Of a stretch of 64,000 nucleotides of DNA, positions 1 to 64,000 are shown one piece after another. A program made the translations under genes and the position numbers. The notes under the pieces were generated by a model that saw only the letters and a program-made list of their open reading frames with translations, was not told the DNA's origin and ran no database searches. The DNA lies in contig JABCZK010000002.1 in the NCBI GenBank assembly GCA_013289695.1, forward strand, positions 62,001 through 126,000, written 5' to 3'. Each line of letters begins with the position of its first letter. Position 1 is the first letter of the stretch. This stretch comes from Acidobacteriota bacterium (GTDB taxonomy: Bacteria; Acidobacteriota; Terriglobia; Acidiferrales; UBA7541).

Positions 1-914
1 CCGTGCATGTACAAATCCGGATGAATGATCTGCTGCGTTGATACCGGCGGATTCTGAAAAATCAAATGCAAGTCTTGCCATCCGCTGTGCGCCTTCAGAA
101 ATTCCTGCGTGAATCCTGTGCCGGCGAGATACGGAAACAGGAGTTCGTCCCGAATATATAGGGGAGCTTTCGCGAGATTGGGATCCTTATCCATTTCGCT
201 GAGGGCGCCGGCGCGGATGAGCAAAGTGACGTCTGGAACGTCGCGCACGCTGACTTTTTGGTCGAGCATTTCGTAGTCCACCATGGCGGCCATCGCGGAG
301 CCCTCGCTGACGGCGTCGCGGGCAAGCTCGGCGTCATCGTTGGGACGCGCAGCTTTGATCCAGGAATCGATGTGGAAGGATTGATCTTCGAGCGCGTGGG
401 TGAGCTCATGAGACATCACGGTGCGTTGCTCGTCCACCGGAATCCAATTCGCGATGTAAAATTCCTTAGCTTTCGGGTCGTACAATCCCGCGACCTGATC
501 GGTCAAAACATCGAGCATGAAAGAATCTAATGGAAAGCCCTTGGGAATGAGCCCGAAAGCTTCCAGTGTTTTGTCGTCGGCGTAGCGTTCGGCGTCCTTT
601 TTGTCCTCTTTGTCTTCGCGAATCAAGTAGTCGCGGACTTCCTGCTTGGAACGTAGCGTTTTCTTGAGTGGCTCCTTGATTGGGAGCGCGAGAATCCTGC
701 TCATTTGCGCCAGCACTTCGTCAGCGGCTTTGATGAACTCGGGGCTGGAAGCCGAGGCGGTCTGCGGCGAAATTTTCGGCTGAGCAGCGGCAACGGATTT
801 GAACGAAACGGCCGGGCGCTGCGCGGCAATAGCGATGCCGCAGGCCAGTAACAGCGCCAAGCCGATGTAGCGCGTGGCTCCGATCCGCCGTTGCATCCGC
901 CTGAACAATTTCAT
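1..914 (-). CDS. Secreted zinc metalloprotease-like protein (3' end outside window)
   Basis: I translated this by hand from the ATG at 914; the frame stays open to the window edge, so the C-terminus is missing. The first ~30 residues form a signal peptide (basic start, then a hydrophobic stretch around residues 12-30). The zinc-binding motif HELTH lies at residues 169-173, followed by AVSEGSA with Glu204, which could be the third zinc ligand of a gluzincin-type site. The segment before it (LYDPKAKEFYIAN) is typical of secreted gluzincin-like proteases of uncertain substrate. It is probably exported. The exact family is not assigned. Confidence 0.75.
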   Translation of the reverse strand, partial: MKLFRRMQRRIGATRYIGLALLLACGIAIAAQRPAVSFKSVAAAQPKISPQTASASSPEFIKAADEVLAQMSRILALPIKEPLKKTLRSKQEVRDYLIREDKEDKKDAERYADDKTLEAFGLIPKGFPLDSFMLDVLTDQVAGLYDPKAKEFYIANWIPVDEQRTVMSHELTHALEDQSFHIDSWIKAARPNDDAELARDAVSEGSAMAAMVDYEMLDQKVSVRDVPDVTLLIRAGALSEMDKDPNLAKAPLYIRDELLFPYLAGTGFTQEFLKAHSGWQDLHLIFQNPPVSTQQIIHPDLYMH

Positions 915-1052
915 TCAAACCTCCGGACGATTTTGCGCAAGGACGTTGGCGCGAGAACCAGAATAACAGGTTCGGCGAATTGCTACTCGCGGCCACGATC
1001 CGCTGCGCCGCGCCGCGTCCCTTCCGCATACCACAGGATTCTTGCGCACGCA

Positions 1053-1763
1053 TCACGCTCGCGCAGGCACGGTTCCCTTCCAGAACCACACCATGCCGCC
1101 GAGGCGTTGCTCTAATGTGAGACTCTGCAGCCCGGCGTCGGTGAGCACGCGGCGGAGGTGGCCCTCCTCGAAGCGGCGATTGCATTGCGCGGAAGTGGCC
1201 CAGGCGATGAGTTTCCGTGTGTCGCGCGCGTTAAGGCGTTTTTCGCGAGCGTAAGCCAGGATTTTGGCAATGGACATGGACGCGTGTGGATCGAGCGACG
1301 CCACCAGTCCAGACGGACGCGTGACACGCACCATTTCGGAAAGAGTTGCAGCGAGATGTTCGACCCAATAGACCACGCCGGTGGCGTAGCAATAATCGAA
1401 GGACGAATCAGGAAACGGAAGCTTCTCCACGGAGGATAAGTGGAAGCGCACGGCAGCGCGTTCACGCGTCGCGAGTTTCCGGGCAATTCGCAGGAGGCTG
1501 CGACTGCGGTCCACGGCCGTTACGTCGTAACCACAATGCGCGAGTGCGCGAGCCACATGCCCGGGCCCGCAGCCGACGTCCAGAACACTGATCGTGCCGT
1601 GACCATTGCCAGAAGAGGGCAACGGCAAGGAATGGAGGAACTCGCGCCTCAGGTCTGCCTCAGGACCGGTGGCCAGTTTGCGCGCGTAGTAGCCGGCGCC
1701 GAGTTCGAAAAGCATTCGCTTGATGGGATCGCGGAACCAGCCACGCACCTGCGTAGTCACCAT
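1053..1763 (-). CDS. Class I SAM-dependent methyltransferase
   Basis: A 236-residue soluble protein of the Methyltransf_11 type. The SAM-binding motif I is VLDVGCGPGHV at residues 60-70, followed by an acidic residue at the end of the next strand (VTAVDRS) and a motif III-like stretch EMVRVTRPSG. The substrate cannot be read from the sequence; small-molecule, quinone or lipid methyltransferases share this architecture. The neighbours give no pathway clue. Confidence 0.85.
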   Translation of the reverse strand: MVTTQVRGWFRDPIKRMLFELGAGYYARKLATGPEADLRREFLHSLPLPSSGNGHGTISVLDVGCGPGHVARALAHCGYDVTAVDRSRSLLRIARKLATRERAAVRFHLSSVEKLPFPDSSFDYCYATGVVYWVEHLAATLSEMVRVTRPSGLVASLDPHASMSIAKILAYAREKRLNARDTRKLIAWATSAQCNRRFEEGHLRRVLTDAGLQSLTLEQRLGGMVWFWKGTVPARA

Positions 1764-1823
1764 AGTTCGATGCTAACAAACGTGCGCGGGTTTCCAGAGG
1801 TTTATGTGGGCACGGCTGAACGG

Positions 1824-2402
1824 TTATGCCGCGGTATGGACCAGAGCCTGCTCCGCAACGAGCTGACCCAAGATCACGCGCAAGTTGGAGCAGAAGAGAT
1901 CGCGAAGATGCGGCGGAGTGCCGCAGGGAACAAACAAGCGGAACAGCTCTACTTCCAGCCAGCGCTGCGCGATCTCGGCGGGCGGTGCCTCCATGCCGGC
2001 GAAGCACATGCGCAAATCCCACTCCAGCTGCCCGAAATTATTTTCGAGAACCTTCTCGAAAAGTTCCTCATGGCAGTAGAGCAGGGATCGATGCGCGGCG
2101 AGTTCGGAGTAAGCCTCCTGGAGAATTGGATGATGATAGCGGCTGGTGTAATTGTCGCGCAGCGTGGCCACGTGAACGAGTCTGCCGAGCGCGCTAGGGA
2201 TGGCCACGAGCCACTGGGAGACAAACTCTTCGATGACGCGCTGATTCTTCGTGAAGCGTTCGAGCGGTTCCACGCCACCCCCCTCCACAACGATGGCCCT
2301 TCGGGTGGTGACCATCGGCGACGCGGCGGGCGAAAATATCTTCTGCCGGGCCCGCTTTGCCGCAATTGCCGGGATATTACTCTTAGTAAACACAAGAGTC
2401 AA
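1824..2402 (-). CDS. Conserved hypothetical protein, 192 aa
   Basis: I do not recognise a family. The protein is soluble, mostly helical by composition, with no signal peptide, membrane segment or metal motif. It contains two Cys near the end (FVPCGTPP and LFCSNLR). Coding potential is supported by an ordinary amino-acid composition over the whole length and by a fit between the methyltransferase and a divergent gene at 2475. The N-terminal ~25 residues are basic and variable, so a later start, for example the Met at residue 30, is possible. Confidence 0.6.
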   Translation of the reverse strand: MTLVFTKSNIPAIAAKRARQKIFSPAASPMVTTRRAIVVEGGGVEPLERFTKNQRVIEEFVSQWLVAIPSALGRLVHVATLRDNYTSRYHHPILQEAYSELAAHRSLLYCHEELFEKVLENNFGQLEWDLRMCFAGMEAPPAEIAQRWLEVELFRLFVPCGTPPHLRDLFCSNLRVILGQLVAEQALVHTAA

Positions 2403-2474
2403 TAGAAATATGGTAAATGGGAGTATATTATTCGGGGTCAGGGGAGCTAATAACTACGGGAGGCAACATGTGAA

Positions 2475-3050
2475 ATGAGCCTGCTGGCGATTTGCTGCCT
2501 GACGGTCGGCGCTGTCGGACTGCTAAAGCTGGGGTGGGCGGCGATGAAACCGCTGCCGGAAGAAATGGAAGGGCGCCGTCAGGATCGGATGGAAGACCCG
2601 CTGGCGCGGCATGCGCAACATTTTCCGCAGTTGCGGCAAGCACTCGACACTCGGGACGACGCGTATGTGCGGCGGAGAGCGTCCGGAGAAATTGAGCGGC
2701 ACTTGCACGAGGAACGCCGGCGTATCGTGGAGAGCTTTCTGGCGGGACTCGCAGAAGACTGCGGCCGGCTCGAGCGCCTGATGAGAGTGGTGCGGGAGAT
2801 GTCTCCCGCTGAGTCGCGGATTCGTCAATCGCAACGGGCCATTGCCCGATTTCAATTCCGCGTCAACCATCGGATCGCGTCGCTGCGGATCCCCTCGGCA
2901 AGACCGCAATCAACGAATCGACTGGCGCGACTCGCCGAACTGGTTGGGAATCTCTCTGAGCAAGTGGAAGTCAGCATGGTGCGCCTCGTCGTGTCCGCCG
3001 GCGACCAATCCTGGCAGCTGGGGCGCAGGTCGCCGGCGGATCCAGATTAG
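2475..3050 (+). CDS. Membrane-anchored coiled-coil hypothetical protein
   Basis: A 191-residue protein with one N-terminal hydrophobic segment (residues 1-24, LLAICCLTVGAVGLLKLGWA) followed by a long, highly charged Arg/Glu-rich region likely to be alpha-helical or coiled coil, facing the cytoplasm or periplasm. A GGGAGG ribosome site at about 2459-2464 supports the ATG at 2475. An ATG at 2469 is immediately followed by a stop. No enzymatic motif is visible and the function is unknown. It lies upstream of and in the same direction as the HD-GYP regulator. Confidence 0.6.
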   Translation: MSLLAICCLTVGAVGLLKLGWAAMKPLPEEMEGRRQDRMEDPLARHAQHFPQLRQALDTRDDAYVRRRASGEIERHLHEERRRIVESFLAGLAEDCGRLERLMRVVREMSPAESRIRQSQRAIARFQFRVNHRIASLRIPSARPQSTNRLARLAELVGNLSEQVEVSMVRLVVSAGDQSWQLGRRSPADPD

Positions 3051-3200
3051 CTGGAAATTCTCTGAGGCGGGGCAAATAGGGGCCAGGGCCAGCGGTAGAA
3101 ACCCACTATTGTGCAATGCAGCACGCCGGTGTTCGATTGGTCAATTAGGCATTTCCGGCCCGTGGGCAGGCTCTATAATGGAGTCTCTCGGGAGCCCATC

Positions 3201-4280
3201 GTGGACACGGAAAAAATTCTGGTAGTGGACGACGAAGAGGCAATTCGCGAAGTCGTTTCGACCCTGCTGGAAGCACAGGGGTACCACTGCACCGTGTGTT
3301 CGAACGGACGCATGGCCCTGGACGCTTTTCGCAAGGATACCTTCGACCTGGCGTTGAGCGACATCGTCATGCCCGAAATGGATGGGCTGAAATTGCTGGC
3401 CGAGCTTCGCAACGAAGATCCGGATGTGCCCGTCATCATGGTCACGGCGATGCACGACATTTCCATCGCGCTGCAAGCAATTCGCGCAGGCGCCTACGAC
3501 TATATCCTGAAGCCATTCGAAAAAGATCAGCTGCATCTGAGCGTGCGGCGCGCGCTGGAACACCGCCGGCTGGTGATGGAGAACCGCACCTACCAGAGCG
3601 ACCTGGAACACCTGGTAGCCGAGCGCACCCAGCAGCTTTCTATCGCCTTGCAGGACCTGGAGCAATCGTACGATTACACGCTGGAGGCGCTGGGCGGCGC
3701 GCTGGACGCGAAAGATGCGGAGACGGAAGGCCATTGCCAGCGCGTGACCGCGTTCACGATTAAGATCGCGCGGTCCATGGGCGTGGATCCAGGAGCATTG
3801 CGCCAGATCGCGCGCGGCGCGTTTCTGCACGACATCGGCAAGATGGGCGTGCCCGACAGCATTTTGCGCAAGCCCGGACCATTGACGAACGAAGAGCGCG
3901 AGATCATGCGCAAGCACTGCGAGATTGGTTTTTCGGTGCTGGAGCGGATTCCCTTCTTGAAGGAAGCGGCCGAGATTGTACTGGCGCACCAGGAGTGCTT
4001 CGACGGGTCGGGTTACCCTCATAAATTGAAAGGCGAACAGATTCCGCTGGGCGCCAGAATTTTCGCGGTGGCAGACACGCTGGACGCCATGATTTCCGAC
4101 CGGCCCTATCGCAAGGCGCTGCCGATCTCCGCAGCGCGCGCGGAGATTCAGAAGTATTCCGGAAAGCAATTTGACCCCAAAGTTGTAGAGGTTTTTTTGT
4201 CGCATCCAGATCGCGTGTGGATGGAGTTGCACGAAAACGTCGGGGATCCGTTCCGCATGACACAGCTGACGCGCGCATAA
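3201..4280 (+). CDS. Response regulator with HD-GYP domain (putative cyclic di-GMP phosphodiesterase)
   Basis: 359 residues from a GTG start preceded by GGGAG; the frame is open upstream, but homology begins at this start. Residues 1-125 are a receiver domain with the acidic pocket (VVDDEE), phospho-acceptor Asp54 (ALSDIVMP), Thr82 and Lys104 (LKPFE). A helical linker with coiled-coil character (about 126-160) leads to an HD domain with HD at 210-211 (FLHDIGK) and the GYP signature at 271-273 (DGSGYP). By family knowledge such proteins hydrolyse cyclic di-GMP to GMP in response to a histidine kinase; no kinase is adjacent. A TATAAT at 3174-3179 could be the -10 element of a short-leader promoter. 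Confidence 0.9.
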   Translation: MDTEKILVVDDEEAIREVVSTLLEAQGYHCTVCSNGRMALDAFRKDTFDLALSDIVMPEMDGLKLLAELRNEDPDVPVIMVTAMHDISIALQAIRAGAYDYILKPFEKDQLHLSVRRALEHRRLVMENRTYQSDLEHLVAERTQQLSIALQDLEQSYDYTLEALGGALDAKDAETEGHCQRVTAFTIKIARSMGVDPGALRQIARGAFLHDIGKMGVPDSILRKPGPLTNEEREIMRKHCEIGFSVLERIPFLKEAAEIVLAHQECFDGSGYPHKLKGEQIPLGARIFAVADTLDAMISDRPYRKALPISAARAEIQKYSGKQFDPKVVEVFLSHPDRVWMELHENVGDPFRMTQLTRA

Positions 4281-4380
4281 TCGTTCTTGTCGGTCGCGTC
4301 GTTGACTTCCCTTTCGCAGTCTTGCGCGCCACGCAGCGCGTAGGTATGATTCCCTGGCAACGCCCACGGGAGAAGTTTTC

Positions 4381-4635
4381 ATGGCACTGATACCCATCAA
4401 GACGGCTTCGATCACCGGATATTGCGACTGCATCTGCGGCTGCTACGAGCTGGCGAGCCAGCGCGATGACGAAAACGGCAAGGGATACTGTCCGCGCTGC
4501 GCAAAAGAGCACCTGGAAATGAATCGTGGTATTGGCATTCCGCAACGGGTACCGTCCAAGATGGAGGAAAGCAAGGGCCCGGACCTGAAGATCGGGATTC
4601 CCGAGACGGCCGATCCGCCGGGCAGGTTGCGTTAA
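4381..4635 (+). CDS. Small Cys-rich hypothetical protein (zinc-ribbon-like)
   Basis: 84 residues, with Cys clustered near the N-terminus (YCDCICGC at about residues 14-21) and a CPRC pair at about 37-40, suggesting metal binding. The C-terminal half is polar and possibly disordered. No signal peptide or membrane segment is visible. I do not recognise a named family; the Cys pattern rather than homology supports it as a real gene. It sits between the HD-GYP regulator and a convergent aminotransferase. Confidence 0.5.
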   Translation: MALIPIKTASITGYCDCICGCYELASQRDDENGKGYCPRCAKEHLEMNRGIGIPQRVPSKMEESKGPDLKIGIPETADPPGRLR

Positions 4636-4708
4636 TTCTGACTTCATTCCTCGCGGGCCGGCGGCCGGGCAAACTTCCAGCGGCGGCGTTCATGGATATT
4701 CCTGGGCG

Positions 4709-5869
4709 CTAGAATATCTCGAGCAAGAGTTTCACCCCCTTGGCAAAGTCTTCTTCGCGCGTAATCAGACTCACAATCAAAAATCCGTCGGATGGGAAAT
4801 CGTAGAAATGGCCCGGATGAACATAGACGTTTTTTTGGTTCAACAGTTCGATAGCTAGTTCTTCGTCTGACCGCGTCGCGGGGACGCGCAGCACCGCGTA
4901 CCAGCCGCCTTCCACCACAAGCCGAGCGCAGGATTTCTGCGTTGCCAGTTGGTGATCCAGTTCCGCCAGGTTTTTTTGGATACGCGACGACAACTGCGTT
5001 TGAAACGACTGGCGCTGTTCGAGCGACGCGGGGATTGCCCACTGAACTGGGGCGTTCATCGAAAGGTAAGTGTCCGCGATTATTTCCAGGCGCGCCAATG
5101 CGTCCGCTTTCAGCCCCTCGGGTCCGCTGGTGATGAGCCATGCGGCTTTCATCTGCGGCAGACCGGATATTTTGGACAAGCCGCTCATTGTGAAGGTCAG
5201 GGCGGCAGAATTTTGCGCGAAGCTGAATGGCGCGCGGCCTCGGTGCAGTGTGAAATCCAGAAACACTTCGTCGGCGATGATCGCCAAATTCCGGGCCGAA
5301 CAGATTTCGTTCAGCTTCGTCAGCTCGCCAGCTTTGGTGAAATGCCCGGTCGGATTATTCGGGTGGACGACGATCACCCCGCGCGTGCGCGACGTAATGG
5401 CCTGCTGCAAGGTGTGGAAATTAATCTGCCAGCCGTAATCATAGGCGAGCGGATAGCGCGCGAGCTTCACGTCCTGAATATCGGCAAGGAACGCGAAGAG
5501 CGGATAGCTGGGCTCGGGAATCAGGATTTCGTCGCCGGAGTTGCAGAGCGTGCGGAAGACGTAGGAGTAGGCTTCGCTGGTGCTGGTGGTAAGGATGATG
5601 CTGTCAACCGGCACTTCCGTGCCGCGTGCAGCATAGTACGCGGCGACCGCATGCCGAGCGCTCGGCAAACCTCGAGGGTCTGGGTCGTACGCAAGACTGG
5701 TCGGATTCGCGAGCGCTTGCAGGATGGCGCGACTGTCGTAATCGAACCCGCACTCCGTGGGGTTTGAGGCTGTGAGATCCAGTAATGCTTTACCCGAAGT
5801 GCGATGCTGGGCGAGAGCTTCGCTCAGCGGATTTGCTTTCAGGTTCCAATTGGTGCGATCGGCAAACAC
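4709..5869 (-). CDS. Pyridoxal phosphate-dependent aminotransferase (class I/II)
   Basis: 386 residues with a complete fold-type I aminotransferase signature: SNPTECGF near the N-terminus, NNPTG at 171-175, the pyridine-nitrogen Asp in IIADEVF at about 200, and the Schiff-base Lys233 in GLSKISGLP. The start is a GTG. The substrate is not determined; members of this group include alanine, aspartate and valine-type aminotransferases. Transcription is divergent from the peroxiredoxin at 6040, so the ~170 bp between them should hold both promoters. Confidence 0.88.
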   Translation of the reverse strand: MFADRTNWNLKANPLSEALAQHRTSGKALLDLTASNPTECGFDYDSRAILQALANPTSLAYDPDPRGLPSARHAVAAYYAARGTEVPVDSIILTTSTSEAYSYVFRTLCNSGDEILIPEPSYPLFAFLADIQDVKLARYPLAYDYGWQINFHTLQQAITSRTRGVIVVHPNNPTGHFTKAGELTKLNEICSARNLAIIADEVFLDFTLHRGRAPFSFAQNSAALTFTMSGLSKISGLPQMKAAWLITSGPEGLKADALARLEIIADTYLSMNAPVQWAIPASLEQRQSFQTQLSSRIQKNLAELDHQLATQKSCARLVVEGGWYAVLRVPATRSDEELAIELLNQKNVYVHPGHFYDFPSDGFLIVSLITREEDFAKGVKLLLEIF

Positions 5870-5995
5870 TTCGTCCGTGCCCCCGGTGTGACTGACGAAT
5901 TATAGGGAAAGCGCGACGAAGGAACAGCGAAATCCGACGTGCGCTTCTGGCGCAGAGTTTACGCCGCCGTTACAAGCAAAGAGGCGAAACATGGC

Positions 5996-6001
5996 TATAA
6001 T
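5996..6001 (+). promoter_or_regulatory. Candidate -10 box for the selenoprotein-like peroxiredoxin
   Basis: A perfect TATAAT lies 39 bp upstream of the ATG at 6040. No convincing -35 box is present at the usual 17-bp spacing, so this is a weak promoter call. A good ribosome site, AGGAG, follows at 6028-6032, seven bases before the ATG. Confidence 0.35.
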
Positions 6002-6039
6002 TGTGGTGCGCAGTTTGCAAATTCAATAGGAGATAACCG

Positions 6040-6615
6040 ATGAAAAGGATCGTCACTGCCGTCGTCGGGCTTCTCCTGCTGCTGGTGCCGGCGGGTCAAT
6101 TCTCCGCCGCGGCGCAGGAAGATGCCATCGCCAAGACGAACTTGAAGGTGGGAGACGTGGCGCCGGACTTCACTCTGCTGGCGAACAACTGGAAGCCGGT
6201 GAAGCTGAGTGATTTCCGCGGCAAGAAAAACGTGATCCTGGCTTTTTACGTTCTCGCGTTTACCGGCGGTTGAACGAAGGAATTACAGGCCTATCAGGCT
6301 GATATGGCCAAGCTGGAAGCAAGCGACACCGTGGTACTGGGAATCAGCATTGACAGCCCCGCAGCAAACGCCGCATTTGCAAAACAGATCGCAGTGACGT
6401 TTCCGCTCCTCAGCGATATGAACCGTAAAGTCCTTACCGCGTACGGAATCTTGAAGCCCTACGATGTGCAAGGGGACAAATACGAGTGGGCGCAACGAAC
6501 CACCATCGTAGTTGATAAAGAGGGAAAAATTCAGCATGTCGAGCAGGGAGACGGCGCCGTGGATCCGAACAGCGCTGTTGCGATCTGTACCGATTTGCAC
6601 AAACCTAAAAGCTAG
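6040..6615 (+). CDS. Secreted peroxiredoxin/AhpC-TSA-type protein with in-frame UGA (probable selenocysteine)
   Basis: The frame runs from the ATG at 6040 to the TAG at 6613-6615 and is interrupted only by TGA at 6271-6273. Read through, it gives 191 residues: a signal peptide (about 1-25), then a thioredoxin-fold peroxiredoxin ([44 protein letters not shown]). The UGA is codon 78, within AFTGG-U-TKEL, exactly where the peroxidatic Cys of a TxxC motif belongs. A hairpin with SECIS features follows (6288-6309). A second Cys near the end (about 183) could act as a resolving residue. The usual Pro of the Prx active site is Val here. I infer a selenoperoxidase reducing peroxides outside the cytoplasm. 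The alternative is a nonsense-mutated gene, but the rest of the frame shows no decay. Confidence 0.8.
6288..6309 (+). promoter_or_regulatory. Bacterial SECIS-like hairpin downstream of the in-frame UGA
   Basis: GGCC (6288-6291) and TATCA (6292-6296) pair with TGATA (6300-6304) and GGCC (6306-6309), giving nine base pairs with one bulged U (6305) and an apical loop of GGC. The loop begins 23 nt after the UGA. A short loop with leading GG, a bulged U and this distance fit the known form of bacterial SECIS elements, which lie inside the coding region just after the Sec codon and recruit SelB. In E. coli fdhF the bulged U is on the 5' side; here it is on the 3' side. Confidence 0.7.
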
Positions 6616-6643
6616 CCGAGCGGAGTACCGCGGCAATTGCGGC

Positions 6644-6671
6644 GCGGATGCCCAATGAACTCGGCATCCGC
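6644..6671. terminator. Inverted repeat between convergent genes, possible bidirectional terminator
   Basis: GCGGATGCC at 6644-6652 and its perfect complement GGCATCCGC at 6663-6671 enclose a 10-nt loop. It sits between the peroxiredoxin stop (6615) and the convergent end of the cytochrome oxidase operon (6703). There is no T-run on either side, so it is not a classical intrinsic terminator. Confidence 0.4.
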
Positions 6672-6702
6672 CGCTGCGGCGGCTCGACTGGATAGCGTTG
6701 AA

Positions 6703-6945
6703 TTAACGCGCGACGTTGCGGCGGCGGTAAATCAGGGCAAAGATTCCTACGAACAAGCTAATCGCGGGTACGAACAAGAGCAAAATGCCGTGGCGCAGCG
6801 CCGCGCCGCCTTGCGCGCCGGAAGCTGCCGCGCCTTGGTAACACATGGCGCAGCTTTGCGCGTGAACGTGCGGGATGGGCAGCGCGATCAGGGTCGCGCA
6901 ACAAGCTAGCAGCAGCACTGCACGAATTATGGCGTCACTCTTCAC
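6703..6945 (-). CDS. Small membrane protein of the cytochrome oxidase operon
   Basis: 80 residues from a GTG start at 6945, which has a GGGAGAA ribosome site. An upstream start at 6999 is possible but adds a polar leader with no ribosome site. The protein has a signal-like hydrophobic N-terminus (IIRAVLLLACCATLIALP), a CxxC pair (SCAMCYQ) and one C-terminal membrane segment ending in YRRRN. It is the last gene of the oxidase operon. I infer a role in oxidase assembly or copper handling from the CxxC and position only. Confidence 0.65.
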   Translation of the reverse strand: MKSDAIIRAVLLLACCATLIALPIPHVHAQSCAMCYQGAAASGAQGGAALRHGILLLFVPAISLFVGIFALIYRRRNVAR

Positions 6946-7003
6946 TTCGTTCTCCCGCGTTTCTTTCGCTCGCAGCAGGAAGCAATTACGCACAGCCATC
7001 GCG

Positions 7004-7336
7004 TCAATGCGGCCTGAGGTGCATCAGGCGGACGCTATCTGGAAAGAACATGATCAGCATCATGCAGATGCAAAACACCATGGCCGGGATCAGCAATAGG
7101 AATAATCCCAGACGCTCAAAGCGCATGTGCATGAAATAGGAAATGATCAGGGCCGCTTTGATGAGCGAGAGGCCCACCAGGATCGTAATCATCAAATGCA
7201 CTTCCAAGCGCAGATAAGCTAGAAAAACCTCCACGATCGTCAGCAGCAGCAGCCAGACCCAAACCGTGGCGAATAGTTTGGTCGTGCCTACCGCGTGCTC
7301 GTGCGTGAGCTCGGCGGTGTGTCCCTGTGCGCTCAT
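7004..7336 (-). CDS. ctaF: Cytochrome c oxidase subunit IV (prokaryotic type)
   Basis: 110 residues with three predicted membrane segments (WVWLLLLTIVEVFLAYL, ITILVGLSLIKAALIISYFMHM, FLLLIPAMVFCICMMLIMFF) after a short hydrophilic, His-containing N-terminus. Size, topology and the SYFMHMRFE stretch match the small cytochrome oxidase subunit IV family, which packs against subunits I and III and assists assembly. It follows the second subunit III gene by 28 bp in the same operon. Confidence 0.82.
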   Translation of the reverse strand: MSAQGHTAELTHEHAVGTTKLFATVWVWLLLLTIVEVFLAYLRLEVHLMITILVGLSLIKAALIISYFMHMRFERLGLFLLLIPAMVFCICMMLIMFFPDSVRLMHLRPH

Positions 7337-7364
7337 CGGTTCGCTTGCTCCCTTGTTATCGATG

Positions 7365-8003
7365 TCACTTCGGGTTCACGCTCAACAAATACACCATCGG
7401 AAAAATAAACATCCAAACTAGGTCCACAAAGTGCCAGTACAGGCCGCTGACTTCCACGTGCTCGGCCGTGTATTTCCCCTTCCCGAATCCCCACGCGATG
7501 ATCGCGAGATAAACCACGCCGATCGTGACGTGCAGCATGTGCAGGCCGGTAAGACCAAAAAACGTGCCACCGAAAAGCGGAGCGGCCGGATTGAAGGGGT
7601 TCGACCACGGCGTGACGCCTTCACCCACAAGCGTGACCCATTCCGTTGCGTGAATCCCGACGAAGGCTATGCCGCAAATAATTGTGGCGATCAGGTAGCG
7701 CACGGTTTTCTTTCGGTCGCCGTTGAACGCGGCATTTACCCCCAGAACCATCGTCAAGCTGCTGGAGAGCAGCACGAACGTCATCAAGGACGATTTGGCA
7801 ATGGCCGGCCAGATTTCAAATGGGCGCGGCCAGTTCGGTGTCTCGAGGCGAACGTACGCATAGCTGATGAGCAGGGCCGAGAACGTGAGCGAATCCGAAA
7901 TGATGAACAGCCACATCCCCAATTTTTTCGAATTGATGGCGAAGGGAGACGCGCCGCCGGACCACGGCGATGCGACTATGCCTTCGAATTCCGTGTCACT
8001 CAC
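7365..8003 (-). CDS. ctaE: Cytochrome c oxidase subunit III, second copy
   Basis: 212 residues, predicted five-segment integral membrane protein of the COX3 family. Family features include KLGMWLFIISDSLTF near the start and the C-terminal signature GLTGLHMLHVTIGVVYL and VSGLYWHFVDLVWMFIFPMVYLL. Subunit III stabilises the oxidase and the proton uptake pathway. It starts 3 bp after the stop of the upstream subunit III gene, so translation is probably coupled. The two copies differ clearly in sequence, so this is an old duplication rather than a recent one. Confidence 0.88.
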   Translation of the reverse strand: MSDTEFEGIVASPWSGGASPFAINSKKLGMWLFIISDSLTFSALLISYAYVRLETPNWPRPFEIWPAIAKSSLMTFVLLSSSLTMVLGVNAAFNGDRKKTVRYLIATIICGIAFVGIHATEWVTLVGEGVTPWSNPFNPAAPLFGGTFFGLTGLHMLHVTIGVVYLAIIAWGFGKGKYTAEHVEVSGLYWHFVDLVWMFIFPMVYLLSVNPK

Positions 8004-8006
8004 GCT

Positions 8007-8681
8007 TCACCTTCCCAGGTAGAGGAGTAGAAACAAGAAGACCCACAGCCCGTCCATGAAATGCCAGTACATGGAGACAACTTCGATCGCCGTGCCGCGC
8101 GCGACCTTTCTGGTGGCTCGGAACTGCACGTAGAGCAGCGCCAGAATTCCGCCCAGCAAGTGCAAACCGTGCGCGCCGGTGAAAACGTAAAAAAAGCTGC
8201 TGCTGGGATTGCTGGCGAGGAAAATTCCCTGGGCGGCGAGCTGGCGCCAGGCGATGATTTGTCCGGCGACGAAAAGAATGCCGAGAAACGTGGTGGTGGC
8301 CCACCAGTGGCGGAAGCCTTCCTCGTCTTGCGCTTTGAAGCGATTGTGCGCGCGCCCGAGGGTGAGGCTGCTGGCAATCAGAACCAAAGTGTTGAGCCAC
8401 AGAATGCGCGGACCTTGCAGCGGAATCCAGGCGCTGTTAGGCATGTCCTTGCGGACGATGTAGGCGCTGACGAACGCCATGAAGAACATCAGTATGCCGG
8501 CGAGCGCGATGAACATTCCGGTGACGTAAGCGCGCTGCGGAACCCTGGTCGCGCCGGACGAATCGCCGCGGCCACCGTCTCCGTCTCCGCCGTTTCCTCC
8601 GTCGCCGGAGGAATCGCCTCCGCCCGGGCCCTTGCCCGAATGAATCAGTTCGATTTCTTCGGTAACGATTGTGCTTGGCAT
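8007..8681 (-). CDS. ctaE: Cytochrome c oxidase subunit III, first copy, with Gly/Asp-rich N-terminus
   Basis: 224 residues. Residues about 17-43 form a low-complexity run of Gly, Asp and Ser that no other gene here shows; it is probably a flexible cytoplasmic extension. The rest is a five-segment COX3 protein with GAHGLHLLGGILALLYV and VVSMYWHFMDGLWVFLFLLLYL. It lies between subunit I and the second subunit III. The pair may form a heteromeric subunit III or belong to alternative complexes; the sequence cannot say which. Confidence 0.88.
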   Translation of the reverse strand: MPSTIVTEEIELIHSGKGPGGGDSSGDGGNGGDGDGGRGDSSGATRVPQRAYVTGMFIALAGILMFFMAFVSAYIVRKDMPNSAWIPLQGPRILWLNTLVLIASSLTLGRAHNRFKAQDEEGFRHWWATTTFLGILFVAGQIIAWRQLAAQGIFLASNPSSSFFYVFTGAHGLHLLGGILALLYVQFRATRKVARGTAIEVVSMYWHFMDGLWVFLFLLLYLGR

Positions 8682-8747
8682 TGCATTACTCCAAAACTTG
8701 CTCAGTCCCTGGCTAATCCTGGCGGGTGGTCCAGGAGGGCTACTGCG

Positions 8748-10517
8748 CTATTTTACACGCGCTACCTGCGCCGGCTCTTGCCATTGCGGGATGAAGTCGT
8801 CCACCGCGCCGGGAACGCTGAATTCGTACGGCCCGCGATAGACGCTGGGATAGTGGCCGCCAAAATTATCAATGGGCGGCGGCGAATCGGTGTCCCATTC
8901 CAGAGTCGTGGCGTTCCAGGGATTCTTGGAAGCCTTCGGCCCGAACTTCAAGCTGTAGAAAAAGTTGCACAGGAAGAACAGCTGTGCGGCGCCGGTGATG
9001 AACGCGGCGATGGTCATGAATTCGTGCACGGGCTGCAGATGCGCAAGGAAACCGACGGCGGAGGCGTCCGCGTAACGCCGGATGCCGCCCGCGATTCCGA
9101 TGAAGTGCATGGGCATGAAGATGCAGTAGGCTCCGACGAACGTGAACCAGAAATGAATCTTGCCCAGCGGCTCGTTCATCATGCGTCCGAACATCTTCGG
9201 GAACCAGAAATACGTGGCGGCGAAAATTCCGAATATGGCGGCGACGCCCATCACCAGATGGAAGTGCGCGACCACGTAGTAAGTGGCGTGCAGCATGTTA
9301 TCTACGGCTGGCTGCGCGAGAAACAAACCGGAGAGGCCGCCTGAAACAAACAGCGAAACGAAGCCGAGCGCGAACAGCATCGGCGTCTTGAATTGAATCT
9401 TGCCGCCCCACAGAGTGCCGAGCCAGTTAAACGTTTTAATGGCCGAGGGCACGCCGATGGACATTGTCAGCACGGAAAACGCGAAGCCGGAATAGGGGCT
9501 CATGCCGCTGACAAACATGTGATGGCCCCAGACCATGAATCCCAGGAAACCGATGGCGCAGATGGCGTAGGCCATCGCGCGATAACCGTAAACTGGCTTG
9601 CGCGCGAAGGTGGAAAGCACGTGCGAGGCGACTCCCATGCCGGGAAGAATCGCGATGTAAACCTCAGGGTGCCCGAAAAACCAGAAAAGATGCTGCCACA
9701 GCAGAGGTGAACCGCCGCTGTGCGCCTGCAGTTGGTCGTTGACTACTAAGCCCGCGGGAATGAAGAAGCTGGTGCCCGCAGAACGATCCAGCAGAAGCAA
9801 AATTCCACCGGCGAGCAAGACGCCGAAAGCCAGCAAGCCCAGAATCGCGGTGACGAACCAGCCCCACACCGTGAGCGGCAAGCGCATCAGGCTCATGCCG
9901 GGAGCGCGCAGGTCAATCGTGGTCGCGATGAAATTCAGCGCGCCGAGCAGCGACGCGAGGCAGAAGAGCGAAATACTCAGGATCCACAGAGTCTGGCCCC
10001 AACCTTCACCGGGTCCCGTGATTTCGCCGAGGCCGCTGAGAGGCGTGTAACCCGTCCAGCCGCTGATAGGCGCGCCGCCGGGAACGACGAACGCGGCGAT
10101 GATGCAAACGAAGGCCAGAAACGTGACCCAGAAAGAGAGCATATTCAAACGGGGGAAGGCCATGTCCGGCGCACCAATTTGAATGGGCAGAAAATAATTG
10201 CCGAAGCCGCCTTGCGGAGCGGTGGTGAGCACGAAGAAAACCATGATGGTGCCGTGCATGGTGACCAGCGCCAGGTACTGCTCTTGCGACATCTGCCCGC
10301 CGCTTACGAATGGCAAAGTCGCGTTGGGCCACACCAGGTGAAAGCGCATCAGCAACGAGAGCACGATCCCGATGACCACCGCCGTCAGCGCCAGCAGGAA
10401 ATACTGGATGCCGATGACCTTGTGGTCCACGCTGAAAATATATTTCCGGATGAAACCGCTGGGCTCTGCAATCGGAGCGTGCACAGTCGATCCACCTGTG
10501 TGCGCGTGCGAACTCAT
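8748..10517 (-). CDS. ctaD: Cytochrome c oxidase subunit I (heme-copper oxidase catalytic subunit)
   Basis: 589 residues, about twelve membrane segments. All six heme and copper ligands are in place: His88 (TMHGTIM) and His420 (VVAHFHLVMG) for the low-spin heme, His283 in HPEVY with the cross-linked Tyr287, His332-His333 (WGHHMFVSG) for CuB, and His418 for the high-spin heme. The HPEVY motif places it in the A family (aa3/caa3 type) with a K-channel Tyr. It reduces oxygen to water with proton pumping in the inner membrane. The C-terminus is short and soluble, without a fused subunit III. Confidence 0.96.
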   Translation of the reverse strand: MSSHAHTGGSTVHAPIAEPSGFIRKYIFSVDHKVIGIQYFLLALTAVVIGIVLSLLMRFHLVWPNATLPFVSGGQMSQEQYLALVTMHGTIMVFFVLTTAPQGGFGNYFLPIQIGAPDMAFPRLNMLSFWVTFLAFVCIIAAFVVPGGAPISGWTGYTPLSGLGEITGPGEGWGQTLWILSISLFCLASLLGALNFIATTIDLRAPGMSLMRLPLTVWGWFVTAILGLLAFGVLLAGGILLLLDRSAGTSFFIPAGLVVNDQLQAHSGGSPLLWQHLFWFFGHPEVYIAILPGMGVASHVLSTFARKPVYGYRAMAYAICAIGFLGFMVWGHHMFVSGMSPYSGFAFSVLTMSIGVPSAIKTFNWLGTLWGGKIQFKTPMLFALGFVSLFVSGGLSGLFLAQPAVDNMLHATYYVVAHFHLVMGVAAIFGIFAATYFWFPKMFGRMMNEPLGKIHFWFTFVGAYCIFMPMHFIGIAGGIRRYADASAVGFLAHLQPVHEFMTIAAFITGAAQLFFLCNFFYSLKFGPKASKNPWNATTLEWDTDSPPPIDNFGGHYPSVYRGPYEFSVPGAVDDFIPQWQEPAQVARVK

Positions 10518-10596
10518 GCCTGGCCTCCTGGAAATTGGGTCCGGTTCACTGGGCGTTTCGTGGAGCGAATCATGGGTTGGATCATGATGGATAGGA

Positions 10597-11430
10597 TCAC
10601 TGGCCCGCCGCCTGCTGCTTGAGGAATGCGTCGTAGTCTGCGTCGGAGACCACGTTCAGATAACTGTGCATGCGCGAGTGACCCAGCCCGCACAGCTGCG
10701 TGCAGACCACTTCGTACTGCCCAATCGTATTCGCAGTGAAGTGGAGCGGAATCACCATGCCGGGCATGGCGTCTTGCTGAATGCGCAGTTCGCGCACGTA
10801 AAAATTGTGAATCACATCCTGCGAGCGGATCAGCAGATTGACTTCGTGATTTACCGGAACCGTGAGCGTGGGAACTACGATGTCGTCTTTGCCCGCGGGA
10901 TCATTGGCGTCAATCCCCAGCGGATTTCCGGTGGAGGCGCTGATTTGCTTCGGGTCGAGCCTGCCGAATTTTCCATCGGGGCCGGGATAGCGGAAATTGA
11001 AAACGAACTGGTTGCCGGTGACTTCCACTTGAATCGCGTCGGGAGCCGGCGCAGTGAAGCGGACTTCCGCCCATGCTTTGTGGCCCATCAGTCCAAGGCC
11101 GAGAAAAAGGACGATCGTGGCGGTGGTCCAGATGGCCTCCAGAGTGTTGCTGCCGCGCGTGAAATGCGCTCTCTGGCCGTGGTCTCGAAACTTGAAGACG
11201 GCGAAGGCGAGGCCCAGTTGCGAGAGGATGAACACCGTGCCTGTGACGGCGAGAGTCAGATCATATTGATGATCGATCTCCGCGCCTACGGACGTGATCG
11301 GGGCTGGCCGGACTGCCCAAGGCAAATTCGACGCGAAAACGTAAACGGTGATTGCCACGAGTACTACGAGGATTAACGACAGCAGGGCCGGGGTTGCCAC
11401 AGAACCACTATTGCGCTTCCTGATCCGCAT
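10597..11430 (-). CDS. ctaC: Cytochrome c oxidase subunit II (CuA subunit)
   Basis: 277 residues, first gene of the operon. Two membrane segments (about 16-35 and 58-80, with a further hydrophobic stretch at 100-116) precede a periplasmic cupredoxin domain. CuA ligands are His208, Cys243, Cys247, His251 and Met254. The residue between the two Cys that is usually Glu is Gln245 here (CTQLC). No heme-binding CxxCH motif is present, so this is an aa3-type subunit II without fused cytochrome c. The ~195 bp upstream of 11430 should hold the operon promoter. Confidence 0.93.
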   Translation of the reverse strand: MRIRKRNSGSVATPALLSLILVVLVAITVYVFASNLPWAVRPAPITSVGAEIDHQYDLTLAVTGTVFILSQLGLAFAVFKFRDHGQRAHFTRGSNTLEAIWTTATIVLFLGLGLMGHKAWAEVRFTAPAPDAIQVEVTGNQFVFNFRYPGPDGKFGRLDPKQISASTGNPLGIDANDPAGKDDIVVPTLTVPVNHEVNLLIRSQDVIHNFYVRELRIQQDAMPGMVIPLHFTANTIGQYEVVCTQLCGLGHSRMHSYLNVVSDADYDAFLKQQAAGQ

Positions 11431-11625
11431 CGCTCTTGCTCTCCTGACTCCGTTGGCAAAAAAGCGTTCGATAGGACCGCAGGTCCGCTTGCAAAATCAA
11501 AACAGCACATCATATACAACGCGGCATGAATATCAAGAAGGATTGTAGTGGGTTGCGTTGCCAGACAGGCGACGTGGACGCCGCCCCATCCGCGCAGGCC
11601 TCACCCGAAACACGAATGGTTAGTT

Positions 11626-12171
11626 TCAGGCTTCTCCGTTGAACCCAAAATGAGAAAACGTCTTCGTCTCAGGGGAGTACTGTAGATTGAAGAAGCAGGA
11701 GCCTCCATCCAGAATAATCGTCTGTTCTGTCATCCATTCGTCTGAGGAAATTTGGCAAAAGAACCGAATAAAAATCTGTTTGTGGCTGTGCAATACCACG
11801 CCTCGGTATTGGCGTTTGTAAGTCTCAAGGCGTTTGAGAATCTCTGGCGCTTTGGGATTGCCCGATTGCTTCAAAAAAGGCGTGAGGGCTTCCTCGGCCG
11901 AAAGAATGTCGGATTCTGCGGGTGTCCAAAACGACGCGCCTTTAGGGTAGAGATCCAGATCAACCCGGGTCGTTTTTCCGCTCGCAGGAAAGATGACGCC
12001 CACAAACCGGGGACCTTTGACGAGCGCTGGCCGAGAGCCTGAGGTGTCCTGAGTTTGTGCTGGTGTGCTCGCAGGCGTTTGCGAAACGTGGCCTTGGGTT
12101 CTTTCCGTTGGCTCCCCCGAGCTGCACGCAGCTATTGAGGACAGCAGCACGAGCAGCACGCGAATTATCAT
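11626..12171 (-). CDS. Putative lipoprotein, hypothetical
   Basis: 181 residues beginning with a typical lipoprotein signal: hydrophobic LLVLLSSIAAC with Cys at residue 16 as the likely lipidated residue. A Thr/Pro/Gln-rich linker (about 20-48) follows, then a compact domain of about 130 residues (FVGVIFPASGKTTRVDLDLYP onward) that I do not recognise. It is probably anchored in a membrane facing the periplasm. It stands alone, transcribed toward the oxidase operon. Confidence 0.65.
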   Translation of the reverse strand: MIIRVLLVLLSSIAACSSGEPTERTQGHVSQTPASTPAQTQDTSGSRPALVKGPRFVGVIFPASGKTTRVDLDLYPKGASFWTPAESDILSAEEALTPFLKQSGNPKAPEILKRLETYKRQYRGVVLHSHKQIFIRFFCQISSDEWMTEQTIILDGGSCFFNLQYSPETKTFSHFGFNGEA

Positions 12172-12376
12172 GATGTATTTCTTAACACATTTGTTAGCGC
12201 AGCTCTACCGGCTAGCAACACCCCAATCGCCGACGCAACGGTTAGATTCCTCGTTGCTCGCGTACTCGGAAACTGGCCCGCTTCTGGATTGCGAAGTACT
12301 AAACGGTGGGGTGAGAAGACGCTCGTTGGGGGAGGAATGAGCATCACCCGAGACGGCAATTCCCGGGCCTGGATTT

Positions 12377-12463
12377 TGGTGCGGTCGAGTGGATTCGAAC
12401 CACCACGGTATTGCTACCGCCAGCCCCTCAAGCTGGTGCGTCTGCCAATTCCGCCACGACCGC
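12377..12463 (-). tRNA. tRNA-Leu (GAG)
   Basis: The reverse strand folds into a class II tRNA: acceptor stem GCGGTCG/CGACCGC, D-arm GGCGGAATTGGCAGACGC, anticodon stem CCAGC/GCTGG with loop TTGAGGG (anticodon GAG), a variable arm, T-arm GGTTCGAATCC, discriminator A. CCA is encoded (12377-12379). Confidence 0.95.
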
Positions 12464-12507
12464 ATTCTGAGCAGGACGAAGGGAAGTATATCAGAAGGTG
12501 CGGATTC

Positions 12508-12978
12508 CTAGGAGCCGGGTTGTGGGCTGGCGGTTGACCGGTTCGCGCATGAAATCGGGTCCAATTCCGCCTCGCGCGCGAAAATTCTGGGAATGTCTGC
12601 GCGGGTCACGAATCGTATGTGAAATTCGCCCGGGAGCGCGACGCCATCCGACTTGTCGGTAACGCTGGTTTCCGCTGCGGGGACGAATTTATCGAGCATG
12701 CGATTGAGGCTGAGATTGCGCGCGCGCGTTTGGTGAATCATCCGGGAGATTGGCGCGATGTCGAAATACGCCTGGATGCGGTGGGGATAGAGAGCTGTCG
12801 AGAGGCCCTTCGCGCGCACGGCTGGCACGATGATGTGCCAATGGGAATCGTTCACATCGTCGGAATAGCGAACGAACAAGGTGTAGCCGACCAGTCGTTC
12901 ATCCAGCGTGATCTCGAGGGAAATAGTGGGCTGCGCCGAGTCGCCTGTGCGAATCGAATTCGAAAAGCGCTTGCGCAT
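12508..12978 (-). CDS. GNAT-like acetyltransferase, 5' end without a recognisable start codon
   Basis: From the ATG at 12978 the frame gives 156 residues resembling part of an N-acetyltransferase fold: SLEITLDERLVGYTLFVRYS, then HWHIIVPAVRAKGLSTALYP and a C-terminal helix. The same frame continues upstream with plausible protein sequence (RPADLLAIIDYWLSSPNEYI, then FLGIDRHELGGADD) as far as a TGA at 13159-13161. No ATG, GTG or TTG occurs in that added stretch. The true protein is therefore longer with an unusual start, or the start was lost and the gene is decaying. Substrate unknown. Confidence 0.5.
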   Translation of the reverse strand: MRKRFSNSIRTGDSAQPTISLEITLDERLVGYTLFVRYSDDVNDSHWHIIVPAVRAKGLSTALYPHRIQAYFDIAPISRMIHQTRARNLSLNRMLDKFVPAAETSVTDKSDGVALPGEFHIRFVTRADIPRIFAREAELDPISCANRSTASPQPGS

Positions 12979-13266
12979 GTCGTCCGCGCCGCCGAGCTCG
13001 TGCCGGTCAATTCCCAGGAAGGCGATGTATTCGTTAGGGCTTGAGAGCCAGTAGTCAATAATCGCGAGAAGATCCGCGGGCCTGAGGACTCTTAAACCTG
13101 CGACTCCGTTTGGGGTTTCTACCGCCGCGAATATGCCATTCCATCCCCGCTGCGCGCTTCACAATGGTCGCAATCGTACGAATTGTAGCTGGCTCGGCGC
13201 TCGCGGTGGCAGGTCCAAATGGGCGTACTGCGACCGTCCACGTGCGAACGGTCTGACGCTGAGTGT

Positions 13267-13755
13267 TTACTTCGGCGGCTGCTGTTGGCTTGGAGTTGCC
13301 GGCTTCTGAGCCGGAGATGGCGGTGGTGTCGGTTGCTGCGCTGGCTGTTGCGTCGGCTGAATCGGAATCTGAATTGGCGCGGACGGAGTCGGCTTCGCGG
13401 GAGCCGTGCCGGACTTCTGTGTCTGTTCCAGGATCGAGCCGGTGCTGGGCACATCGCTAGGCGCGCGCCGAACGGAGAGCGTGAGCGACGTCATCATGAA
13501 GACGATGGCGCACCAGGTGGTAGCATGCGAAAGAAAAGTGGCCGCGCCGCGCGGACCGAATGCCGTCTGGCTGCCCGCACCGCCAAACGCACCAGCGAGG
13601 TCAGCAGCCGAACCGCTCTGCAGCATGATGACGATGATCAGCACGAAGCACACGAGCACGTGCAACGTTACCAGAACGAATGATACGCGCCAGCCGACGG
13701 CGATCAGTCCTATGGCTACCAGCAGCGCCAAACCCCATTTTGCCCACGACGGCAT
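13267..13755 (-). CDS. secG: Preprotein translocase subunit SecG
   Basis: 162 residues; the ATG at 13755 has AGGGAG six bases upstream, better than the in-frame start at 13773. Two hydrophobic segments (WGLALLVAIGLIAVGW and VLVTLHVLVCFVLIIVIMLQ) lead into the SecG signature (SGSAADLAGAFGGAGSQTAFG), and a further membrane segment follows. The C-terminal ~60 residues are a Pro/Gln-rich low-complexity tail, longer than in E. coli SecG. It joins SecYE to assist export. It sits downstream of tpiA, a common arrangement. Confidence 0.9.
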   Translation of the reverse strand: MPSWAKWGLALLVAIGLIAVGWRVSFVLVTLHVLVCFVLIIVIMLQSGSAADLAGAFGGAGSQTAFGPRGAATFLSHATTWCAIVFMMTSLTLSVRRAPSDVPSTGSILEQTQKSGTAPAKPTPSAPIQIPIQPTQQPAQQPTPPPSPAQKPATPSQQQPPK

Positions 13756-13836
13756 TGCTAACTCCCTATGCACGGGGTGCCATTTCCAGGCGCACCCGCG
13801 GCTACAAAAACCCTGCTAAAACCCAAAAAGTTACGT

Positions 13837-14586
13837 TCAGAAATTCGCGATGGCCGCAAACGACTTCGCGTCCAGGCTTGCTCCGCCCACCAGCGCGCCA
13901 TCAATCTCCGCTTGCGCCATCAGACCCTTAATATTGTCGAGTTTGACGCTGCCGCCGTAGAGGATGCGAATTCCGTTGGCCTGCGCGGGCGAAAAAACCG
14001 TGGCGGCAAGCTCCCTGAGGTAGCGGTGAGCGTCCGCAGCCATTTCAGGAGTAGCGGTCTTGCCGGTGCCGATCGCCCAAACCGGCTCGTACGCTAGCAG
14101 AATACGCGAGAACTCGTGCTCGGTCAACGCGTCCAGGCCGCCTTCAAACTGGCGTTTCAGGATGGAGTGGGTCAGGTGCGATTCGCGTTGCGCGAGGCTT
14201 TCGCCGACGCAGACGATGGGCGTGAGCTTGGCTTCGAGCGCGGCTTTCACCTTGCGGTTGACCGATTCGTCGGTTTCACCGAAAAATTGGCGCCGCTCGG
14301 AGTGGCCGATCAGGACGGCTTTGCCCCCGGCATCGCTAATCATGCGCATCGAAATCTCGCCGGTGAAGGCGCCTTCACGTTCCCAGTGAGCGTTCTGCGC
14401 GGCTATGGTGATGGGGCTGCCTTGGGCGGCGGCAGATGCGGCGGCCAATGAGGTGAATGGCGGCGCGACGATGATGTCGCATTCGGGAGTCGCTGGCAGC
14501 AGCGGCTTGAACGCCTCGAAGAACGCACGAGTTTCCTCCAGCGTCTTGTACATCTTCCAATTCCCGGCGATTACTGGACGGCGCAA
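13837..14586 (-). CDS. tpiA: Triose-phosphate isomerase
   Basis: 249 residues from a TTG start at 14586 with AGGAG five bases upstream; this start gives the usual length and an N-terminus at RRPVIAGNWKMYK. Catalytic residues are visible: Asn and Lys in GNWKMYK, His in IGHSERR, Glu in AYEPVWAIGTG, and the phosphate loop GGSV near the end. It interconverts dihydroxyacetone phosphate and glyceraldehyde 3-phosphate in the cytoplasm. It is third in the gap-pgk-tpiA-secG run. Confidence 0.95.
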   Translation of the reverse strand: MRRPVIAGNWKMYKTLEETRAFFEAFKPLLPATPECDIIVAPPFTSLAAASAAAQGSPITIAAQNAHWEREGAFTGEISMRMISDAGGKAVLIGHSERRQFFGETDESVNRKVKAALEAKLTPIVCVGESLAQRESHLTHSILKRQFEGGLDALTEHEFSRILLAYEPVWAIGTGKTATPEMAADAHRYLRELAATVFSPAQANGIRILYGGSVKLDNIKGLMAQAEIDGALVGGASLDAKSFAAIANF

Positions 14587-14632
14587 AGGTTTCTCCTGAA
14601 GGCAAGCGTTTCGGTTGGTGTGATGATGCGCT

Positions 14633-15832
14633 TCATGGTTTGTTGGTGAGCGCTTCCACGCCGGGAAGTTTTTCACCGGCGAGAAATTCCAGCGAAGCGC
14701 CGCCACCAGTTGAGATGTGCGAAATCTGCGACGCGAGGCCGGATTGTTCCACGGCCGCGACGGAATCGCCGCCTCCCACAATAGAGGTAGCGCCCTTGCC
14801 GGATGCAGCTGCCACAGCGCTGGCAATCGCCAGTGTGCCCTGCGCGAATGCGGGCATTTCGAACATGCCTAGCGGGCCGTTCCACACGATGGTGCGCGCA
14901 GCGGAAATTTCACGGCTGAATTGGCCGATGGTTTTGGGGCCGATGTCGAGACCCATCCAACCTGCGGGAGTTTGCGCGATGTCCGTAACGCGCGTTACCG
15001 TGGAATTAATAGATTCAGCGATTACGTGATCCACAGGCAGAATCAGTCGGAATTTGCGGCGTTCGGCCTCCGCCAGTAGATCGCGCGCGAGGTCGAGTTT
15101 ATCGTTTTCCACCAGCGACTTCCCTATCGGCAGGCCCTGAGACTTCAAAAAAGTGTAGGCCATCGCGCCGCCGATGAGCATTGCGTCGGCCAGCTTCATC
15201 AGATTCTGCACGACTTCGATTTTGTCAGAAACTTTCGCGCCGCCCAGCACCGAGACGAACGGGCGATCGGGATGCGAAATGGCCTTGCCGAGATAGGCCA
15301 GCTCTTTTTCCATCAGCAGGCCCGCAGCGGATTGGCGCACGAATTTCGTGATACCCACCACCGATGCGTGCGCGCGATGCGCGGAGCCGAACGCGTCGCA
15401 GACAAAGAGGCCATCGCAGAGGGCCGCGAGCTTGCGCGAAAAGTCGGCATCGTTGGCTTCCTCTTCGGGATGGTAGCGCACATTTTCGAGCAGCAGCACT
15501 TCCCCATCGCGCAGCGCTTTGCTCTTCGCCTCCGCTTCGGGTCCGATGCAGTCTGTCGCGAAGCCCACGGGTTTGCCGCCGAGCAATTCCTGCAGCCGCG
15601 CCGCGACGGGAGCGAGCGAATACTTCGGATCAACCTTGCCCTTGGGCCGCCCCAGATGCGATGCGAGTACGAGACGCGCGCCGCGCTCGGCCGCCAAACG
15701 CAACGTCGGCAACGTTTCGCGGATGCGCGTGTCGTCGCCCACTTTTCCGCCGGACGTAGGGACGTTGAAGTCCACGCGGATGAAGACGCGCTTACCTTGC
15801 AGCTGCAGGTCGCGGATCGAAAGTTTGTTCAT
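14633..15832 (-). CDS. pgk: Phosphoglycerate kinase
   Basis: 399 residues from the ATG at 15832 (MNKLSIRDL); an in-frame start at 15859 adds nine atypical residues. Landmarks include [12 protein letters not shown], the substrate-binding [32 protein letters not shown] and the nucleotide loop [11 protein letters not shown]. It transfers phosphate from 1,3-bisphosphoglycerate to ADP. It is second in the glycolytic run and lies 47 bp upstream of tpiA. Confidence 0.95.
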
Positions 15833-15953
15833 GGCCTTGCGAATTCCCTTAGCGAACATATTTTGCCCGAACTAATCCAAGTCATCCGGCACGACGGCAG
15901 CCACACCATTACTTGCAGACTACGCGCGGGCTTTCGTGGAATCGCCGAACCCG

Positions 15954-16952
15954 CTACTTTGCCAGAAATTTGATCAGGTCGCGGCAGCGCGAGGAGTAGC
16001 CCCACTCATTGTCGTACCAGGCCAGAATTTGGACGCAGTTGTTGCCAACGACGCGCGTGTACCCGGCATCCAGAATCGAAGAATGTGGGTTGCCGCGAAA
16101 ATCGACCGACACGAGTTCCTCCGTCGAGTATTCCAGGATGCCTTTCATGGGCCCTTCCGCGGCCGCCTTCAGAGCCGCGTTCACTGTCTGCACTGTCGCA
16201 GGCTTTTCTGTGAACACGGTAAGGTCCACCACGCTCACGTTCGGAGTCGGAACGCGCATGGCGTAACCGTCGAGCTTGCCTTTCAATTCCGGAATCACTA
16301 GTTGCAGCGCCTTGGCCGCGCCGGTGGACGTGGGTATCATGGAAAGCGCCGCGGCGCGCGCGCGACGCAAATCCTTGTGCGGCAGGTCGAGCAATTTCTG
16401 GTCGTTCGTGTAGGAGTGAATGGTGGTCATGGTGCCGGCAGTGATGCCGAAGGTATCCGAGAGCACTTTGGCAACGGGCGCCAGGCAATTCGTAGTGCAA
16501 GAAGCGTTGGAAATCACGTGATGTTTCGTCGGGTCGTAGGTCTTGTCGTTCACGCCGAGAACCAGGGTGGTATCCGGATCGGTGGCGGGCGCGGAGATAA
16601 TCACTTTCTTCACGGTGCCGCGAATATGTTTGCGCGCGCTCGGGCCATCGGTAAATAACCCGGTGGATTCCACCACGATGGTCGCGCCCACCGAAGACCA
16701 GTCCAGCTCGCCTGGATCCTTCACGCGAAATACTTTGAAGTTCTTGCCATCCACGGCGATGGAATCGTCGGTGTGCGTGACTTTATTCGGCAGATTACCG
16801 AGGATCGAATCGTACTTCAGCAGGTACGCCAGCGTTTTGGAATCGGTGATGTCGTTGACGGCCGCGATTTCGATGGCGGGATCGCCCAACGCCGCGCGAA
16901 AAATGTTGCGGCCGATGCGGCCGAATCCATTGATGCCCACCTTGATTGCCAT
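15954..16952 (-). CDS. gap: Glyceraldehyde-3-phosphate dehydrogenase, type I
   Basis: 332 residues. The NAD-binding motif GINGFGRIGR is at residues 6-15 and the catalytic Cys152 lies in SNASCTTNCLAPV; WYDNEWGYSSR near the end is the family signature. It oxidises glyceraldehyde 3-phosphate to 1,3-bisphosphoglycerate, the substrate of the downstream pgk product. First gene of the gap-pgk-tpiA-secG cluster, so the promoter probably lies in the ~100 bp above 16952. Confidence 0.96.
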   Translation of the reverse strand: MAIKVGINGFGRIGRNIFRAALGDPAIEIAAVNDITDSKTLAYLLKYDSILGNLPNKVTHTDDSIAVDGKNFKVFRVKDPGELDWSSVGATIVVESTGLFTDGPSARKHIRGTVKKVIISAPATDPDTTLVLGVNDKTYDPTKHHVISNASCTTNCLAPVAKVLSDTFGITAGTMTTIHSYTNDQKLLDLPHKDLRRARAAALSMIPTSTGAAKALQLVIPELKGKLDGYAMRVPTPNVSVVDLTVFTEKPATVQTVNAALKAAAEGPMKGILEYSTEELVSVDFRGNPHSSILDAGYTRVVGNNCVQILAWYDNEWGYSSRCRDLIKFLAK

Positions 16953-17058
16953 GAATCCTCCGGGGATTGGCGCTGCGCGCCTTCGTGTGCAGAACTAGTG
17001 TAGCAGTATTATCAGACGGAAAATGCTAGGGGTTGCCTGGAAAAAAGTCAACGCGCCA

Positions 17059-17931
17059 TCAATCGAATTCCTTGACGCGCACTACTTTGTCTCCGATGAA
17101 GGTGACGAAAGTAGTTCGCGCCGGCGGTGTGCCGTAAATCCAGTCCTCGGTTTCGCTGCCGTCCGGGTCGCGCTCGCGCACCTTGTGTCCGGGACGGCCC
17201 AGCGCGGCCAAAACCATCTCGTGATTCATGCCTTCCAGCGCCTGGTGATCCTGAATCGCTTCCTTGAACTGCGGCGGTAGCGTGTCCAGCCAGTTCACGG
17301 CGCCGGAGTGCTCTTTTGTGAAGTCGAGGAAAACCTGCAGATCGGTCATCAAATCGTCCGCGCTCATGTCCGGCACGGAACGTCCAAAGTCGAGCACCAG
17401 CGTGCCGCCATTATTCTTGTGCGATCCGGAAGTCTCAAGAGGAGTCTGCATCGTCTGGCCGACCCCGACCTGGAGATGGTCGCGAATGTTAAAGCTGCTT
17501 CTGCCGCCGCCGTTGATCTCCACCACGATTTCCTTGTTGCGAAATTCGATTGCCGTAACCTGCACCGTGTCGCCGGGGTTCGCCGCCTGACCATGCGAGC
17601 GGAGGGCCGTCTTCAGTTCGTTCTCGTCCAGTTTCTTGCCGACTTCGACCTTGAAGCCCTTCTTCCCGGCCGGGATGGGCTTCAGCACTTTGGCGAACTC
17701 GCCGGACACGTAGCGGACAATCTCCAAGCGGGATTGCGGTTGCAGCGGCGTTTGCTTGCCGGAAGTTTGCTGCACGACGGAGACGTAAATTTCCGGCATG
17801 GGCCCGGGATCGGGCAGCGAACCTAGGGTGGGCGAGCCAGCCAGCACCGGAGTGCGGTAGCGGTTGACGTCGGCAGTATCGGCCATTAGCGCTAGCGCCG
17901 CAGCCAATACGATGGTCGTTCGAAAGTACAT
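17059..17931 (-). CDS. Exported hypothetical protein with SmpA/OmlA-like C-terminus
   Basis: 290 residues with an N-terminal signal (TTIVLAAALALMADTADV). The middle resembles a beta-rich domain (VQVTAIEFRNKEIVVEINGGG). The C-terminal part (HEMVLAALGRPGHKVRERDPDGSE, then WIYG and VVRVKEF) resembles the small BamE/SmpA-type fold found in envelope proteins. I infer an envelope location; the biochemical role is unknown. It follows gap's upstream region but is separated by ~100 bp and is probably its own unit. Confidence 0.7.
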   Translation of the reverse strand: MYFRTTIVLAAALALMADTADVNRYRTPVLAGSPTLGSLPDPGPMPEIYVSVVQQTSGKQTPLQPQSRLEIVRYVSGEFAKVLKPIPAGKKGFKVEVGKKLDENELKTALRSHGQAANPGDTVQVTAIEFRNKEIVVEINGGGRSSFNIRDHLQVGVGQTMQTPLETSGSHKNNGGTLVLDFGRSVPDMSADDLMTDLQVFLDFTKEHSGAVNWLDTLPPQFKEAIQDHQALEGMNHEMVLAALGRPGHKVRERDPDGSETEDWIYGTPPARTTFVTFIGDKVVRVKEFD

Positions 17932-18040
17932 GGCGGTCCGCCTGCGCCTATTCTATTGCGTTTTGGGCCTTCCGTGAATATAGATTCGTGCACGGCTTGG
18001 GGGGTTGCAGCGGTAACCCTGGCTCGAGCTTGCAGCGGCG

Positions 18041-18664
18041 CTAGCTGCTAGCGGCGCGGACTTTTGCGACCGAGGCGGCCTTCTCTTCTTCGATTTTCTC
18101 GTGGGCCAGGTGTGGCTCGAAACAGCGACGGCAGCGCGCTTCATACATGTTGCCGGCGCCAACGATGATCAGCTCTTCGGACGCCACCAGGCGCTGGGTG
18201 TGCACGGCGGGATTGCCGCAGCGCATGCAGATGGCCAGAAATTTGACGATCTCTTCGGCCACTGCCAGCAGGCGCGGCATGGGCTCGAAGGGACGGCCCA
18301 TAAAATCGGTGTCCAGGCCGGCGACGATCACGCGCTTGCCCATGTCGGCGAGTTTCACGCAGCTTTCCACCACTGATTCGCCGAGGAATTGCGCTTCGTC
18401 AATCCCGACCACTTCGGTACGCGGCGCGACTTTTGCCAAAATGTCCGCGCCGTCTTTCACCAGCTCGGAATCGAGCTCCAGGCCGGAATGCGAGACGATG
18501 CCGTTCTTGGCATAGCGCTGGTCAATGACGGGCTTGAAAATTTGCACGCGCTGTTTGGCGATTTCGGCGCGGCGCAGGCGGCGGATCAATTCTTCACTCT
18601 TGCCGGAAAACATCGGCCCGACGACGACTTCGATCCAACCCATATTGCCCTTGACGATGTCCAC
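18041..18664 (-). CDS. tdk: Thymidine kinase
   Basis: 207 residues from a GTG at 18664 with an AGGTGAGG ribosome site; an in-frame ATG seven codons later is the alternative. P-loop GPMFSGKS at 16-23, Walker B-like VVGIDEAQF, and two Cys pairs (CMRC and CRRC) of the type II thymidine kinase zinc site. It phosphorylates thymidine to TMP for salvage; tmk, which acts next in the pathway, is also in this window at 47.8 kb. The C-terminus is Glu/Lys/Ala-rich. Confidence 0.93.
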
Positions 18665-18711
18665 GCGTCCTCACCTCTTGGCGTTAGGCTAACACATACG
18701 ATTGCAAAATT

Positions 18712-19368
18712 TCAGGTGCCCGCGCTCGGGTCGCTCGCAGCATAGAACTCGCGATTGAAAAATGGCGCGAAGGCGTTGATCACTGCGGCACGAAAAGAAT
18801 CCTGCCGCGTGGTCAAATTGCGCGTCAGGACGCCCCAGGCGCCTTCGGCGTCGCGAAGGTTGTGGCCGCCGGCGAACGCATCAATCGCTTGCGAAAGCTC
18901 GACGCCATCGTCAAGGACGGTTTTCGCCAGCGTTTCGGGCACCAGCACCGCACCGGACTGACCGAAGGAGCCGCGGCCGGAACCGTCGGTAACGTAAGCC
19001 CAACTCTCCAGGAAGACCCAGCGATTGCTTGCTTCGCTGACTACGTCAAGTGCGGGCACGACGTCCAGGCTGGGGATCACGTCGAGCCCGGCGATTACAT
19101 CGAGGCCACCTTCGAGGCCCACGAAATATTTCCAACCTTCACTTTTCGCGCGGGCCATTTGCAGCAGCGCTTCCGCGCGCTGGCGGGCGCCGGCCATCAG
19201 ATCCTCACGCGAGAGCGGGGTGTGCCGGACGCCGCTCTCGACTTCGACGCCCACAACTTCGAACGCTGGAGGGAAATCGGAGACGGTCCGAATCGCCGTC
19301 AGCGCTTCGCTGACCGCATTCACTTTCGGGCGGCGCGTGCTGCCGACGGCGACCAGGATTTTCTCCAT
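18712..19368 (-). CDS. DUF84-family inosine/xanthosine triphosphatase-like protein with internal hexapeptide repeat
   Basis: 218 residues. The family core is clear: ILVAVGSTRRPKVNAV at the start, VEVESGVRHTPLS, YFVGLEGG, and WVFLESWAYV with a later GSFGQSGAVLVP. Members hydrolyse non-canonical purine triphosphates such as ITP and XTP (YjjX-like). Unusually, residues 88-110 are four tandem six-residue units of the form xLDV[IV]x inserted between YFVGLEGG and the next core strand. The frame is intact across the repeat. Confidence 0.82.
   Translation of the reverse strand: MEKILVAVGSTRRPKVNAVSEALTAIRTVSDFPPAFEVVGVEVESGVRHTPLSREDLMAGARQRAEALLQMARAKSEGWKYFVGLEGGLDVIAGLDVIPSLDVVPALDVVSEASNRWVFLESWAYVTDGSGRGSFGQSGAVLVPETLAKTVLDDGVELSQAIDAFAGGHNLRDAEGAWGVLTRNLTTRQDSFRAAVINAFAPFFNREFYAASDPSAGT
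19036..19107. repeat. 18-bp tandem repeat, four degenerate copies, inside the DUF84 gene
   Basis: On the coding strand four 18-bp units each encode a variant of G/S/A-LDV-I/V-x. The repeat keeps frame because its unit is a multiple of three. Confidence 0.75.
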
Positions 19369-19383
19369 GCGCGGCGAATTCTA

Positions 19384-19872
19384 TCAATCTTTCCAGAGAT
19401 GGTTCTGTTTTTCTCGCGCAAAACGCGCCGTGAGGAATTCTTTCAGGTCTTCGACGGAAGCGAACACCTGATCGGAACATCCCAGCATCCAGCCGCTGAT
19501 TTCTGCCGTAGGAAGAGTGGTCACCAGGTACACCGGGATTCCCTTGCGATGCGCGATGGTCAATTCGGCGGAGGTGCCTCCGCTTTTGGCCGACGCGTCC
19601 CAGTAGCATATGAGGTAGTCGGCGTGGTTTTCGATGATGTCCAGATCGAACGCGATGATTTTTCGCACCACGCGGCGGAAACGCTCGACGTCGCTGGATT
19701 TCCACTCGCGGAAGTGCGCAGCTTCCCCTTCGGTGAGGTTTTTCTTTTCGTCTTCGGCGGGATCGTACACGCGGTGCCCAAGCTGCTCGCGCAAATACGG
19801 CGCCAGCTTTCGGCGCCAGAGCCTGCTGCCGTCTACTGCATATTCGATAGGACCACTAAGATAGGCGAGCAT
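19384..19872 (-). CDS. Nucleoside 2-deoxyribosyltransferase-like protein
   Basis: 162 residues. The start AYLSGPIEYA and the later CYWDASAKSGGTSAEL followed by AHRKGIPVYLVT match the nucleotide-binding fold of the nucleoside 2-deoxyribosyltransferase superfamily, in which a conserved Glu after the GT(S)xE motif acts as nucleophile (here Glu in GGTSAEL). Members transfer deoxyribose between bases or cleave nucleotides. The substrate is not determined. Fifteen bp separate its stop from the DUF84 gene's start, so the two nucleotide-handling genes probably form an operon. Confidence 0.75.
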   Translation of the reverse strand: MLAYLSGPIEYAVDGSRLWRRKLAPYLREQLGHRVYDPAEDEKKNLTEGEAAHFREWKSSDVERFRRVVRKIIAFDLDIIENHADYLICYWDASAKSGGTSAELTIAHRKGIPVYLVTTLPTAEISGWMLGCSDQVFASVEDLKEFLTARFAREKQNHLWKD

Positions 19873-19950
19873 CTGGGTTGGGCGGGTGGGACTTTAACAC
19901 GAGGTGACACGGACGGCTAGCAGGTGCGCGGCGCCTGTTCGTTGCAAAAG

Positions 19951-20024
19951 TGGAGCGGGATAAGGGAATCGAACCCTCGCCTCGACCTTGGCAAGGTCGC
20001 GTACTACCACTATACGAATCCCGC
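19951..20024 (-). tRNA. tRNA-Gly (GCC)
   Basis: The reverse strand gives acceptor GCGGGAT, anticodon stem CGACC/GGTCG with loop TTGCCAA (anticodon GCC), and T-arm GAGGGTTCGATTCCCTT. CCA is encoded at 19951-19953. Confidence 0.95.
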
Positions 20025-20162
20025 GTACGAAAACTTCACGCCAGGCTTTTATTTATAGCATGGCGGTCTAAGCCGGACAAGTGCTTGCGCGGGTTGTGTT
20101 CCGGACGCGCCTGTTCCTTGCACCCAAGCAGCATCAGTCTTGAACGGAGCATGCTGCGACGA

Positions 20163-22277
20163 TCATGGCGCGACCACCGCGGCGGAACTGGCCTCCACGA
20201 GTTTTTGCACCGCTGGCGCGACTGCCAGGACCAGATCCGCTGTCGGCTTCGCCACTTGCTGGATCATCGCGACCTGCTGTAACTTCCACGCCGCCGGCGC
20301 CGCTTGGTGCGCGTCAATGTAATCGAGAGCTTGCGCTCCCGCGACGCCCAGCGACGCCAGATTCTGCGAGACCGGCGCAACTTCCTTCAGTAGGAATGAA
20401 TTTTGCAGCAGCGATTGCAACGCGCTGTCGTTGTCCCGCCACTCCTGCAATTTTTGCCGAATGTAGGATTCCACCGTGGTGTCCTGGAACTTGCTCGCGA
20501 TGAACAGGTCCACCGCGGACGAGAATTTTCTCGCGGCTTCGCTTTCCGGTGAAATTGCATCCACCATGCGATTCAGCGGAACGTCGCTGGTTTGGATCCC
20601 GCCGGCCTTCTGCGCTTCCGTCTCGCGAATTGTGAGGCTGGCGGGTTGCACTGCTCGAGCCAGCACTTGGAGTGCGGCGATGTCATCGGTCCCGGCGATG
20701 CGTGCCAGCATCACTTCGCTGCTCGAGCGGTGCGTTAGGCCTAGTTGCTCCAAACGCGCGCTGAACGCCGCCAGTCTGCGATACATCGAATTCACATCCT
20801 GCAACTGCTGCGGCGACCACAATCGCTCAGCGACCGCCGCGGCGCGCGGCCAAATTCGCGATTCGATGCTTTCGTCGGACGCGAACTCCTCCCACATGCA
20901 CGCCTCGCCTCCGAGTATCAGTTTTTGTTGCTCTGCCGTTAGCGTTGCGCCTGCTCCGGACACAGGATCAACCAAATAGTGCTGCTCTGCAGGTTGGATC
21001 GCGTCCAAGTAGTACCCGCTCGATAGAATTCCCCGGTATCCTTGCCTGGCTGCTTCGGCGAGCGATTCCTGCCCGCGCCACGATTGGATCACGATGTCCT
21101 TGGGCATTCCCGGCGTCAATATCTCGTCCCAGCCCACCATGGACTTGTGATGTTTGCTCACAATTTTCTCGATGCGAACCGTGAAATATTGCTGCAGCTC
21201 CTGGTTGTTCTTCAAATTGTGCGCTTGCTTGAACTCGCTTATTTTCGGGTTCGCGTCCCATTGCTTGCCGTTTACTTCGTCGCCGCCGATGTGGAAATAA
21301 CGGTCCGGAAAAATAGAAGCCATCTCAGCAATAAACTTATCCAGGAACTTGTAGGTGGATTCGCGCGTCGGGTCCATCGCCGGATCGAAAATTCCCCAGC
21401 GGCGCTCGATCTGGTAAGGCCCAGCTGCGCTCGAAAGGTCGGGATAGCCAACGAACCACGCGGTGCTGTGCCCCGGCATGTCGAATTCCGGCACGATGCG
21501 TATGCCGCGGTCGCTGGCGTACGCGATCAGCTCGCGCATTTCACTCTGCCGGTAGTACATGCCGTCCGAGCCCAGCTCCTGCAGCTTCGGATATTCCTTG
21601 CTCTCCAGGCGGAATCCCTGGTCATCGGAAAGATGCAAGTGCAGCACGTTCAGTTTCGCCGCAGCCATCGCGTCCACGTTGCGCTGCAACACTTCCATCG
21701 AAATGAAATGGCGGCTGACGTCAATCGATAGCCCACGCCACGGAAACCGCGGTGTATCCTCGACATGAATCGCCGGCGCAGCGTAGCCCTCCGGCGTCAC
21801 TTCCACCAACTGCAGAAAAGTTTGCAGGCCGTGCATGATTCCCAGTGGATTCGGCGCCGCCAACTTGGCGCCCGCGCTGCTCACCTCCAGGACGTAACTC
21901 TCGTCCGCACCTAAATCCTGCACGGGCTCGCCGCCATGATCTGCGTGGATCGTGAGAGTCGCACGGCTCGCGTCGGCAAGCCGCTCGCTCAGAAAGTAAC
22001 CGGTCTGGCGGCTGAGGTCGCGCAGAAATCGTTGCGCCGCGCGCTCCAGTCGTGGTTCGTTGTAGCCGGCAATTCCTACCGAAAAAGTTTGCGGGACCAA
22101 CAGGCGACCGGCGGTTGGCGTCACCGTGGCCGGCATCGGCATCAGCTTAATTGGTGATGGCGCTTGCGGTGTTTGCGGCGTCTGTCCAGTGGCGGCGAAA
22201 CTAAATAAAGCGAATACCATTATCAGTAGGTAACCACAGTGCGTTGCATGCTTTCTGATCCCAGAGTGAACGCCCAT
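20163..22277 (-). CDS. Secreted beta-N-acetylhexosaminidase (GH20)
   Basis: 704 residues with an N-terminal signal (YLLIMVFALFSFAATG). A GH20 N-terminal domain (about 42-170) precedes the TIM barrel: RGLSIDVSRHF, HLHLSDDQGFRLE, VPEFDMPGHS, and the catalytic Asp333-Glu334 pair in FHIGGDEVNGKQW. The last ~200 residues are an alpha-helical extension. It removes terminal N-acetylglucosamine or N-acetylgalactosamine from chitin oligomers, peptidoglycan fragments or glycans outside the cytoplasm. It stands alone. Confidence 0.93.
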   Translation of the reverse strand: MGVHSGIRKHATHCGYLLIMVFALFSFAATGQTPQTPQAPSPIKLMPMPATVTPTAGRLLVPQTFSVGIAGYNEPRLERAAQRFLRDLSRQTGYFLSERLADASRATLTIHADHGGEPVQDLGADESYVLEVSSAGAKLAAPNPLGIMHGLQTFLQLVEVTPEGYAAPAIHVEDTPRFPWRGLSIDVSRHFISMEVLQRNVDAMAAAKLNVLHLHLSDDQGFRLESKEYPKLQELGSDGMYYRQSEMRELIAYASDRGIRIVPEFDMPGHSTAWFVGYPDLSSAAGPYQIERRWGIFDPAMDPTRESTYKFLDKFIAEMASIFPDRYFHIGGDEVNGKQWDANPKISEFKQAHNLKNNQELQQYFTVRIEKIVSKHHKSMVGWDEILTPGMPKDIVIQSWRGQESLAEAARQGYRGILSSGYYLDAIQPAEQHYLVDPVSGAGATLTAEQQKLILGGEACMWEEFASDESIESRIWPRAAAVAERLWSPQQLQDVNSMYRRLAAFSARLEQLGLTHRSSSEVMLARIAGTDDIAALQVLARAVQPASLTIRETEAQKAGGIQTSDVPLNRMVDAISPESEAARKFSSAVDLFIASKFQDTTVESYIRQKLQEWRDNDSALQSLLQNSFLLKEVAPVSQNLASLGVAGAQALDYIDAHQAAPAAWKLQQVAMIQQVAKPTADLVLAVAPAVQKLVEASSAAVVAP

Positions 22278-22555
22278 TTCTCTCCCGAGTGCGATGCGGA
22301 ATAGTACGCTACGCCGCGGAAATCACAAAAACTTTTCGGCCTGATTCCCGCACAGGCACCGGCACTAGCAAAACTTCGCCGTGCTTTGGTATTGCCTCGG
22401 CCGAGTGCGTCTAACCAATGGGGAAATCTTCACCGCGCCCGGGAGCGCGCGAGATTCGGTTTGTACGGAAGTATCGCTTCTGACTTGCAGCCAAGAGTCA
22501 AGCACATCCCCCAGGGAGCCTCTGCCTAAGCGTCGCGGCTCCGCTTTTTCCCATT

Positions 22556-22906
22556 TCATTCGAAACGAATTCCGTCCTGGTGGGAGTACTTGATCACTTC
22601 TACTTCGGACATTGCGATTATGCCTTCGTGCATCATCTCATCCAGAAACGGCAGCACCGTCTGGATTTTTTCCTCGGAGTCTATGACGCTGACCATGATG
22701 GGAGCGTCCGAGGAGAAAGACAGAAGGTGCGAGCGATGAATCAGCGTGCTGGCGCCGTATCCTTCGATGCCGCGAAAAACGGTGGCGCCGGCCAGATCCA
22801 GCTCCCGGCATTTTTCGACGATGGCGCGGTAGAGCGGTTTATCCTTCCACTTGTCGTCTTCACCAAAATAAACGCGCAACATCTTGGCGCGGCCTTCCAG
22901 TTTCAT
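22556..22906 (-). CDS. DUF190 family (PII-like) protein
   Basis: 116 residues with the DUF190 features: MLRVYFGEDDKWKDKPLYRAIVEKC, GATVFRGIEGYG and a C-terminal VLPFLDEMMHEGI. The fold resembles PII signal proteins; genes of this family are often found beside the fluoride exporter gene crcB, but none is seen here. The ATG overlaps the stop of the upstream DUF190 remnant by ATGA, indicating former or present translational coupling. Confidence 0.85.
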   Translation of the reverse strand: MKLEGRAKMLRVYFGEDDKWKDKPLYRAIVEKCRELDLAGATVFRGIEGYGASTLIHRSHLLSFSSDAPIMVSVIDSEEKIQTVLPFLDEMMHEGIIAMSEVEVIKYSHQDGIRFE

Positions 22907-23142
22907 GGGCGCACCACCTTCCTGCGTTCGCCGTCCTGGTAGTGGTGCGTGTATTTGATGACATCCACGTCGGAGAAAACCGCGAGGCCCTGCTGCACCA
23001 TGTCGTCCAGCACCGGGAGAAATCCGCGGAGCGTTTCCCTAGCCAAGTTTTGACCAGCTACAGCCAAACAGATGGTTCTCCGGCGGAAGGAATGTCGAAT
23101 CAATGCACTGGATGGTGTCGCATCGACCGGTCGAGCTGGCAC
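22903..23142 (-). pseudogene. Truncated DUF190 gene (C-terminal part only)
   Basis: Only the last ~40 residues (ETLRGFLPVLDDMVQQGLAV and VDVIKYTHH) match the DUF190 family. The first ~35 residues do not, and the motifs for ligand binding in the N-terminal half are absent. The break lies at about 23,045-23,075, some 80 bp from a 67-bp direct repeat at 23,149. A rearrangement there probably removed the 5' part, and perhaps a neighbouring crcB. Confidence 0.6.
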
Positions 23143-23148
23143 GACTTA

Positions 23149-23215
23149 TTAGGATTTGGCCCGCTGATTTCGTTGTAAACTACCCGACGTCACTGGCTAT
23201 CTGACAGGCACTCGC
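23149..23215. repeat. 67-bp direct repeat, copy A
   Basis: About 90% identical to 27761-27827 in the same orientation, with the longest shared run (ctgatttcgttgtaaactac plus further bases) in the middle. The two copies bracket a 4.6-kb gene module. Confidence 0.85.
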
Positions 23216-23318
23216 TGGCGGAACGAGCGTGAATACCGCTAGCTGCTTGGAGTAACTTGTATCCTCGTTCCCGCAATTCGCTCAATTCGCCGATATTGCT
23301 CTTCTGCTCCTGCGCCTG

Positions 23319-23663
23319 ATGGTCAGCATCGTGTTCATCACCAGCGGCTACAAACATCTAAGAGACCCGGCGACGCGGAGCATGGACATTGGTATGAGCA
23401 AGAGCTTCACAATTTCTCTGGGTGCAGCCGAGTTAGCCGGCGGCCTTGGAGTAATTTCGGGCGTTCTCACCCAAGTCGCCGCCGTCGCTTTGATTTTGGT
23501 TATGCTTGGCGCCGTACAGAAGAGAATGTTTATTTGGCACACCGGCTTCCGGGGCAAATCGGGGATCAACGGCCGGAGTTACGACACTCTGCTCGTCGCT
23601 GTGAATCTGGTTATCGTCACCCCGGCCGGCGGAAACCTGATTCTCACCCACCTGATCAAGTAA
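23319..23663 (+). CDS. DoxX family membrane protein, N-terminus possibly disrupted
   Basis: From the ATG at 23319 the protein has 114 residues and three to four membrane segments (IVFITSGYKHL, AAELAGGLGVISGVLTQVAAVALILVML, LLVAVNLVIVTPAGG), typical of DoxX-type proteins. The same frame upstream reads FPQFAQFADIALLLLRL, which looks like the normal DoxX first helix, but it ends at a TAA (23253-23255) with no ATG, GTG or TTG in frame. A TTG at 23258 is in another frame; one base change in length would join them. The function of DoxX proteins is poorly defined (membrane redox or quinone-related). Confidence 0.65.
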   Translation: MVSIVFITSGYKHLRDPATRSMDIGMSKSFTISLGAAELAGGLGVISGVLTQVAAVALILVMLGAVQKRMFIWHTGFRGKSGINGRSYDTLLVAVNLVIVTPAGGNLILTHLIK

Positions 23664-23691
23664 AACCCTCGATCGCGTTAGGAGGCTCAAG

Positions 23692-24111
23692 ATGAACGAT
23701 CAACAAAAGCAGGAGCAGTATTCTGGCGTGCGAGATCAGGTGATCCGTGCGGCACTGGATCAGCATTGGGCGGCATCCGATGCCAACGATTTTGAAACGG
23801 AACACCGCATCTATCTCGACGACGCGGTGCTGGAATACCCGCAGTCAGGCGAGCTAACCCGCGGTCGAAGCAATATACAGGGCCAACGCGCCAGTCAGCC
23901 GAACAAGAAGCGGTTTTCTATCCGACGAATCATTGGCAGCGGTGAGCTTTGGGTCACCGAATTCATCCTGACATATGACGACAAGCCGTCCTACACCGTG
24001 AGCATCATGGAGTTCAAAGGCGACAAGGTCGCGCGGGAAACACAGTACTTTGCGGATCCATTCGTGGCTCCCGCATTCCGCGCCCAATGGGTCGAACGGA
24101 TGAAAACATAA
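23692..24111 (+). CDS. NTF2-like (SnoaL-type) protein
   Basis: 139 residues; ATG preceded by AGGAGG with six-base spacing. The pattern ALDQHWAASDANDFETEHRIY, YLDDAVLEYPQSGE, RGRSNIQGQRASQP and VARETQYFADPF fits the small cone-shaped NTF2/SnoaL fold. Such proteins include isomerases, cyclases and ligand-binding proteins; the substrate is unknown. It follows the DoxX gene by 28 bp and is probably cotranscribed. Confidence 0.8.
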   Translation: MNDQQKQEQYSGVRDQVIRAALDQHWAASDANDFETEHRIYLDDAVLEYPQSGELTRGRSNIQGQRASQPNKKRFSIRRIIGSGELWVTEFILTYDDKPSYTVSIMEFKGDKVARETQYFADPFVAPAFRAQWVERMKT

Positions 24112-24270
24112 TCGCGAGGCGCGAGAAATCGCCAACGACGACGCCGTTTGCAATTTGCAGCGGCTCATCAGTTACGCCGGGGGCGGCCAATTCGTTGTGT
24201 CGATGGCGGGAGGAGCGTACGATGCGCCAGTCAAACGTCTAAATCGAAAGAGTCCGTCAGGAGGTGTTCA

Positions 24271-25158
24271 TTGAGAATTCACGTTTTGCGGATTTTGGCG
24301 TTGGCGCTGGTGTGTGTGGCGGCGATTCCGTGTCGAGCACAGGATAAAGTTACGATTCTCTACGATGCCTTCGGGGAATCGAAAGAGCTGACCAAAGATT
24401 GGGGATTTTCCGCTTTGGTCGAGCACGACGGCATGCGGATCTTGTTTGATACAGGTAATAATGCCGCGATTTTCGAACACAACGTGAAGGCTCTGGGCGT
24501 AGACCTGACGAAACTCGATTTTGTGGTGATATCGCACCGGCATGCAGACCACACGACGGGGCTGAGATATGTGCTGAGCGTGAATCCGAACGTTACGGTC
24601 TATGTGCCTGCGGATGCAGGGAATGGATTTGGAGGACCGCCATTTCCGGACGCGTTTTTCCGAGCGGACGACAGCTTACCTGCGAAGCTGCGGTATTTCG
24701 ACGGGACGAAGCCCGAGCATTTGACATGGGGCAAGCTGTATGACACCGGGAATTTCGTGTTGCTGAATCAATTGACCGAAGTTTCGCCAGGTATTTTCCT
24801 GGTGCGGACTGTTTCGCAGAAAACAGGGAGCCTGGAGCTTCCGGAGTTGACGCTGGCGATCAAAAGACCGGATGGACTGCTGCTAGTGGATGGATGCTCG
24901 CACGCCGGGATCGAAGCAATTCTGGGAGCGACAAGCGCGGTGGATCCGCGGACGGAGATCGTGTTCGGCGGATTACATCTGGTGACGACGCAGTTGGTGG
25001 AGATTGATTCGTTGGTGGAGAATTTAAAGACGAAGTGGAAGGTGCAAAGGATTGCGCCGGGACATTGCACAGGAGAACCTGCATTTGCGCGATTGAGGAA
25101 GGCGTACGGAGAGAACGATTTGTACGCGGGTTTGGGAACGACGGTCGAACTCAAGTAA
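24271..25158 (+). CDS. Exported metallo-beta-lactamase-fold hydrolase
   Basis: 295 residues from a TTG start with a perfect AGGAGGTG ribosome site. A signal peptide (ILALALVCVAAIPCRA) precedes an MBL domain with the HRHADH zinc motif at 89-94, later His in DGCSHAGIE and GGLHLV, and APGHCTGE near the end. The layout resembles proteins annotated as methanopterin-type 5'-phosphate synthase homologues, but the presence of a signal peptide argues for a different, extracytoplasmic hydrolase role. Confidence 0.85.
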   Translation: MRIHVLRILALALVCVAAIPCRAQDKVTILYDAFGESKELTKDWGFSALVEHDGMRILFDTGNNAAIFEHNVKALGVDLTKLDFVVISHRHADHTTGLRYVLSVNPNVTVYVPADAGNGFGGPPFPDAFFRADDSLPAKLRYFDGTKPEHLTWGKLYDTGNFVLLNQLTEVSPGIFLVRTVSQKTGSLELPELTLAIKRPDGLLLVDGCSHAGIEAILGATSAVDPRTEIVFGGLHLVTTQLVEIDSLVENLKTKWKVQRIAPGHCTGEPAFARLRKAYGENDLYAGLGTTVELK

Positions 25159-25296
25159 ACCAGACTCGCACGATCACCAATAAAGCCCGTCGGCACTACA
25201 AAAGTTGGCAATGCCTGAGTAACCCGGTTCGCCGAGAAGTCGAAGTGCACGATATGGGGCATCGTTGCAGCACGTCCACCGATGGAGGAACAAGGG

Positions 25297-25770
25297 ATGG
25301 ATTGGAAACGGTTGGTCGAGTTTGCGCTGTCGGGTAACAGGGATCTGGAACAATATGGAATCCTGCTGGTGCGCGTTTCGATCGGGCTGTTCTTCGCCAT
25401 CTCCGGGGCAAACAAATTGTTTGTCGCCGGCGGCACGAAACCTGTTTACGATACGCTCGTGCAGGCCAAGATCCCGTTTCCCCGCCAGACGGCTTATTTC
25501 GTGGCGAGTGTCGAGTTCGTCTGCGGCTCCTTGGTGACCGTGGGGTTTCTTTCCAGCCCGGCCTGCGCGGCTTTAATGATCGATATGCTTGTCGCCACGC
25601 TGACCAACGCCCTTTCCACCCTGCCTAAAGGACTTTCGCCTCTTAACTGGCTCGACGATTTCCTCTACCTTCCGGAAGTCCTGTACGTGCTCTTCTTTAT
25701 CTGGCTGATCTGCTCCGGCCCGGGAAAGTTCAGCGTCGATTACTGGCTCGCCGGCAAGTTACTTGGCTGA
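25297..25770 (+). CDS. DoxX family membrane protein
   Basis: 157 residues; the second Met (25297) has GGAGG eight bases upstream, so it is preferred over 25282. Four membrane segments: GILLVRVSIGLFFAISGANKL, TAYFVASVEFVCGSLVTVGFL, ALMIDMLVATLTNAL and VLYVLFFIWLICSGPG. The SGANKL loop after helix 1 is typical of DoxX proteins. It is the second DoxX gene within the repeat-bounded module and is not closely similar to the first. Confidence 0.82.
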   Translation: MDWKRLVEFALSGNRDLEQYGILLVRVSIGLFFAISGANKLFVAGGTKPVYDTLVQAKIPFPRQTAYFVASVEFVCGSLVTVGFLSSPACAALMIDMLVATLTNALSTLPKGLSPLNWLDDFLYLPEVLYVLFFIWLICSGPGKFSVDYWLAGKLLG

Positions 25771-25984
25771 TCGAGCGACGATGTAGCTTGCGGCGAGACA
25801 AGAGCTTGATGGTCATTGCCAGAATCTTTCAGCTGCAGGATTGGCGCTAGGATCTGATTGACGCGCCAACCGGCGAAGTGAAATCGGAACCAAACCACTT
25901 GTAAGGGATCGCGCAAATCAGGACTTAGACTACGTCCGTGATATAGACTTTCGGCTGAGCAAACCTGCAATTTCGCAAAATATC

Positions 25985-26902
25985 ATGCATCCAGTTATTC
26001 AGGTTTCCGGAGTGCGCAAAACCTACGGCTCGAACGTGGCGGTGGATGAGGTATCGTTCGAGGTCAACGACGGCGAAATCTTTGGTTTAATCGGGCCAAA
26101 CGGCGCGGGAAAAACGACCACGATGGAGTGCATCGAGGGACTGCGCACGCCCGACCGGGGCGCTATCTCGGTGCTAGGCCTCGATCCCTTCCGCGATGTG
26201 TACAAGCTGCAAAATCGAATTGGAGTGCAGCTCCAGCAGGCGCAGTTGCAGAAGCGTATCAAGGTGTGGGAGGCGATAGACCTTTGGGCTTTGCTCTATG
26301 GGAAGCAGGCGACAGACGGCGAACGCTTACTCGAACAGCTCGGCCTCGCCGATAAGCGGAATGCTTGGTTTATGACTCTCTCGGGCGGACAAAAGCAACG
26401 GCTGTTCATTGCGCTTGCGCTCATCAACGATCCGGAGGTGGTGTTTCTGGACGAGCTGACCACCGGGCTGGACCCGCAGGCGCGACGCGCGATCTGGGAT
26501 CTGGTGCGCGGCATCCGCGAACGCGGCAAGACGGTTTTCTTGACCACTCATCTCATGGAGGAAGCGGAACGGTTGTGCGACCGGGTAGCAATCATCGAGC
26601 ACGGACGCATCATCGACATCGACAGACCGCAGAGCCTCGTCAACCGGCATTGCCCTGATCGGTCCGTGGTTCTCGCCTCGGACGACCCGCATGCTGCAGA
26701 GAGGTTTCGGGCGATCCCTCAGGCGGAGACGGTGACTTGCAGCGGAACGCAGATCACCATTCGCGGCCGAGGTGACGACCTAGTGACCGAGGTGATTCAG
26801 TGTATTTCCGAGAATCGCATCCGGGTGACGGATTTCCGCACGATTCTCCCCAACCTTGAGGACGTCTTTCTGAAATTGACCGGCCACTCGATTCGCGACT
26901 AG
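25985..26902 (+). CDS. ABC transporter ATP-binding protein
   Basis: 305 residues. Walker A GPNGAGKT at 37-44, signature LSGGQ at 132-136, Walker B VVFLDE at 152-157 followed by the D-loop (GLDP) and switch His (TTHLMEEAE). The C-terminal ~85 residues are the extension seen in DrrA/CcmA-type drug or polysaccharide exporters. It drives export with the permease 11 bp downstream. Confidence 0.92.
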   Translation: MHPVIQVSGVRKTYGSNVAVDEVSFEVNDGEIFGLIGPNGAGKTTTMECIEGLRTPDRGAISVLGLDPFRDVYKLQNRIGVQLQQAQLQKRIKVWEAIDLWALLYGKQATDGERLLEQLGLADKRNAWFMTLSGGQKQRLFIALALINDPEVVFLDELTTGLDPQARRAIWDLVRGIRERGKTVFLTTHLMEEAERLCDRVAIIEHGRIIDIDRPQSLVNRHCPDRSVVLASDDPHAAERFRAIPQAETVTCSGTQITIRGRGDDLVTEVIQCISENRIRVTDFRTILPNLEDVFLKLTGHSIRD

Positions 26903-26913
26903 GCGGGATAACG

Positions 26914-27663
26914 ATGCTGCGTGGACTCTGGAAACTGACTTGGATCGAGTTAAAAATATTCCTGCGAGAGCCGCTTGGGGCGATCGGGACGATCGTAATC
27001 CCAGTTCTGGTGTTCATCTTGGTTGGACGGGCCATCGGCCCCAAACTCGGACCAACCGCAAACGCTGCCAACACTTTTATCGGTGTCGGTCTGCCGGTCC
27101 TCGCCTCGATTCTGATTGCCATTAGCGCCGTGCTTTCGCTCGTGACAATTATTTCGATCTACCGCGAGGGCGGCATTCTCAAGCGACTCCGTGCCACTCC
27201 GCTGCGGCCCCACACGATCCTAACCGCGCACGTAATTGTCAAACTGCTGCTCACGGCGGCGACGTTGAGCCTGATGGTGTTGGCCGGCAAGCGGTATTAC
27301 CCTGTCGGCATTCATGTTCGATTTGTAGGATTTACGATCGCGTTGCTGATAAGTACGTGCAGCATCTTGTCGATTGGCTTTCTCATCGCCAGCATCGTGC
27401 CCACCGCGCGGTTTGCGCAGCCGATAGGTGCCATCATCATGTACCCGATGATCGCTGTTTCTGGACTCTTCGCGCCGATTGCGTCGCTGCCGCCCCTGCT
27501 GCACGCCGCAGCGGTAATCGTGCCTCTAACCTACGCGGTTTCCCTGCTCGCAGGAATCTGGCGGGGCGACCCGTGGTCCGCGCATTTAGGCGATGTGGCG
27601 GCACTGGCCCTGGTGTTTTTTGTCTGCACGGCGCTCTCGGCGAAGGTCTTCCGTTGGGAATAG
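26914..27663 (+). CDS. ABC-2 type transporter permease
   Basis: 249 residues with six membrane segments of the ABC2_membrane family. An N-terminal amphipathic stretch (WKLTWIELKIFLREPLG) is followed by VIPVLVFILVGRAIG and a cytoplasmic EGGILKRLRATPLRP loop that couples to the ATPase. Partner of the gene at 25985. The substrate is unknown; the family exports drugs, lipids or glycans. Confidence 0.9.
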   Translation: MLRGLWKLTWIELKIFLREPLGAIGTIVIPVLVFILVGRAIGPKLGPTANAANTFIGVGLPVLASILIAISAVLSLVTIISIYREGGILKRLRATPLRPHTILTAHVIVKLLLTAATLSLMVLAGKRYYPVGIHVRFVGFTIALLISTCSILSIGFLIASIVPTARFAQPIGAIIMYPMIAVSGLFAPIASLPPLLHAAAVIVPLTYAVSLLAGIWRGDPWSAHLGDVAALALVFFVCTALSAKVFRWE

Positions 27664-27760
27664 CAAAGACTTGTCCTCGTCCGCTTCACTGTCCCATCCA
27701 CGTGATTAACGCGCTTGCCGGAGAAATCGGGCAAAACCGCTCGTACGGTCACGCGACCAG

Positions 27761-27827
27761 TTAGGACTTGGGCCTCTGATTTCGTTGTAAACTACCCGAC
27801 GTCGCTGGCTATCTGACCGGCACTTGC
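27761..27827. repeat. 67-bp direct repeat, copy B
   Basis: Direct counterpart of 23149-23215 with about seven mismatches and no gaps. It lies in the 285-bp gene-free stretch (27,664-27,948) between the permease and the MOSC fusion gene. I see nothing else in that stretch. Confidence 0.85.
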
Positions 27828-27948
27828 CGCAGAGCCCACTGATATTCGCATTTCAACACTGGGTCTAGCGCTCGGGAAGGTGTCTCCAAGCATTAGCACA
27901 GCGTTCCCTCGGCGATAGGGAGATTCATGCGGGAGGAATCCTAACGGT

Positions 27949-29712
27949 ATGGCTCGGCTGCTATCGGTGAACGTCGGCCTTCCGCGCGACATCGTGTGGA
28001 AAGAGCGCACGGTACACACCGGAGTCTGGAAAAATCCGGTGACGGGTCGCTGTCGCGTCGGCCGCTTGAATCTCGAGGGAGACGGTCAAGGCGATCTGGC
28101 CGGGCACGGAGGTGAACATCGAGCCGTCTTCGTATATCAGATTGAAGCGTATCGGTACTGGCAGGAGCAACTGAAGCGGAGCGATTTCGTCTACGGGCAG
28201 TTCGGCGAGAACTTCACAGTCGAAGAGTTACCCGACGATGTCGTGTGCATCGGCGATCGATTTCAAATCGGCACTGCACTTTTCGAGGTCACGCAACCTC
28301 GCGTCACGTGCTTTCGCGTCGGCATTCGGATGAACGAACCCCGGATGGCGTCATTGCTGGTCTCCAGCCGCCGGCCGGGCTTCTATTTCCGCGTTCTGCG
28401 TGAAGGTGAGGTGGGTGCCGGCGACGAAATTGTAAAGGTGGGAGAGGCGGCGGAGCGCATGACCGTCGCCGAGATCGACGCGCTCCTCTATTTGCCCAAT
28501 CATGCACGTGATCGTCTGGAGCGTGCCTTACGAATCGAAGCCCTTTCGCCCGGATGGCACAGTTCGTTTGAAGCGCTACTCCACAGTGAGCAAAACGGGG
28601 CGGAAACGGGAAACGCGGGACTCGCCCCTGCCGCGGCTGCGCATCCGGCATCGTCAGGATTCCAGTCGCTCGTCGTCACCTCAATTGATCGCGAGTCCGC
28701 GGACGTCCTCTCGTTTGCCATGCAGAGCGCTGACGGTAACCAGCTCCCTGCGGCTCTGCCAGGTCAGTATGTGGTCGTGCGTATGCAGCCCGCCGCCGGC
28801 GGCCCCACGCTTTTTCGCAGCTACTCGCTCTCGGGTCCACTTTCGAGCGAGCGTTATCGAATTAGCGTGAAGATTGAGCCGGGCAGCGCGGCTGGAAACC
28901 ACCTGCGAGAGCATCTCCGTGTGGGCGGTCGCCTCGACGTCAGCTCGCCGCGCGGAAGTTTTATTCTGCAGCCGGGAGAGCGGCCGATCGTACTGCTCAG
29001 TGCCGGAATCGGCGCCACACCCGTGCTAGCGATGCTGCACGCACTCGCGGCGGCAGGCTCTACACGTCAGGTCCTGTGGTTGCACACAGCGCGTGATGGG
29101 CAGCATCATCCGTTCGCCGGCGAAGTGCGCCGCCTGATGGGCGCGCTAGCGAACGGCCACAGCTACATCTGTTACACCAGACCGGAATCAAACGACAAAA
29201 CGGGTGAGGATTTCAACGCGACGGGTCGCTTCTCGCAATCGGTTTTCGACGAACTCGGACTGCCACGAGACGCCGATGTCTTCCTTTGCGGCCCAGCCCA
29301 ATTCATGGCGGACATGAAAGAGGCGCTCACGGCCTTAGGCGTGGCACCAGAGCGTATTCATATCGAGATCTTCAACGGCAGCGAGTCCATGACCCCTGGC
29401 GTCGTCGGCGCAATGACGCGAGCTCCGCATCCGCCTAGCAACGAGGCAAACACTGGCCCGTTGGTGTCGTTCGCGCGCAGCGGCGTTTCCGCGCACTGGG
29501 GCGCGTCGCGGTACGCGAGCATCCTGGAAATGGCCGAGGCGTGTGATGTCCCGGTTCGTTGGGCGTGTCGCACCGGTGTTTGTCACAACTGTGAGAGCGG
29601 TTTGGTCTCGGGCGCGGTTGTCTACGACCCGCAGCCACTCGACAACCCGGCTGCGGGCAACCTTCTCGTCTGCTGTTCACAGCCGACGAGCGATGTCGTC
29701 ATCGATTTGTGA
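27949..29712 (+). CDS. MOSC domain fused to ferredoxin-NAD(P)H reductase with C-terminal [2Fe-2S] domain
   Basis: 587 residues, three parts. Residues 1-210 are a MOSC domain (GQGDLAGHGGEHRAVFVYQIE, FGENFTVE, and the Cys in QPRVTCFRVGIR), a fold that handles molybdenum cofactor or sulfur. Residues about 230-470 are a flavin/NAD(P)H reductase module (RSYSLSG, PIVLLSAGIGATPVLAM, DVFLCGPAQFM). The end is a plant-type ferredoxin domain with Cys540, Cys545, Cys548 and Cys575. Electrons probably pass from NAD(P)H via flavin to the iron-sulfur cluster and on to the MOSC site; the substrate may be an N-hydroxylated or oxidised compound. Confidence 0.9.
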   Translation: MARLLSVNVGLPRDIVWKERTVHTGVWKNPVTGRCRVGRLNLEGDGQGDLAGHGGEHRAVFVYQIEAYRYWQEQLKRSDFVYGQFGENFTVEELPDDVVCIGDRFQIGTALFEVTQPRVTCFRVGIRMNEPRMASLLVSSRRPGFYFRVLREGEVGAGDEIVKVGEAAERMTVAEIDALLYLPNHARDRLERALRIEALSPGWHSSFEALLHSEQNGAETGNAGLAPAAAAHPASSGFQSLVVTSIDRESADVLSFAMQSADGNQLPAALPGQYVVVRMQPAAGGPTLFRSYSLSGPLSSERYRISVKIEPGSAAGNHLREHLRVGGRLDVSSPRGSFILQPGERPIVLLSAGIGATPVLAMLHALAAAGSTRQVLWLHTARDGQHHPFAGEVRRLMGALANGHSYICYTRPESNDKTGEDFNATGRFSQSVFDELGLPRDADVFLCGPAQFMADMKEALTALGVAPERIHIEIFNGSESMTPGVVGAMTRAPHPPSNEANTGPLVSFARSGVSAHWGASRYASILEMAEACDVPVRWACRTGVCHNCESGLVSGAVVYDPQPLDNPAAGNLLVCCSQPTSDVVIDL

Positions 29713-30006
29713 GGCTGCAGCGTCCGGATTGACCGCGATGACGGTTAGCCGATCATGAAAAAAACTTTGCTGCCATTGTCATTGGAAGTGGGCAGTCAGG
29801 ACCCTATCTGGCTCGCCGCACAGAGGATGAGGAAATTTGCTGGGGCGGGTGCCAAGCCCTTCCACATAAGCCAAACGAACGCCGTTGAATTTGCGGGTGC
29901 CGCACCTACGCCTGCCTGCCGCAGGCAGGGCGAGGGCGCGGGTTTAGACGCAGCGTCTCTACAGCTGTCCCATCGAACTGTTACTTCGCTTAGCGACCCC
30001 CGGTGC
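29713..30006. other. Gene-free stretch with two small palindromes
   Basis: Between the MOSC gene and a MITE-like element. An uninterrupted frame at 29755-30084 has no family resemblance and is not called. It contains a perfect palindrome with 9-bp arms (CCTGCCTGC-C-GCAGGCAGG, 29911-29929) and a second with 6-bp arms (AGACGC-A-GCGTCT, about 29946-29958). These resemble REP-type intergenic repeats. No T-run follows either. Confidence 0.45.
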
Positions 30007-30154
30007 GTGGCCGAGGAAAAAACCTATTTGCCTTGTTTTTCGCACATTTTTGGACAAGGAAAATATCTAGCGATGTCCGAATAATCGCTCACAGAGCTTC
30101 TAATTGAGAAAAGTTTTCAAAGCCATTTTAGAGGTTAGGTTTTTTCACAGCTTC
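30007..30154. mobile_element. MITE-like element, copy 1 (left end degraded)
   Basis: 139 bp (30016-30154) match 42159-42297 with a single mismatch and no gaps. The right end is TAGGTTTTTTCACAGCTTC; the left end keeps GAAAAAACCTA but its outer bases differ from copy 2. The interior holds hairpins such as CCTTGT...ACAAGG and AGCGAT...ATCGCT. No coding capacity. Confidence 0.8.
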
Positions 30155-30183
30155 ATACCGAAGTCCGCGCCACCCGCGAATTT

Positions 30184-31110
30184 CTAACAGAAGTCCAACG
30201 ATCTGGAGTTTTGTTTATGCCTGCGCAAGCCGGAGAAACACAGGATCGAGAGGGCGCCCGCAAGCAAAAGCTCCCATGTGCCGGGTTCCGGGACGGAGGT
30301 TCCTCCACCACCGCCGCCTGTGCCTGCGGCAGTAATGCCGTTCAAGCCGTTGCTGCCGGCCAAATTACCAGTGCAGTCGGTGGAATCGACCTGGTTCTCA
30401 ATCTTGGAAGTCGCGTCCTGTCCGGCAAACGTCACTTCACCATTGCGCGCCAGGGCTCTACCGCAGAGATCGGTGGCGCCGGGATCGAAGAAAATGCTGG
30501 TGAGCGCGAGGATATTCCCATCGAAGGCAGTGTTGTCACCGAGAGTCGCGGTGCTGCCGACCACCCAGAACACTTGGTCAGAGGGAGAGAGGCCGGCCAC
30601 ATTAATCATGGAGCCGGGCGAAGTGATCAGCGTACTGGACATCTGGAAGACGAATATGGAACCTGCGACGCCATGGTCGGTGAGAGTGAGCGTTCCCGTC
30701 AAATTGCTGGTTGCCGCGCCAACAGTATAGACGCCCGGGCCGAGGGTCAATCCGGTGAGATTACCACCAGTGATTGCGCCCGTGCTCGGCAGGAGACTTT
30801 CCGTAGTGTAGGCAGTGGTGAGATCTTTCTGTGCTTGCAGCGCGATTGCGTTACCCAAATCCACTGTACCGTTCACGATGCCGGCACCCAGAGTGCAGCC
30901 CGTGCCGGCGACAAAGCCAGTGCATGCGGACGCTGGGGAGACACCCATATTGCCGGTGATGATGGTCGCGTCAACGTTGGTTACTGTAGTGCCCGCCAGG
31001 ACCGCAAAATTGTCCGCGGAATTGAGGGAGTCGGCGGATGCGAGGGGGGCTAGCATGGCGCCGAACATACCTACCGACAGGACTGCTAGAGCTGTTCCAA
31101 AAATTCGCAT
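30184..31110 (-). CDS. Ice-binding-like (DUF3494) protein with PEP-CTERM sorting signal
   Basis: 308 residues; ATG with AGGAGG eight bases upstream. Signal peptide at 1-26. The body is the DUF3494 beta-solenoid: NFAVLAGTTVTNVDATIITG, LTGLTLGPGVYTVG, FVFQMSSTLITSPGS and VFWVVGSTATLGDN. A Gly-rich linker leads to the PEP-CTERM tail: VPEPGTWELLLAG, a hydrophobic helix, then GLRRHK. Exosortase should anchor or release it at the outer envelope. DUF3494 proteins include ice-binding adhesins, but many members are uncharacterised surface proteins, so antifreeze activity is not implied. Confidence 0.9.
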   Translation of the reverse strand: MRIFGTALAVLSVGMFGAMLAPLASADSLNSADNFAVLAGTTVTNVDATIITGNMGVSPASACTGFVAGTGCTLGAGIVNGTVDLGNAIALQAQKDLTTAYTTESLLPSTGAITGGNLTGLTLGPGVYTVGAATSNLTGTLTLTDHGVAGSIFVFQMSSTLITSPGSMINVAGLSPSDQVFWVVGSTATLGDNTAFDGNILALTSIFFDPGATDLCGRALARNGEVTFAGQDATSKIENQVDSTDCTGNLAGSNGLNGITAAGTGGGGGGTSVPEPGTWELLLAGALSILCFSGLRRHKQNSRSLDFC

Positions 31111-31265
31111 GTCCTAATCCTCCTGATGCGACTGGGATGCAGGGAGACAGGACTTATAGCAGGGGAGTGAAAAAATGACTGTTCACTTTTGCACACATTT
31201 TGGTCTTTCCGCGACGGCCGAGGCGAACCACCGCTCTTCCGACTTTGCAGTGCCTGATTGATTTA

Positions 31266-31325
31266 CCGTACAATTAAGTGAAATCGGCCGATCCTCAATG
31301 ATGTCCGGCAACGCGACTACGCAGG
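31266..31325 (+). repeat. Degenerate ~60-bp dispersed repeat, copy R7
   Basis: Shares CAATTAAGTGAAAT-CGGCC and ATGTCCGGCAACGCGACT with the other copies. It lies upstream of two minus-strand genes, just outside the tRNA-bounded island. Confidence 0.5.
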
Positions 31326-31347
31326 AGTTTGCGGGTTTTTTGGGATA

Positions 31348-31749
31348 TTAGTGAACGGATGGATAGATCTCGTCATTTATCCAATAACTAGCCAAGACAA
31401 TCGCGAAGAGCGTTCCAGTCAACCACAGTATCCAGCGCCAGCGCCGCCAAACGGGGCCAATGGACGAATGCTGCAATGGAATGTCCACGAGATATGCGGC
31501 GCAGTAGCAAACATTTGCGAGCAACGCAAGGACCGCGAGAGGAGGAAGTGAAGACCAGGCTAGGGCTGAGCGAAAATGCGGCCACGCCACAGCGAACCAA
31601 CCAATAGACACAGCTAACAGTGCAAAATTGTAAATAAAGCGACGGGGTTCCCAGTATCGGACTGCTTCGGCAAAGAAAGTCCGAAACGGGCCGGGATTTG
31701 GTGCGCCCGTCCCGGGCGATTGCATCGCATGCGAGGTTTCCATGAACAC
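31348..31749 (-). CDS. Hypothetical membrane protein, 133 aa
   Basis: Three or four membrane segments (FIYNFALLAVSIGWFAVAWP, LPPLAVLALLANVCYCAAYLV, WILWLTGTLFAIVLASYWI) after a ~30-residue polar N-terminus. The start could also be the Met at residue 3 or 9. I do not recognise the family; the regular helix spacing supports it being real. Confidence 0.65.
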   Translation of the reverse strand: MFMETSHAMQSPGTGAPNPGPFRTFFAEAVRYWEPRRFIYNFALLAVSIGWFAVAWPHFRSALAWSSLPPLAVLALLANVCYCAAYLVDIPLQHSSIGPVWRRWRWILWLTGTLFAIVLASYWINDEIYPSVH

Positions 31750-31852
31750 TTTGCCTCCAGAACATCAACGGCTGGTATTTCAAAGATACACCCACTCTTC
31801 TTTCTGTAAAGTACTCTGTGCTGCAAAGTGACTTGAGGATGTTCTACTTGGA

Positions 31853-31909
31853 TGATTAACGCTTATCAAGTTGAATTTCGGCCAAAAGCAAATGTCCGGT
31901 AACGCGACT
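31853..31909 (+). repeat. Degenerate ~60-bp dispersed repeat, copy R1
   Basis: Begins TGATTAACGCTTAT, contains GAATTTCGGCCAAAAGCA and ends near TGTCCGGTAACG. It is the reverse-complement counterpart of the copy at 34931-34996, about 80% identical over their shared length. Confidence 0.65.
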
Positions 31910-32284
31910 GTGCCGCCGGAGTACAAGAAGCTTGGCAGCCTACCCGCTGACCAGTTCGTTCCTGCACTGATGCAGCGGCGACACACAGAATATTATGCAG
32001 GGCTGCTCACGGCAGCTCAGTGCCACGGCGCGGCTCATCACCGTCCGCAGGTGTTCCAGGTCATGCTCGACAAGAATGAACGGCCAATTCGATGCGGGGC
32101 TGTACACGTCTCCGTTATCGCGCGGAAAAGGCTGCGGGAAGTTCCCGTGGACGCCTTCAACACACCGCGAGGCGCCGTGCGGCTGCCCGAATCACAAAAA
32201 CGTGCCGTGGAGAAGGTGGCAGGCGTATTGTTCCCTAATGTTCCCGAGTTTTCGGCGGCTACAGAAAATGGCGAAGTGAACTGA
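31892..32284 (+). CDS. Doubtful ORF, 130 aa
   Basis: An uninterrupted frame whose first residues lie inside repeat R1. Its middle and end (for example VPVDAFNTPRGAVRLPESQK, then KVAGVLFPNVPEF) look protein-like, but I do not recognise them and find no good ribosome site. It may be a remnant gene. Called only because nothing better explains the stretch. Confidence 0.3.
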   Translation: MSGNATVPPEYKKLGSLPADQFVPALMQRRHTEYYAGLLTAAQCHGAAHHRPQVFQVMLDKNERPIRCGAVHVSVIARKRLREVPVDAFNTPRGAVRLPESQKRAVEKVAGVLFPNVPEFSAATENGEVN

Positions 32285-32309
32285 TTGAAAGGAAGTAGGT
32301 TACAAAATC

Positions 32310-32355
32310 TGGAGCCGAGGCCCGGACTTGAACCGGGGACCTGCCGATTACGAAT
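32310..32355 (-). repeat. Partial tRNA-Thr (3' half): distal att-like copy
   Basis: Forty-six bases are identical to 43015-43060, the 3' half of the intact tRNA-Thr (anticodon loop, variable loop, T-arm, 3' acceptor strand and CCA). The 5' half is absent and replaced by unrelated sequence, so this cannot be a working tRNA. The orientation and spacing fit the displaced 3' end left when an element integrates into a tRNA gene. Confidence 0.85.
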
Positions 32356-32359
32356 TGGC

Positions 32360-32749
32360 AAGTTCGGCTCCATCCCCTTCATATTGAATCCCGCTCACTC
32401 TCTGTTCTTCGGCTTAGTTTGGGCACAGTCCTTTGCGCAACTTACAACGTAATTTACAACAAAAAAGTCGCGCTCTGGATGGCCAGGACGCCCGTAACAA
32501 CGTCGCTTGATGTTGCTCAAAGTGAACGGCGACAATTCAGAGACACCACATCAGAGAATATTGATTTTGGGTTGGGTGGAACGGACGTGCAGTTTTGAAA
32601 ACCGTTGCTCTGCGCTGAACCGTGGGAACCCGTGCATACGCACTCGACGCACGCGCCTCGGAATTAACTGTAAAGTTTACGGTCGCGAGCCCAGAGCCCC
32701 AAGGAGCGACCAAGTATCTGTCGTCCAGCCCTTATGTTCAGAGTCGGCC
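32360..32749. other. Gene-free stretch inside the island's left end
   Basis: No supported gene in 390 bp. The sequence just after the tRNA fragment is AT-richer than the surroundings (for example acttacaacgtaatttacaa), where an integrase end might once have been, but no integrase motif can be read. Confidence 0.35.
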
Positions 32750-33307
32750 ATGAGAGGACGAAAGCCTAAGGCGGAATCTCAAGGAACTCGATTTCGCGCG
32801 AGCATCGCAGAGTGGAAACGAACGCCGGCGTTTGTGCGACCGTCGCTGCGGGCGCTGGCCTGCGAACTCGGCACTTCGCACCAACTTCTGAGCTTCTACC
32901 TCAAGAATTTGCACAAATGGCAAAGCAAGAAATACTGGCGCCAGGCGAAGGAGATTCGCTCGCGGGCGAAGTGGCGTCCACCCCGGCCCTGGCGGAGCAA
33001 ACAAGAGAGTCGGATGATCAGGCGATTCGTGTTTCAGTGGTTCATCTGCCGCGGCAAAAAGCCGTCAGGTCGCAATTGGACTCGGCAGCTTGGCGTCAGC
33101 CACACCTGGCTCCAAAAACTGGTTCGGAAATTTACGGCCGACTCAAGTGAAATGTGGCGGCTACAGGCAACGAACGGAGATCCCAAATTCGCGGAGCTCA
33201 CTCGTGCGCAGGAACATAGTCGGCAGATGAGCGAGCGTGGAGAACTTCGAGGAGACTCAAATTTGACTCGCAGAGCAAAATTGGCAAGGATATTTGAGCG
33301 CTACTGA
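32750..33307 (+). CDS. Putative DNA-binding HTH-like protein
   Basis: 185 residues from the ATG at 32750 (MRGRKPKAESQGTRF); the frame is open far upstream, but the earlier part lacks protein character. It is very basic and Arg/Lys-rich. Two segments look like helix-turn-helix units: SLRALACELGTSHQLLSFYL and NWTRQLGVSHTWLQKLVRKF. I infer nucleic-acid binding, perhaps a regulator belonging to the island. Genes of this form recur in acidobacterial genomes as uncharacterised proteins. Confidence 0.65.
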   Translation: MRGRKPKAESQGTRFRASIAEWKRTPAFVRPSLRALACELGTSHQLLSFYLKNLHKWQSKKYWRQAKEIRSRAKWRPPRPWRSKQESRMIRRFVFQWFICRGKKPSGRNWTRQLGVSHTWLQKLVRKFTADSSEMWRLQATNGDPKFAELTRAQEHSRQMSERGELRGDSNLTRRAKLARIFERY

Positions 33308-33335
33308 GTAAATCGAATATTGCCCGTTACTCATT

Positions 33336-34814
33336 TTAGTCAATTCGATTCAAAGGGATATCCCGACCGCCGGTGTGCAGAACCATTCTGGTGACGCGGC
33401 CGTGGTTGTCAATCTCAAATGTGAAAACGTCGTCCGCGGTCTTCGAAAAAAAGTCCCTTTCGCTCTCGGGAAATAACTCCTCTTTGGGTTCGTCATTTTC
33501 CTGTACAGAGATGTGATCGCCTTCCTGGCGCACGATCAGGATCAGATTGGGCGGATTTCCGTAGCGCCCAAGATACTTCTGAAAGATATTCGGATCGACT
33601 TTTATCTGCGTATGTTGTTTCAGCGCGGGCCGCGGCGGGAGTTGGTCATAGGGAGTAAAGCCCTCCCATTCGATCGGCGTGTAGGTATTGCCGAGCAACG
33701 TCTCCAACAGAGCTTTGTAGATACCTTCACCATTTCCGCTATTGGTCATGATGAGAATTCCATCGCCAGACTTAGAAAAACAGACGGTGTAATTTCTCCA
33801 GCTGTCGTCGTGTCCTTCCTTAAAGAATGCTTCGCCATACGGCGTCCAATAGAGTCCCCAAGCAAGACCATAGCTCAGCCGGATCGGCTTGTTCTGCTCG
33901 GTGGTGTCATCGTCTAGGGTCGGGAATTCATGCTTGGATAGAATCTGGATTTGAGACACGAGCATCTGGTTGCGCATTTGTTTCGATAGATCTTTCCCTT
34001 GCATGACCGCTTGCATAAAGAGTGCGAAATCGTGGGGCGTGGTCAGCAAGGAACCGGCCGCGTCGGCCTTGGGGCGCTTTTGCGCGCCGAGAGAACGCCC
34101 ATACTCGTCATAGCCGTTCGCGTAATCCCGTTCAAAACTTGGCTGCCAAATCATGCTCGAACGCGTCATTCCGAACGGTTGAAAGATCTGTTTCTGCATG
34201 AGTTTCTCGAGGGGCTGATCGGTAACAGCTTCCACAACGAGCTGCAGCAGGTCGATCCCTTCGCCCGAATAGGCGTAGCGCGAGCCTGGCTCAAAATGAA
34301 TTTTCAACTTCCGGTCGTCTTCGACCCAGCGCCAATTGGCAAAACCGCTGGTGTGGCTGAGCAACATCCGCGCGGTGATTCGTTTGTACCGCCGATCACT
34401 AGCCAAATCCGCGTAATCCGGGTATTCCTGCAGTGGCTTGGGCAAGTATTCATAGACGGGCTTATCGAGATCGAGCGTGTGTTGATCGGCGAGTTGCAGC
34501 ACCAAATAGCCAAAAACGACTTTTGTGAATGATGCCCCGGACATCACCGAATCCACTGTCAACGGCAGGTTCTTCTGTTCGTCGCGAACACCGTACGTTC
34601 TCAAATAGGCAATGTTGCCGCCGTTGAAGAGAGCAAGCGCGAGCCCCGGAACTTCGGCAGCCTTCATGAGTTTTGCAACAGTGGCGTCGACTGCAGAAGA
34701 TTTGATCGTGCTGCCGTCGAGGCGCTTGATTTCCAGAGCCTGCTCGCGCTGCGCGAACGCAAAAACAGTGCTTACGAACCCAGCGATCGCGAGCAGTTGA
34801 AGTTTGTTTCTCAT
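33336..34814 (-). CDS. Secreted beta-lactamase-family serine hydrolase
   Basis: 492 residues from the ATG at 34814, which has AGGAGGT just upstream; the frame opens 20 codons earlier without support. Signal peptide (LLAIAGFVSTVFAFAQ). Class C beta-lactamase/esterase fold with SxxK at Ser95-Lys98 (GASFTK), the Tyr motif YSG in RYAYSGEGID, and LLSHTSGFANW between them. A ~110-residue C-terminal beta domain ends the protein. It probably acts on peptides or esters in the periplasm; true beta-lactamase activity is not implied. Confidence 0.88.
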   Translation of the reverse strand: MRNKLQLLAIAGFVSTVFAFAQREQALEIKRLDGSTIKSSAVDATVAKLMKAAEVPGLALALFNGGNIAYLRTYGVRDEQKNLPLTVDSVMSGASFTKVVFGYLVLQLADQHTLDLDKPVYEYLPKPLQEYPDYADLASDRRYKRITARMLLSHTSGFANWRWVEDDRKLKIHFEPGSRYAYSGEGIDLLQLVVEAVTDQPLEKLMQKQIFQPFGMTRSSMIWQPSFERDYANGYDEYGRSLGAQKRPKADAAGSLLTTPHDFALFMQAVMQGKDLSKQMRNQMLVSQIQILSKHEFPTLDDDTTEQNKPIRLSYGLAWGLYWTPYGEAFFKEGHDDSWRNYTVCFSKSGDGILIMTNSGNGEGIYKALLETLLGNTYTPIEWEGFTPYDQLPPRPALKQHTQIKVDPNIFQKYLGRYGNPPNLILIVRQEGDHISVQENDEPKEELFPESERDFFSKTADDVFTFEIDNHGRVTRMVLHTGGRDIPLNRID

Positions 34815-34930
34815 GCCGACCTCCTGCGCGCCATTTATGGTACGCATGGCGATGGGATTAGGTTCACTATGCATGTCAGCAGTTGAGTTTCGTCAGAACC
34901 AACTTGGAGTGCCCGGCTAAGCAGCAAAGT

Positions 34931-34996
34931 CTGATAAGCGTAACCGAACATCTGCTTTTGGCCGAAATTCCACTTGATTGCATAAGCGTTAATCAG
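34931..34996 (-). repeat. Degenerate ~60-bp dispersed repeat, copy R2 (inverted)
   Basis: On the minus strand it begins CTGATTAACGCTTAT and ends GGTTACGCTTATCAG, so the ends are imperfect inverted repeats. This is the most complete copy. It is oriented opposite to the others and lies in the ~265-bp gap between two divergent genes. Confidence 0.65.
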
Positions 34997-35079
34997 GAGT
35001 TAGGGTTTCGATTACTCTTCACATTTTCCGATCAACGAGTTCTGGCAGTGGCGGGTTATATTGAGCTGCGGGGATTGTG

Positions 35080-36099
35080 ATGAAGCTCTTGATCTTTGCT
35101 CTTTGTGTAGTGTTTGCGGTTGGCGGCGGAAGCGCGCAGCAGACTACGTGGCAGCCGTCGCCGGGTCATACGCAAGTGCCGATATGGCCGGGAGCTGTGC
35201 CTGATCAGCAGCCCGTCGCGGAGCCGGAGGTCGCTAAGACGACGGGGAAGGAATTCCTGGTTGCCGGCAGGCCGGCCGTGGGAGTGAGCCACGTGTCGCA
35301 GCCGACGATGACGGTCTATTCGCCAACGGGGAAAAATACGGGGGCTGCGGTCGTCGTCTTCCCCGGTGGCGGCTATGAGGACCTGGCCATTGATCTGGAA
35401 GGCACGGAGGTCTGTGACTGGCTGACGGCCAAAGGGATCACGTGTGTGCTGTTGAAGTACCGTGTGCCGGGTGACGAAAGGTATCCGAAATCGGCGCCAT
35501 ATCCGAAATCGGGGCCGTATCCGGAATCACCGATGGCATTGGAAGATGCGCAGAGGACGCTGGGGCTGGTGCGTTTTCACGCGGCGGAGTGGCAGATCGA
35601 TCCATACAAGATTGGAGTGCTAGGGTTTTCGTCTGGCGGGCATCTGTCAGCTGCGATCAGCACGCATTTTGCGAAGCGTTTGTACCCCACTGTCGATGCT
35701 GCCGACAAAGAAAGCTGCCGCCCGGATTTTGCGGTGGCCATTTATCCGGGACATCTGTCACTTTCCGCGGCGGAATGGGATGCCAACCAGAGCGCCAAGA
35801 AGTTTGTGGTGCCTCATCCGGCGAATGCCGATAAAGAACTTTCGTTGAATCCCGATATTCCTGTCACCAGCCAGACGCCGCCTACGTTTTTGCTGCAGGC
35901 GGAGGATGACCACGTGGACAACGTAGACGATTCGCTGGCGTACTACATCGCGCTAAAGAAGGCCGGGGTTCCCGCGGAGATGCATTTGTATGCGCAGGGC
36001 GGGCATGCGTTTGGGTTGCGACGGACGGAGCTTCCGATAACGGGATGGCCCGAGTTGGTGGAGACTTGGCTGGGGACGATCGGAATGATTCCGAAATAA
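35080..36099 (+). CDS. Secreted alpha/beta hydrolase (esterase/xylanase-like)
   Basis: 339 residues with a signal peptide (LLIFALCVVFAVGGGSAQ). The oxyanion region is VVVFPGGGYEDLA; the nucleophile elbow GFSSGGHLSA supplies the catalytic Ser; Asp lies in AEDDHVDNV and His in GGHAFGLR. The layout matches esterases often annotated as acetyl-xylan esterase or endo-1,4-beta-xylanase B-like. A short tandem repeat (YPKSAPYPKSGPYPESP) occurs in a surface loop at about residue 130. A GTG one codon earlier is an alternative start. Confidence 0.88.
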   Translation: MKLLIFALCVVFAVGGGSAQQTTWQPSPGHTQVPIWPGAVPDQQPVAEPEVAKTTGKEFLVAGRPAVGVSHVSQPTMTVYSPTGKNTGAAVVVFPGGGYEDLAIDLEGTEVCDWLTAKGITCVLLKYRVPGDERYPKSAPYPKSGPYPESPMALEDAQRTLGLVRFHAAEWQIDPYKIGVLGFSSGGHLSAAISTHFAKRLYPTVDAADKESCRPDFAVAIYPGHLSLSAAEWDANQSAKKFVVPHPANADKELSLNPDIPVTSQTPPTFLLQAEDDHVDNVDDSLAYYIALKKAGVPAEMHLYAQGGHAFGLRRTELPITGWPELVETWLGTIGMIPK

Positions 36100-36192
36100 T
36101 TCATATTGGAATTGCGCCGGAAGTTGAGACCGCCTCTCGAATTGATTTCCCGAACTTCCCTGCCAACCCGCGTTGTTATATAAGAGCTAATT

Positions 36193-38493
36193 ATGAGAAC
36201 TCGCAACCTCAAGAAAACGGTGCTCCCACCATTTGCGATTGCCGCCGCCGTAATTCTGGTCGTAATTTTATCGCTCGCAACGCCGCACCCTCGCTCCGCA
36301 GATCACTCAGTGCCTGCCAATCCTCCACCGCTCTGGACGATTGATCTCGCTCAATTCGGCTACCAAGGGCGTCCGCCAATCAAACTATCCAACGCCGACA
36401 ACTGGGGCGGCGCAACCTACAATCAAGGAGTCGTTTTCACCGATTCAGAAACTCTCGTGGCGTATTTTGTCGTACACGAAGATCCACCGGGAGCGACCGC
36501 CGACCGCAAACCACTACCCACCGACCCTTATCGTTTGGTCGCCGTATTCTTTAATTCCGCCACTCATGAATTTATCAAGAAAATGAGTTGGATCATGCCG
36601 GGCAACGACCAATACGTTTCCCTGGCGAATTTCTTTCCCGCTACGAACGGCCGTTTCGTCGTCCGGTACGCCGACACCCTTGCGCTGTACTCCTCTTCGT
36701 TCAAATGCATCACCTGGCGCAAAATCGGCTACGGAATCGACATCATTGCGAGTCCTGCCGGGGACACACTTTTGCTGCTCGAAACCAAGCAGACGGACGG
36801 GCGGTGGACGCAGAAATTAGAGATCATCGACACCGATCGCCTCGCGACCGTCAAATCCTGGACCTCGACTCCCGATCATAGGGACGAAGCTTTGTGGGGC
36901 GAGCAAATCATTGCCCGTAACCGAAGCTCGACTTCGATCCAACTTCTCGACGCCGACCCGCGCCCGTGGTTCGGCTCGGACGTTAACGCCCCCAAGTTTC
37001 TCAGTCCCGATACCCTCGCCGTGCTCGGCGGTGGCGCCGTACAAAATGTCATGGCCGTTTCGACTGACGGCAAGGTTCTTCGGAAATTTGACCTTGGACT
37101 GGAGCAGTCTTCTGGCCCAATCGTTGGCTCGAGGGACGGACATCGCTATGCGGTTCCGGCGATGCGCTGGGGCGTAGGCCGAAATAACATTCCCGACGTT
37201 GTTCACGCTAGAGTTTTCAGTCTCGATCGCGACGCGCCGATACTCACCCTCGACGTCTCGCGCCATACCAACGGTAGTCCAGATTTTTTCACTCCTTATG
37301 GGGACACTCGGTCTGGCGGTGGCCCCCTGGCTCTTTCGTCCGACGGACTTCTGCTCGCGGTAAAATCCGGCGGAATTGTGCAGCTCTATTCGGTGCCAGC
37401 TTCGGGAAGTTTGCCGGAATCTGAAGCGGCCACTCAGGCGACGTCACCCGCACAGCTGCCTGATTTGCAAGCCAGCTACACGGGTCCTTCCCAGCCGCCG
37501 GCACCGCTCGTCGAGCAAGCTCTTTCCTGGCTGCCCGCGAACACCGAATCGGTGGTCGCCGCAAACGGCCCCTTCCCGTTCCCCGATCTGCAGATGGTAG
37601 ATGACGATGCTCAGGATAACGCCAGCGGTGCCCAGCCGACCGCTCAGCCCAGCGAAGCGGCCGAAATTCAAAATGGCTTTCGATCTCTTCCACTCTCACT
37701 GTTCGGAATGTTTGGTTCAAAGAAATCGCCCTTTGGGCCATCGTCCTTTCGCGCGAAGGTCCTTCTGGCCATCGAAGGCAGCCGAAATTTCGGGGCGCCG
37801 CATGGGCTCGGTATCGGGCTTTATCAAGGTTGTGACATCGCAATTTTCGATCACGACATTACCACCGACACCGAGGCCTTTCTAAAATCCGCTGCAAAGA
37901 AAATCTTTAAGACCGAGAAAATTGAAGGACACCAAGTGACGGTGTTTCGGGAAAAACTCGAAGAAGACACTTGGGCTACCTATGTGACATTTCCAAAACC
38001 GAATATCGCTATCGCTGCAACCAGCGAAGCCTACTTGCGTGAAGTCCTTCTCCGCATCGACGGAAAAACTGGCCCGCGCGCTCTGCCCGCAACGCTACCC
38101 GAATGGGAATACGCCGACACTCACGCCGAATTCTGGACTCTCCGTCATTTTGACCGTGAAGGTATGAAAACCGATCCGAGCTCGCCGTTTTGGGGCGAGA
38201 ATTCCCAGACCGTAGCAGACAAGCAGGCCATTGGATTCACATTCAAATTCAATCCGGCCACTTCAAAGACCGCTTCGCTTGTGTACCTGTCCGACGACAA
38301 AGATATTCGTCCAGCGGTAGAGAAATTCTTCTCGGCAACCAGCCGAGAAACGGGAGCTCGCGAAATGAACATGGGGTACCAACCACTCGCTCCCGGCATC
38401 ATCGAAGTTTCCGAGGATCTCGACCACTACGAATCAGCGACCCTCTCATTGCTTATGCTTCTCGCTCTGGTCGGTCACCCTGTCTACCTCTAG
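36193..38493 (+). CDS. Large exported hypothetical protein, 766 aa
   Basis: An N-terminal hydrophobic segment (FAIAAAVILVVILSLAT) suggests export or membrane anchoring. Residues about 45-400 have repeated strand-turn patterns (SPAGDTLLLLETK, DTLAVLGGGAVQNVMAVSTDG and LSSDGLLLAVKSGGIVQLYS) suggesting a beta-propeller. A linker rich in Pro, Ala and Gln (about 405-505) leads to a distinct C-terminal domain (KVLLAIEGSRNFGAPHGLGIG, HQVTVFREKLEEDTWATYVTF). No catalytic motif is recognised. Repeat R3 follows its stop by about 50 bp. Confidence 0.75.
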   Translation: MRTRNLKKTVLPPFAIAAAVILVVILSLATPHPRSADHSVPANPPPLWTIDLAQFGYQGRPPIKLSNADNWGGATYNQGVVFTDSETLVAYFVVHEDPPGATADRKPLPTDPYRLVAVFFNSATHEFIKKMSWIMPGNDQYVSLANFFPATNGRFVVRYADTLALYSSSFKCITWRKIGYGIDIIASPAGDTLLLLETKQTDGRWTQKLEIIDTDRLATVKSWTSTPDHRDEALWGEQIIARNRSSTSIQLLDADPRPWFGSDVNAPKFLSPDTLAVLGGGAVQNVMAVSTDGKVLRKFDLGLEQSSGPIVGSRDGHRYAVPAMRWGVGRNNIPDVVHARVFSLDRDAPILTLDVSRHTNGSPDFFTPYGDTRSGGGPLALSSDGLLLAVKSGGIVQLYSVPASGSLPESEAATQATSPAQLPDLQASYTGPSQPPAPLVEQALSWLPANTESVVAANGPFPFPDLQMVDDDAQDNASGAQPTAQPSEAAEIQNGFRSLPLSLFGMFGSKKSPFGPSSFRAKVLLAIEGSRNFGAPHGLGIGLYQGCDIAIFDHDITTDTEAFLKSAAKKIFKTEKIEGHQVTVFREKLEEDTWATYVTFPKPNIAIAATSEAYLREVLLRIDGKTGPRALPATLPEWEYADTHAEFWTLRHFDREGMKTDPSSPFWGENSQTVADKQAIGFTFKFNPATSKTASLVYLSDDKDIRPAVEKFFSATSRETGAREMNMGYQPLAPGIIEVSEDLDHYESATLSLLMLLALVGHPVYL

Positions 38494-38544
38494 CGTCCGG
38501 CTGCGGCGGATTTGCATAATTAGGAATATCCCTATTCCACATGC

Positions 38545-38606
38545 CTGATAAACGCCGTCCAAGTGGATTTCAGGCAATTTGACTTTTCCGGTTACGACAA
38601 ACCAGG
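38545..38606 (+). repeat. Degenerate ~60-bp dispersed repeat, copy R3
   Basis: CTGATAAACGC, CAAGTGGATTTC and TTTTCCGGTTACGACAAACC in the same order as copies R2 and R4. It lies 52 bp downstream of the 766-residue gene. Confidence 0.6.
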
Positions 38607-38972
38607 ACTTATCAAGCCAGAATGTCCCGACAGCCTTCTGACTCGGAATAGCTTCAGGTTAGCGGCGCGACTGACCCTGAGCAAACGCGAAGGGCACCCA
38701 CCGGTACGCCGACATCATCAAATCCAACTAAGACTCCACCAACAATCCCAGTCCCTTTTCGCATCTCGCCATCCATTACGGGATGGACACTCTGTCACGT
38801 TGTGGCAAGGCCATAGAGCAGTAAGGCCTTAACCCGCGGTGGTCACCACTTCAGTGCATTTGTCGGCAAGAATATTCTCTTCGCCCTTGTCGTCTTTTCC
38901 TCGCCGTTTCCGATTGTATAGATAGAGAGTCGCCAACGCTCGCACATCGAGAAGCTGTGAGGAGGCGGTACC
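38607..38972. other. Gene-free stretch
   Basis: About 365 bp between repeat R3 and the next gene. A frame of 89 codons crosses it (38563-38832) but starts inside the repeat and resembles no protein. No RNA or mobile-element signature is seen. Confidence 0.35.
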
Positions 38973-39647
38973 ATGAGATATTTCGGCAGGTTTATGCTTT
39001 TGACATTGGGCCTAGGTGTCGTCGCTTTTGTCCTGTCGTCTCTTCCGGGGCACCCGGTAGTCGCGGCGGCAGAAGGCCCGGGGGTCACAGTAGTGAATAC
39101 GCCACTGCCGGTGAACGTCGGCAACTTCCCCTCGACGCAGGCCGTAAGCGGGACGGTGAACTTCGGAAATTTCCCTTCTTCGCTTGGCGTGAGCAATGTG
39201 AGCGGCGCTCCCCTCTATGTCCGCGATGTCGATAACGCTGCCCACCATCCGTTCGCCGCGGGGTTGTCCACGGGGTTGACTTGTACCGTCGCTCCGGGCA
39301 GCGGCGTCTGCAATGCTTCATTCTCGGTGCCCTCTGGCGAGGAGCTGGTCATCGAGACTGTCTCGATCGACGCCTTTCTCAGCCCCGGGTTCAAAGCCAT
39401 TGGCATCATCGCGGTGACCACAGGCGGCACCGCCATGGCCTGCGCGCTTCCACTCAACTTTGTGGACACCATTTCCGGATTCGACCAATGGATCGTCACC
39501 CAACCGATGCGCTTGTATGCCGACCCAGGCTCGACCGTCGGGGTAAGTATCTCTCAGAATGACACCGGCGCGGGTGGCACGAATCAATTCGAGATTTCGG
39601 GCTACACCGTCGCATGCGGCGCCGGCACGGGCTGCCCGATACCCTAG
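38973..39647 (+). CDS. Exported hypothetical protein, 224 aa
   Basis: Signal peptide (FMLLTLGLGVVAFVLSSL, cleavage near AAAEG). The mature part starts with two similar short units (NTPLPVNVGNFPSTQAVSGT and VNFGNFPSSLGVSNV) and then a beta-rich domain with four Cys (LTCTVAPGSGVCNA, MACALP and YTVACGAGTGCP) that could form disulfides outside the cytoplasm. The ATG has GAGGAGG about nine bases upstream. The family is unknown to me. Repeat R4 lies 214 bp downstream. Confidence 0.7.
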   Translation: MRYFGRFMLLTLGLGVVAFVLSSLPGHPVVAAAEGPGVTVVNTPLPVNVGNFPSTQAVSGTVNFGNFPSSLGVSNVSGAPLYVRDVDNAAHHPFAAGLSTGLTCTVAPGSGVCNASFSVPSGEELVIETVSIDAFLSPGFKAIGIIAVTTGGTAMACALPLNFVDTISGFDQWIVTQPMRLYADPGSTVGVSISQNDTGAGGTNQFEISGYTVACGAGTGCPIP

Positions 39648-39860
39648 CGCCTGCTAACTTCTAGCGGGAGTTTGCATCCAGTGGCAAGCCTGACGCACTT
39701 TCATATTCTCGTCGAGTTTAGGCAACTGGTCGATGTCGAGCCACAGCTATTGGAACGAGCGCTCATTACCCACTACACGGACGAAGTGCCTGATCAATCG
39801 AAAACTGGTTCGTTTCCGGATAGGTATCGAGAACAGGGAGTATCACCACCTAATGGGCTA

Positions 39861-39915
39861 CTGCCTAACGCATTAATCGGAAACTGGCCCTCATTGTCCG
39901 GTTACGACAAATCAG
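39861..39915 (+). repeat. Degenerate ~60-bp dispersed repeat, copy R4
   Basis: CTGCCTAACGCATTAATCGG, a loop ending CCTCATTG, then TCCGGTTACGACAAATCAG. TAATCGGA and TCCGGTTA can pair with one wobble. This copy looks most like an integron attC site (a 5' GCCTAAC box and inner paired boxes) but lacks a consensus GTTRRRY at its 3' end. Confidence 0.6.
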
Positions 39916-39918
39916 GAG

Positions 39919-40344
39919 TTGACGGCAGGCTCACCTTTGGTGCTGCGTGGAATCGTTCAGTTTGGCAACTCTTTCTATCGCCTTGTCCACTTCCCCTCGG
40001 ACACCATCGACGTCGTACGGATTGCCTCTCGGGTCTATATATACGGGCCCGTTCACGCTTGCGACGAGGCGCTTATCGTCCTGCTTTTCCTGCCACAATA
40101 TCGCAGGCTTGGATGGTATGCCGTCATTGTTTCGACGACCGCGACGCTGACGTCCTTTGTCCTATCGACGGCTGTGCTTTATTTCGCTGCGAAGGCCGCA
40201 GACCCAACTATGAAATGGTCCGGTCTAGCAGTGATCGGAACATACGTCCTGGCAATCGCAGTAGGAATTGCGGTAGGTGGAGTTGCGGGCGCGATTCTGA
40301 CTCGCAAGTTGCTCTCCGGCGGCAAGCGGGCGTCAACTGATTAA
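39919..40344 (+). CDS. Hypothetical membrane protein, 141 aa
   Basis: Three or four predicted membrane segments (EALIVLLFLPQY, WYAVIVSTTATLTSFVLSTAVLYFAA, GLAVIGTYVLAIAVGIAVGGVAGAIL). The TTG at 39919 directly abuts repeat R4; a TTG at 39937 with GGCAGG upstream is an alternative start. The stop codon lies inside repeat R5. The family is not recognised. Confidence 0.55.
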   Translation: MTAGSPLVLRGIVQFGNSFYRLVHFPSDTIDVVRIASRVYIYGPVHACDEALIVLLFLPQYRRLGWYAVIVSTTATLTSFVLSTAVLYFAAKAADPTMKWSGLAVIGTYVLAIAVGIAVGGVAGAILTRKLLSGGKRASTD

Positions 40345-40372
40345 CGCTTACCGGAAGCTAGCCCTCATTGGT
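40337..40372 (+). repeat. Degenerate dispersed repeat, copy R5 (interrupted)
   Basis: CTGATTAACGCTTACCGGAA and GCCCTCATTG match the first half of R4; the second half (TCCGGTTACG...) is missing. The sequence after it is the 3' end of a group II intron on the opposite strand. Confidence 0.6.
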
Positions 40373-40483
40373 GGAGTCGAGGTGTGGCGCGGTGGGTTAG
40401 GTTCAGCCTATCCGTTGCCGACTCTTTCGTCTGTCGGTGCCTCACTCGCTGGACCATGCTGCCGTCTTCACACCCCGCTCATC

Positions 40484-40516
40484 GAACCGGACTGGCGGAT
40501 TGCCCACATCCGGCTC
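40484..40516 (-). ncRNA. Group II intron domain V-like hairpin
   Basis: 33 nt; outer stem GAGCCGGA/TCCGGTTC with the catalytic AGC near the 5' side and a GCAA-type terminal loop (TGGGCAATCC). It is located between the maturase stop and the intron 3' end, as expected. Confidence 0.7.
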
Positions 40517-40528
40517 TCGGAGAAAGTC

Positions 40529-40935
40529 TCACGATGTCGCCCACGGAAGACTGCGGGTCCGTCTGGTGAGACGGGCTAGGCCCAGCTTATCGTGGATAAC
40601 GGCGTCCGAGAACCTCTGGCTCACCTGCCACGAAATACTGTGCTTTCTACGCAGCCACTGACGCAACCTTTGCAGGCATGAGTGTCCACCGCCCGATAGG
40701 CTTTGCTGACTGGCCCGAGACAGAAGTAGTTGGCCCATCCAATTATCGTGCGGTTGAGCTTGGCTACCACCATCCCCTGGTCCAGTAGAGTTTGATCCCG
40801 TCCGGTCATTTCACTAATCGTCTCGCAGATGCGGTTCACCCGCTTCTTCGAGGGAATCTGGCCTATCGTGATCTCGCGGGTCGTCTCCGACTCCGTGCGG
40901 CGACTCGACCATCGTCGCCGCACGCTCGCGGTCAA
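40529..40935 (-). pseudogene. Group II intron maturase, C-terminal fragment with frameshift
   Basis: Two overlapping frames (40621-40935 and 40529-40738) together encode the maturase X domain and C-terminal tail. The shift falls after YRAVDTHAC, where one base gained or lost separates the frames. No catalytic YADD box is present. Truncation at about 40,930 abuts the end of the DUF2846-like gene. Confidence 0.8.
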
Positions 40936-40938
40936 CCG

Positions 40939-41490
40939 TCAGTTCTTCGGATGGAAAGTGCTGAACGAGAATTTGCTGGCCATAAGCTGGCCTTCGTCGG
41001 GATCGAGCGGCTGGAAATCCATACCCAGGAATCCGAAGTCGCGCGTCCACTTGTTTTTCACGCGGAAGAAGTACACGACTCCGGCTTCCGCCGAGAGATG
41101 GGCGGCCGCAGTCGGGTGGCCGTGGCCCAAAGCCACCTCTGTTTGCCAGCTCGCGCAGAGATGATGCTCGCCGGGGTCCACGGTAAAGGAAAAATAGGAA
41201 TCGCCATGCGTCGCTCCCACCCAAACGCCGTCTACGCCCGCGCGGACGGTGGGTCGGGGGAATGAGCCGTATTCCGTATCGTCCTCAATGAGATAAACCA
41301 GCGCCTTGCCCGCTTGCGGCTGACCGAGCGGGTGCTGCTTTTCGGTTTTCACTTCGAATTTGGCGTTGTCCAGGCCGCAACCTCCCGGAGCGACCGCAGT
41401 GCCTGCAGCGTCTTGTGCAAAAGCCGGCGCCGCAAACAGAAACAATACGGTAAGCACTTTCGTATATCCACTTACATGCAGTCTGATCAT
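40939..41490 (-). CDS. Exported DUF2846-like protein
   Basis: 183 residues from the ATG at 41490, six bases after GGGAG; an open frame extends 67 codons upstream without protein character. Signal peptide (KVLTVLFLFAAPAFAQ). The mature domain (ALVYLIEDDTEYGSFPRPTV, DSYFSFTVDPGEHHLCASWQ, GVVYFFRVKNKW) resembles DUF2846, a small beta-sandwich found in envelope proteins. The function is unknown. Confidence 0.72.
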   Translation of the reverse strand: MIRLHVSGYTKVLTVLFLFAAPAFAQDAAGTAVAPGGCGLDNAKFEVKTEKQHPLGQPQAGKALVYLIEDDTEYGSFPRPTVRAGVDGVWVGATHGDSYFSFTVDPGEHHLCASWQTEVALGHGHPTAAAHLSAEAGVVYFFRVKNKWTRDFGFLGMDFQPLDPDEGQLMASKFSFSTFHPKN

Positions 41491-41741
41491 TTTCATCTCC
41501 CTTCGGCTGCCGCAGCCCCATTTGCATTGGTTCTCGTTACACTCAATAGGACGTGCCACAATCGCGAGCGAGTACGCCTGTTCGCATGAGTTTCCGTCCC
41601 TGCAACATTCGGGATAGAATTTTTGCGAAATGCCGGACCGAAGCGCGCTCTTTGCCTCGCGCATGCAGTTGCGGGACCTCGTGGCCTGCAACGATCTCTG
41701 CGTGCGAGTCCACGGACACGACCGAGGGGGCGAACTAAGCG

Positions 41742-42104
41742 ATGCAATTCAACAAGGCGCAGCCGTCGTCGCCGAATCGCGCGGTCGCGTCACTGCCTAT
41801 GCTTCCTCTGTTGCTTTTTTGGGCCATGCCGTTCTCTGCGCTCGCATTCGCTATTATCGCAATCGGTAGAGGTTTTGCCTTCACGGCAAACATGCTTACC
41901 TTAGTGATGGTTGACCAAATCAACCTGAAACTGACGGAAAAAGAGCGCATCCCTTCATGGGCTTGGGACCTCACGGCCGGACAGAAACACAAGCGGCTTT
42001 ATCCGGATAGCAAACTAAGTTTTCTCTTTGGTTTATGCTGGATTTCAACGGCCGTGTGTTTCCCGATTCTGCTGTGGTCGATGGGATTTTTTGGCCGAAG
42101 ATAG
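41742..42104 (+). CDS. Hypothetical membrane protein, 120 aa
   Basis: Two membrane segments (LPLLLFWAMPFSALAFAIIAIG and LFGLCWISTAVCFPILLWSMG) separated by a polar loop with ERIPSWAWDLTAGQKHKRLY. I do not recognise the family. Repeat R6 follows the stop by about 18 bp. The ~250 bp upstream contain nothing else I can identify. Confidence 0.6.
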   Translation: MQFNKAQPSSPNRAVASLPMLPLLLFWAMPFSALAFAIIAIGRGFAFTANMLTLVMVDQINLKLTEKERIPSWAWDLTAGQKHKRLYPDSKLSFLFGLCWISTAVCFPILLWSMGFFGRR

Positions 42105-42121
42105 CGGTTTGCTGGCCAAGT

Positions 42122-42145
42122 CCTGACGCATTAACCGGAAAAGTG
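42122..42145 (+). repeat. Degenerate dispersed repeat, copy R6 (truncated by the MITE-like element)
   Basis: CCTGACGCATTAACCGGAAA matches the first half of R4 and stops just before the inverted repeat of the MITE-like element at 42151. Confidence 0.5.
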
Positions 42146-42150
42146 CTTCT

Positions 42151-42297
42151 GAAGCCGTGAAAAAACCTATTTGCCTTGTTTTTCGCACATTTTTGGACAA
42201 GGAAAATATCTAGCGATGTCCGAATAATCGCTCACAGAGCTTCTAATTGAGAAAAGTTTTCAAAGCCATTTAAGAGGTTAGGTTTTTTCACAGCTTC
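42151..42297. mobile_element. MITE-like element, copy 2 (intact ends)
   Basis: 147 bp with terminal inverted repeats GAAGCCGTGAAAAAACCTA and TAGGTTTTTTCACAGCTTC (18 of 19 pair). The flanks TTCT on both sides could be a 4-bp target duplication. It has no ORF, so any movement would need a transposase from elsewhere. Confidence 0.82.
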
Positions 42298-42411
42298 TTC
42301 TTCAAATGTGCGGCCAATGCGTCGCTTCGTCGTTCATTACGCGGGCGTCGAGGCCCAGCCTTCCCGCAGCATCGATCTGCGGTGCGCTGGCATCGCCTGG
42401 GGGTGACGCAG

Positions 42412-42500
42412 CTTTCCATTGAGGCGAACTTGTCAGTGAGCAAGTCGTAGCCGCAGCCGAGGTCCAGAATGCGTTCCTCAGCACGGTGCCAATCGTGGTC
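42412..42500 (-). pseudogene. Methyltransferase fragment
   Basis: A short frame encodes DWHRAEERILDLGCGYD then LLTDKFAS, matching the SAM-binding motif I of a class I methyltransferase, with a stop immediately upstream and no family sequence downstream. A decayed gene piece of at most ~30 residues. I see nothing else identifiable between 42,298 and 42,809. Confidence 0.45.
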
Positions 42501-42809
42501 CTACTATAATGTTTAGAGTGACGGCGCACAGAGAGTCGGTGCGCATCGATGGAAGACGCCAGAAGACTCGGGCGTTCCAAAAACCTCTCCGAAGACGCCG
42601 CCGTAAATTGTTGAATCAGCACGCTTGGATATAGCCCGGTAGCGCGTTCCGAAATCAGATATTTTTAGCACACCGCTGACGTGGATGAGCACTGACCTGC
42701 AACAAGCTTGACCCTTCTTGACTCATTCCGATAGCATTCCCCGCATTCGGCTCGCGCTGTTTCGACCGATGGCGATTAACTTACAATCGGGCCGCGCCCT
42801 GAAAAGGGG

Positions 42810-42980
42810 GTGAGCACGTCGAAAAGCTTCCGATCTGTCTTCGCGACGGCTGTCCTAGTCTTTGCCGTTCTCTTTACTTGCGTCGGAGTAGGACAATACT
42901 GGTTTTTGCGATGGCAACTTAATCAAGAAACAAAGAGTGATCTCAACCTTGCAACAAACAGCGGTACCCTTCCAAACTAG
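42810..42980 (+). CDS. Small single-pass membrane protein, 56 aa
   Basis: GTG at 42810 to TAG at 42978-42980. A basic N-terminus (STSKSFRS) is followed by one hydrophobic helix (VFATAVLVFAVLFTCVGVG) and a polar tail with QYWFLRWQLNQETKS. A purine-rich AAAAGGGG lies directly upstream but with short spacing. It is too short for homology judgement. Confidence 0.4.
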   Translation: MSTSKSFRSVFATAVLVFAVLFTCVGVGQYWFLRWQLNQETKSDLNLATNSGTLPN

Positions 42981-43014
42981 AGCCTCGCAACTGCTTCTCT
43001 AGCTGAAGGTTGGA

Positions 43015-43090
43015 TGGAGCCGAGGCCCGGACTTGAACCGGGGACCTGCCGATTACGAATCGGCTGCTCTACCAACTGAGCTACCTCGGC
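43015..43090 (-). tRNA. tRNA-Thr (CGT)
   Basis: Reverse strand: acceptor GCCGAGG/CCTCGGC, D-arm AGCTCAGTTGGTAGAGC, anticodon stem GCCGA/TCGGC with loop TTCGTAA (anticodon CGT), T-arm CCCCGGTTCAAGTCCGGGC, and encoded CCA. Its 3' half is duplicated at 32310-32355, marking the proximal junction of the island. Confidence 0.95.
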
Positions 43091-43277
43091 GCCTGTTCGA
43101 CTGTAACATCCGCGGAAAAAAACTGTCAAACTTTGGGCGCGTCTGGTGCGTTGCGTGGGAACGAACTGCCGGCGCGCTCGACGTGGCGCGCAGCGACGGG
43201 TTGCTGGCACACTTGGTGCATCGCGCCGGAACGATTTGCTTGCACGCGCTCCGTCACTTGCGCCACTACGGAATTCT

Positions 43278-43490
43278 TCAGCGTGAGATGGGATACATCA
43301 GCCAAGCCACGCCTACGCCGACCAGCACGAAAAGCGCAAAAGACCAAAGCGCATATTTGACGCCGCCCGCTCTGGTGCGCTGCGTCAGGCACGCCAGCGC
43401 CACTGAAACCAGCAGCGCGAACAGCAGCATCGCGCCGAGATGGCTGAGCCGCAGCGCACTGTTGATGACTATGGACGCGCCACAATTCAC
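43278..43490 (-). CDS. Small hypothetical membrane protein, 70 aa
   Basis: Two membrane helices (LGAMLLFALLVSVALACLT and YALWSFALFVLVGVGVAWLMYP). It starts directly after the stop of the DUF6677-like gene upstream, so the two are cotranscribed. No family recognised. Confidence 0.6.
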   Translation of the reverse strand: MNCGASIVINSALRLSHLGAMLLFALLVSVALACLTQRTRAGGVKYALWSFALFVLVGVGVAWLMYPISR

Positions 43491-44033
43491 TCAGCTCCTC
43501 CTGCCCGTTGTGATTTCGATCACGTCCAACACTGCCAGCACGTTTACTACTCCTGCGGCGGCGATGAAGCGCGTGCCGTAATCTCCCGCGGCGCGCGAGA
43601 CGTCTGGTCCGGCGGCCTCGAAGAACCGCGAAGAATAATAGAAGACACCGGTGCTGGCGTCCGCCAGGAAACCGAGCGTGCCGAACGGATCTCCGGAACG
43701 TGGAGGAAAAACGTTGCCACGAAGCAGGTAGCCGGTGACCACCAAACCGCCGACCGCGATGAAGAACAGGAGCCCGCGGCCCCAGCGGCCCAGCAGCAGA
43801 TGCCCGAGGCCCGGTACGAGCCACGCCATTATTCCCGCTAGCAGCGCGAGCGCGGCTCGACCGGCACTTGCCGCGACGGAACGCGAGGGAGCAATCGTGT
43901 GGGCAGCAGGTGTGTAGGTCGCCGGCGGTTGCTCCACAAGCGCGTCGTTGCCGGCGGCTTGACTCCCTGTTGTTTGATTCACCGGCGCTTCGCCGAACGC
44001 CGCTTCGTTCCCGGGGACTTCGTTCACGGTCAC
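43491..44033 (-). CDS. DUF6677-like / TM2-type membrane protein
   Basis: 180 residues. A polar, Pro/Ala-rich N-terminus (1-55) leads to a hydrophobic region with AWLVPGLGHLLLGRWGRGLLFF, the Gly-rich turn typical of TM2-like small membrane proteins, and further helices (VGGLVVTGYLL; AGVVNVLAVLDVIE). The role is unknown. It lies directly downstream of the M24 peptidase gene (stop and start adjoin), suggesting an operon with 43278-43490. Confidence 0.7.
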   Translation of the reverse strand: MTVNEVPGNEAAFGEAPVNQTTGSQAAGNDALVEQPPATYTPAAHTIAPSRSVAASAGRAALALLAGIMAWLVPGLGHLLLGRWGRGLLFFIAVGGLVVTGYLLRGNVFPPRSGDPFGTLGFLADASTGVFYYSSRFFEAAGPDVSRAAGDYGTRFIAAAGVVNVLAVLDVIEITTGRRS

Positions 44034-45212
44034 CTAGGCCAGCAACGGAAGAATTTCTTCCTGGATGGCGCCGGTAACGCGCGCTTCGTTCTCGCCGACG
44101 TACACGTTCACTTCGCTGCGCAATCCGAATTCCGGCAAGTAAATTCCCGGCTCCACGGAGAAGCATGTGTGTGGTGCGATTTTTCGATCGTCCCGCGTTT
44201 CCAGGCCGTCCATGTTCGCGCCGTTGCCGTGAACCTCCTGGCCGATACTGTGCCCGGTGCGGTGCACGAAATATTTTCCGTAACCTGCTTTGCGGATCGT
44301 CTCGCGTGTCACGCGGTCCACTTCCCAGCCGTGTACGGCGCGCTTCTTTGCCACCGCATCTTTGACGAATTCAATCGCTGCATTGCGCGCGTTTTTCACG
44401 ATGCGGAAAATTTTGGCATAGGAGTCCGGCACGCGTTCGCCCAGATAGCCTACCCAGGTGATGTCGTAATACACACTCCCCGGCCGATTCAGCTTCGCCC
44501 AGATATCGAGCAGCAACAAATCTCCGGCGCGTATGGGGCGTGAACCTTCTGCCCTTGGTTCGTAGTGCGGACTGCCGTTATTCGGCTGCACTGCCACGAT
44601 GGGCGGCTCCGCGGTGTTTAGTCCGCCCGCGCGGAATTGTTCGACGATCCATTGTTGCAGCTCGTATTCAGTGAGCGGCTTCCCTTCCCGCACGAATTTC
44701 GCGGCGCGCTGGAACGCCTCGCGCGTAATACGGTCCACGATCTTGCCGGCCTCGCGATGGCCTTGGAATTGTTCTTCCGACCAACTGGCTTCAAATTTCT
44801 GCACCAAATCCGCCGAGCTCACCACTTTTTTCTTGAGCTTCCGAATCAGTTCGATCGTTCCGGCGTCCACCAAACCGATATATGGAATATTGTTGTCCGG
44901 AGAATATTGCATGGCGATGGTCTTGCTTCCGGAAAGCACCTTCGGCAGCATTTTGTGCAGTTCTTCCCAGCCAGCGTACAGAAATTTCTTGCCTTCGAGG
45001 GAGTCCAACGTTCCCTGCTCGATTTTGTGCACCAGCTTGCGCGCTTCGCCTTTGGCGGGAATGAAATAGAACCAGCGCCGCGTGACCATGGCGTTCGGGT
45101 CGAGGCCGAGAATATTTCCCGCAATCGGATCGCGATGGTGGTGATCGCAAAAAAGCCAACCATCGAGCTTGGCGGCACGCAATGCAATCTGAATCGCCTT
45201 GATATCGGGCAT
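44034..45212 (-). CDS. M24 family metallopeptidase (Xaa-Pro aminopeptidase-like)
   Basis: 392 residues. An N-terminal creatinase-like domain (about 1-160) precedes the pita-bread catalytic domain with the dinuclear metal ligands: Asp in LLLLDIWAKL and YYDITWVG, His in HRTGHSIGQEVHG, Glu in SVEPGIYLPE and in GLRSEVNVYV. It should cleave N-terminal residues before proline or act on dipeptides in the cytoplasm. The gene starts 4 bp after the DUF167 gene, so both are in one unit. Confidence 0.9.
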   Translation of the reverse strand: MPDIKAIQIALRAAKLDGWLFCDHHHRDPIAGNILGLDPNAMVTRRWFYFIPAKGEARKLVHKIEQGTLDSLEGKKFLYAGWEELHKMLPKVLSGSKTIAMQYSPDNNIPYIGLVDAGTIELIRKLKKKVVSSADLVQKFEASWSEEQFQGHREAGKIVDRITREAFQRAAKFVREGKPLTEYELQQWIVEQFRAGGLNTAEPPIVAVQPNNGSPHYEPRAEGSRPIRAGDLLLLDIWAKLNRPGSVYYDITWVGYLGERVPDSYAKIFRIVKNARNAAIEFVKDAVAKKRAVHGWEVDRVTRETIRKAGYGKYFVHRTGHSIGQEVHGNGANMDGLETRDDRKIAPHTCFSVEPGIYLPEFGLRSEVNVYVGENEARVTGAIQEEILPLLA

Positions 45213-45216
45213 TTCG

Positions 45217-45540
45217 TCAGTCCTTCGCTTTCTTCGTCGGGCGTTTTGCTGCGGAAAGCAGCGCCAGCACCCGTTCGCGTTTCACACCAGTAACGACCAC
45301 GCGTTTTCTGCGGCTCTTTTCGCCGGCCACGATTCTAACAGCCGCCCGCGGCACGTTCAAACGCTCCGCGAGCAGGCGCACGAGGGCTTCGTTCGCGCGA
45401 TCGTCCACAGGGGGCGCGGTCAGACGAATTTTCAATGCATCCGAATATTCGCCTTCGATGGCGTCGCGGCTCGCGCGAGGCTGCACCTGCACATAAAATG
45501 ACACGCCTCCGTCACCGGCAGCGATTTCCATTTGTCTCAC
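45217..45540 (-). CDS. DUF167 (YggU-like) protein
   Basis: 107 residues, compact alpha/beta protein with the family features VSFYVQVQPRASRDAIEGEY, LKIRLTAPPVDDRANEALVR and AVRIVAGEKSRRKRV. The biochemical role of the family is not established; it may bind nucleic acid. First gene of the DUF167-peptidase-membrane protein run. Confidence 0.88.
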   Translation of the reverse strand: MRQMEIAAGDGGVSFYVQVQPRASRDAIEGEYSDALKIRLTAPPVDDRANEALVRLLAERLNVPRAAVRIVAGEKSRRKRVVVTGVKRERVLALLSAAKRPTKKAKD

Positions 45541-45671
45541 GATTTCCTAGCGGCTCACGCCAATCCCGCGCCCCGGAGCCAGCGAAACTTATAACGGCTC
45601 AGAGACGTCAAGTAGAGGTATGCTTGCCAGTTTCCCATCAGACTCCTCGCCCGAGAAGGAGGGCGCCACTT

Positions 45672-47003
45672 ATGTCCGGCACCGGCTTTGCTTTTGCGAA
45701 TCCCCAACCGTCTCCCGATAACTTTAACACTTTCGACCCAAAGGATGTTTATGCGGACTCCGCGGTAGTAGCCACTCCCGTGATCGAAGCGATTCCCGCG
45801 CCGTGGAAAAATCCGCCCGTCATGGCGCTCGCTGATGTCCTGGGGAGCACAGTTGTACAGCAAATCCAAAATTCGGGACAAATCGTTCTTCACTCCGTCG
45901 GCGACACTGGGGGCGTCAAGGAGCCTTCGCACCAGTTCGCGGTCGCGGATGCGATGACCGACGATCTGAGCGGAAAAGATTTCACCAGCGGGCGCCCCGC
46001 GTTTCTTTTCCATCTGGGAGACGTCGTCTATTTCTTTGGCCAGGAACGTTATTATTACGATCAGTTTTACGACCCTTACCGCGACTACGCCGGACCAATT
46101 TTCGCCATTCCCGGAAATCACGACGGAGTGCTTTTTCCGAGCGAGCCGGTAAAATATTCTCTACAGCCTTTCTACGAAAATTTTTGCTCGAAGACGCCTG
46201 CAAAGGATCCCTCCGCCAAGGGTTTTGCACGCACCACCATGACGCAAGGGGGCGTGTACTTCGCGCTGAACGCTCCCTTCGTGAAGATCATCGGCTTGTA
46301 TTCGAATACTAGCGAGACGACGGGGGTCCTGAGCGGCGGAGTGGCCGGCACGCAGCAAACCGCTTTCCTGCTCGCGCAATTGCAGGCGGCGGCCGCGCAA
46401 CGTAAACAATCCGGCAGCGCTCCATTCGCGCTAATTCTGGCGGTACATCATCCGCCGTTTACGATCAGCAGCGAACATTTTCCCAGCCCGCAAATGCTCG
46501 CGGAAATTGACGCCGCATGCCAGACCGCGAGCATTTGGCCCGACCTGGTGCTTTCCGGGCACGCTCACATCTACGAACGTTACACACGCGTGATGAAGGC
46601 GGACGGACGGCAAATTCCCTACTTGGTTGCGGGAAACGGTGGCTACTTCAATTTGAGCAAACCGAAGACCGGAAAAAATGGTGCGTTGCCGCAGCCCGGT
46701 GCCGTGGGAAATGACGGCAAGGGCAACCAGCTTACGCTGATCGCCTACAACGACAATGTATTTGGCTTTTTGCGGCTTACCATCAGCGCCAAATCAATTC
46801 AATGCCAATCTCTCGGCGTGGATGAAACGACGCGCACTAGCTCGGTGATGGATCAATTCACTCTCGATTTGATGAAGCACGTGATTAGCAGCGGCGCGTC
46901 CGCGGCGAAATCGCGCAAGAAGGCAAAATTGGTGACCTTGGTAAAGAGGAAAGTTCCGCGTCCCGGAGTTCATTCGCGGATGGGCCGAAAGAAAAGGAAA
47001 TAG
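45672..47003 (+). CDS. Metallophosphoesterase (calcineurin-like)
   Basis: 443 residues from the ATG at 45672, nine bases after GGAGG. All metal-binding blocks are present: SVGDTGG, FHLGDVVYF, FAIPGNHDG, LAVHHPPF and LSGHAHIYERY. The resemblance is to purple-acid-phosphatase-like phosphoesterases. There is no clear signal peptide; the C-terminus is very basic (RKKAKLVTLVKRK and GRKKRK), perhaps for anion or envelope binding. Transcribed alone, divergent from the DUF167 gene. Confidence 0.87.
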   Translation: MSGTGFAFANPQPSPDNFNTFDPKDVYADSAVVATPVIEAIPAPWKNPPVMALADVLGSTVVQQIQNSGQIVLHSVGDTGGVKEPSHQFAVADAMTDDLSGKDFTSGRPAFLFHLGDVVYFFGQERYYYDQFYDPYRDYAGPIFAIPGNHDGVLFPSEPVKYSLQPFYENFCSKTPAKDPSAKGFARTTMTQGGVYFALNAPFVKIIGLYSNTSETTGVLSGGVAGTQQTAFLLAQLQAAAAQRKQSGSAPFALILAVHHPPFTISSEHFPSPQMLAEIDAACQTASIWPDLVLSGHAHIYERYTRVMKADGRQIPYLVAGNGGYFNLSKPKTGKNGALPQPGAVGNDGKGNQLTLIAYNDNVFGFLRLTISAKSIQCQSLGVDETTRTSSVMDQFTLDLMKHVISSGASAAKSRKKAKLVTLVKRKVPRPGVHSRMGRKKRK

Positions 47004-47040
47004 AGGACGTAGAGCAAAACCAGCCGGCCTGCCCGGCGAA

Positions 47041-47748
47041 TCAGGTCGCGGACCCACGAGGACCGAACAGCGCCGTGCCGACGCGAATTTCGGTGGCTCC
47101 CTCCTCGATGGCGACTTCGAAATCGTGGCTCATGCCCATGGAAACGACCGGCAGCGCGCGGCCAAGCCGCCGGCGCAAGTCGTCGCGCAATTCGCGCAGC
47201 CTCCGGAAATAAGGGCGTACGCGCTCAGGCTCATCGAAAAACGGCGGAATGGTCATTAGGCCTGCGAGTTCCAAATGCGCGAACGGCGCGATGCTTGTCG
47301 CCAGGGCCAGCAAATCCGCTTCGGCCACGCCGCTCTTCGTTTCTTCGTCGCCAAGACGCACTTCGATCAGGACCGGCAGGCACTTCCCTTCCGCATCCGC
47401 CGCCGCGTGAAGTTTTTTTGCCAGCGCCAGATCGTCCAGCGAATCGACACGCCGAAAAAGGTGCGCCGCGCGGCGGGCCTTGTTACTCTGCAAGTGGCCG
47501 ATCAGGTGCCACGTCGCGTCGAGGTCCGCCACCTTTGGCTGCTTCGACTCCCACTCCTGCACGCGATTTTCTCCGAAGTGGCGCAGCCCAGCTTTGTACG
47601 CTGCTACGATCGCTTCGGCCGGATGGGTTTTCGACACCGCCACCACGGTGATTTCATTCGCGCGGCGGCCACAGCGCTCGGCAGCTCGCGCGATGCGCTC
47701 CTGAATTTGCGCCCAGTTCGCGGCGATCGGCGACGATTGGTTAATCAT
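47041..47748 (-). CDS. YggS/PROSC-type pyridoxal phosphate homeostasis protein
   Basis: 235 residues forming a single fold-type III barrel. Schiff-base Lys40 lies in VVAVSKTHP; other markers are FGENRVQEWESK, WHLIGHLQSNK, LSMGMSHDFE-like VVSMGMSHDFEVAI and EIRVGTALFGPR at the end. It binds PLP and regulates its free level; no catalytic reaction is established. Confidence 0.93.
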   Translation of the reverse strand: MINQSSPIAANWAQIQERIARAAERCGRRANEITVVAVSKTHPAEAIVAAYKAGLRHFGENRVQEWESKQPKVADLDATWHLIGHLQSNKARRAAHLFRRVDSLDDLALAKKLHAAADAEGKCLPVLIEVRLGDEETKSGVAEADLLALATSIAPFAHLELAGLMTIPPFFDEPERVRPYFRRLRELRDDLRRRLGRALPVVSMGMSHDFEVAIEEGATEIRVGTALFGPRGSAT

Positions 47749-47845
47749 CGCCGCGATTCTAACATGGCGAAAACCTGTCTCTTAGCTTCAGCCACGGGCC
47801 ACGCCTGACGAATCGCCCGCCTATGCTAGACTGTGTTTCAAATCA

Positions 47846-48547
47846 ATGCCTGCCCGCGGCAAATTCATCGTGCTGGAAGGAATTGACGGCTCTGGGAAGC
47901 GCACGCAGCTGGAAATGGTCGCGCGCGCGTTTTCGTCGCGAGGGATCGCGTTCACGCAAGTAAGCTTCCCGCGCTACGATGGATTTTTCGGCAAGCTGGT
48001 GGCGCGTTTCCTCAATGGAGAGTTCGGCCCGCTGGAATCCGTGGATCCACATTTCTCCGCGCTGCTCTACGCCGAAGATCGCCGCGAATCACGCCCAGCG
48101 CTAGAATCGGATCTCGCAGCGGGAAAAGCGCTGCTAGCCGATCGTTATATCGCCTCAAACTTGGCTCATCAGGGTGCCCGCGTTTCGCCAGCAAAGCGCC
48201 GCGAATTTCTAGCGTGGCTCAAAGAGCTTGAGTATCAGGTGTACGCGCTGCCGCCCGAGGATTTGGTCATCTACCTTCGCGTGCCCGTCGAAGAAGCTCA
48301 CCGCCTGGTGGGAGAAAAGGCCAAACGCCAGTACACCGAACTACGGCGCGACCTGCAGGAAGCGGATCTGGCGCATCTGCGCGCGGCTTCGGTGGTTTAC
48401 GACGAGCTCATGCGCCAACCCAATTGGGTGAAGGTCGAATGTTACGACGAGCACACCGGAACCCTGCGCGCTCCGGAACAAATTCATAAGGAGATTTTGG
48501 CGGCGATCGAAGCGCGCGTGTTTCCCACGCTGCACGCCAGCCGCTGA
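47846..48547 (+). CDS. tmk: Thymidylate kinase
   Basis: 233 residues. P-loop EGIDGSGKRT at 11-20, then the FSRxG-like FPRYDGFFG, the DRYIASN motif (ADRYIASNLAHQGA) and a lid region near KAKRQYTELRRDL. It converts dTMP to dTDP. Somewhat longer than the usual 210 residues. It is followed after four bases by holB, a common pairing. Confidence 0.92.
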   Translation: MPARGKFIVLEGIDGSGKRTQLEMVARAFSSRGIAFTQVSFPRYDGFFGKLVARFLNGEFGPLESVDPHFSALLYAEDRRESRPALESDLAAGKALLADRYIASNLAHQGARVSPAKRREFLAWLKELEYQVYALPPEDLVIYLRVPVEEAHRLVGEKAKRQYTELRRDLQEADLAHLRAASVVYDELMRQPNWVKVECYDEHTGTLRAPEQIHKEILAAIEARVFPTLHASR

Positions 48548-48551
48548 TCCC

Positions 48552-49670
48552 ATGAGCTTCAACGAATTTCTCGGCAACGAACGCATCGTCACCGCGCTGC
48601 GCGGGATGCTGCGCCGCGACCGCGCACCGGGCGCATTGCTATTCACCGGACCGCGCGGCATCGGCAAGTACACGCTCGCGCGCATGTTCGCGCAGGCCGC
48701 GAATTGCGAGCGGCTGCAGGATGATTTTTGCGGCGAGTGCGAATCCTGCAAGCGCATGGCCGCGCTCGTCGATCCCGCGGCGCTGGTGGCGGCCGGTCTC
48801 ACGGAACGCGGCGAGAGCGCGGACGCCGCGATGGTCGAGCGCATGCCGCTGATTATCGAAACGCATCCGGATGTGTGGCTGCTGGTGCCCGACCCCGTGC
48901 GGCGGCTGGCGCCCGTCGCGCGCCCGATGATTCGCGTGGGCCAGCTGCGCGCGGTGCAACGCGCCGCGTACTTCAAGCCGCAGGGGCGTCGACGCATTTT
49001 CATTCTCGACGACGCGCACACCATGCGCTGGAACGATGCCGACCTGTTCCTGAAAATCCTGGAGGAGCCGCCGGAAAGCTCGACGCTGATCCTGCTGGCG
49101 CCAACTCCTGACTCCGTGCTGCAAACAATCCGCTCCCGTTGCCTGCAATTTCATTTCGCGCCCGTCGCAGTGGAGCAAATCGAATCGTTTCTTGCTGAGC
49201 GCACGGAAGCCAAGGCGCCGGAACGCAAACTCGCCGCTCAACTTTCAAGCGGCAGCCCGGGCATGGCGCTGGCTTTGAACCTGGAAGAATCCACGCGCCT
49301 GCGCCGCAGCGTCCTGAACCTGCTGGAAAAAACAATCAGCGGCGGAAAGGCGGCGGAAATTTTCGCCGCGACCACCCAGCTCGCCAAACAAGAAAAGGAA
49401 TCGTTTGAAAATATCCTGACGCTGTTCTATAGTTTGCTCACAGACCTTCTTGAACTATCCCAAGGTCCGAAGAGCAGTCTCGCTCGAAATCCCGATTTAC
49501 GCCGTGAATTGGAAGCACTCAGCAGGAAAATAGATTTCGAGTGGGTCTCGCGGGCCACCCAAGGGCTGGATCGCCTGGAAAACCGGCTTAGGCGGAATAT
49601 TAGCCGCCAGTTGGGGCTGGACGCACTTCTGCTTTCGTTGGGTGACCGCCAGAGCGGCCGGACGATGTAA
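48552..49670 (+). CDS. holB: DNA polymerase III subunit delta'
   Basis: 372 residues. Walker A-like GPRGIGKYT at 33-41, the zinc-binding Cys cluster Cys52/Cys60/Cys63/Cys66 (CGECESC), sensor-type LDDAHTMRWNDADLFLKILEEPP and the SRC motif in IRSRCLQFHF. The C-terminal half is the helical collar domain. It is part of the clamp loader that places the sliding clamp on DNA. It is coupled to tmk. Confidence 0.92.
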   Translation: MSFNEFLGNERIVTALRGMLRRDRAPGALLFTGPRGIGKYTLARMFAQAANCERLQDDFCGECESCKRMAALVDPAALVAAGLTERGESADAAMVERMPLIIETHPDVWLLVPDPVRRLAPVARPMIRVGQLRAVQRAAYFKPQGRRRIFILDDAHTMRWNDADLFLKILEEPPESSTLILLAPTPDSVLQTIRSRCLQFHFAPVAVEQIESFLAERTEAKAPERKLAAQLSSGSPGMALALNLEESTRLRRSVLNLLEKTISGGKAAEIFAATTQLAKQEKESFENILTLFYSLLTDLLELSQGPKSSLARNPDLRRELEALSRKIDFEWVSRATQGLDRLENRLRRNISRQLGLDALLLSLGDRQSGRTM

Positions 49671-49748
49671 AGTTTTTTTGTAAAATATCTGCAACCTAAA
49701 ACGTTTTTCCACAGTCATAACAGGATGTAGTCATCGCAAGGAGCCCTT

Positions 49749-50141
49749 ATGGTGAACCGTAAACTTTTTCGTCCTACTCTTACGGATGTGAAAGAACAAT
49801 TCCCGGCGCGTCCGATTCAAGCCGTTCCGGCGCAGGGTGCGCAGCGCAAGAAACCCGCGCCGCCTGAACAAACTCACGCGGAAAATTTCTACTACGTGAA
49901 GCAGATGCAATCCCGGACCCCGGTAGCGGTGGTGCTGAACGACGGCGAGATCTTGCGCGGTAGCGTTGAGTGGTACGACCGCGACTGCATAAAACTAACC
50001 CGCTATGGCAGCCCCAACTTGCTCGTTTACAAGCACTGCATCAAGTATCTATATAAAGAGGGTGAAGATGCGGCGCACGGCGGCACCAATGGTTCCAGTG
50101 GAAGCAATGGTTCGGGCGGGACGGACAGCTCGGACGAATAA
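49749..50141 (+). CDS. hfq: Hfq-like Sm-fold RNA-binding protein
   Basis: 130 residues. The Sm core is at about 52-105: MQSRTPVAVVLNDGEILRGS, VEWYDRDCIKL and the Sm2 motif LLVYKHCIKYLY with the YKH triad used for RNA binding. It has a ~50-residue Pro/Gln-rich N-terminal extension, unlike enteric Hfq, and a Gly/Ser/Asn-rich C-terminal tail ending SSDE. It probably acts as RNA chaperone for small RNAs. The ATG follows AAGGAG. The gene lies downstream of holB, not next to miaA as in Proteobacteria. Confidence 0.85.
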   Translation: MVNRKLFRPTLTDVKEQFPARPIQAVPAQGAQRKKPAPPEQTHAENFYYVKQMQSRTPVAVVLNDGEILRGSVEWYDRDCIKLTRYGSPNLLVYKHCIKYLYKEGEDAAHGGTNGSSGSNGSGGTDSSDE

Positions 50142-50207
50142 TCGTTTGTGAGTAATAATTTGTGATCAGGCGCGCACGGGGACGCGACGGGGAGTCCTCT
50201 GCGTGCG

Positions 50208-50678
50208 CTACGCGGGCCGTTTCTTGCGGTTCCTCCGGAATGGTCCCACAAAAAAAGTCATTAGAGCCTTACCCACCAGGCGGCGTGCATCGTCCGTAAT
50301 ATCGCAATCCACTACGGCGACGTGCCGGCCGATCCGCACCACGATTGCTTCGGCGGTGACGCTGCCACCCTCGACGGCTTCCAGATAATTAATTTTCATC
50401 TCGATGGTCGCGACGCGTGTGCCGCGCGGACACGCCATGTACGTCGCGAGTCCCCCTGCCGTGTCCGCTAACGCCGCCAGCACACCGCCATGGACCACGC
50501 CGTGGACTTGCAGGTGGCTCTTGTTCACGTGCATCCGCAGAATGACTTTGCCGCGCTCCGCCACGATCAGCGCGAATCCAAATTGCTTCGCGGTGTTGTT
50601 CTCCTGCAAACGCCGGCGCAACTCTTCGGCCGCCAGGCGCTCGGTGGACTTGGAGTTTAACGATTGAGATCGCACCAT
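50208..50678 (-). CDS. PaaI-type thioesterase (hotdog fold)
   Basis: 156 residues from the ATG at 50678; the TGA of the upstream SDR gene lies two bases before it (TGATATG), indicating translational coupling. Hotdog core: [20 protein letters not shown] followed by [11 protein letters not shown], with His/Asn-Asp positions typical of acyl-CoA thioesterases, and [15 protein letters not shown]. It hydrolyses acyl- or aryl-CoA; substrate unknown. The C-terminus is basic (RRNRKKRPA). Confidence 0.87.
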
Positions 50679-50679
50679 A

Positions 50680-51444
50680 TCAGTATGCCGTGAGGCCTCC
50701 ATCGAGTGGGAATGACGCGCCGGTAACCCATGACGCATCTTCCGAGGCAAGATACACGGCCATCATTGCCACATCGTCGGGCTTACCGAGGCGTCCGATG
50801 GGAATTTCGGCGATGCGCTTTTGGATCTGGGCTGCTGCGTTCCCGGTCTGCTGAATCGATTGCATGCCCAGCTCGGTCTCCACGATCGTAGGGCAAATGC
50901 AATTCACGCGGATTTTCTCGTGGGCGTGGTCGAGCGCCATCGCGCGGGTAAGGCCGGAGACCCCCGCCTTAGCCGCGCAGTAGGCGGCGCGGTCCTTGCG
51001 CGCCACCAGACCGAGCACCGAGCCGATGTTGACGATCGAGCCGCCACCTGCCCTCCGCAAGGGGGCCAGCGCGGCCCGCGAAACGAAGAATGTTCCGGTC
51101 AGGTTCGCGGCGAGCACTCGGTCCCAATCTTCATCGGAGGTGTGTTCGACGGTCGCGACCACCACCGCGCCGGCGTTGTTCACAATCGTATCGAGGCGCG
51201 CAAAATGCTTCTCCGTCTGTGCCAATGCGTCCTCCACCGATGACCGCTCGGTGACGTCACAGGCTAGCGCGAGCGATTTACCGCCCGCCACCGAAATTTC
51301 AGCCACAACCTTGTCGAGAGGTTCCCTCCTGCGGCCGGCGACCGCCACTTGCGCTCCCTCCCGCGCAAACGCCAAGGCGCAGGCCCGGCCGATGCCTGTG
51401 CCGCCGCCAGTTATGAACGCCACTTTGCCTGAAAGTCGCAGCAT
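50680..51444 (-). CDS. Short-chain dehydrogenase/reductase
   Basis: 254 residues, classical SDR. NAD(P)-binding [10 protein letters not shown] at 12-21, NNAG in TIVNNAGAV, catalytic Ser in NIGSVLG and Tyr-x3-Lys in YCAAKAG. The C-terminal [13 protein letters not shown] is typical. It oxidises or reduces an alcohol/ketone, perhaps a 3-hydroxyacyl substrate given the coupled thioesterase. Divergent from bshA. Confidence 0.92.
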
Positions 51445-51604
51445 CGAGAAGACCTGTTGGTTCGTCTAATACCAGACCGGAAGGCGCGAATCTAGCATCC
51501 GGCCGTCCCCGGTGCAAGCTGACGCAAGCCAACGCACGCGAGCCCACCGAGACGGCCAGGCTTGCCGCTCGCGCGCGATGACTGTTACAGTGCCGGGAGG
51601 TCCC

Positions 51605-52759
51605 ATGAAAATCGGAATCACCTGTTATCCAACGTACGGCGGCTCTGGAGTGGTGGCTACCGAGCTGGGCATCGAACTGGCCGCGCGCGGGCACGAAATC
51701 CATTTCATCAGTTACGCGATGCCCATCCGGCTAAGCTCGGCGCACGAGCGCATCCATTTCCACGAGGTGGAGGTGACTTCGTATCCGCTTTTCGACCATC
51801 CGCCCTACACCCTGGCGTTGGCGACGAAAATGGTGGAAGTGGCCGAGCAAGCGCAGCTGGATTTGCTGCACGTGCACTACGCAATTCCTCACTCGGTGAG
51901 CGCGCTGCTGGCGCGCATGATGGCTATGCCCAGGAAGCTGCCATTCATCACCACTCTGCATGGCACGGATATCACGCTGGTGGGAAGCGATCGCAGCTAT
52001 TTGCCCATCACGCGATTTTCGATCGAGCAGAGCGATGGCGTCACCTCCATTTCGAACTACCTGCGCGAGCGCACCGTTCGCGAATTCGAGATCAAGCGTT
52101 CGATCGAAGTGATCCCTAATTTCGTGAATTGCGATCAGTACATGCGCTGCGCGGACCAGTCTGCGCGCAAACAGTGGGCCAAGAACAATGAGCCCATCCT
52201 GATGCACCTTTCGAATTTCCGGCCCGTGAAACGCATCACCGACGTGGTGGAGATCTTCGCGCTGGTGCGCGAAAAGATCCCGGCAAAACTGGTGATGATG
52301 GGCGATGGGCCAGACCGCGGCGCGGCCGAATACATCGTGCGAAAAAAAAATCTCTCAAACGACGTATTTTTCATGGGCAAGCAGGACGACGTCCAGGAAA
52401 AACTCGGGCTTGCTGACTTATTCCTGCTGCCCAGCGAAGAGGAATCATTTGGACTGGCAGCGCTGGAAGCGATGGCCTGCGAAGTCCCGGTAATCGCGAC
52501 GAACGTGGGCGGCGTGCCGGAAGTCGTGACGGATGGAGTGGACGGCTACCTGATCGCGCCGCATGATGTCGCGGCCGGCGCTGAACGCGCCCTGGAAATA
52601 CTTACCCGGCCGGATCGCGGACGAAGCATGGGCAAGCGGGCGCGCATCCACGCCAAAGCGAAGTATTGCGCAAACGACGTGATTCCAATGTATGAGGCCT
52701 ACTACCGGAAGGTACTCGAGGCCGTAGAGCCCACCGCCAGCGCCGTCAACGCTCGCTGA
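51605..52759 (+). CDS. bshA: N-acetyl-alpha-D-glucosaminyl L-malate synthase
   Basis: 384 residues from the ATG at 51605 with GGAGG four bases upstream; the open frame before it is not protein-like. GT4 glycosyltransferase: MKIGITCYPTYGGSGVVATE and HEIHFISYAMPIRL at the start are characteristic of BshA; the nucleotide-sugar site lies in FLLPSEEESFGLAALEAMAC. It joins GlcNAc and L-malate, the first step of bacillithiol synthesis, so the organism probably uses bacillithiol as a thiol buffer. bshB and bshC are not in the window. Confidence 0.93.
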   Translation: MKIGITCYPTYGGSGVVATELGIELAARGHEIHFISYAMPIRLSSAHERIHFHEVEVTSYPLFDHPPYTLALATKMVEVAEQAQLDLLHVHYAIPHSVSALLARMMAMPRKLPFITTLHGTDITLVGSDRSYLPITRFSIEQSDGVTSISNYLRERTVREFEIKRSIEVIPNFVNCDQYMRCADQSARKQWAKNNEPILMHLSNFRPVKRITDVVEIFALVREKIPAKLVMMGDGPDRGAAEYIVRKKNLSNDVFFMGKQDDVQEKLGLADLFLLPSEEESFGLAALEAMACEVPVIATNVGGVPEVVTDGVDGYLIAPHDVAAGAERALEILTRPDRGRSMGKRARIHAKAKYCANDVIPMYEAYYRKVLEAVEPTASAVNAR

Positions 52760-53537
52760 ACGGCTCGACTCGTAAAGTCTGCATGATTGTGTTGATGTCG
52801 TTCTGCGTGATTCTGCCAGCGGCTGCTTCGGTGGCGGTGAAGATAAATCGGAACTGGTGGTCGCGGTCATCGAACGCACGGACCGCCACTGGAACCTTCT
52901 TTTCAGGATCGCCGAACTGAAACCCCTTCGCATTACTCCAGTCAAAAGAATAAAACTCGCCGTCGCAGGGAAGATCGAGGCCGAAGGACAGCTTCCATAG
53001 CAACAGCACGTTCATTCTCATCGCGTCGGGCGGGGTCATCACCGGCGAGAGCTGTGCGGGCGTCGTTTGGTAAACCGCCTGATACATTTCGAAATTCGTA
53101 TTGAGCGGTTTATCGCCAAACACGGTTACGAATTTCTGATATTCGGCGGGGTTGGACGTCTTTAGCGTGTGCATCGTGTCCACTTGTGAATCTGGATCGA
53201 AGAAAACAACTACCGGGCCGGAATCGTAGCGGAACTCCGTGTAGGTGAGCGATCCCTTCACTGTGGGGTTGCCGGGCCAGGGCGAATTGAACTCGTAGTT
53301 GTACGCCTTCACCTGGGCGGGCTTGGCGGCGCCAGGAAGCGGCGGCAGCGGCGCCAGCGGCTGCGAAAGGGGCTGCGGAACATTCGCGAGCCAGGGATTA
53401 TCGGAACTCCATAGCTTCCCTTCCACCCAGGTCATCGTCTGCAATCCGTATTTCACGCTGAAGCCGGCAACCAGGAACACCACTATGAGCAATATAATTG
53501 CGGGCCGCGCGCTGCTTTTTTCCTGGTCGTCGATCAT
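52746..53537 (-). CDS. Membrane-anchored hypothetical protein, 263 aa
   Basis: One N-terminal membrane segment (AIILLIVVFLVAGFSVKYGL at about residues 13-32), a Pro-rich linker (QPLSQPLAPLPPLPGAAKP) and a soluble beta-rich domain (PVVVFFDPDSQVDTMHTLKT; LPCDGEFYSFDWSNAKGFQF). No catalytic motif recognised. The last bases overlap the 3' end of convergent bshA by 14 bp. Confidence 0.68.
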   Translation of the reverse strand: MIDDQEKSSARPAIILLIVVFLVAGFSVKYGLQTMTWVEGKLWSSDNPWLANVPQPLSQPLAPLPPLPGAAKPAQVKAYNYEFNSPWPGNPTVKGSLTYTEFRYDSGPVVVFFDPDSQVDTMHTLKTSNPAEYQKFVTVFGDKPLNTNFEMYQAVYQTTPAQLSPVMTPPDAMRMNVLLLWKLSFGLDLPCDGEFYSFDWSNAKGFQFGDPEKKVPVAVRAFDDRDHQFRFIFTATEAAAGRITQNDINTIMQTLRVEPFSER

Positions 53538-53770
53538 TCCACCTGTTCACTGAAAGGGATTTTAGCCCCGTCATTCTACGCTATCTGTGCAGCATGCCGC
53601 AAAATTTACCCGGGCTCGCTCGGCTGGGACCGCCGAGCGCATTTCGCTCCCGGATACGATGTCGCTCGGCCTCTTTGCGGTTGCGTGCGCTTTGCTCCGG
53701 CTTGGCGCGGCGCAAAATCGGTTTCGCCGTCACGCCCCGTTGCCGCATAGCAACTCAAGACAATGTGAAA

Positions 53771-55096
53771 TCACAACTCTGCAAAGGGCTCAGCCGTGGC
53801 AAGCTCCGGAATCTCGATATGAATCTGCGTGCCTTGCCCTTCCTGGCTGCGTATGTCCATTTTAAATTGGTCGCCGTAGAGCAAGCGCAGGCGCTCGTGC
53901 ACATTGCTGATGCCGATTCCTCCGCCGTACACCGCGGACAGGCGTTCCGGCGAGATACCCATGCCGTTGTCCTCGATTTCGATCAGCAGGCGGCCGTTCG
54001 CCTGCCGGGTGCGCAGGTGAATTTGTCCGCCTTCCAGGCGCGGAGCCAGTCCGTGCTTAATAGAATTCTCCACCATAGGCTGCAGCAGCATGCTGGGCAC
54101 GAAGGCCTCCAAGGTTTCCTCGTCAATTTCCTTGAAGATCTGTAGCTTGTCCCGGCCGAAGCGAATCACTTCGATATCCAGATAATCGTCAATGAATTCA
54201 AGTTCCTCGCGCAGCGGGACGAACGTCTCGTGCTTGCGCAGCAGCCGCCGCAAAATATTGGAAAGCTTCAGCACCACGCCGCGCGCCATGTCCGGATCGA
54301 AGCGAATCAGCGAAGAAACCGTGTTCAGCGTATTGAACAGGAAATGCGGATTGATCTGGCTGGTCAGCGCGTCCATGCGTGCTTTCAGCAGCAACTGCTG
54401 ATTCTGCTCCAGGTTCATTTCGATGCGCGTGTTGTTCCAGATCTTGATGGCCATAGCCACGCACATCATCGAAGACATCACCACCAACAGCGAGTAGCCC
54501 CAATTGCTGGGACGATAAGTAAATAGCCATTTTTCCGGCACGTGGCCGATGTCCGCGAATTCTATTTCCCCCACCGTCACGGCGACGCACGTCCACAGCG
54601 GCAACATTGCCCAATTTCCCTTGCCGTAGCGAATCAATCTCCAGATCCACTCCGGCACGCTGAGAAAAAGAAACGGACCGAAATGCCAGATGTCCTCTTT
54701 CTCCGGCATAGACTCGCGCACCACCCCCGCAATCAGCCCCACCAGCGCCGCCACCGGGCTGGAAAGCCATTCGTGATTTCCAAATGCCGGCAAACTGATC
54801 AGCGATCCGCCTAGCAGCCCCACGACCCGCCCGCCGATCAAGCCCATCAGGAATGAGCCTTCCAGCGTCAAATCGAAAAATCGGTAGCCGCCCAGCAGCC
54901 GCAGAAACACGCCAATCGCCAGCGGCGGCGTCAGGAACAGCAGCAACATTACTTTCTGGTCGGAATCGCGGATTTCGGTGAAGAGCAGGTTGCGGAACGA
55001 GCGAAAACGCACCAGCAGCGCCGCGAGCGACGCCGCGAAGCCAACTTTCAGCACTAGCGCGAATATCAACTCTTCCGGGCCAAAAAATGTGTTCAT
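53771..55096 (-). CDS. LytS-like sensor histidine kinase
   Basis: 441 residues from the ATG at 55096; an in-frame start at 55144 adds 16 polar residues. Six or more membrane segments of the 5TM-LYT type fill the first ~220 residues. A coiled region (MNLEQNQQLLLKARMDALTS) leads to the phospho-acceptor His in QINPHFLFNTLN and an ATPase domain with MLLQPMVENSIKHGL (N box) and IEDNGMGI (G1). A LytR-type response regulator partner is not adjacent. The ligand sensed is unknown. Confidence 0.9.
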   Translation of the reverse strand: MNTFFGPEELIFALVLKVGFAASLAALLVRFRSFRNLLFTEIRDSDQKVMLLLFLTPPLAIGVFLRLLGGYRFFDLTLEGSFLMGLIGGRVVGLLGGSLISLPAFGNHEWLSSPVAALVGLIAGVVRESMPEKEDIWHFGPFLFLSVPEWIWRLIRYGKGNWAMLPLWTCVAVTVGEIEFADIGHVPEKWLFTYRPSNWGYSLLVVMSSMMCVAMAIKIWNNTRIEMNLEQNQQLLLKARMDALTSQINPHFLFNTLNTVSSLIRFDPDMARGVVLKLSNILRRLLRKHETFVPLREELEFIDDYLDIEVIRFGRDKLQIFKEIDEETLEAFVPSMLLQPMVENSIKHGLAPRLEGGQIHLRTRQANGRLLIEIEDNGMGISPERLSAVYGGGIGISNVHERLRLLYGDQFKMDIRSQEGQGTQIHIEIPELATAEPFAEL

Positions 55097-55372
55097 TTCG
55101 CTCGCGGAGCGCTGTCTGCGCAGCGCACCGACTAAGTTAGCCAAAGCAGCCAGCGATGTAAAGGGACGCGAGCGTTCAGTGCTGTCGCGCTGTGGTGCGT
55201 CCGCGATCGTCTGAAACGCTGTTTTCTAGCCACCAACCACTCATCACTAGCCGCTGACTTTTTAACCGAGCCTTGATGATGGTGCACCATCTACACTGTC
55301 GATGGGAGCGAATTCCGGCGAAGTCGCGCGCTCAAGCCGATTCTGCGAACCCTGCTATAATCGAAGTTTCCC

Positions 55373-56044
55373 ATGCACCGCAAAAAACAATCCGGGAAGT
55401 TCAGCAAAGCTCGCATCGTCGCTAGCGCGCAATTGCCCACGGGCTTCGGTTCCTTCCGAATTGTCGGCATCGAAGGACGCAAGCCTGGAGAAGAGGCGGT
55501 GGCGATCCAGCACGGTACGTTGAAAGGTACCTCGACGGGCGCCCCGAACGGCTCGTCGCGCGCCACCGCGAAATCCCGGAAGGCGCCGCTGGTGCGCGTG
55601 CACTCGCAATGCCTCACAGGTGACGTCTTCACTTCCGAGCGCTGCGATTGCCGCGCACAATTGGAATTTTCGCTGCGCAAAATCGCCAAGGAGCCATCCG
55701 GCCTGCTGCTTTACTTGCCACAGGAAGGACGTGGCATTGGGTTGATCAATAAACTGAAAGCTTACGAACTGCAGGACGGCGGCCTGGACACCGTCGAAGC
55801 GAATCGCCAGCTCGGGTTTGCCGACGACGCGCGCGACTACGAATTTGCCGCCGAAGCTCTGAAGGCGCTGGGCATTCGCGACGTGCGCCTGCTGTCCAAT
55901 AATCCTGACAAAGTCACGCAACTCGAAAGCGCAGGCATCCGCGTCGTCGAGCGCGTTCCGTGCCGCCCCCGCACCAGCCACCATTCGGCTTCGTATCTGC
56001 GCACCAAAAAAGACAAGCTCGGCCATCTGCTCGCGGGCTTGTAG
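55373..56044 (+). CDS. ribA: GTP cyclohydrolase II
   Basis: 223 residues. Zinc ligands in CLTGDVFTSERCDCRAQLE, substrate loop YLPQEGRGIGLINKL, and LLSNNPDKV and SASYLRTKKDKLGH near the end. It opens GTP to begin riboflavin synthesis. An Ala/Ser/Thr-rich insertion at about residues 49-70 (KGTSTGAPNGSSRATAKSRK) interrupts the N-terminal part and is longer than in the E. coli enzyme. It stands alone, without fused DHBP synthase. Confidence 0.92.
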   Translation: MHRKKQSGKFSKARIVASAQLPTGFGSFRIVGIEGRKPGEEAVAIQHGTLKGTSTGAPNGSSRATAKSRKAPLVRVHSQCLTGDVFTSERCDCRAQLEFSLRKIAKEPSGLLLYLPQEGRGIGLINKLKAYELQDGGLDTVEANRQLGFADDARDYEFAAEALKALGIRDVRLLSNNPDKVTQLESAGIRVVERVPCRPRTSHHSASYLRTKKDKLGHLLAGL

Positions 56045-56106
56045 TTCACATCGAAGCATGCTCTCCCCGTAAACTTTTCCTTGACAGGATTCAGCTGGGC
56101 GGCAAT

Positions 56107-56126
56107 ACTAAACCATATGGTTAAGT
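56107..56126. promoter_or_regulatory. 20-bp palindrome overlapping the ArsR start codon (probable operator)
   Basis: ACTAAACCATATGGTTAAGT is a perfect inverted repeat apart from one base in the left arm. The ATG of the ArsR-family gene is in its centre. Position and symmetry fit an autoregulatory site. Confidence 0.65.
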
Positions 56127-56509
56127 GTCCCGGCGCGCTGCTCGATTCCACCTTTTCCGCTCTCTCCGATGCCACGCGCCGCGGAATTCTCGCGCGCCTC
56201 GCACGCCAAGGCGAGACTTCGGTCAGCGATTTGGCCGTGCCCTACAAGATGTCACTCCCCGCCGTTTCGAAGCACCTCCGCGTGCTGGAACGCGCCGGCC
56301 TGGTCTCGCGGCAGAAAGACGGCAGGGTGCATCGTTGCCGCCTGCGTGGTGAACCGATGAAAGAGGCGGCGAGCTGGATCGAGCACTATCGCCAGTTCTG
56401 GGAAGCGCAACTCGATTCGCTGGCCCGCTATCTGGAAGATTCCGCAAACGAGGGTGTCCTCAATGAGCATGGCAAGCAATCGGCAAAGCGACACCGCCGT
56501 CGGCTTTGA
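56117..56509 (+). CDS. ArsR-family transcriptional regulator
   Basis: 130 residues from the ATG at 56117. A winged helix: LDSTFSALSDATRRGILARL, then SVSDLAVPYKMSLPAVSKHL as recognition helix, and GLVSRQKDGRVHRCRL as wing. No metal-binding Cys pair is present, so it is of the type paired with SRPBCC proteins rather than a metal sensor. It starts inside a palindrome that it probably binds. It is 12 bp upstream of its SRPBCC partner. Confidence 0.9.
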   Translation: MVKCPGALLDSTFSALSDATRRGILARLARQGETSVSDLAVPYKMSLPAVSKHLRVLERAGLVSRQKDGRVHRCRLRGEPMKEAASWIEHYRQFWEAQLDSLARYLEDSANEGVLNEHGKQSAKRHRRRL

Positions 56510-56521
56510 GGAGGAAACATC

Positions 56522-57004
56522 ATGACAGCAGCAACTCCAGGCCCGACCAGCAGACTCGAAGTACGCCGCACAATCGCCGCGTTGCGCGAACGAGTCTTCC
56601 AAGCATTCGCCCAGCAGGAGCAGATGGATCGCTGGATGTGCCGCGATGCCTCCGGCCACATCATCAAATATTTGCAATTCGACTTCCGTGTAGGTGGTGG
56701 TTTTACCCTGGAGATACGCACGCCGGGCGGCCATACCTACATCCAGCGCTGCGCCTTCGTTGAAATTAAACGCCCGGAAAAGATCGTCTTTACCTGGAAC
56801 ACCGACCACGCCGACGCTGCCGGTCACAAAGCAATGGATCACATCGAAGAAACCGTCGTCACCGTCGAGCTGTTGGAACGCGGAAAAACTACCGAAGTCG
56901 TGCTGACTCACGATCTCGGCGCAGCGGGAGCGAAGGAGCGCGGTGATTACCGGCGCGGCTGGACTGGATGCCTGGAAAAACTTGCCGACGCTGTGCAGAA
57001 GTAG
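56522..57004 (+). CDS. SRPBCC (AHSA1-type) domain protein
   Basis: 160 residues. The helix-grip fold shows RTIAALRERVFQAFAQQEQM, then GHIIKYLQFDFRVGGGFTLE, FVEIKRPEKIVFTW and a C-terminal helix GWTGCLEKLADAV. Such proteins bind hydrophobic small molecules. It is cotranscribed with and probably controlled by the ArsR protein. Confidence 0.88.
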   Translation: MTAATPGPTSRLEVRRTIAALRERVFQAFAQQEQMDRWMCRDASGHIIKYLQFDFRVGGGFTLEIRTPGGHTYIQRCAFVEIKRPEKIVFTWNTDHADAAGHKAMDHIEETVVTVELLERGKTTEVVLTHDLGAAGAKERGDYRRGWTGCLEKLADAVQK

Positions 57005-57046
57005 GAAGATCTGAAAATTCACAATCGAGACCGTGAGGAGGGAGCA

Positions 57047-57553
57047 ATGCGCAAGATGATCGTCATTTCGGCCGCGGCAATTGTGGCGCTGGGCGCTATC
57101 GCCTCGCGGGTTGGTTCACAACCGGCGCCCGCGAACGCGTTTGACCGGTTGAAAACGCTAGTGGGCGAATGGCACGGCACGGACCCCACACGCAAGCAGG
57201 TCGAGGACACGATCCGCCTGGTCTCGAATAACACCGCGCTGGAAGAGACATTTCAGAGCGACAAAGACAATCAAATGGTGACGATGTACACGCCGGAGGG
57301 AAATCGCCTGGCGTTGACGCATTATTGTTCAAAGGGCAATCAGCCGCACCTGCAGACTCCGGCCGTGACGGCGAGTTCCAATGAGTTTGCGTTCGCCTTC
57401 AGCAGTGCCGCGAATCTGGCCAGCAACGACGATATGCACATGCACGGTATGACGCTGAAGATCGAGGATAACGATCACTTTTCCGAGACCTGGACGCTAA
57501 TGGCCAACGGAAAGGGACGGACCGAAACGTTTCACCTCACGCGCAAGAAATAG
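57047..57553 (+). CDS. Exported hypothetical protein (lipocalin/DUF1579-like)
   Basis: 168 residues with a signal peptide (MIVISAAAIVALGAIASR). The mature domain starts FDRLKTLVGEWHGTDP and ends ETWTLMANGKGRTETFHLTR, the pattern of small beta-barrel proteins of the DUF1579 type. The function is unknown. It follows the SRPBCC gene by 42 bp in the same direction with GAGGAGG upstream, so it may belong to the ArsR-controlled unit. Confidence 0.7.
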   Translation: MRKMIVISAAAIVALGAIASRVGSQPAPANAFDRLKTLVGEWHGTDPTRKQVEDTIRLVSNNTALEETFQSDKDNQMVTMYTPEGNRLALTHYCSKGNQPHLQTPAVTASSNEFAFAFSSAANLASNDDMHMHGMTLKIEDNDHFSETWTLMANGKGRTETFHLTRKK

Positions 57554-57666
57554 CAGCGCGCGACCGCGGGCGACGGGTTCTCCGCGCCACAAGCCACTGG
57601 CTCTTCGTGCGCCATTTTGGATATGCTCACGCGCGGGGCACACCTTCGATGCGAGCGCGACAAGGT

Positions 57667-58089
57667 ATGAATCAACCCAGCCCAACGGACGTAGCCATGG
57701 CGTTCGTCGCCAACATCAACGCGCACGATGTGGACGGCCTGGTGGCGCTGATGACGCCCGACCACCTCTTCGTGGACGCTCTGAACAATTCCTTTCGCGG
57801 CGCCGAACAAATGCGCCAGGGCTGGAAGTTCTATTTCGGCATGTTCCCCGACTACGCCATCGAAGTAACGGACGAATTCGATCACGGCGAGCTGGTCGCG
57901 ATGTTCGGAAAAGCGCGCGGCACGTTCGCCGTCAATGGCAAACTCGCCAGAGAAAACTTCTGGGAAATTCCAGCTGCGTGGAGAGCCGTGGTGAAAAACG
58001 GACGCGTCGCCGAATGGCGCGTCTATTGCGACAACGATCCCGCCCGAAAAATCATGGCCGCGAATGCTCCCGCGAAGCCGAACCGCTAA
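57667..58089 (+). CDS. NTF2-like (SnoaL-type) protein
   Basis: 140 residues from the ATG at 57667; earlier in-frame starts (57607, 57649) add residues without family character. PTDVAMAFVANINAHDVDGLVALMTPDHLFVD, then GAEQMRQGWKFYFGMFPDY and WRAVVKNGRVAEWRVYCDN match the NTF2/SnoaL fold. Substrate unknown. Possibly the last gene of the run starting at the ArsR regulator. Confidence 0.82.
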   Translation: MNQPSPTDVAMAFVANINAHDVDGLVALMTPDHLFVDALNNSFRGAEQMRQGWKFYFGMFPDYAIEVTDEFDHGELVAMFGKARGTFAVNGKLARENFWEIPAAWRAVVKNGRVAEWRVYCDNDPARKIMAANAPAKPNR

Positions 58090-58286
58090 CCCCCGCCCAC
58101 AAAGTGCACAATCTCGAAGCTGTCGTTCGGCTGCACTTGCGTCTGCTTCCAATCCGCCCGCGGCAAAATATTCAGGTTGCGCTCGATGGCCACGCGTTCG
58201 CGCGGCATGCCCAAATGTTCCAGGAGCGCCGCAACCGCGATGCCGTCGGGCACCTCGCGGCGCTCGCCATTGATCGTCACCGTCAT
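58086..58286 (-). CDS. thiS: Sulfur carrier protein ThiS
   Basis: 66 residues, ubiquitin-like beta-grasp: MTVTINGERREVPDGIAVAA, LLEHLGMPRERVAIERNLNI and a C-terminus ending VGGG rather than the usual GG. The terminal Gly is adenylated and thiocarboxylated to deliver sulfur for the thiazole of thiamine. The start overlaps the end of the upstream gene by four bases. thiG, thiF and thiE are not nearby. Confidence 0.85.
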   Translation of the reverse strand: MTVTINGERREVPDGIAVAALLEHLGMPRERVAIERNLNILPRADWKQTQVQPNDSFEIVHFVGGG

Positions 58287-58903
58287 TGCGCCGCGCCGTC
58301 CGTTGGATTCTTCCCGCGCGTTCTCATCGCAAACCGGATCTCGTCCTTCGACGCATCTACCTGCGCCTGAATCACCAACGCCAGATCGCCTTTGCCGAGC
58401 GGCGGCAGCGGAAAATGGATGCGCACGCGTCCCTGATTGTCGCTGGTGCCGGAATGGCTGCCGCCATCGAGCGCTCCTTCGATCAGGGCTCTCACTGCGG
58501 CGCCGACTTGTGGCTGCCGGTCCGCTTTACGCGAAACTTCCAGCTCGAGCGAGACTTTCCCCGCCGAAAGCCACGATCCAGGATTCAGTAGCTGCACTTG
58601 AATGCCGCTGGGTCGGCCTGCTTGCGTCGCCGCTTCCGCAGAAGCAATTTCCGCGTCCAGAGCGCCGGACCGAATCGCCTCAATCACTGCGCGATGCTGC
58701 TCCTCCACTCGCCGTCGCAGCTCTTCAGCGCTAAAAGGCACGGCGTCGGCGTCCTGTTCGTAATTCGAGGCGCGCCGGTGCAGGATGCGCCCGTTCTGGT
58801 ACACCACCGTATCTATGATTGGATGATTCGGCCCACGATCTTCGGTCTGCACGTGGAAGATATGTTCCCCTACTTTGACGTCCGTATTGAAGCCAGAGCT
58901 CAT
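58283..58903 (-). CDS. Conserved hypothetical protein upstream of thiS, 206 aa
   Basis: Starts MSSGFNTDVKVGEHIFHVQT, then DRGPNHPIIDTVVYQNGRIL, a helical middle (SAEELRRRVEEQHRAVIEAI) and a beta-rich C-terminal half (GIQVQLLNPGSWLSAGKVSL; LALVIQAQVDASKDEIRFAM). No signal peptide. Function unknown; it overlaps thiS, so the two are translated together. Confidence 0.7.
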   Translation of the reverse strand: MSSGFNTDVKVGEHIFHVQTEDRGPNHPIIDTVVYQNGRILHRRASNYEQDADAVPFSAEELRRRVEEQHRAVIEAIRSGALDAEIASAEAATQAGRPSGIQVQLLNPGSWLSAGKVSLELEVSRKADRQPQVGAAVRALIEGALDGGSHSGTSDNQGRVRIHFPLPPLGKGDLALVIQAQVDASKDEIRFAMRTRGKNPTDGAAQ

Positions 58904-59018
58904 TGCGCTTGATTACCCGCGTCCCCCATGCACCCAAACAAAACTAGAGAAAATCGAAGTAATTCAGAGTTCATTTGACCGGCTGCTCTCGGGTCGTTAT
59001 TATAACAGCGCCACTAAA

Positions 59019-59390
59019 ATGAACAGCAACTACCTCGACTACTATGGCCCGCTGTTGCTGATGTTTATACTCTCCGCCGGATTGGCCGGAGCGTTGGTGG
59101 TGGCGTCCGCCGTTATAGGCAAACACAAGCGTTCGCGCGAGAAAGACGAACCTTATGAATGCGGAATTCGGGCCACCGGCGATGCCCGCCAACCCATATC
59201 CGTGCAATTCTACATGGTGGGCTTGCTCTTTATTTTGTTCGACATCGAGGCAATTTTCCTCTACCCGTGGGCGCTGATCTACGGCGACTTAAAGGTCTTC
59301 GGCTTTGTGGAGATGCTGCTTTACATTATAATTCTGCTGACCGGTTACATATTCCTCTGGAAGAAGGGCGCTCTCGACTGGACTCACTGA
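59019..59390 (+). CDS. nuoA: NADH-quinone oxidoreductase subunit A
   Basis: 123 residues from the ATG at 59019. Three membrane helices (LLLMFILSAGLAGALVVASAV; VQFYMVGLLFILFDIEAIFLYPWAL; FVEMLLYIIILLTGYIFLW) with the conserved loop PYECGIRATGDARQP containing the Cys of the quinone-site loop. It forms part of the membrane arm of complex I at the quinone channel. First gene of the nuo operon. The next gene is nuoC, not nuoB. Confidence 0.93.
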   Translation: MNSNYLDYYGPLLLMFILSAGLAGALVVASAVIGKHKRSREKDEPYECGIRATGDARQPISVQFYMVGLLFILFDIEAIFLYPWALIYGDLKVFGFVEMLLYIIILLTGYIFLWKKGALDWTH

Positions 59391-59419
59391 GCTGCCGTCC
59401 CTCGGAAACCGAACTCATT

Positions 59420-59896
59420 ATGGAACCCCAGGACATCGACAAACATCCAGTAGTCCATAAACTCCGGGAGTGGAGCGCCTCGGCGGTCGCCGAAGTGCTG
59501 GAATTTCGCGGCGAAACTACCGTAGTGGTGCCACGCGAACAGCTATTGCGCGTCGCCGAATATCTGGCGACGGAGCCGTCCCTGCGTTTTTCGTTCCTTT
59601 CTGACATCACGCCTGTGGACCGCTTCCCCATCGAGCCGCGGTTTGAAGTGAATTATCACCTGGTTTCGCTGGATCGCCGCGAAAGGCTGCGCCTAAAGGT
59701 AAAACTGACCGGCAGTGATCCCCTGGTCCATTCCGTCACGGGGGTCTGGCCCACGGCTAATTGGCATGAGCGCGAAAGTTACGATCTTTTTGGCATTCGC
59801 TTTGAGGGCCATCCGGACCTGCGACGCATCTTGATGCCCGACGATTGGGAAGGTCACCCGCTGCGCAAGGATTATCCCATCGAGGGCTACCGATGA
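59420..59896 (+). CDS. nuoC: NADH-quinone oxidoreductase subunit C
   Basis: 158 residues from the ATG at 59420. The core is LRFSFLSDITPVDRF, FEVNYHLVSLDRRERLRLKV, WPTANWHERESYDLFGIRFE and GHPDLRRILMPDDWEGHPLR, the family signature. It is part of the hydrophilic connecting module of complex I. It is not fused to NuoD. The stop overlaps the start of nuoD (ATGA). Confidence 0.93.
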   Translation: MEPQDIDKHPVVHKLREWSASAVAEVLEFRGETTVVVPREQLLRVAEYLATEPSLRFSFLSDITPVDRFPIEPRFEVNYHLVSLDRRERLRLKVKLTGSDPLVHSVTGVWPTANWHERESYDLFGIRFEGHPDLRRILMPDDWEGHPLRKDYPIEGYR

Positions 59897-61092
59897 GCAC
59901 CACGATCGAAACTGCTATCGGCGCCGCGCAGACTATGGTCCTGAATATGGGGCCGCAGCACCCGTCCACCCATGGAGTGCTCCGCGTGGTTCTCGAGCTG
60001 AATGGCGAACTGGTGGCGAAAGCCGAGCCAATAATCGGTTACCTGCACACCGGCATCGAAAAATCCTGCGAAGCGAAAACCTATTCACAGGTGATTACGC
60101 TGACCGACCGCATTGATTATCTTGCGCCGCTATCCAATAACCTGGGCTATTGCCTCGCGGTCGAAAAAATTCTCGGGATCGAGGTCCCCAAGCGCGCGCA
60201 GTACATCCGCGTGCTGCTCACCGAACTGACGCGCTGCGCTTCGCACCTGGTCTGGGTCGGCACCCATGCCATTGACCTGGGCGCGATGACCGTCTTCCTT
60301 TACAGCTTCCGCGAGCGCGAGGAAATTCTGAAAATTTTCGAATACCTTTCCGGCCAGCGGATGATGACCAGCTATTTCCGCATCGGCGGCCTCGCGCTGG
60401 AACCACCTCCCGGCTGGCTCGATAAAGTCCAGCGCGTAGTCGATTCCCTGCCCGGCCACATTGACGAATACGAAGATCTGCTCACCAAAAATAAAATTTG
60501 GCTGGGCCGCACCCAGGGCGTTGGGATCATCACCGCCTCCGATGCCATTGCCATGGGCTGTTCGGGGCCGATGTTGCGTGGCAGCGGCGTTGCTTACGAC
60601 GTGCGCAAGGCGTTTCCATACTCGAGCTACGATGAATTTGATTTCAACGTGCAGACGCAGACCGCGGGCGATTGTTACGCGCGCTATCAAGTGCGCGTCG
60701 CAGAAATTCGCGAAAGCATCAAGATCGTGAAGCAGGCCATGCAGAAAATCCCCAGCGAAGGGCCGTTCCGCGCCGAAGTGCCCGGAATCATTCCGCCCTC
60801 GCGCGAGGAAATGAAGACGTCCATCGAAGGCCTGATCTATCACTTCAAAATATTCACCGAAGGATTTGCGCCGCCGCCGGGCGAAGTTTATCAGGCCATC
60901 GAATCGCCACGCGGCGAGCTGGGAGTATTCGTGGCCAGCGACGGCTCGGCCAAGCCATATCGCGTGAAGTTTCGCGCGCCATCGTTCGTGAACTTGCAGT
61001 CGCTGCCGAAGCTCGCGGAAGGCCGCCTGATCGCCGACGTCGTCGCCTGCATCGGCACTACGGACATCGTCCTGGGAGAAGTGGACCGCTAG
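59893..61092 (+). CDS. nuoD: NADH-quinone oxidoreductase subunit D
   Basis: 399 residues from the ATG overlapping the nuoC stop. NMGPQHPSTHGVLRVVLELN, IGYLHTGIEKSCEAKTYSQ, RIDYLAPLSNNLGY and the C-terminal DIVLGEVDR are diagnostic of the 49-kDa subunit, which forms the quinone-binding pocket with NuoB. It lacks the hydrogenase nickel ligands, as expected. Confidence 0.95.
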   Translation: MSTTIETAIGAAQTMVLNMGPQHPSTHGVLRVVLELNGELVAKAEPIIGYLHTGIEKSCEAKTYSQVITLTDRIDYLAPLSNNLGYCLAVEKILGIEVPKRAQYIRVLLTELTRCASHLVWVGTHAIDLGAMTVFLYSFREREEILKIFEYLSGQRMMTSYFRIGGLALEPPPGWLDKVQRVVDSLPGHIDEYEDLLTKNKIWLGRTQGVGIITASDAIAMGCSGPMLRGSGVAYDVRKAFPYSSYDEFDFNVQTQTAGDCYARYQVRVAEIRESIKIVKQAMQKIPSEGPFRAEVPGIIPPSREEMKTSIEGLIYHFKIFTEGFAPPPGEVYQAIESPRGELGVFVASDGSAKPYRVKFRAPSFVNLQSLPKLAEGRLIADVVACIGTTDIVLGEVDR

Positions 61093-61115
61093 ACTCCAGG
61101 GGAAAAAAGGGATTT

Positions 61116-62930
61116 ATGCAATTGCCAGCAGGACTGGAAGAAAAATTCACAACTCTGCTCGGACGCTACCCCGTGAAGCGTTCGGCGCTGATTCCGATGA
61201 TGATGTATGCGCAGGATTATTTCGGCTTCCTCAGCGACGAGCTGCTCACGGATATTGCCCAGCGCCTAGACCTGAACATGACTGAGGTCACCGAAACCCT
61301 CGCCTACTACTCGATGCTGCGGCGCAAGCCGGTTGGCCGCTATCACATCCAGGTCTGCACCAACGTTTCCTGCATGTTGCGCGGTGGCAATGAGCTTTAC
61401 GCGCACGTGCAGAAGCGCCTGGGAATCGGCAATAAAGAAGTCTCTCCGAGTGGCACGTTTTCTCTGGAAGAAGTCGAATGCATGGGCGCCTGCACCGGCG
61501 CTCCCGCCATGCAGGTGAATTTCGATTACTACGAAAATCTCGATCCGGAAAAAGTGGACGTGATTTTCGAACAGTTGCAGGACGGGAAGAAACCGAAGCC
61601 GGTCCCGGTAATTTCCGGCGCGCTGCACGAGCGCAATCCCAATGAAGTAGTCGTCATCAGCAAGAATTTCGGCATCCCCAATTCGCGCGCGATCGATACC
61701 TACATGCAGCGCGACGGCTACAAGGCCCTGGAAAAAGCGCTCAAACAGATGACCCCCGAGCAGATCATCGACGAAATGAAAAAGTCGAATCTGCGCGGAC
61801 GCGGCGGCGCGGGATTTCCCGCCGGGATGAAGTGGAGCTTCGTTCCCAAGGATATTCCCAAGCCGAAATATATTCTGGCGAATGGCGACGAGAGCGAGCC
61901 GGGCACTTCCAAGGATCGTCCGCTGCTCGAAATGGACCCGCACCAGTTGATCGAAGGTATGGTGATCGCCGGACGCGCCATCGGCTCCAATCAAGGCTAC
62001 GCCTACATCCGCGGGGAATATCGTTACATCATTGACATCCTGGAAACCGCGATCGCCGAAGCCTACGCCAAGGGTTATCTCGGCAAAAATATTCTCGGCA
62101 GCGGATTTGATTTCGACCTCGCCGCCCACACCGGCGCGGGCGCCTACGAATGCGGCGAAGAATCCGCGCTGATGGAATCGCTCGAGGGCAAGCGCGGCTA
62201 TCCGCGCATCAAACCGCCGTTCCCAGCTGTCGTCGGCCTATACGGCTGCCCCACGGTGATCAACAACGTGGAAACTCTCAGCTCCGTCCCCGCCATCATT
62301 CGCGGCGGCGGCGATTGGTACGCCAGCCTGGGCACGCCGAAAAATGGCGGCACGCGCCTGTATTCGATTTCCGGTCATGTGAACAAGCCCGGCATCTACG
62401 AGCTTCCACTGGGATTCAATCTCCGTCAGCTCATCGAGGACGTTGCCGGTGGCGTGCGCGGCGGCAAGAAACTAAAAGCCGTAATCCCCGGCGGCAGTTC
62501 GTGCCCGTTGTTGAGCGCCGATGAAATTGACGTCAACATGGACTACGACTCTGTCGCCAAGATTGGCTCGATGCTCGGCTCTGGTGGCACGGTGATCATT
62601 GACGAAGACACCTGCATGGTGGATCTCGCTCGCCGGATCATGCATTTTTATGCGCACGAATCCTGCGGCTGGTGCATACCTTGCCGCGAAGGCACCACCT
62701 GGCTGCGCAAGATGCTCGACCGTTTCCACGAGGGCGGCGGTCGCGCGGAAGACATTCCGCTGATCGACGAACTTTCAAAAAATATGCTCGGGCGCACTTT
62801 CTGCCCGCTCGGTGATGCCGCGGCTATGCCGACAATCAGCATCGTCAAGAAATGGCGCAACGAATTTGAAGACCATCTGCACGGGAAATGCGCGCACAAG
62901 CCCGCGGAGATGATTCTGGGAGCTCACTAG
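61116..62930 (+). CDS. nuoEF: Fused NADH-quinone oxidoreductase subunits E and F
   Basis: 604 residues in one frame. Residues 1-165 are NuoE with the [2Fe-2S] ligands Cys81, Cys86 (CTNVSC), Cys122 and Cys126 (CMGAC). A short linker (about 157-180) joins NuoF, which has the FMN/NADH loop RGRGGAGFPAGMKW (227-240), ANGDESEPGT and the [4Fe-4S] motif SCGWCIPCREGT. No stop or ribosome site separates them. Together these are the NADH-oxidising tip of complex I. The open frame before 61116 overlaps nuoD and is not used. Confidence 0.93.
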   Translation: MQLPAGLEEKFTTLLGRYPVKRSALIPMMMYAQDYFGFLSDELLTDIAQRLDLNMTEVTETLAYYSMLRRKPVGRYHIQVCTNVSCMLRGGNELYAHVQKRLGIGNKEVSPSGTFSLEEVECMGACTGAPAMQVNFDYYENLDPEKVDVIFEQLQDGKKPKPVPVISGALHERNPNEVVVISKNFGIPNSRAIDTYMQRDGYKALEKALKQMTPEQIIDEMKKSNLRGRGGAGFPAGMKWSFVPKDIPKPKYILANGDESEPGTSKDRPLLEMDPHQLIEGMVIAGRAIGSNQGYAYIRGEYRYIIDILETAIAEAYAKGYLGKNILGSGFDFDLAAHTGAGAYECGEESALMESLEGKRGYPRIKPPFPAVVGLYGCPTVINNVETLSSVPAIIRGGGDWYASLGTPKNGGTRLYSISGHVNKPGIYELPLGFNLRQLIEDVAGGVRGGKKLKAVIPGGSSCPLLSADEIDVNMDYDSVAKIGSMLGSGGTVIIDEDTCMVDLARRIMHFYAHESCGWCIPCREGTTWLRKMLDRFHEGGGRAEDIPLIDELSKNMLGRTFCPLGDAAAMPTISIVKKWRNEFEDHLHGKCAHKPAEMILGAH

Positions 62931-62937
62931 GAAACGC

Positions 62938-64000
62938 ATGGCGGAACAAAAGCAAGTCACTTTTAGTCTCAACGGGCAGCCGATCGTCACGCCCGCCGGC
63001 ACGCTGGTAATCGAAGCCGCCAAAAAACAGGGCGTCGAGGTCCCTTCGTTCTGCTATTACCCGGGCCTTTCGCTGCAGGCCGCTTGCCGCATGTGCCTTG
63101 TGGAAGTCGAAAAGATGCCCAAGCTGCAAACCGCGTGCACGCTCGTCGCCACCGAAGGCATGGTCGTAAAGTCCGACACCGAGCAAGTTCACAAAGCGCG
63201 CAAGGACATGATCGAGTTCCTGCTTTCCAATCATCCGCTGGATTGCCCCGTCTGCGATAAGGGCGGCGAGTGCGAACTGCAGGACATGACTTTCCGTTAC
63301 GGCCTGGACCACAGCCGCTTCACCGAAGAGAAGTTGCATTATCCGGAAGAAAAATGGTCGCCGCTGGTTTATTACGATGCCCCGCGCTGCATCATGTGCT
63401 TCCGTTGCGTGCGCGTGTGCGATGAGGGCATGGACGTAAAAGCTCTGGGCGTCGGCGCGCGCGGCGTACATTCCGTGATCATTCCCAACGAACCGGGCCA
63501 GCTGGCCTGCGAAGAATGTGGCATGTGCATTGATATTTGCCCGGTGGGCGCGCTGACCAGCGGCACGTATCGTTATCAGACGCGTCCATGGGAGATGCAA
63601 TATGTTTCCAATCCCTGCACGCACTGCTCGAACGGCTGCAAGACCACGCTCAGCATCCGCAACAACGAAATTCTGCGCGCCAATAATCGCGATTCCTCCG
63701 GCGTGAATGGCGAATTCCTGTGCGGCAAGGGCCGCTTCGGCTTCGACTTTACCAATCACGCCGAGCGCGTGCGCCAGCCGCTGCTTCGCCGCAATGGCAA
63801 GCTTGAGCCGGCAAGCTGGGAAGACGCGCTCGAAGAAGTGGCGCGACGCCTAAAACAGGTTCGCGACAAGCATGGCGCCAATGCGATTGGCGTGATCGGC
63901 TCGAACCACACGACGAACGAAGAAAATTACCTGCTCAATCGTTTCGTGCGCGCGACCCTGGGCACCAACAATATTGACCACCACCGGACCGCGGACTACG
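62938..64000 (+). CDS. nuoG: NADH-quinone oxidoreductase subunit G (5' part; runs off window end)
   Basis: 354 residues are visible. An N-terminal ferredoxin domain has Cys39, Cys50, Cys53 and Cys67 for [2Fe-2S]; next the His/Cys cluster (NHPLDCPVCDKGGECELQD), then two further Cys motifs (CIMCFRCVRVC; CEECGMCIDICPVGAL), and the start of the molybdopterin-oxidoreductase-like domain (NPCTHCSNGCKT). It carries several Fe-S clusters of the electron wire in complex I. It starts 7 bp after nuoEF. Confidence 0.94.
   Translation, partial: MAEQKQVTFSLNGQPIVTPAGTLVIEAAKKQGVEVPSFCYYPGLSLQAACRMCLVEVEKMPKLQTACTLVATEGMVVKSDTEQVHKARKDMIEFLLSNHPLDCPVCDKGGECELQDMTFRYGLDHSRFTEEKLHYPEEKWSPLVYYDAPRCIMCFRCVRVCDEGMDVKALGVGARGVHSVIIPNEPGQLACEECGMCIDICPVGALTSGTYRYQTRPWEMQYVSNPCTHCSNGCKTTLSIRNNEILRANNRDSSGVNGEFLCGKGRFGFDFTNHAERVRQPLLRRNGKLEPASWEDALEEVARRLKQVRDKHGANAIGVIGSNHTTNEENYLLNRFVRATLGTNNIDHHRTADY

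Follow-up and report, generated by a model that had tools for sequence, protein, structure and literature searches.

An in-frame UGA with a SECIS-type hairpin in the gene of a probably exported selenocysteine peroxiredoxin from the Acidobacteriota

The stretch of DNA analysed here (the window, 64,000 nucleotides of contig JABCZK010000002.1 from the Acidobacteriota assembly GCA_013289695.1) carries on its forward strand, at 6040-6615, a peroxiredoxin-like frame broken by one TGA (6271-6273), which raises the question of whether this codon ends the protein, results from an error or is read as selenocysteine (Sec). Standard-code gene calling stops at the TGA, so that the enzyme is missed. We conclude with high confidence that the gene encodes a Sec-containing, probably exported peroxiredoxin, whose UGA is decoded by way of a downstream hairpin, whose Sec78 would attack peroxides and whose Cys183 probably serves as the resolving residue.

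The gene and the codon at its active site

The gene encodes 191 residues counting Sec and ends in a TAG stop codon (6613-6615), the TGA being the sole interruption of the frame before it; the first-pass annotation, which had described a frame intact on both sides of one TGA, was correct on this point. An AGGAG motif at 6028-6032 (+ strand), 7 nt 5' of the start codon, reads as a likely ribosome-binding site, and the stretch at 6040-6117 encodes a signal-peptide-like N-terminus with no twin arginine. Promoter and terminator scans of positions 5850-6750 found none, and a PHROGs search returned one family of unknown function. The Pfam AhpC-TSA domain (2e-34; 118.6 bits vs a curated cut-off of 26) covers residues 37-166, spanning the TGA.

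Alignment with solved peroxiredoxins places the TGA on their Cys (FTGGU here, FTQVC in Sulfolobus Bcp, FTGIC in mycobacterial AhpE), which confirms the earlier assignment of this codon to the peroxidatic position. The UGA corresponds to residue 78, within the sequence TGGU (a TxxU motif). Thr75 and Arg153 (codon 6496-6498) are invariant in 30 aligned rows, and the latter aligns with the Arg of AhpE and Bcp. An AlphaFold model, in which Cys was substituted for Sec at position 78, had a pLDDT of 84.5, and a fold search with this model retrieved Bcp4 of Sulfolobus as best match, with AhpE close behind.

The codon aligned with the TGA was read in 112 distinct sequences (87 aligned tblastn rows minus one minus-strand row, plus 30 loci, minus four exact duplicates). 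Among the matches listed, and with the window gene included, it is TGA in 73, TGC in 24 and TGT in 15, with no other codon; the homologues thus carry Cys or Sec at this position in 112/112 cases. The same TGA is found in separate genomes whose proteins share 51-82% identity, and a read error, which had been raised as a possibility at the outset, is for this reason excluded in practice. The Sec and Cys labels are clustered on the tree, with 8 changes vs 32.4 when shuffled. This tree came from a quick LG+G4 search, has 32 open forks and flagged long branches (L038, L117 and L093), and was used only for the clustering of labels and for one nine-member clade (see below); one Cys row, L104, has an in-frame stop upstream, and its leading piece was trimmed for the tree.

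The named-genome scan comprised the best 80 of 521 relatives, a sample rather than a census, among which the closer relatives are mostly labelled Acidobacteriota, alongside one draft from Myxococcaceae (L060) and one from Deltaproteobacteria (L089). In 61 genomes, including the source genome, 30 matches scored 150 bits or more; a single in-frame TGA is present in 29 of them and absent from the remaining one (G060). The site was read in 29 of these 30 matches, being TGA in 28 and TGT (Cys) in G060; the second G043 match above this threshold lacked a locus and was left out, and L038 (108.6 bits) was read in its place. A draw of 297 genomes across the phylum gave 50 (own included) with a match at E<=1e-40, and 48 of these have a TGA inside the best match, counted anywhere in it rather than at the Sec column, with TAA or TAG also present in 12 of the 48.

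Eight pairwise comparisons, many of them with saturated dS values, gave nonsynonymous proportions of 0.07-0.27 and synonymous proportions of 0.49-0.88, alike before and after the TGA. In the comparison with L010, the dN/dS ratio is 0.055 before the TGA and 0.072 after it. Since dN is far below dS after the TGA as well, the downstream part is under protein-level selection, and the intact downstream frame that had been noticed earlier is under purifying selection.

The hairpin downstream of the TGA

A bacterial SECIS-type hairpin is located at 6288-6309 (+ strand), with arms at 6288-6296 and 6300-6309, a GGC loop at 6297-6299 and a bulged U at 6305, on the 3' side. It begins 14 nt past the TGA and has 9 bp, its loop beginning 23 nt past the UGA; its sequence is composed of GGCCUAUCA, the loop GGC, UGAUA, the bulged U and GGCC, and the description given by the first-pass annotation was exact. 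The minimum free energy is -10.8 kcal/mol vs an average of -5.9 for shuffled sequences (z -2.4), and 3 of 200 shuffles fold equally well. The core of the hairpin, YATCAGNCTGATR, occurs once in the window (shuffle mean 0.00).

Covariation was counted on the pairs of the window gene's own structure. Across 52 sequences, that is 62 Sec regions minus ten rows without the hairpin, 84.0% of cells are paired, compared with 73.4% after shuffling and 20.3-51.1% when the partner is slid, and 50 cells are doubly changed vs 19.3 in shuffles, with none of 500 shuffles equally high. These stronger figures follow the dropping of the ten rows; with all 62 Sec regions, pairing is 73.3% vs 64.0% shuffled and the doubly changed cells number 51 vs 25.4. 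Two of the five covariation measures are weaker in the 52 sequences (pairs with a double change, for which 36 of 500 shuffles are as high, and further pair types, with 77 of 500), and the outer pairs are disrupted in as many as 20 of the 52. RNAalifold predicted no consensus structure for all 62 Sec regions.

The covariation can be followed in the codons downstream of the Sec codon (residues are numbered from Sec as U+n or U-n). The core of the subfamily was defined as the 64 of 73 Sec rows that have Gln at U+8, and codons at U+7, U+9 and U+10 were counted in 54 of these 64 members. At pair 24-32, TAT at U+7 goes with GAT or GAC at U+10 (36 members), TAC with GGT or GGC (14), and TTC, GTC or ATC with GGA (4), which makes the pair standard in 54/54. 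A silent Tyr change at U+7 is coupled to an Asp/Gly replacement at U+10, and protein constraint alone does not explain this. The third base of the U+9 codon is T in all 54, whereas elsewhere in the same genes, beyond the hairpin region, 15.8% of third bases are T. In three Cys members of the subfamily (L037, L065 and L082) the loop-closing A-U pair is gone. A nine-member clade (L034, L035, L071-L073, L077, L078, L080 and L084) and, in addition, L093 are without this hairpin; the clade retains the TGA, and its SECIS must therefore differ.

A SECIS model built for the family (R1) scores the gene's own hairpin at 64.2 bits, the next best match in the genome having an E value of 1.26; the model is specific to the subfamily, since it finds no other strong match in a genome with other candidate Sec genes. 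An Rfam search of 6200-6420 at E<=10 returned no family, only two matches at chance level (E 5.8 and 7.2). The apical CAGGCUG or CAGUCUG of the present hairpins resembles CAGGUCUG of E. coli fdhF, a sequence whose identity as fdhF was confirmed. The bulged U of the fdhF element is placed otherwise than on the 3' side, where it stands here. The position of the TGA, the hairpin and the downstream frame had originally been read as three agreeing features, and this agreement is borne out by the codon exchange, the covariation and the purifying selection.

Selenocysteine machinery, further candidate genes and neighbourhood

The source genome, a 4.5-Mb draft in 64 contigs that is 87.4% complete, encodes the complete machinery that a selenoprotein had been predicted to imply, each component scoring over its cut-off: SelA (C24:33656-35074; 557 bits, cut-off 267.9), SelB (C20:43201-45081; 361.9 bits, cut-off 242.25), SelD (C44:5558-6508; 368.6 bits, cut-off 125) and tRNA-Sec (C58:3377-3471; 63.1 bits, gathering threshold 47), which ARAGORN also calls as SeC with anticodon tca. 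A TGA-bearing match of 150 bits or more occurs in 28 genomes, counting the source genome, and SelA is over its cut-off in 27 of them; the remaining one, G026 (65% complete), has SelB, SelD and tRNA-Sec over their cut-offs. Four genomes without SelA, SelB or SelD over cut-off (G034, G046, G050 and G054) have no match of at least 150 bits. This co-occurrence adds little weight, because 53 of the 61 genomes have SelA anyway. SelD is over its cut-off in 53 genomes, of which 30 (e.g. G053, G038 and G057) have one TGA inside the SelD match; the SelD match of the source genome contains none.

Five further candidate Sec genes were found in the source genome. Two of them, L142 (C3:64127-64888) and L143 (C9:38243-39010), are formate-dehydrogenase-alpha-like, below the cut-off of that model, and have an in-frame TGA before His (ARLUH and ARVUH) followed by predicted hairpins; this is presumably the usual Sec site of formate dehydrogenase alpha. 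L139 (C20:55741-56703), on the same contig as selB, encodes tandem Bcp-type peroxiredoxins, the first with NTPGC and the second with NTPGU (TGA 56437), and constitutes a Cys/Sec paralogue pair. L141 (C10:54192-54626) is deiodinase-like (Pfam T4_deiodinase, 1.4e-23; TUPPF, TGA 54306), and L140 (C3:11585-11974) encodes an AhpC/TSA-domain protein of the thiol-disulfide type with UPFC, a UxxC motif (TGA 11702).

Downstream of the peroxiredoxin gene and convergent with it lies a cytochrome c oxidase operon (window 7004-11430, - strand) with COX4, two COX3, COX1 and COX2 as assigned by Pfam, parts of which are also found near the selenoprotein gene in some relatives. Between them is a small ORF (6703-6999, - strand); its 98-aa product contains a CAMCYQ motif and is not matched by Pfam, and the ORF also lies near the selenoprotein gene in L010, L013, L016, L017, L019, L020 and L021. 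An upstream ORF (3111-4280) resembles, by eye, a response regulator with an HD domain. With flanks of at most 4 kb, and L009 included, at least one neighbour match was found in 22 of 85 loci and none in 63. A link to the oxidase operon might, as a guess, place the enzyme near aerobic respiration.

Family placement, mechanism and alternatives

Sec-containing peroxiredoxins with a TxxU motif (PF00578/COG1225) are described, in portions of PMC13188914 and PMC9312934, as an established bacterial selenoprotein family, for which the corresponding parts of PMC1088965 and PMC1794560 give 43 and 12 sequences, respectively; the latter also gives four selenoproteins in three families for Acidobacteria. 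The window gene has the AhpC/TSA domain and the T-x-x-U motif in common with this family as so described and, since Sec peroxiredoxins with TxxU are already known in bacteria, it is a new member of it. Its signal-peptide-like N-terminus, its Val for Pro and its C-terminal Cys are traits that do not appear in the relevant portions of PMC1794560, PMC12013277, PMC13188914, PMC1088965 and PMC9312934.

The closest solved structures are those of Sulfolobus Bcp/PrxQ, which gave the best sequence matches (2ywn and 3hjp; 8.6e-27 and 1.5e-24) and the best fold match (3hjp, 1.7e-17). Mycobacterium tuberculosis AhpE (36-38% identity among the best fold matches) has, like the window gene, an FTGxC-type motif and the aligned Arg. 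Both Bcp/PrxQ and AhpE have Cys and Pro, where the window gene has Sec and Val. None of the NCBIfam models reaches its cut-off with the window protein: thioredoxin-dependent PrxU (NF040737) matches at 1.8e-14, yet with 54 bits vs a cut-off of 270, and membership was rejected, while the BCP/PrxQ equivalog (PRK09437) scores 92.9 bits vs 140.

The active-site motif of peroxiredoxins is P-x-x-x-T/S-x-x-C; the window gene matches its Thr and its Cys/Sec position and has Val for Pro. Thr at U-3 is found in 64/64 core members, whose U-7 residues are V (49), I (6), P (7), T (1) and S (1), vs Pro in 34 of 36 other Cys homologues and in 6 of 9 other Sec homologues. Cys at U+5 is present in none of the 64, vs 24 of 36 more distant Cys homologues. 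On visual inspection and under a crude hydrophobicity criterion, the N-terminus of the window protein resembles a signal peptide, and the protein is probably exported. Under the same criterion, a possible start giving a hydrophobic N-terminus exists in 29 of 30 loci (own included), a lenient count because the script took the best-scoring start; the exception is L037, a Cys member.

In the proposed mechanism, SelB and Sec-tRNA would read the UGA at codon 78 owing to the hairpin 14 nt downstream, and translation would run on as far as the TAG stop (6613-6615). The putative signal peptide would direct the protein to the periplasm, where the selenolate of Sec78, beside Thr75 and Arg153, may attack peroxides. 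The resulting selenenic acid would probably be resolved by Cys183 (U+105; codon 6586-6588), giving a selenenylsulfide that some thiol system would then reduce.

Three alternatives concern the reading of the UGA itself. A sequencing error or a nonsense mutation of recent origin, in a misread Cys peroxiredoxin or a pseudogene, could be suggested by the draft state of the genome and by the single base that separates TGA from TGC or TGT; with the same TGA column in 72 other distinct sequences among the matches listed, purifying selection before and after the TGA and fixed third bases within the hairpin, we regard this explanation as scarcely credible. It is very improbable, too, that the TGA is a true stop that leaves a short N-terminal peptide and a C-terminal piece reinitiated at ATG 6304: the mechanical ORF list does contain such a frame (6304-6615, 103 aa), whereas the AhpC/TSA match runs across the TGA, the column holds only TGA or Cys codons, and the Sec machinery is present. 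Insertion of another amino acid, Trp or a near-cognate one, can be given just as little chance, since the exchange partner is always Cys, a tRNA-Sec with anticodon tca is present, and the Cys members that were mentioned above have lost the loop-closing pair.

A further alternative accepts the selenoprotein and takes it as a 1-Cys type in which Cys183 is not resolving. It can appeal to AhpE, a 1-Cys peroxiredoxin by its PDB title, among the matches, and we consider it a possibility to be taken seriously, if the less probable one. It is opposed by the conservation of a Cys in the interval U+94 to U+110, which 63 of the 64 core Sec members and 3/3 subfamily Cys members possess; among the other homologues it is present in 2 of 9 with Sec and in 1 of 36 with Cys. 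The observed positions range from U+96 to U+108. Cys183, as the C-terminal Cys kept across the subfamily, is thus the probable partner of Sec78.

Taken jointly, these traits would describe a distinct exported peroxiredoxin subfamily, mainly of Acidobacteriota, with Sec prevailing and Val or Ile replacing Pro, in which Sec forms a selenenylsulfide with the C-terminal Cys that resolves it, the requirements of the hairpin decide between Asp and Gly at U+10 (matched to the U+7 codon), and loss of Sec to Cys frees this constraint; we give this combined reading about an even chance. The Sec-containing, probably exported peroxiredoxin that we favour would mean, if true, that selenium is invested in an exported peroxidase by members of a large phylum of bacteria. 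The family is a clean natural case of an in-frame RNA element in which base pairs and an amino-acid replacement covary, and it also offers Cys members in which the RNA element has decayed.
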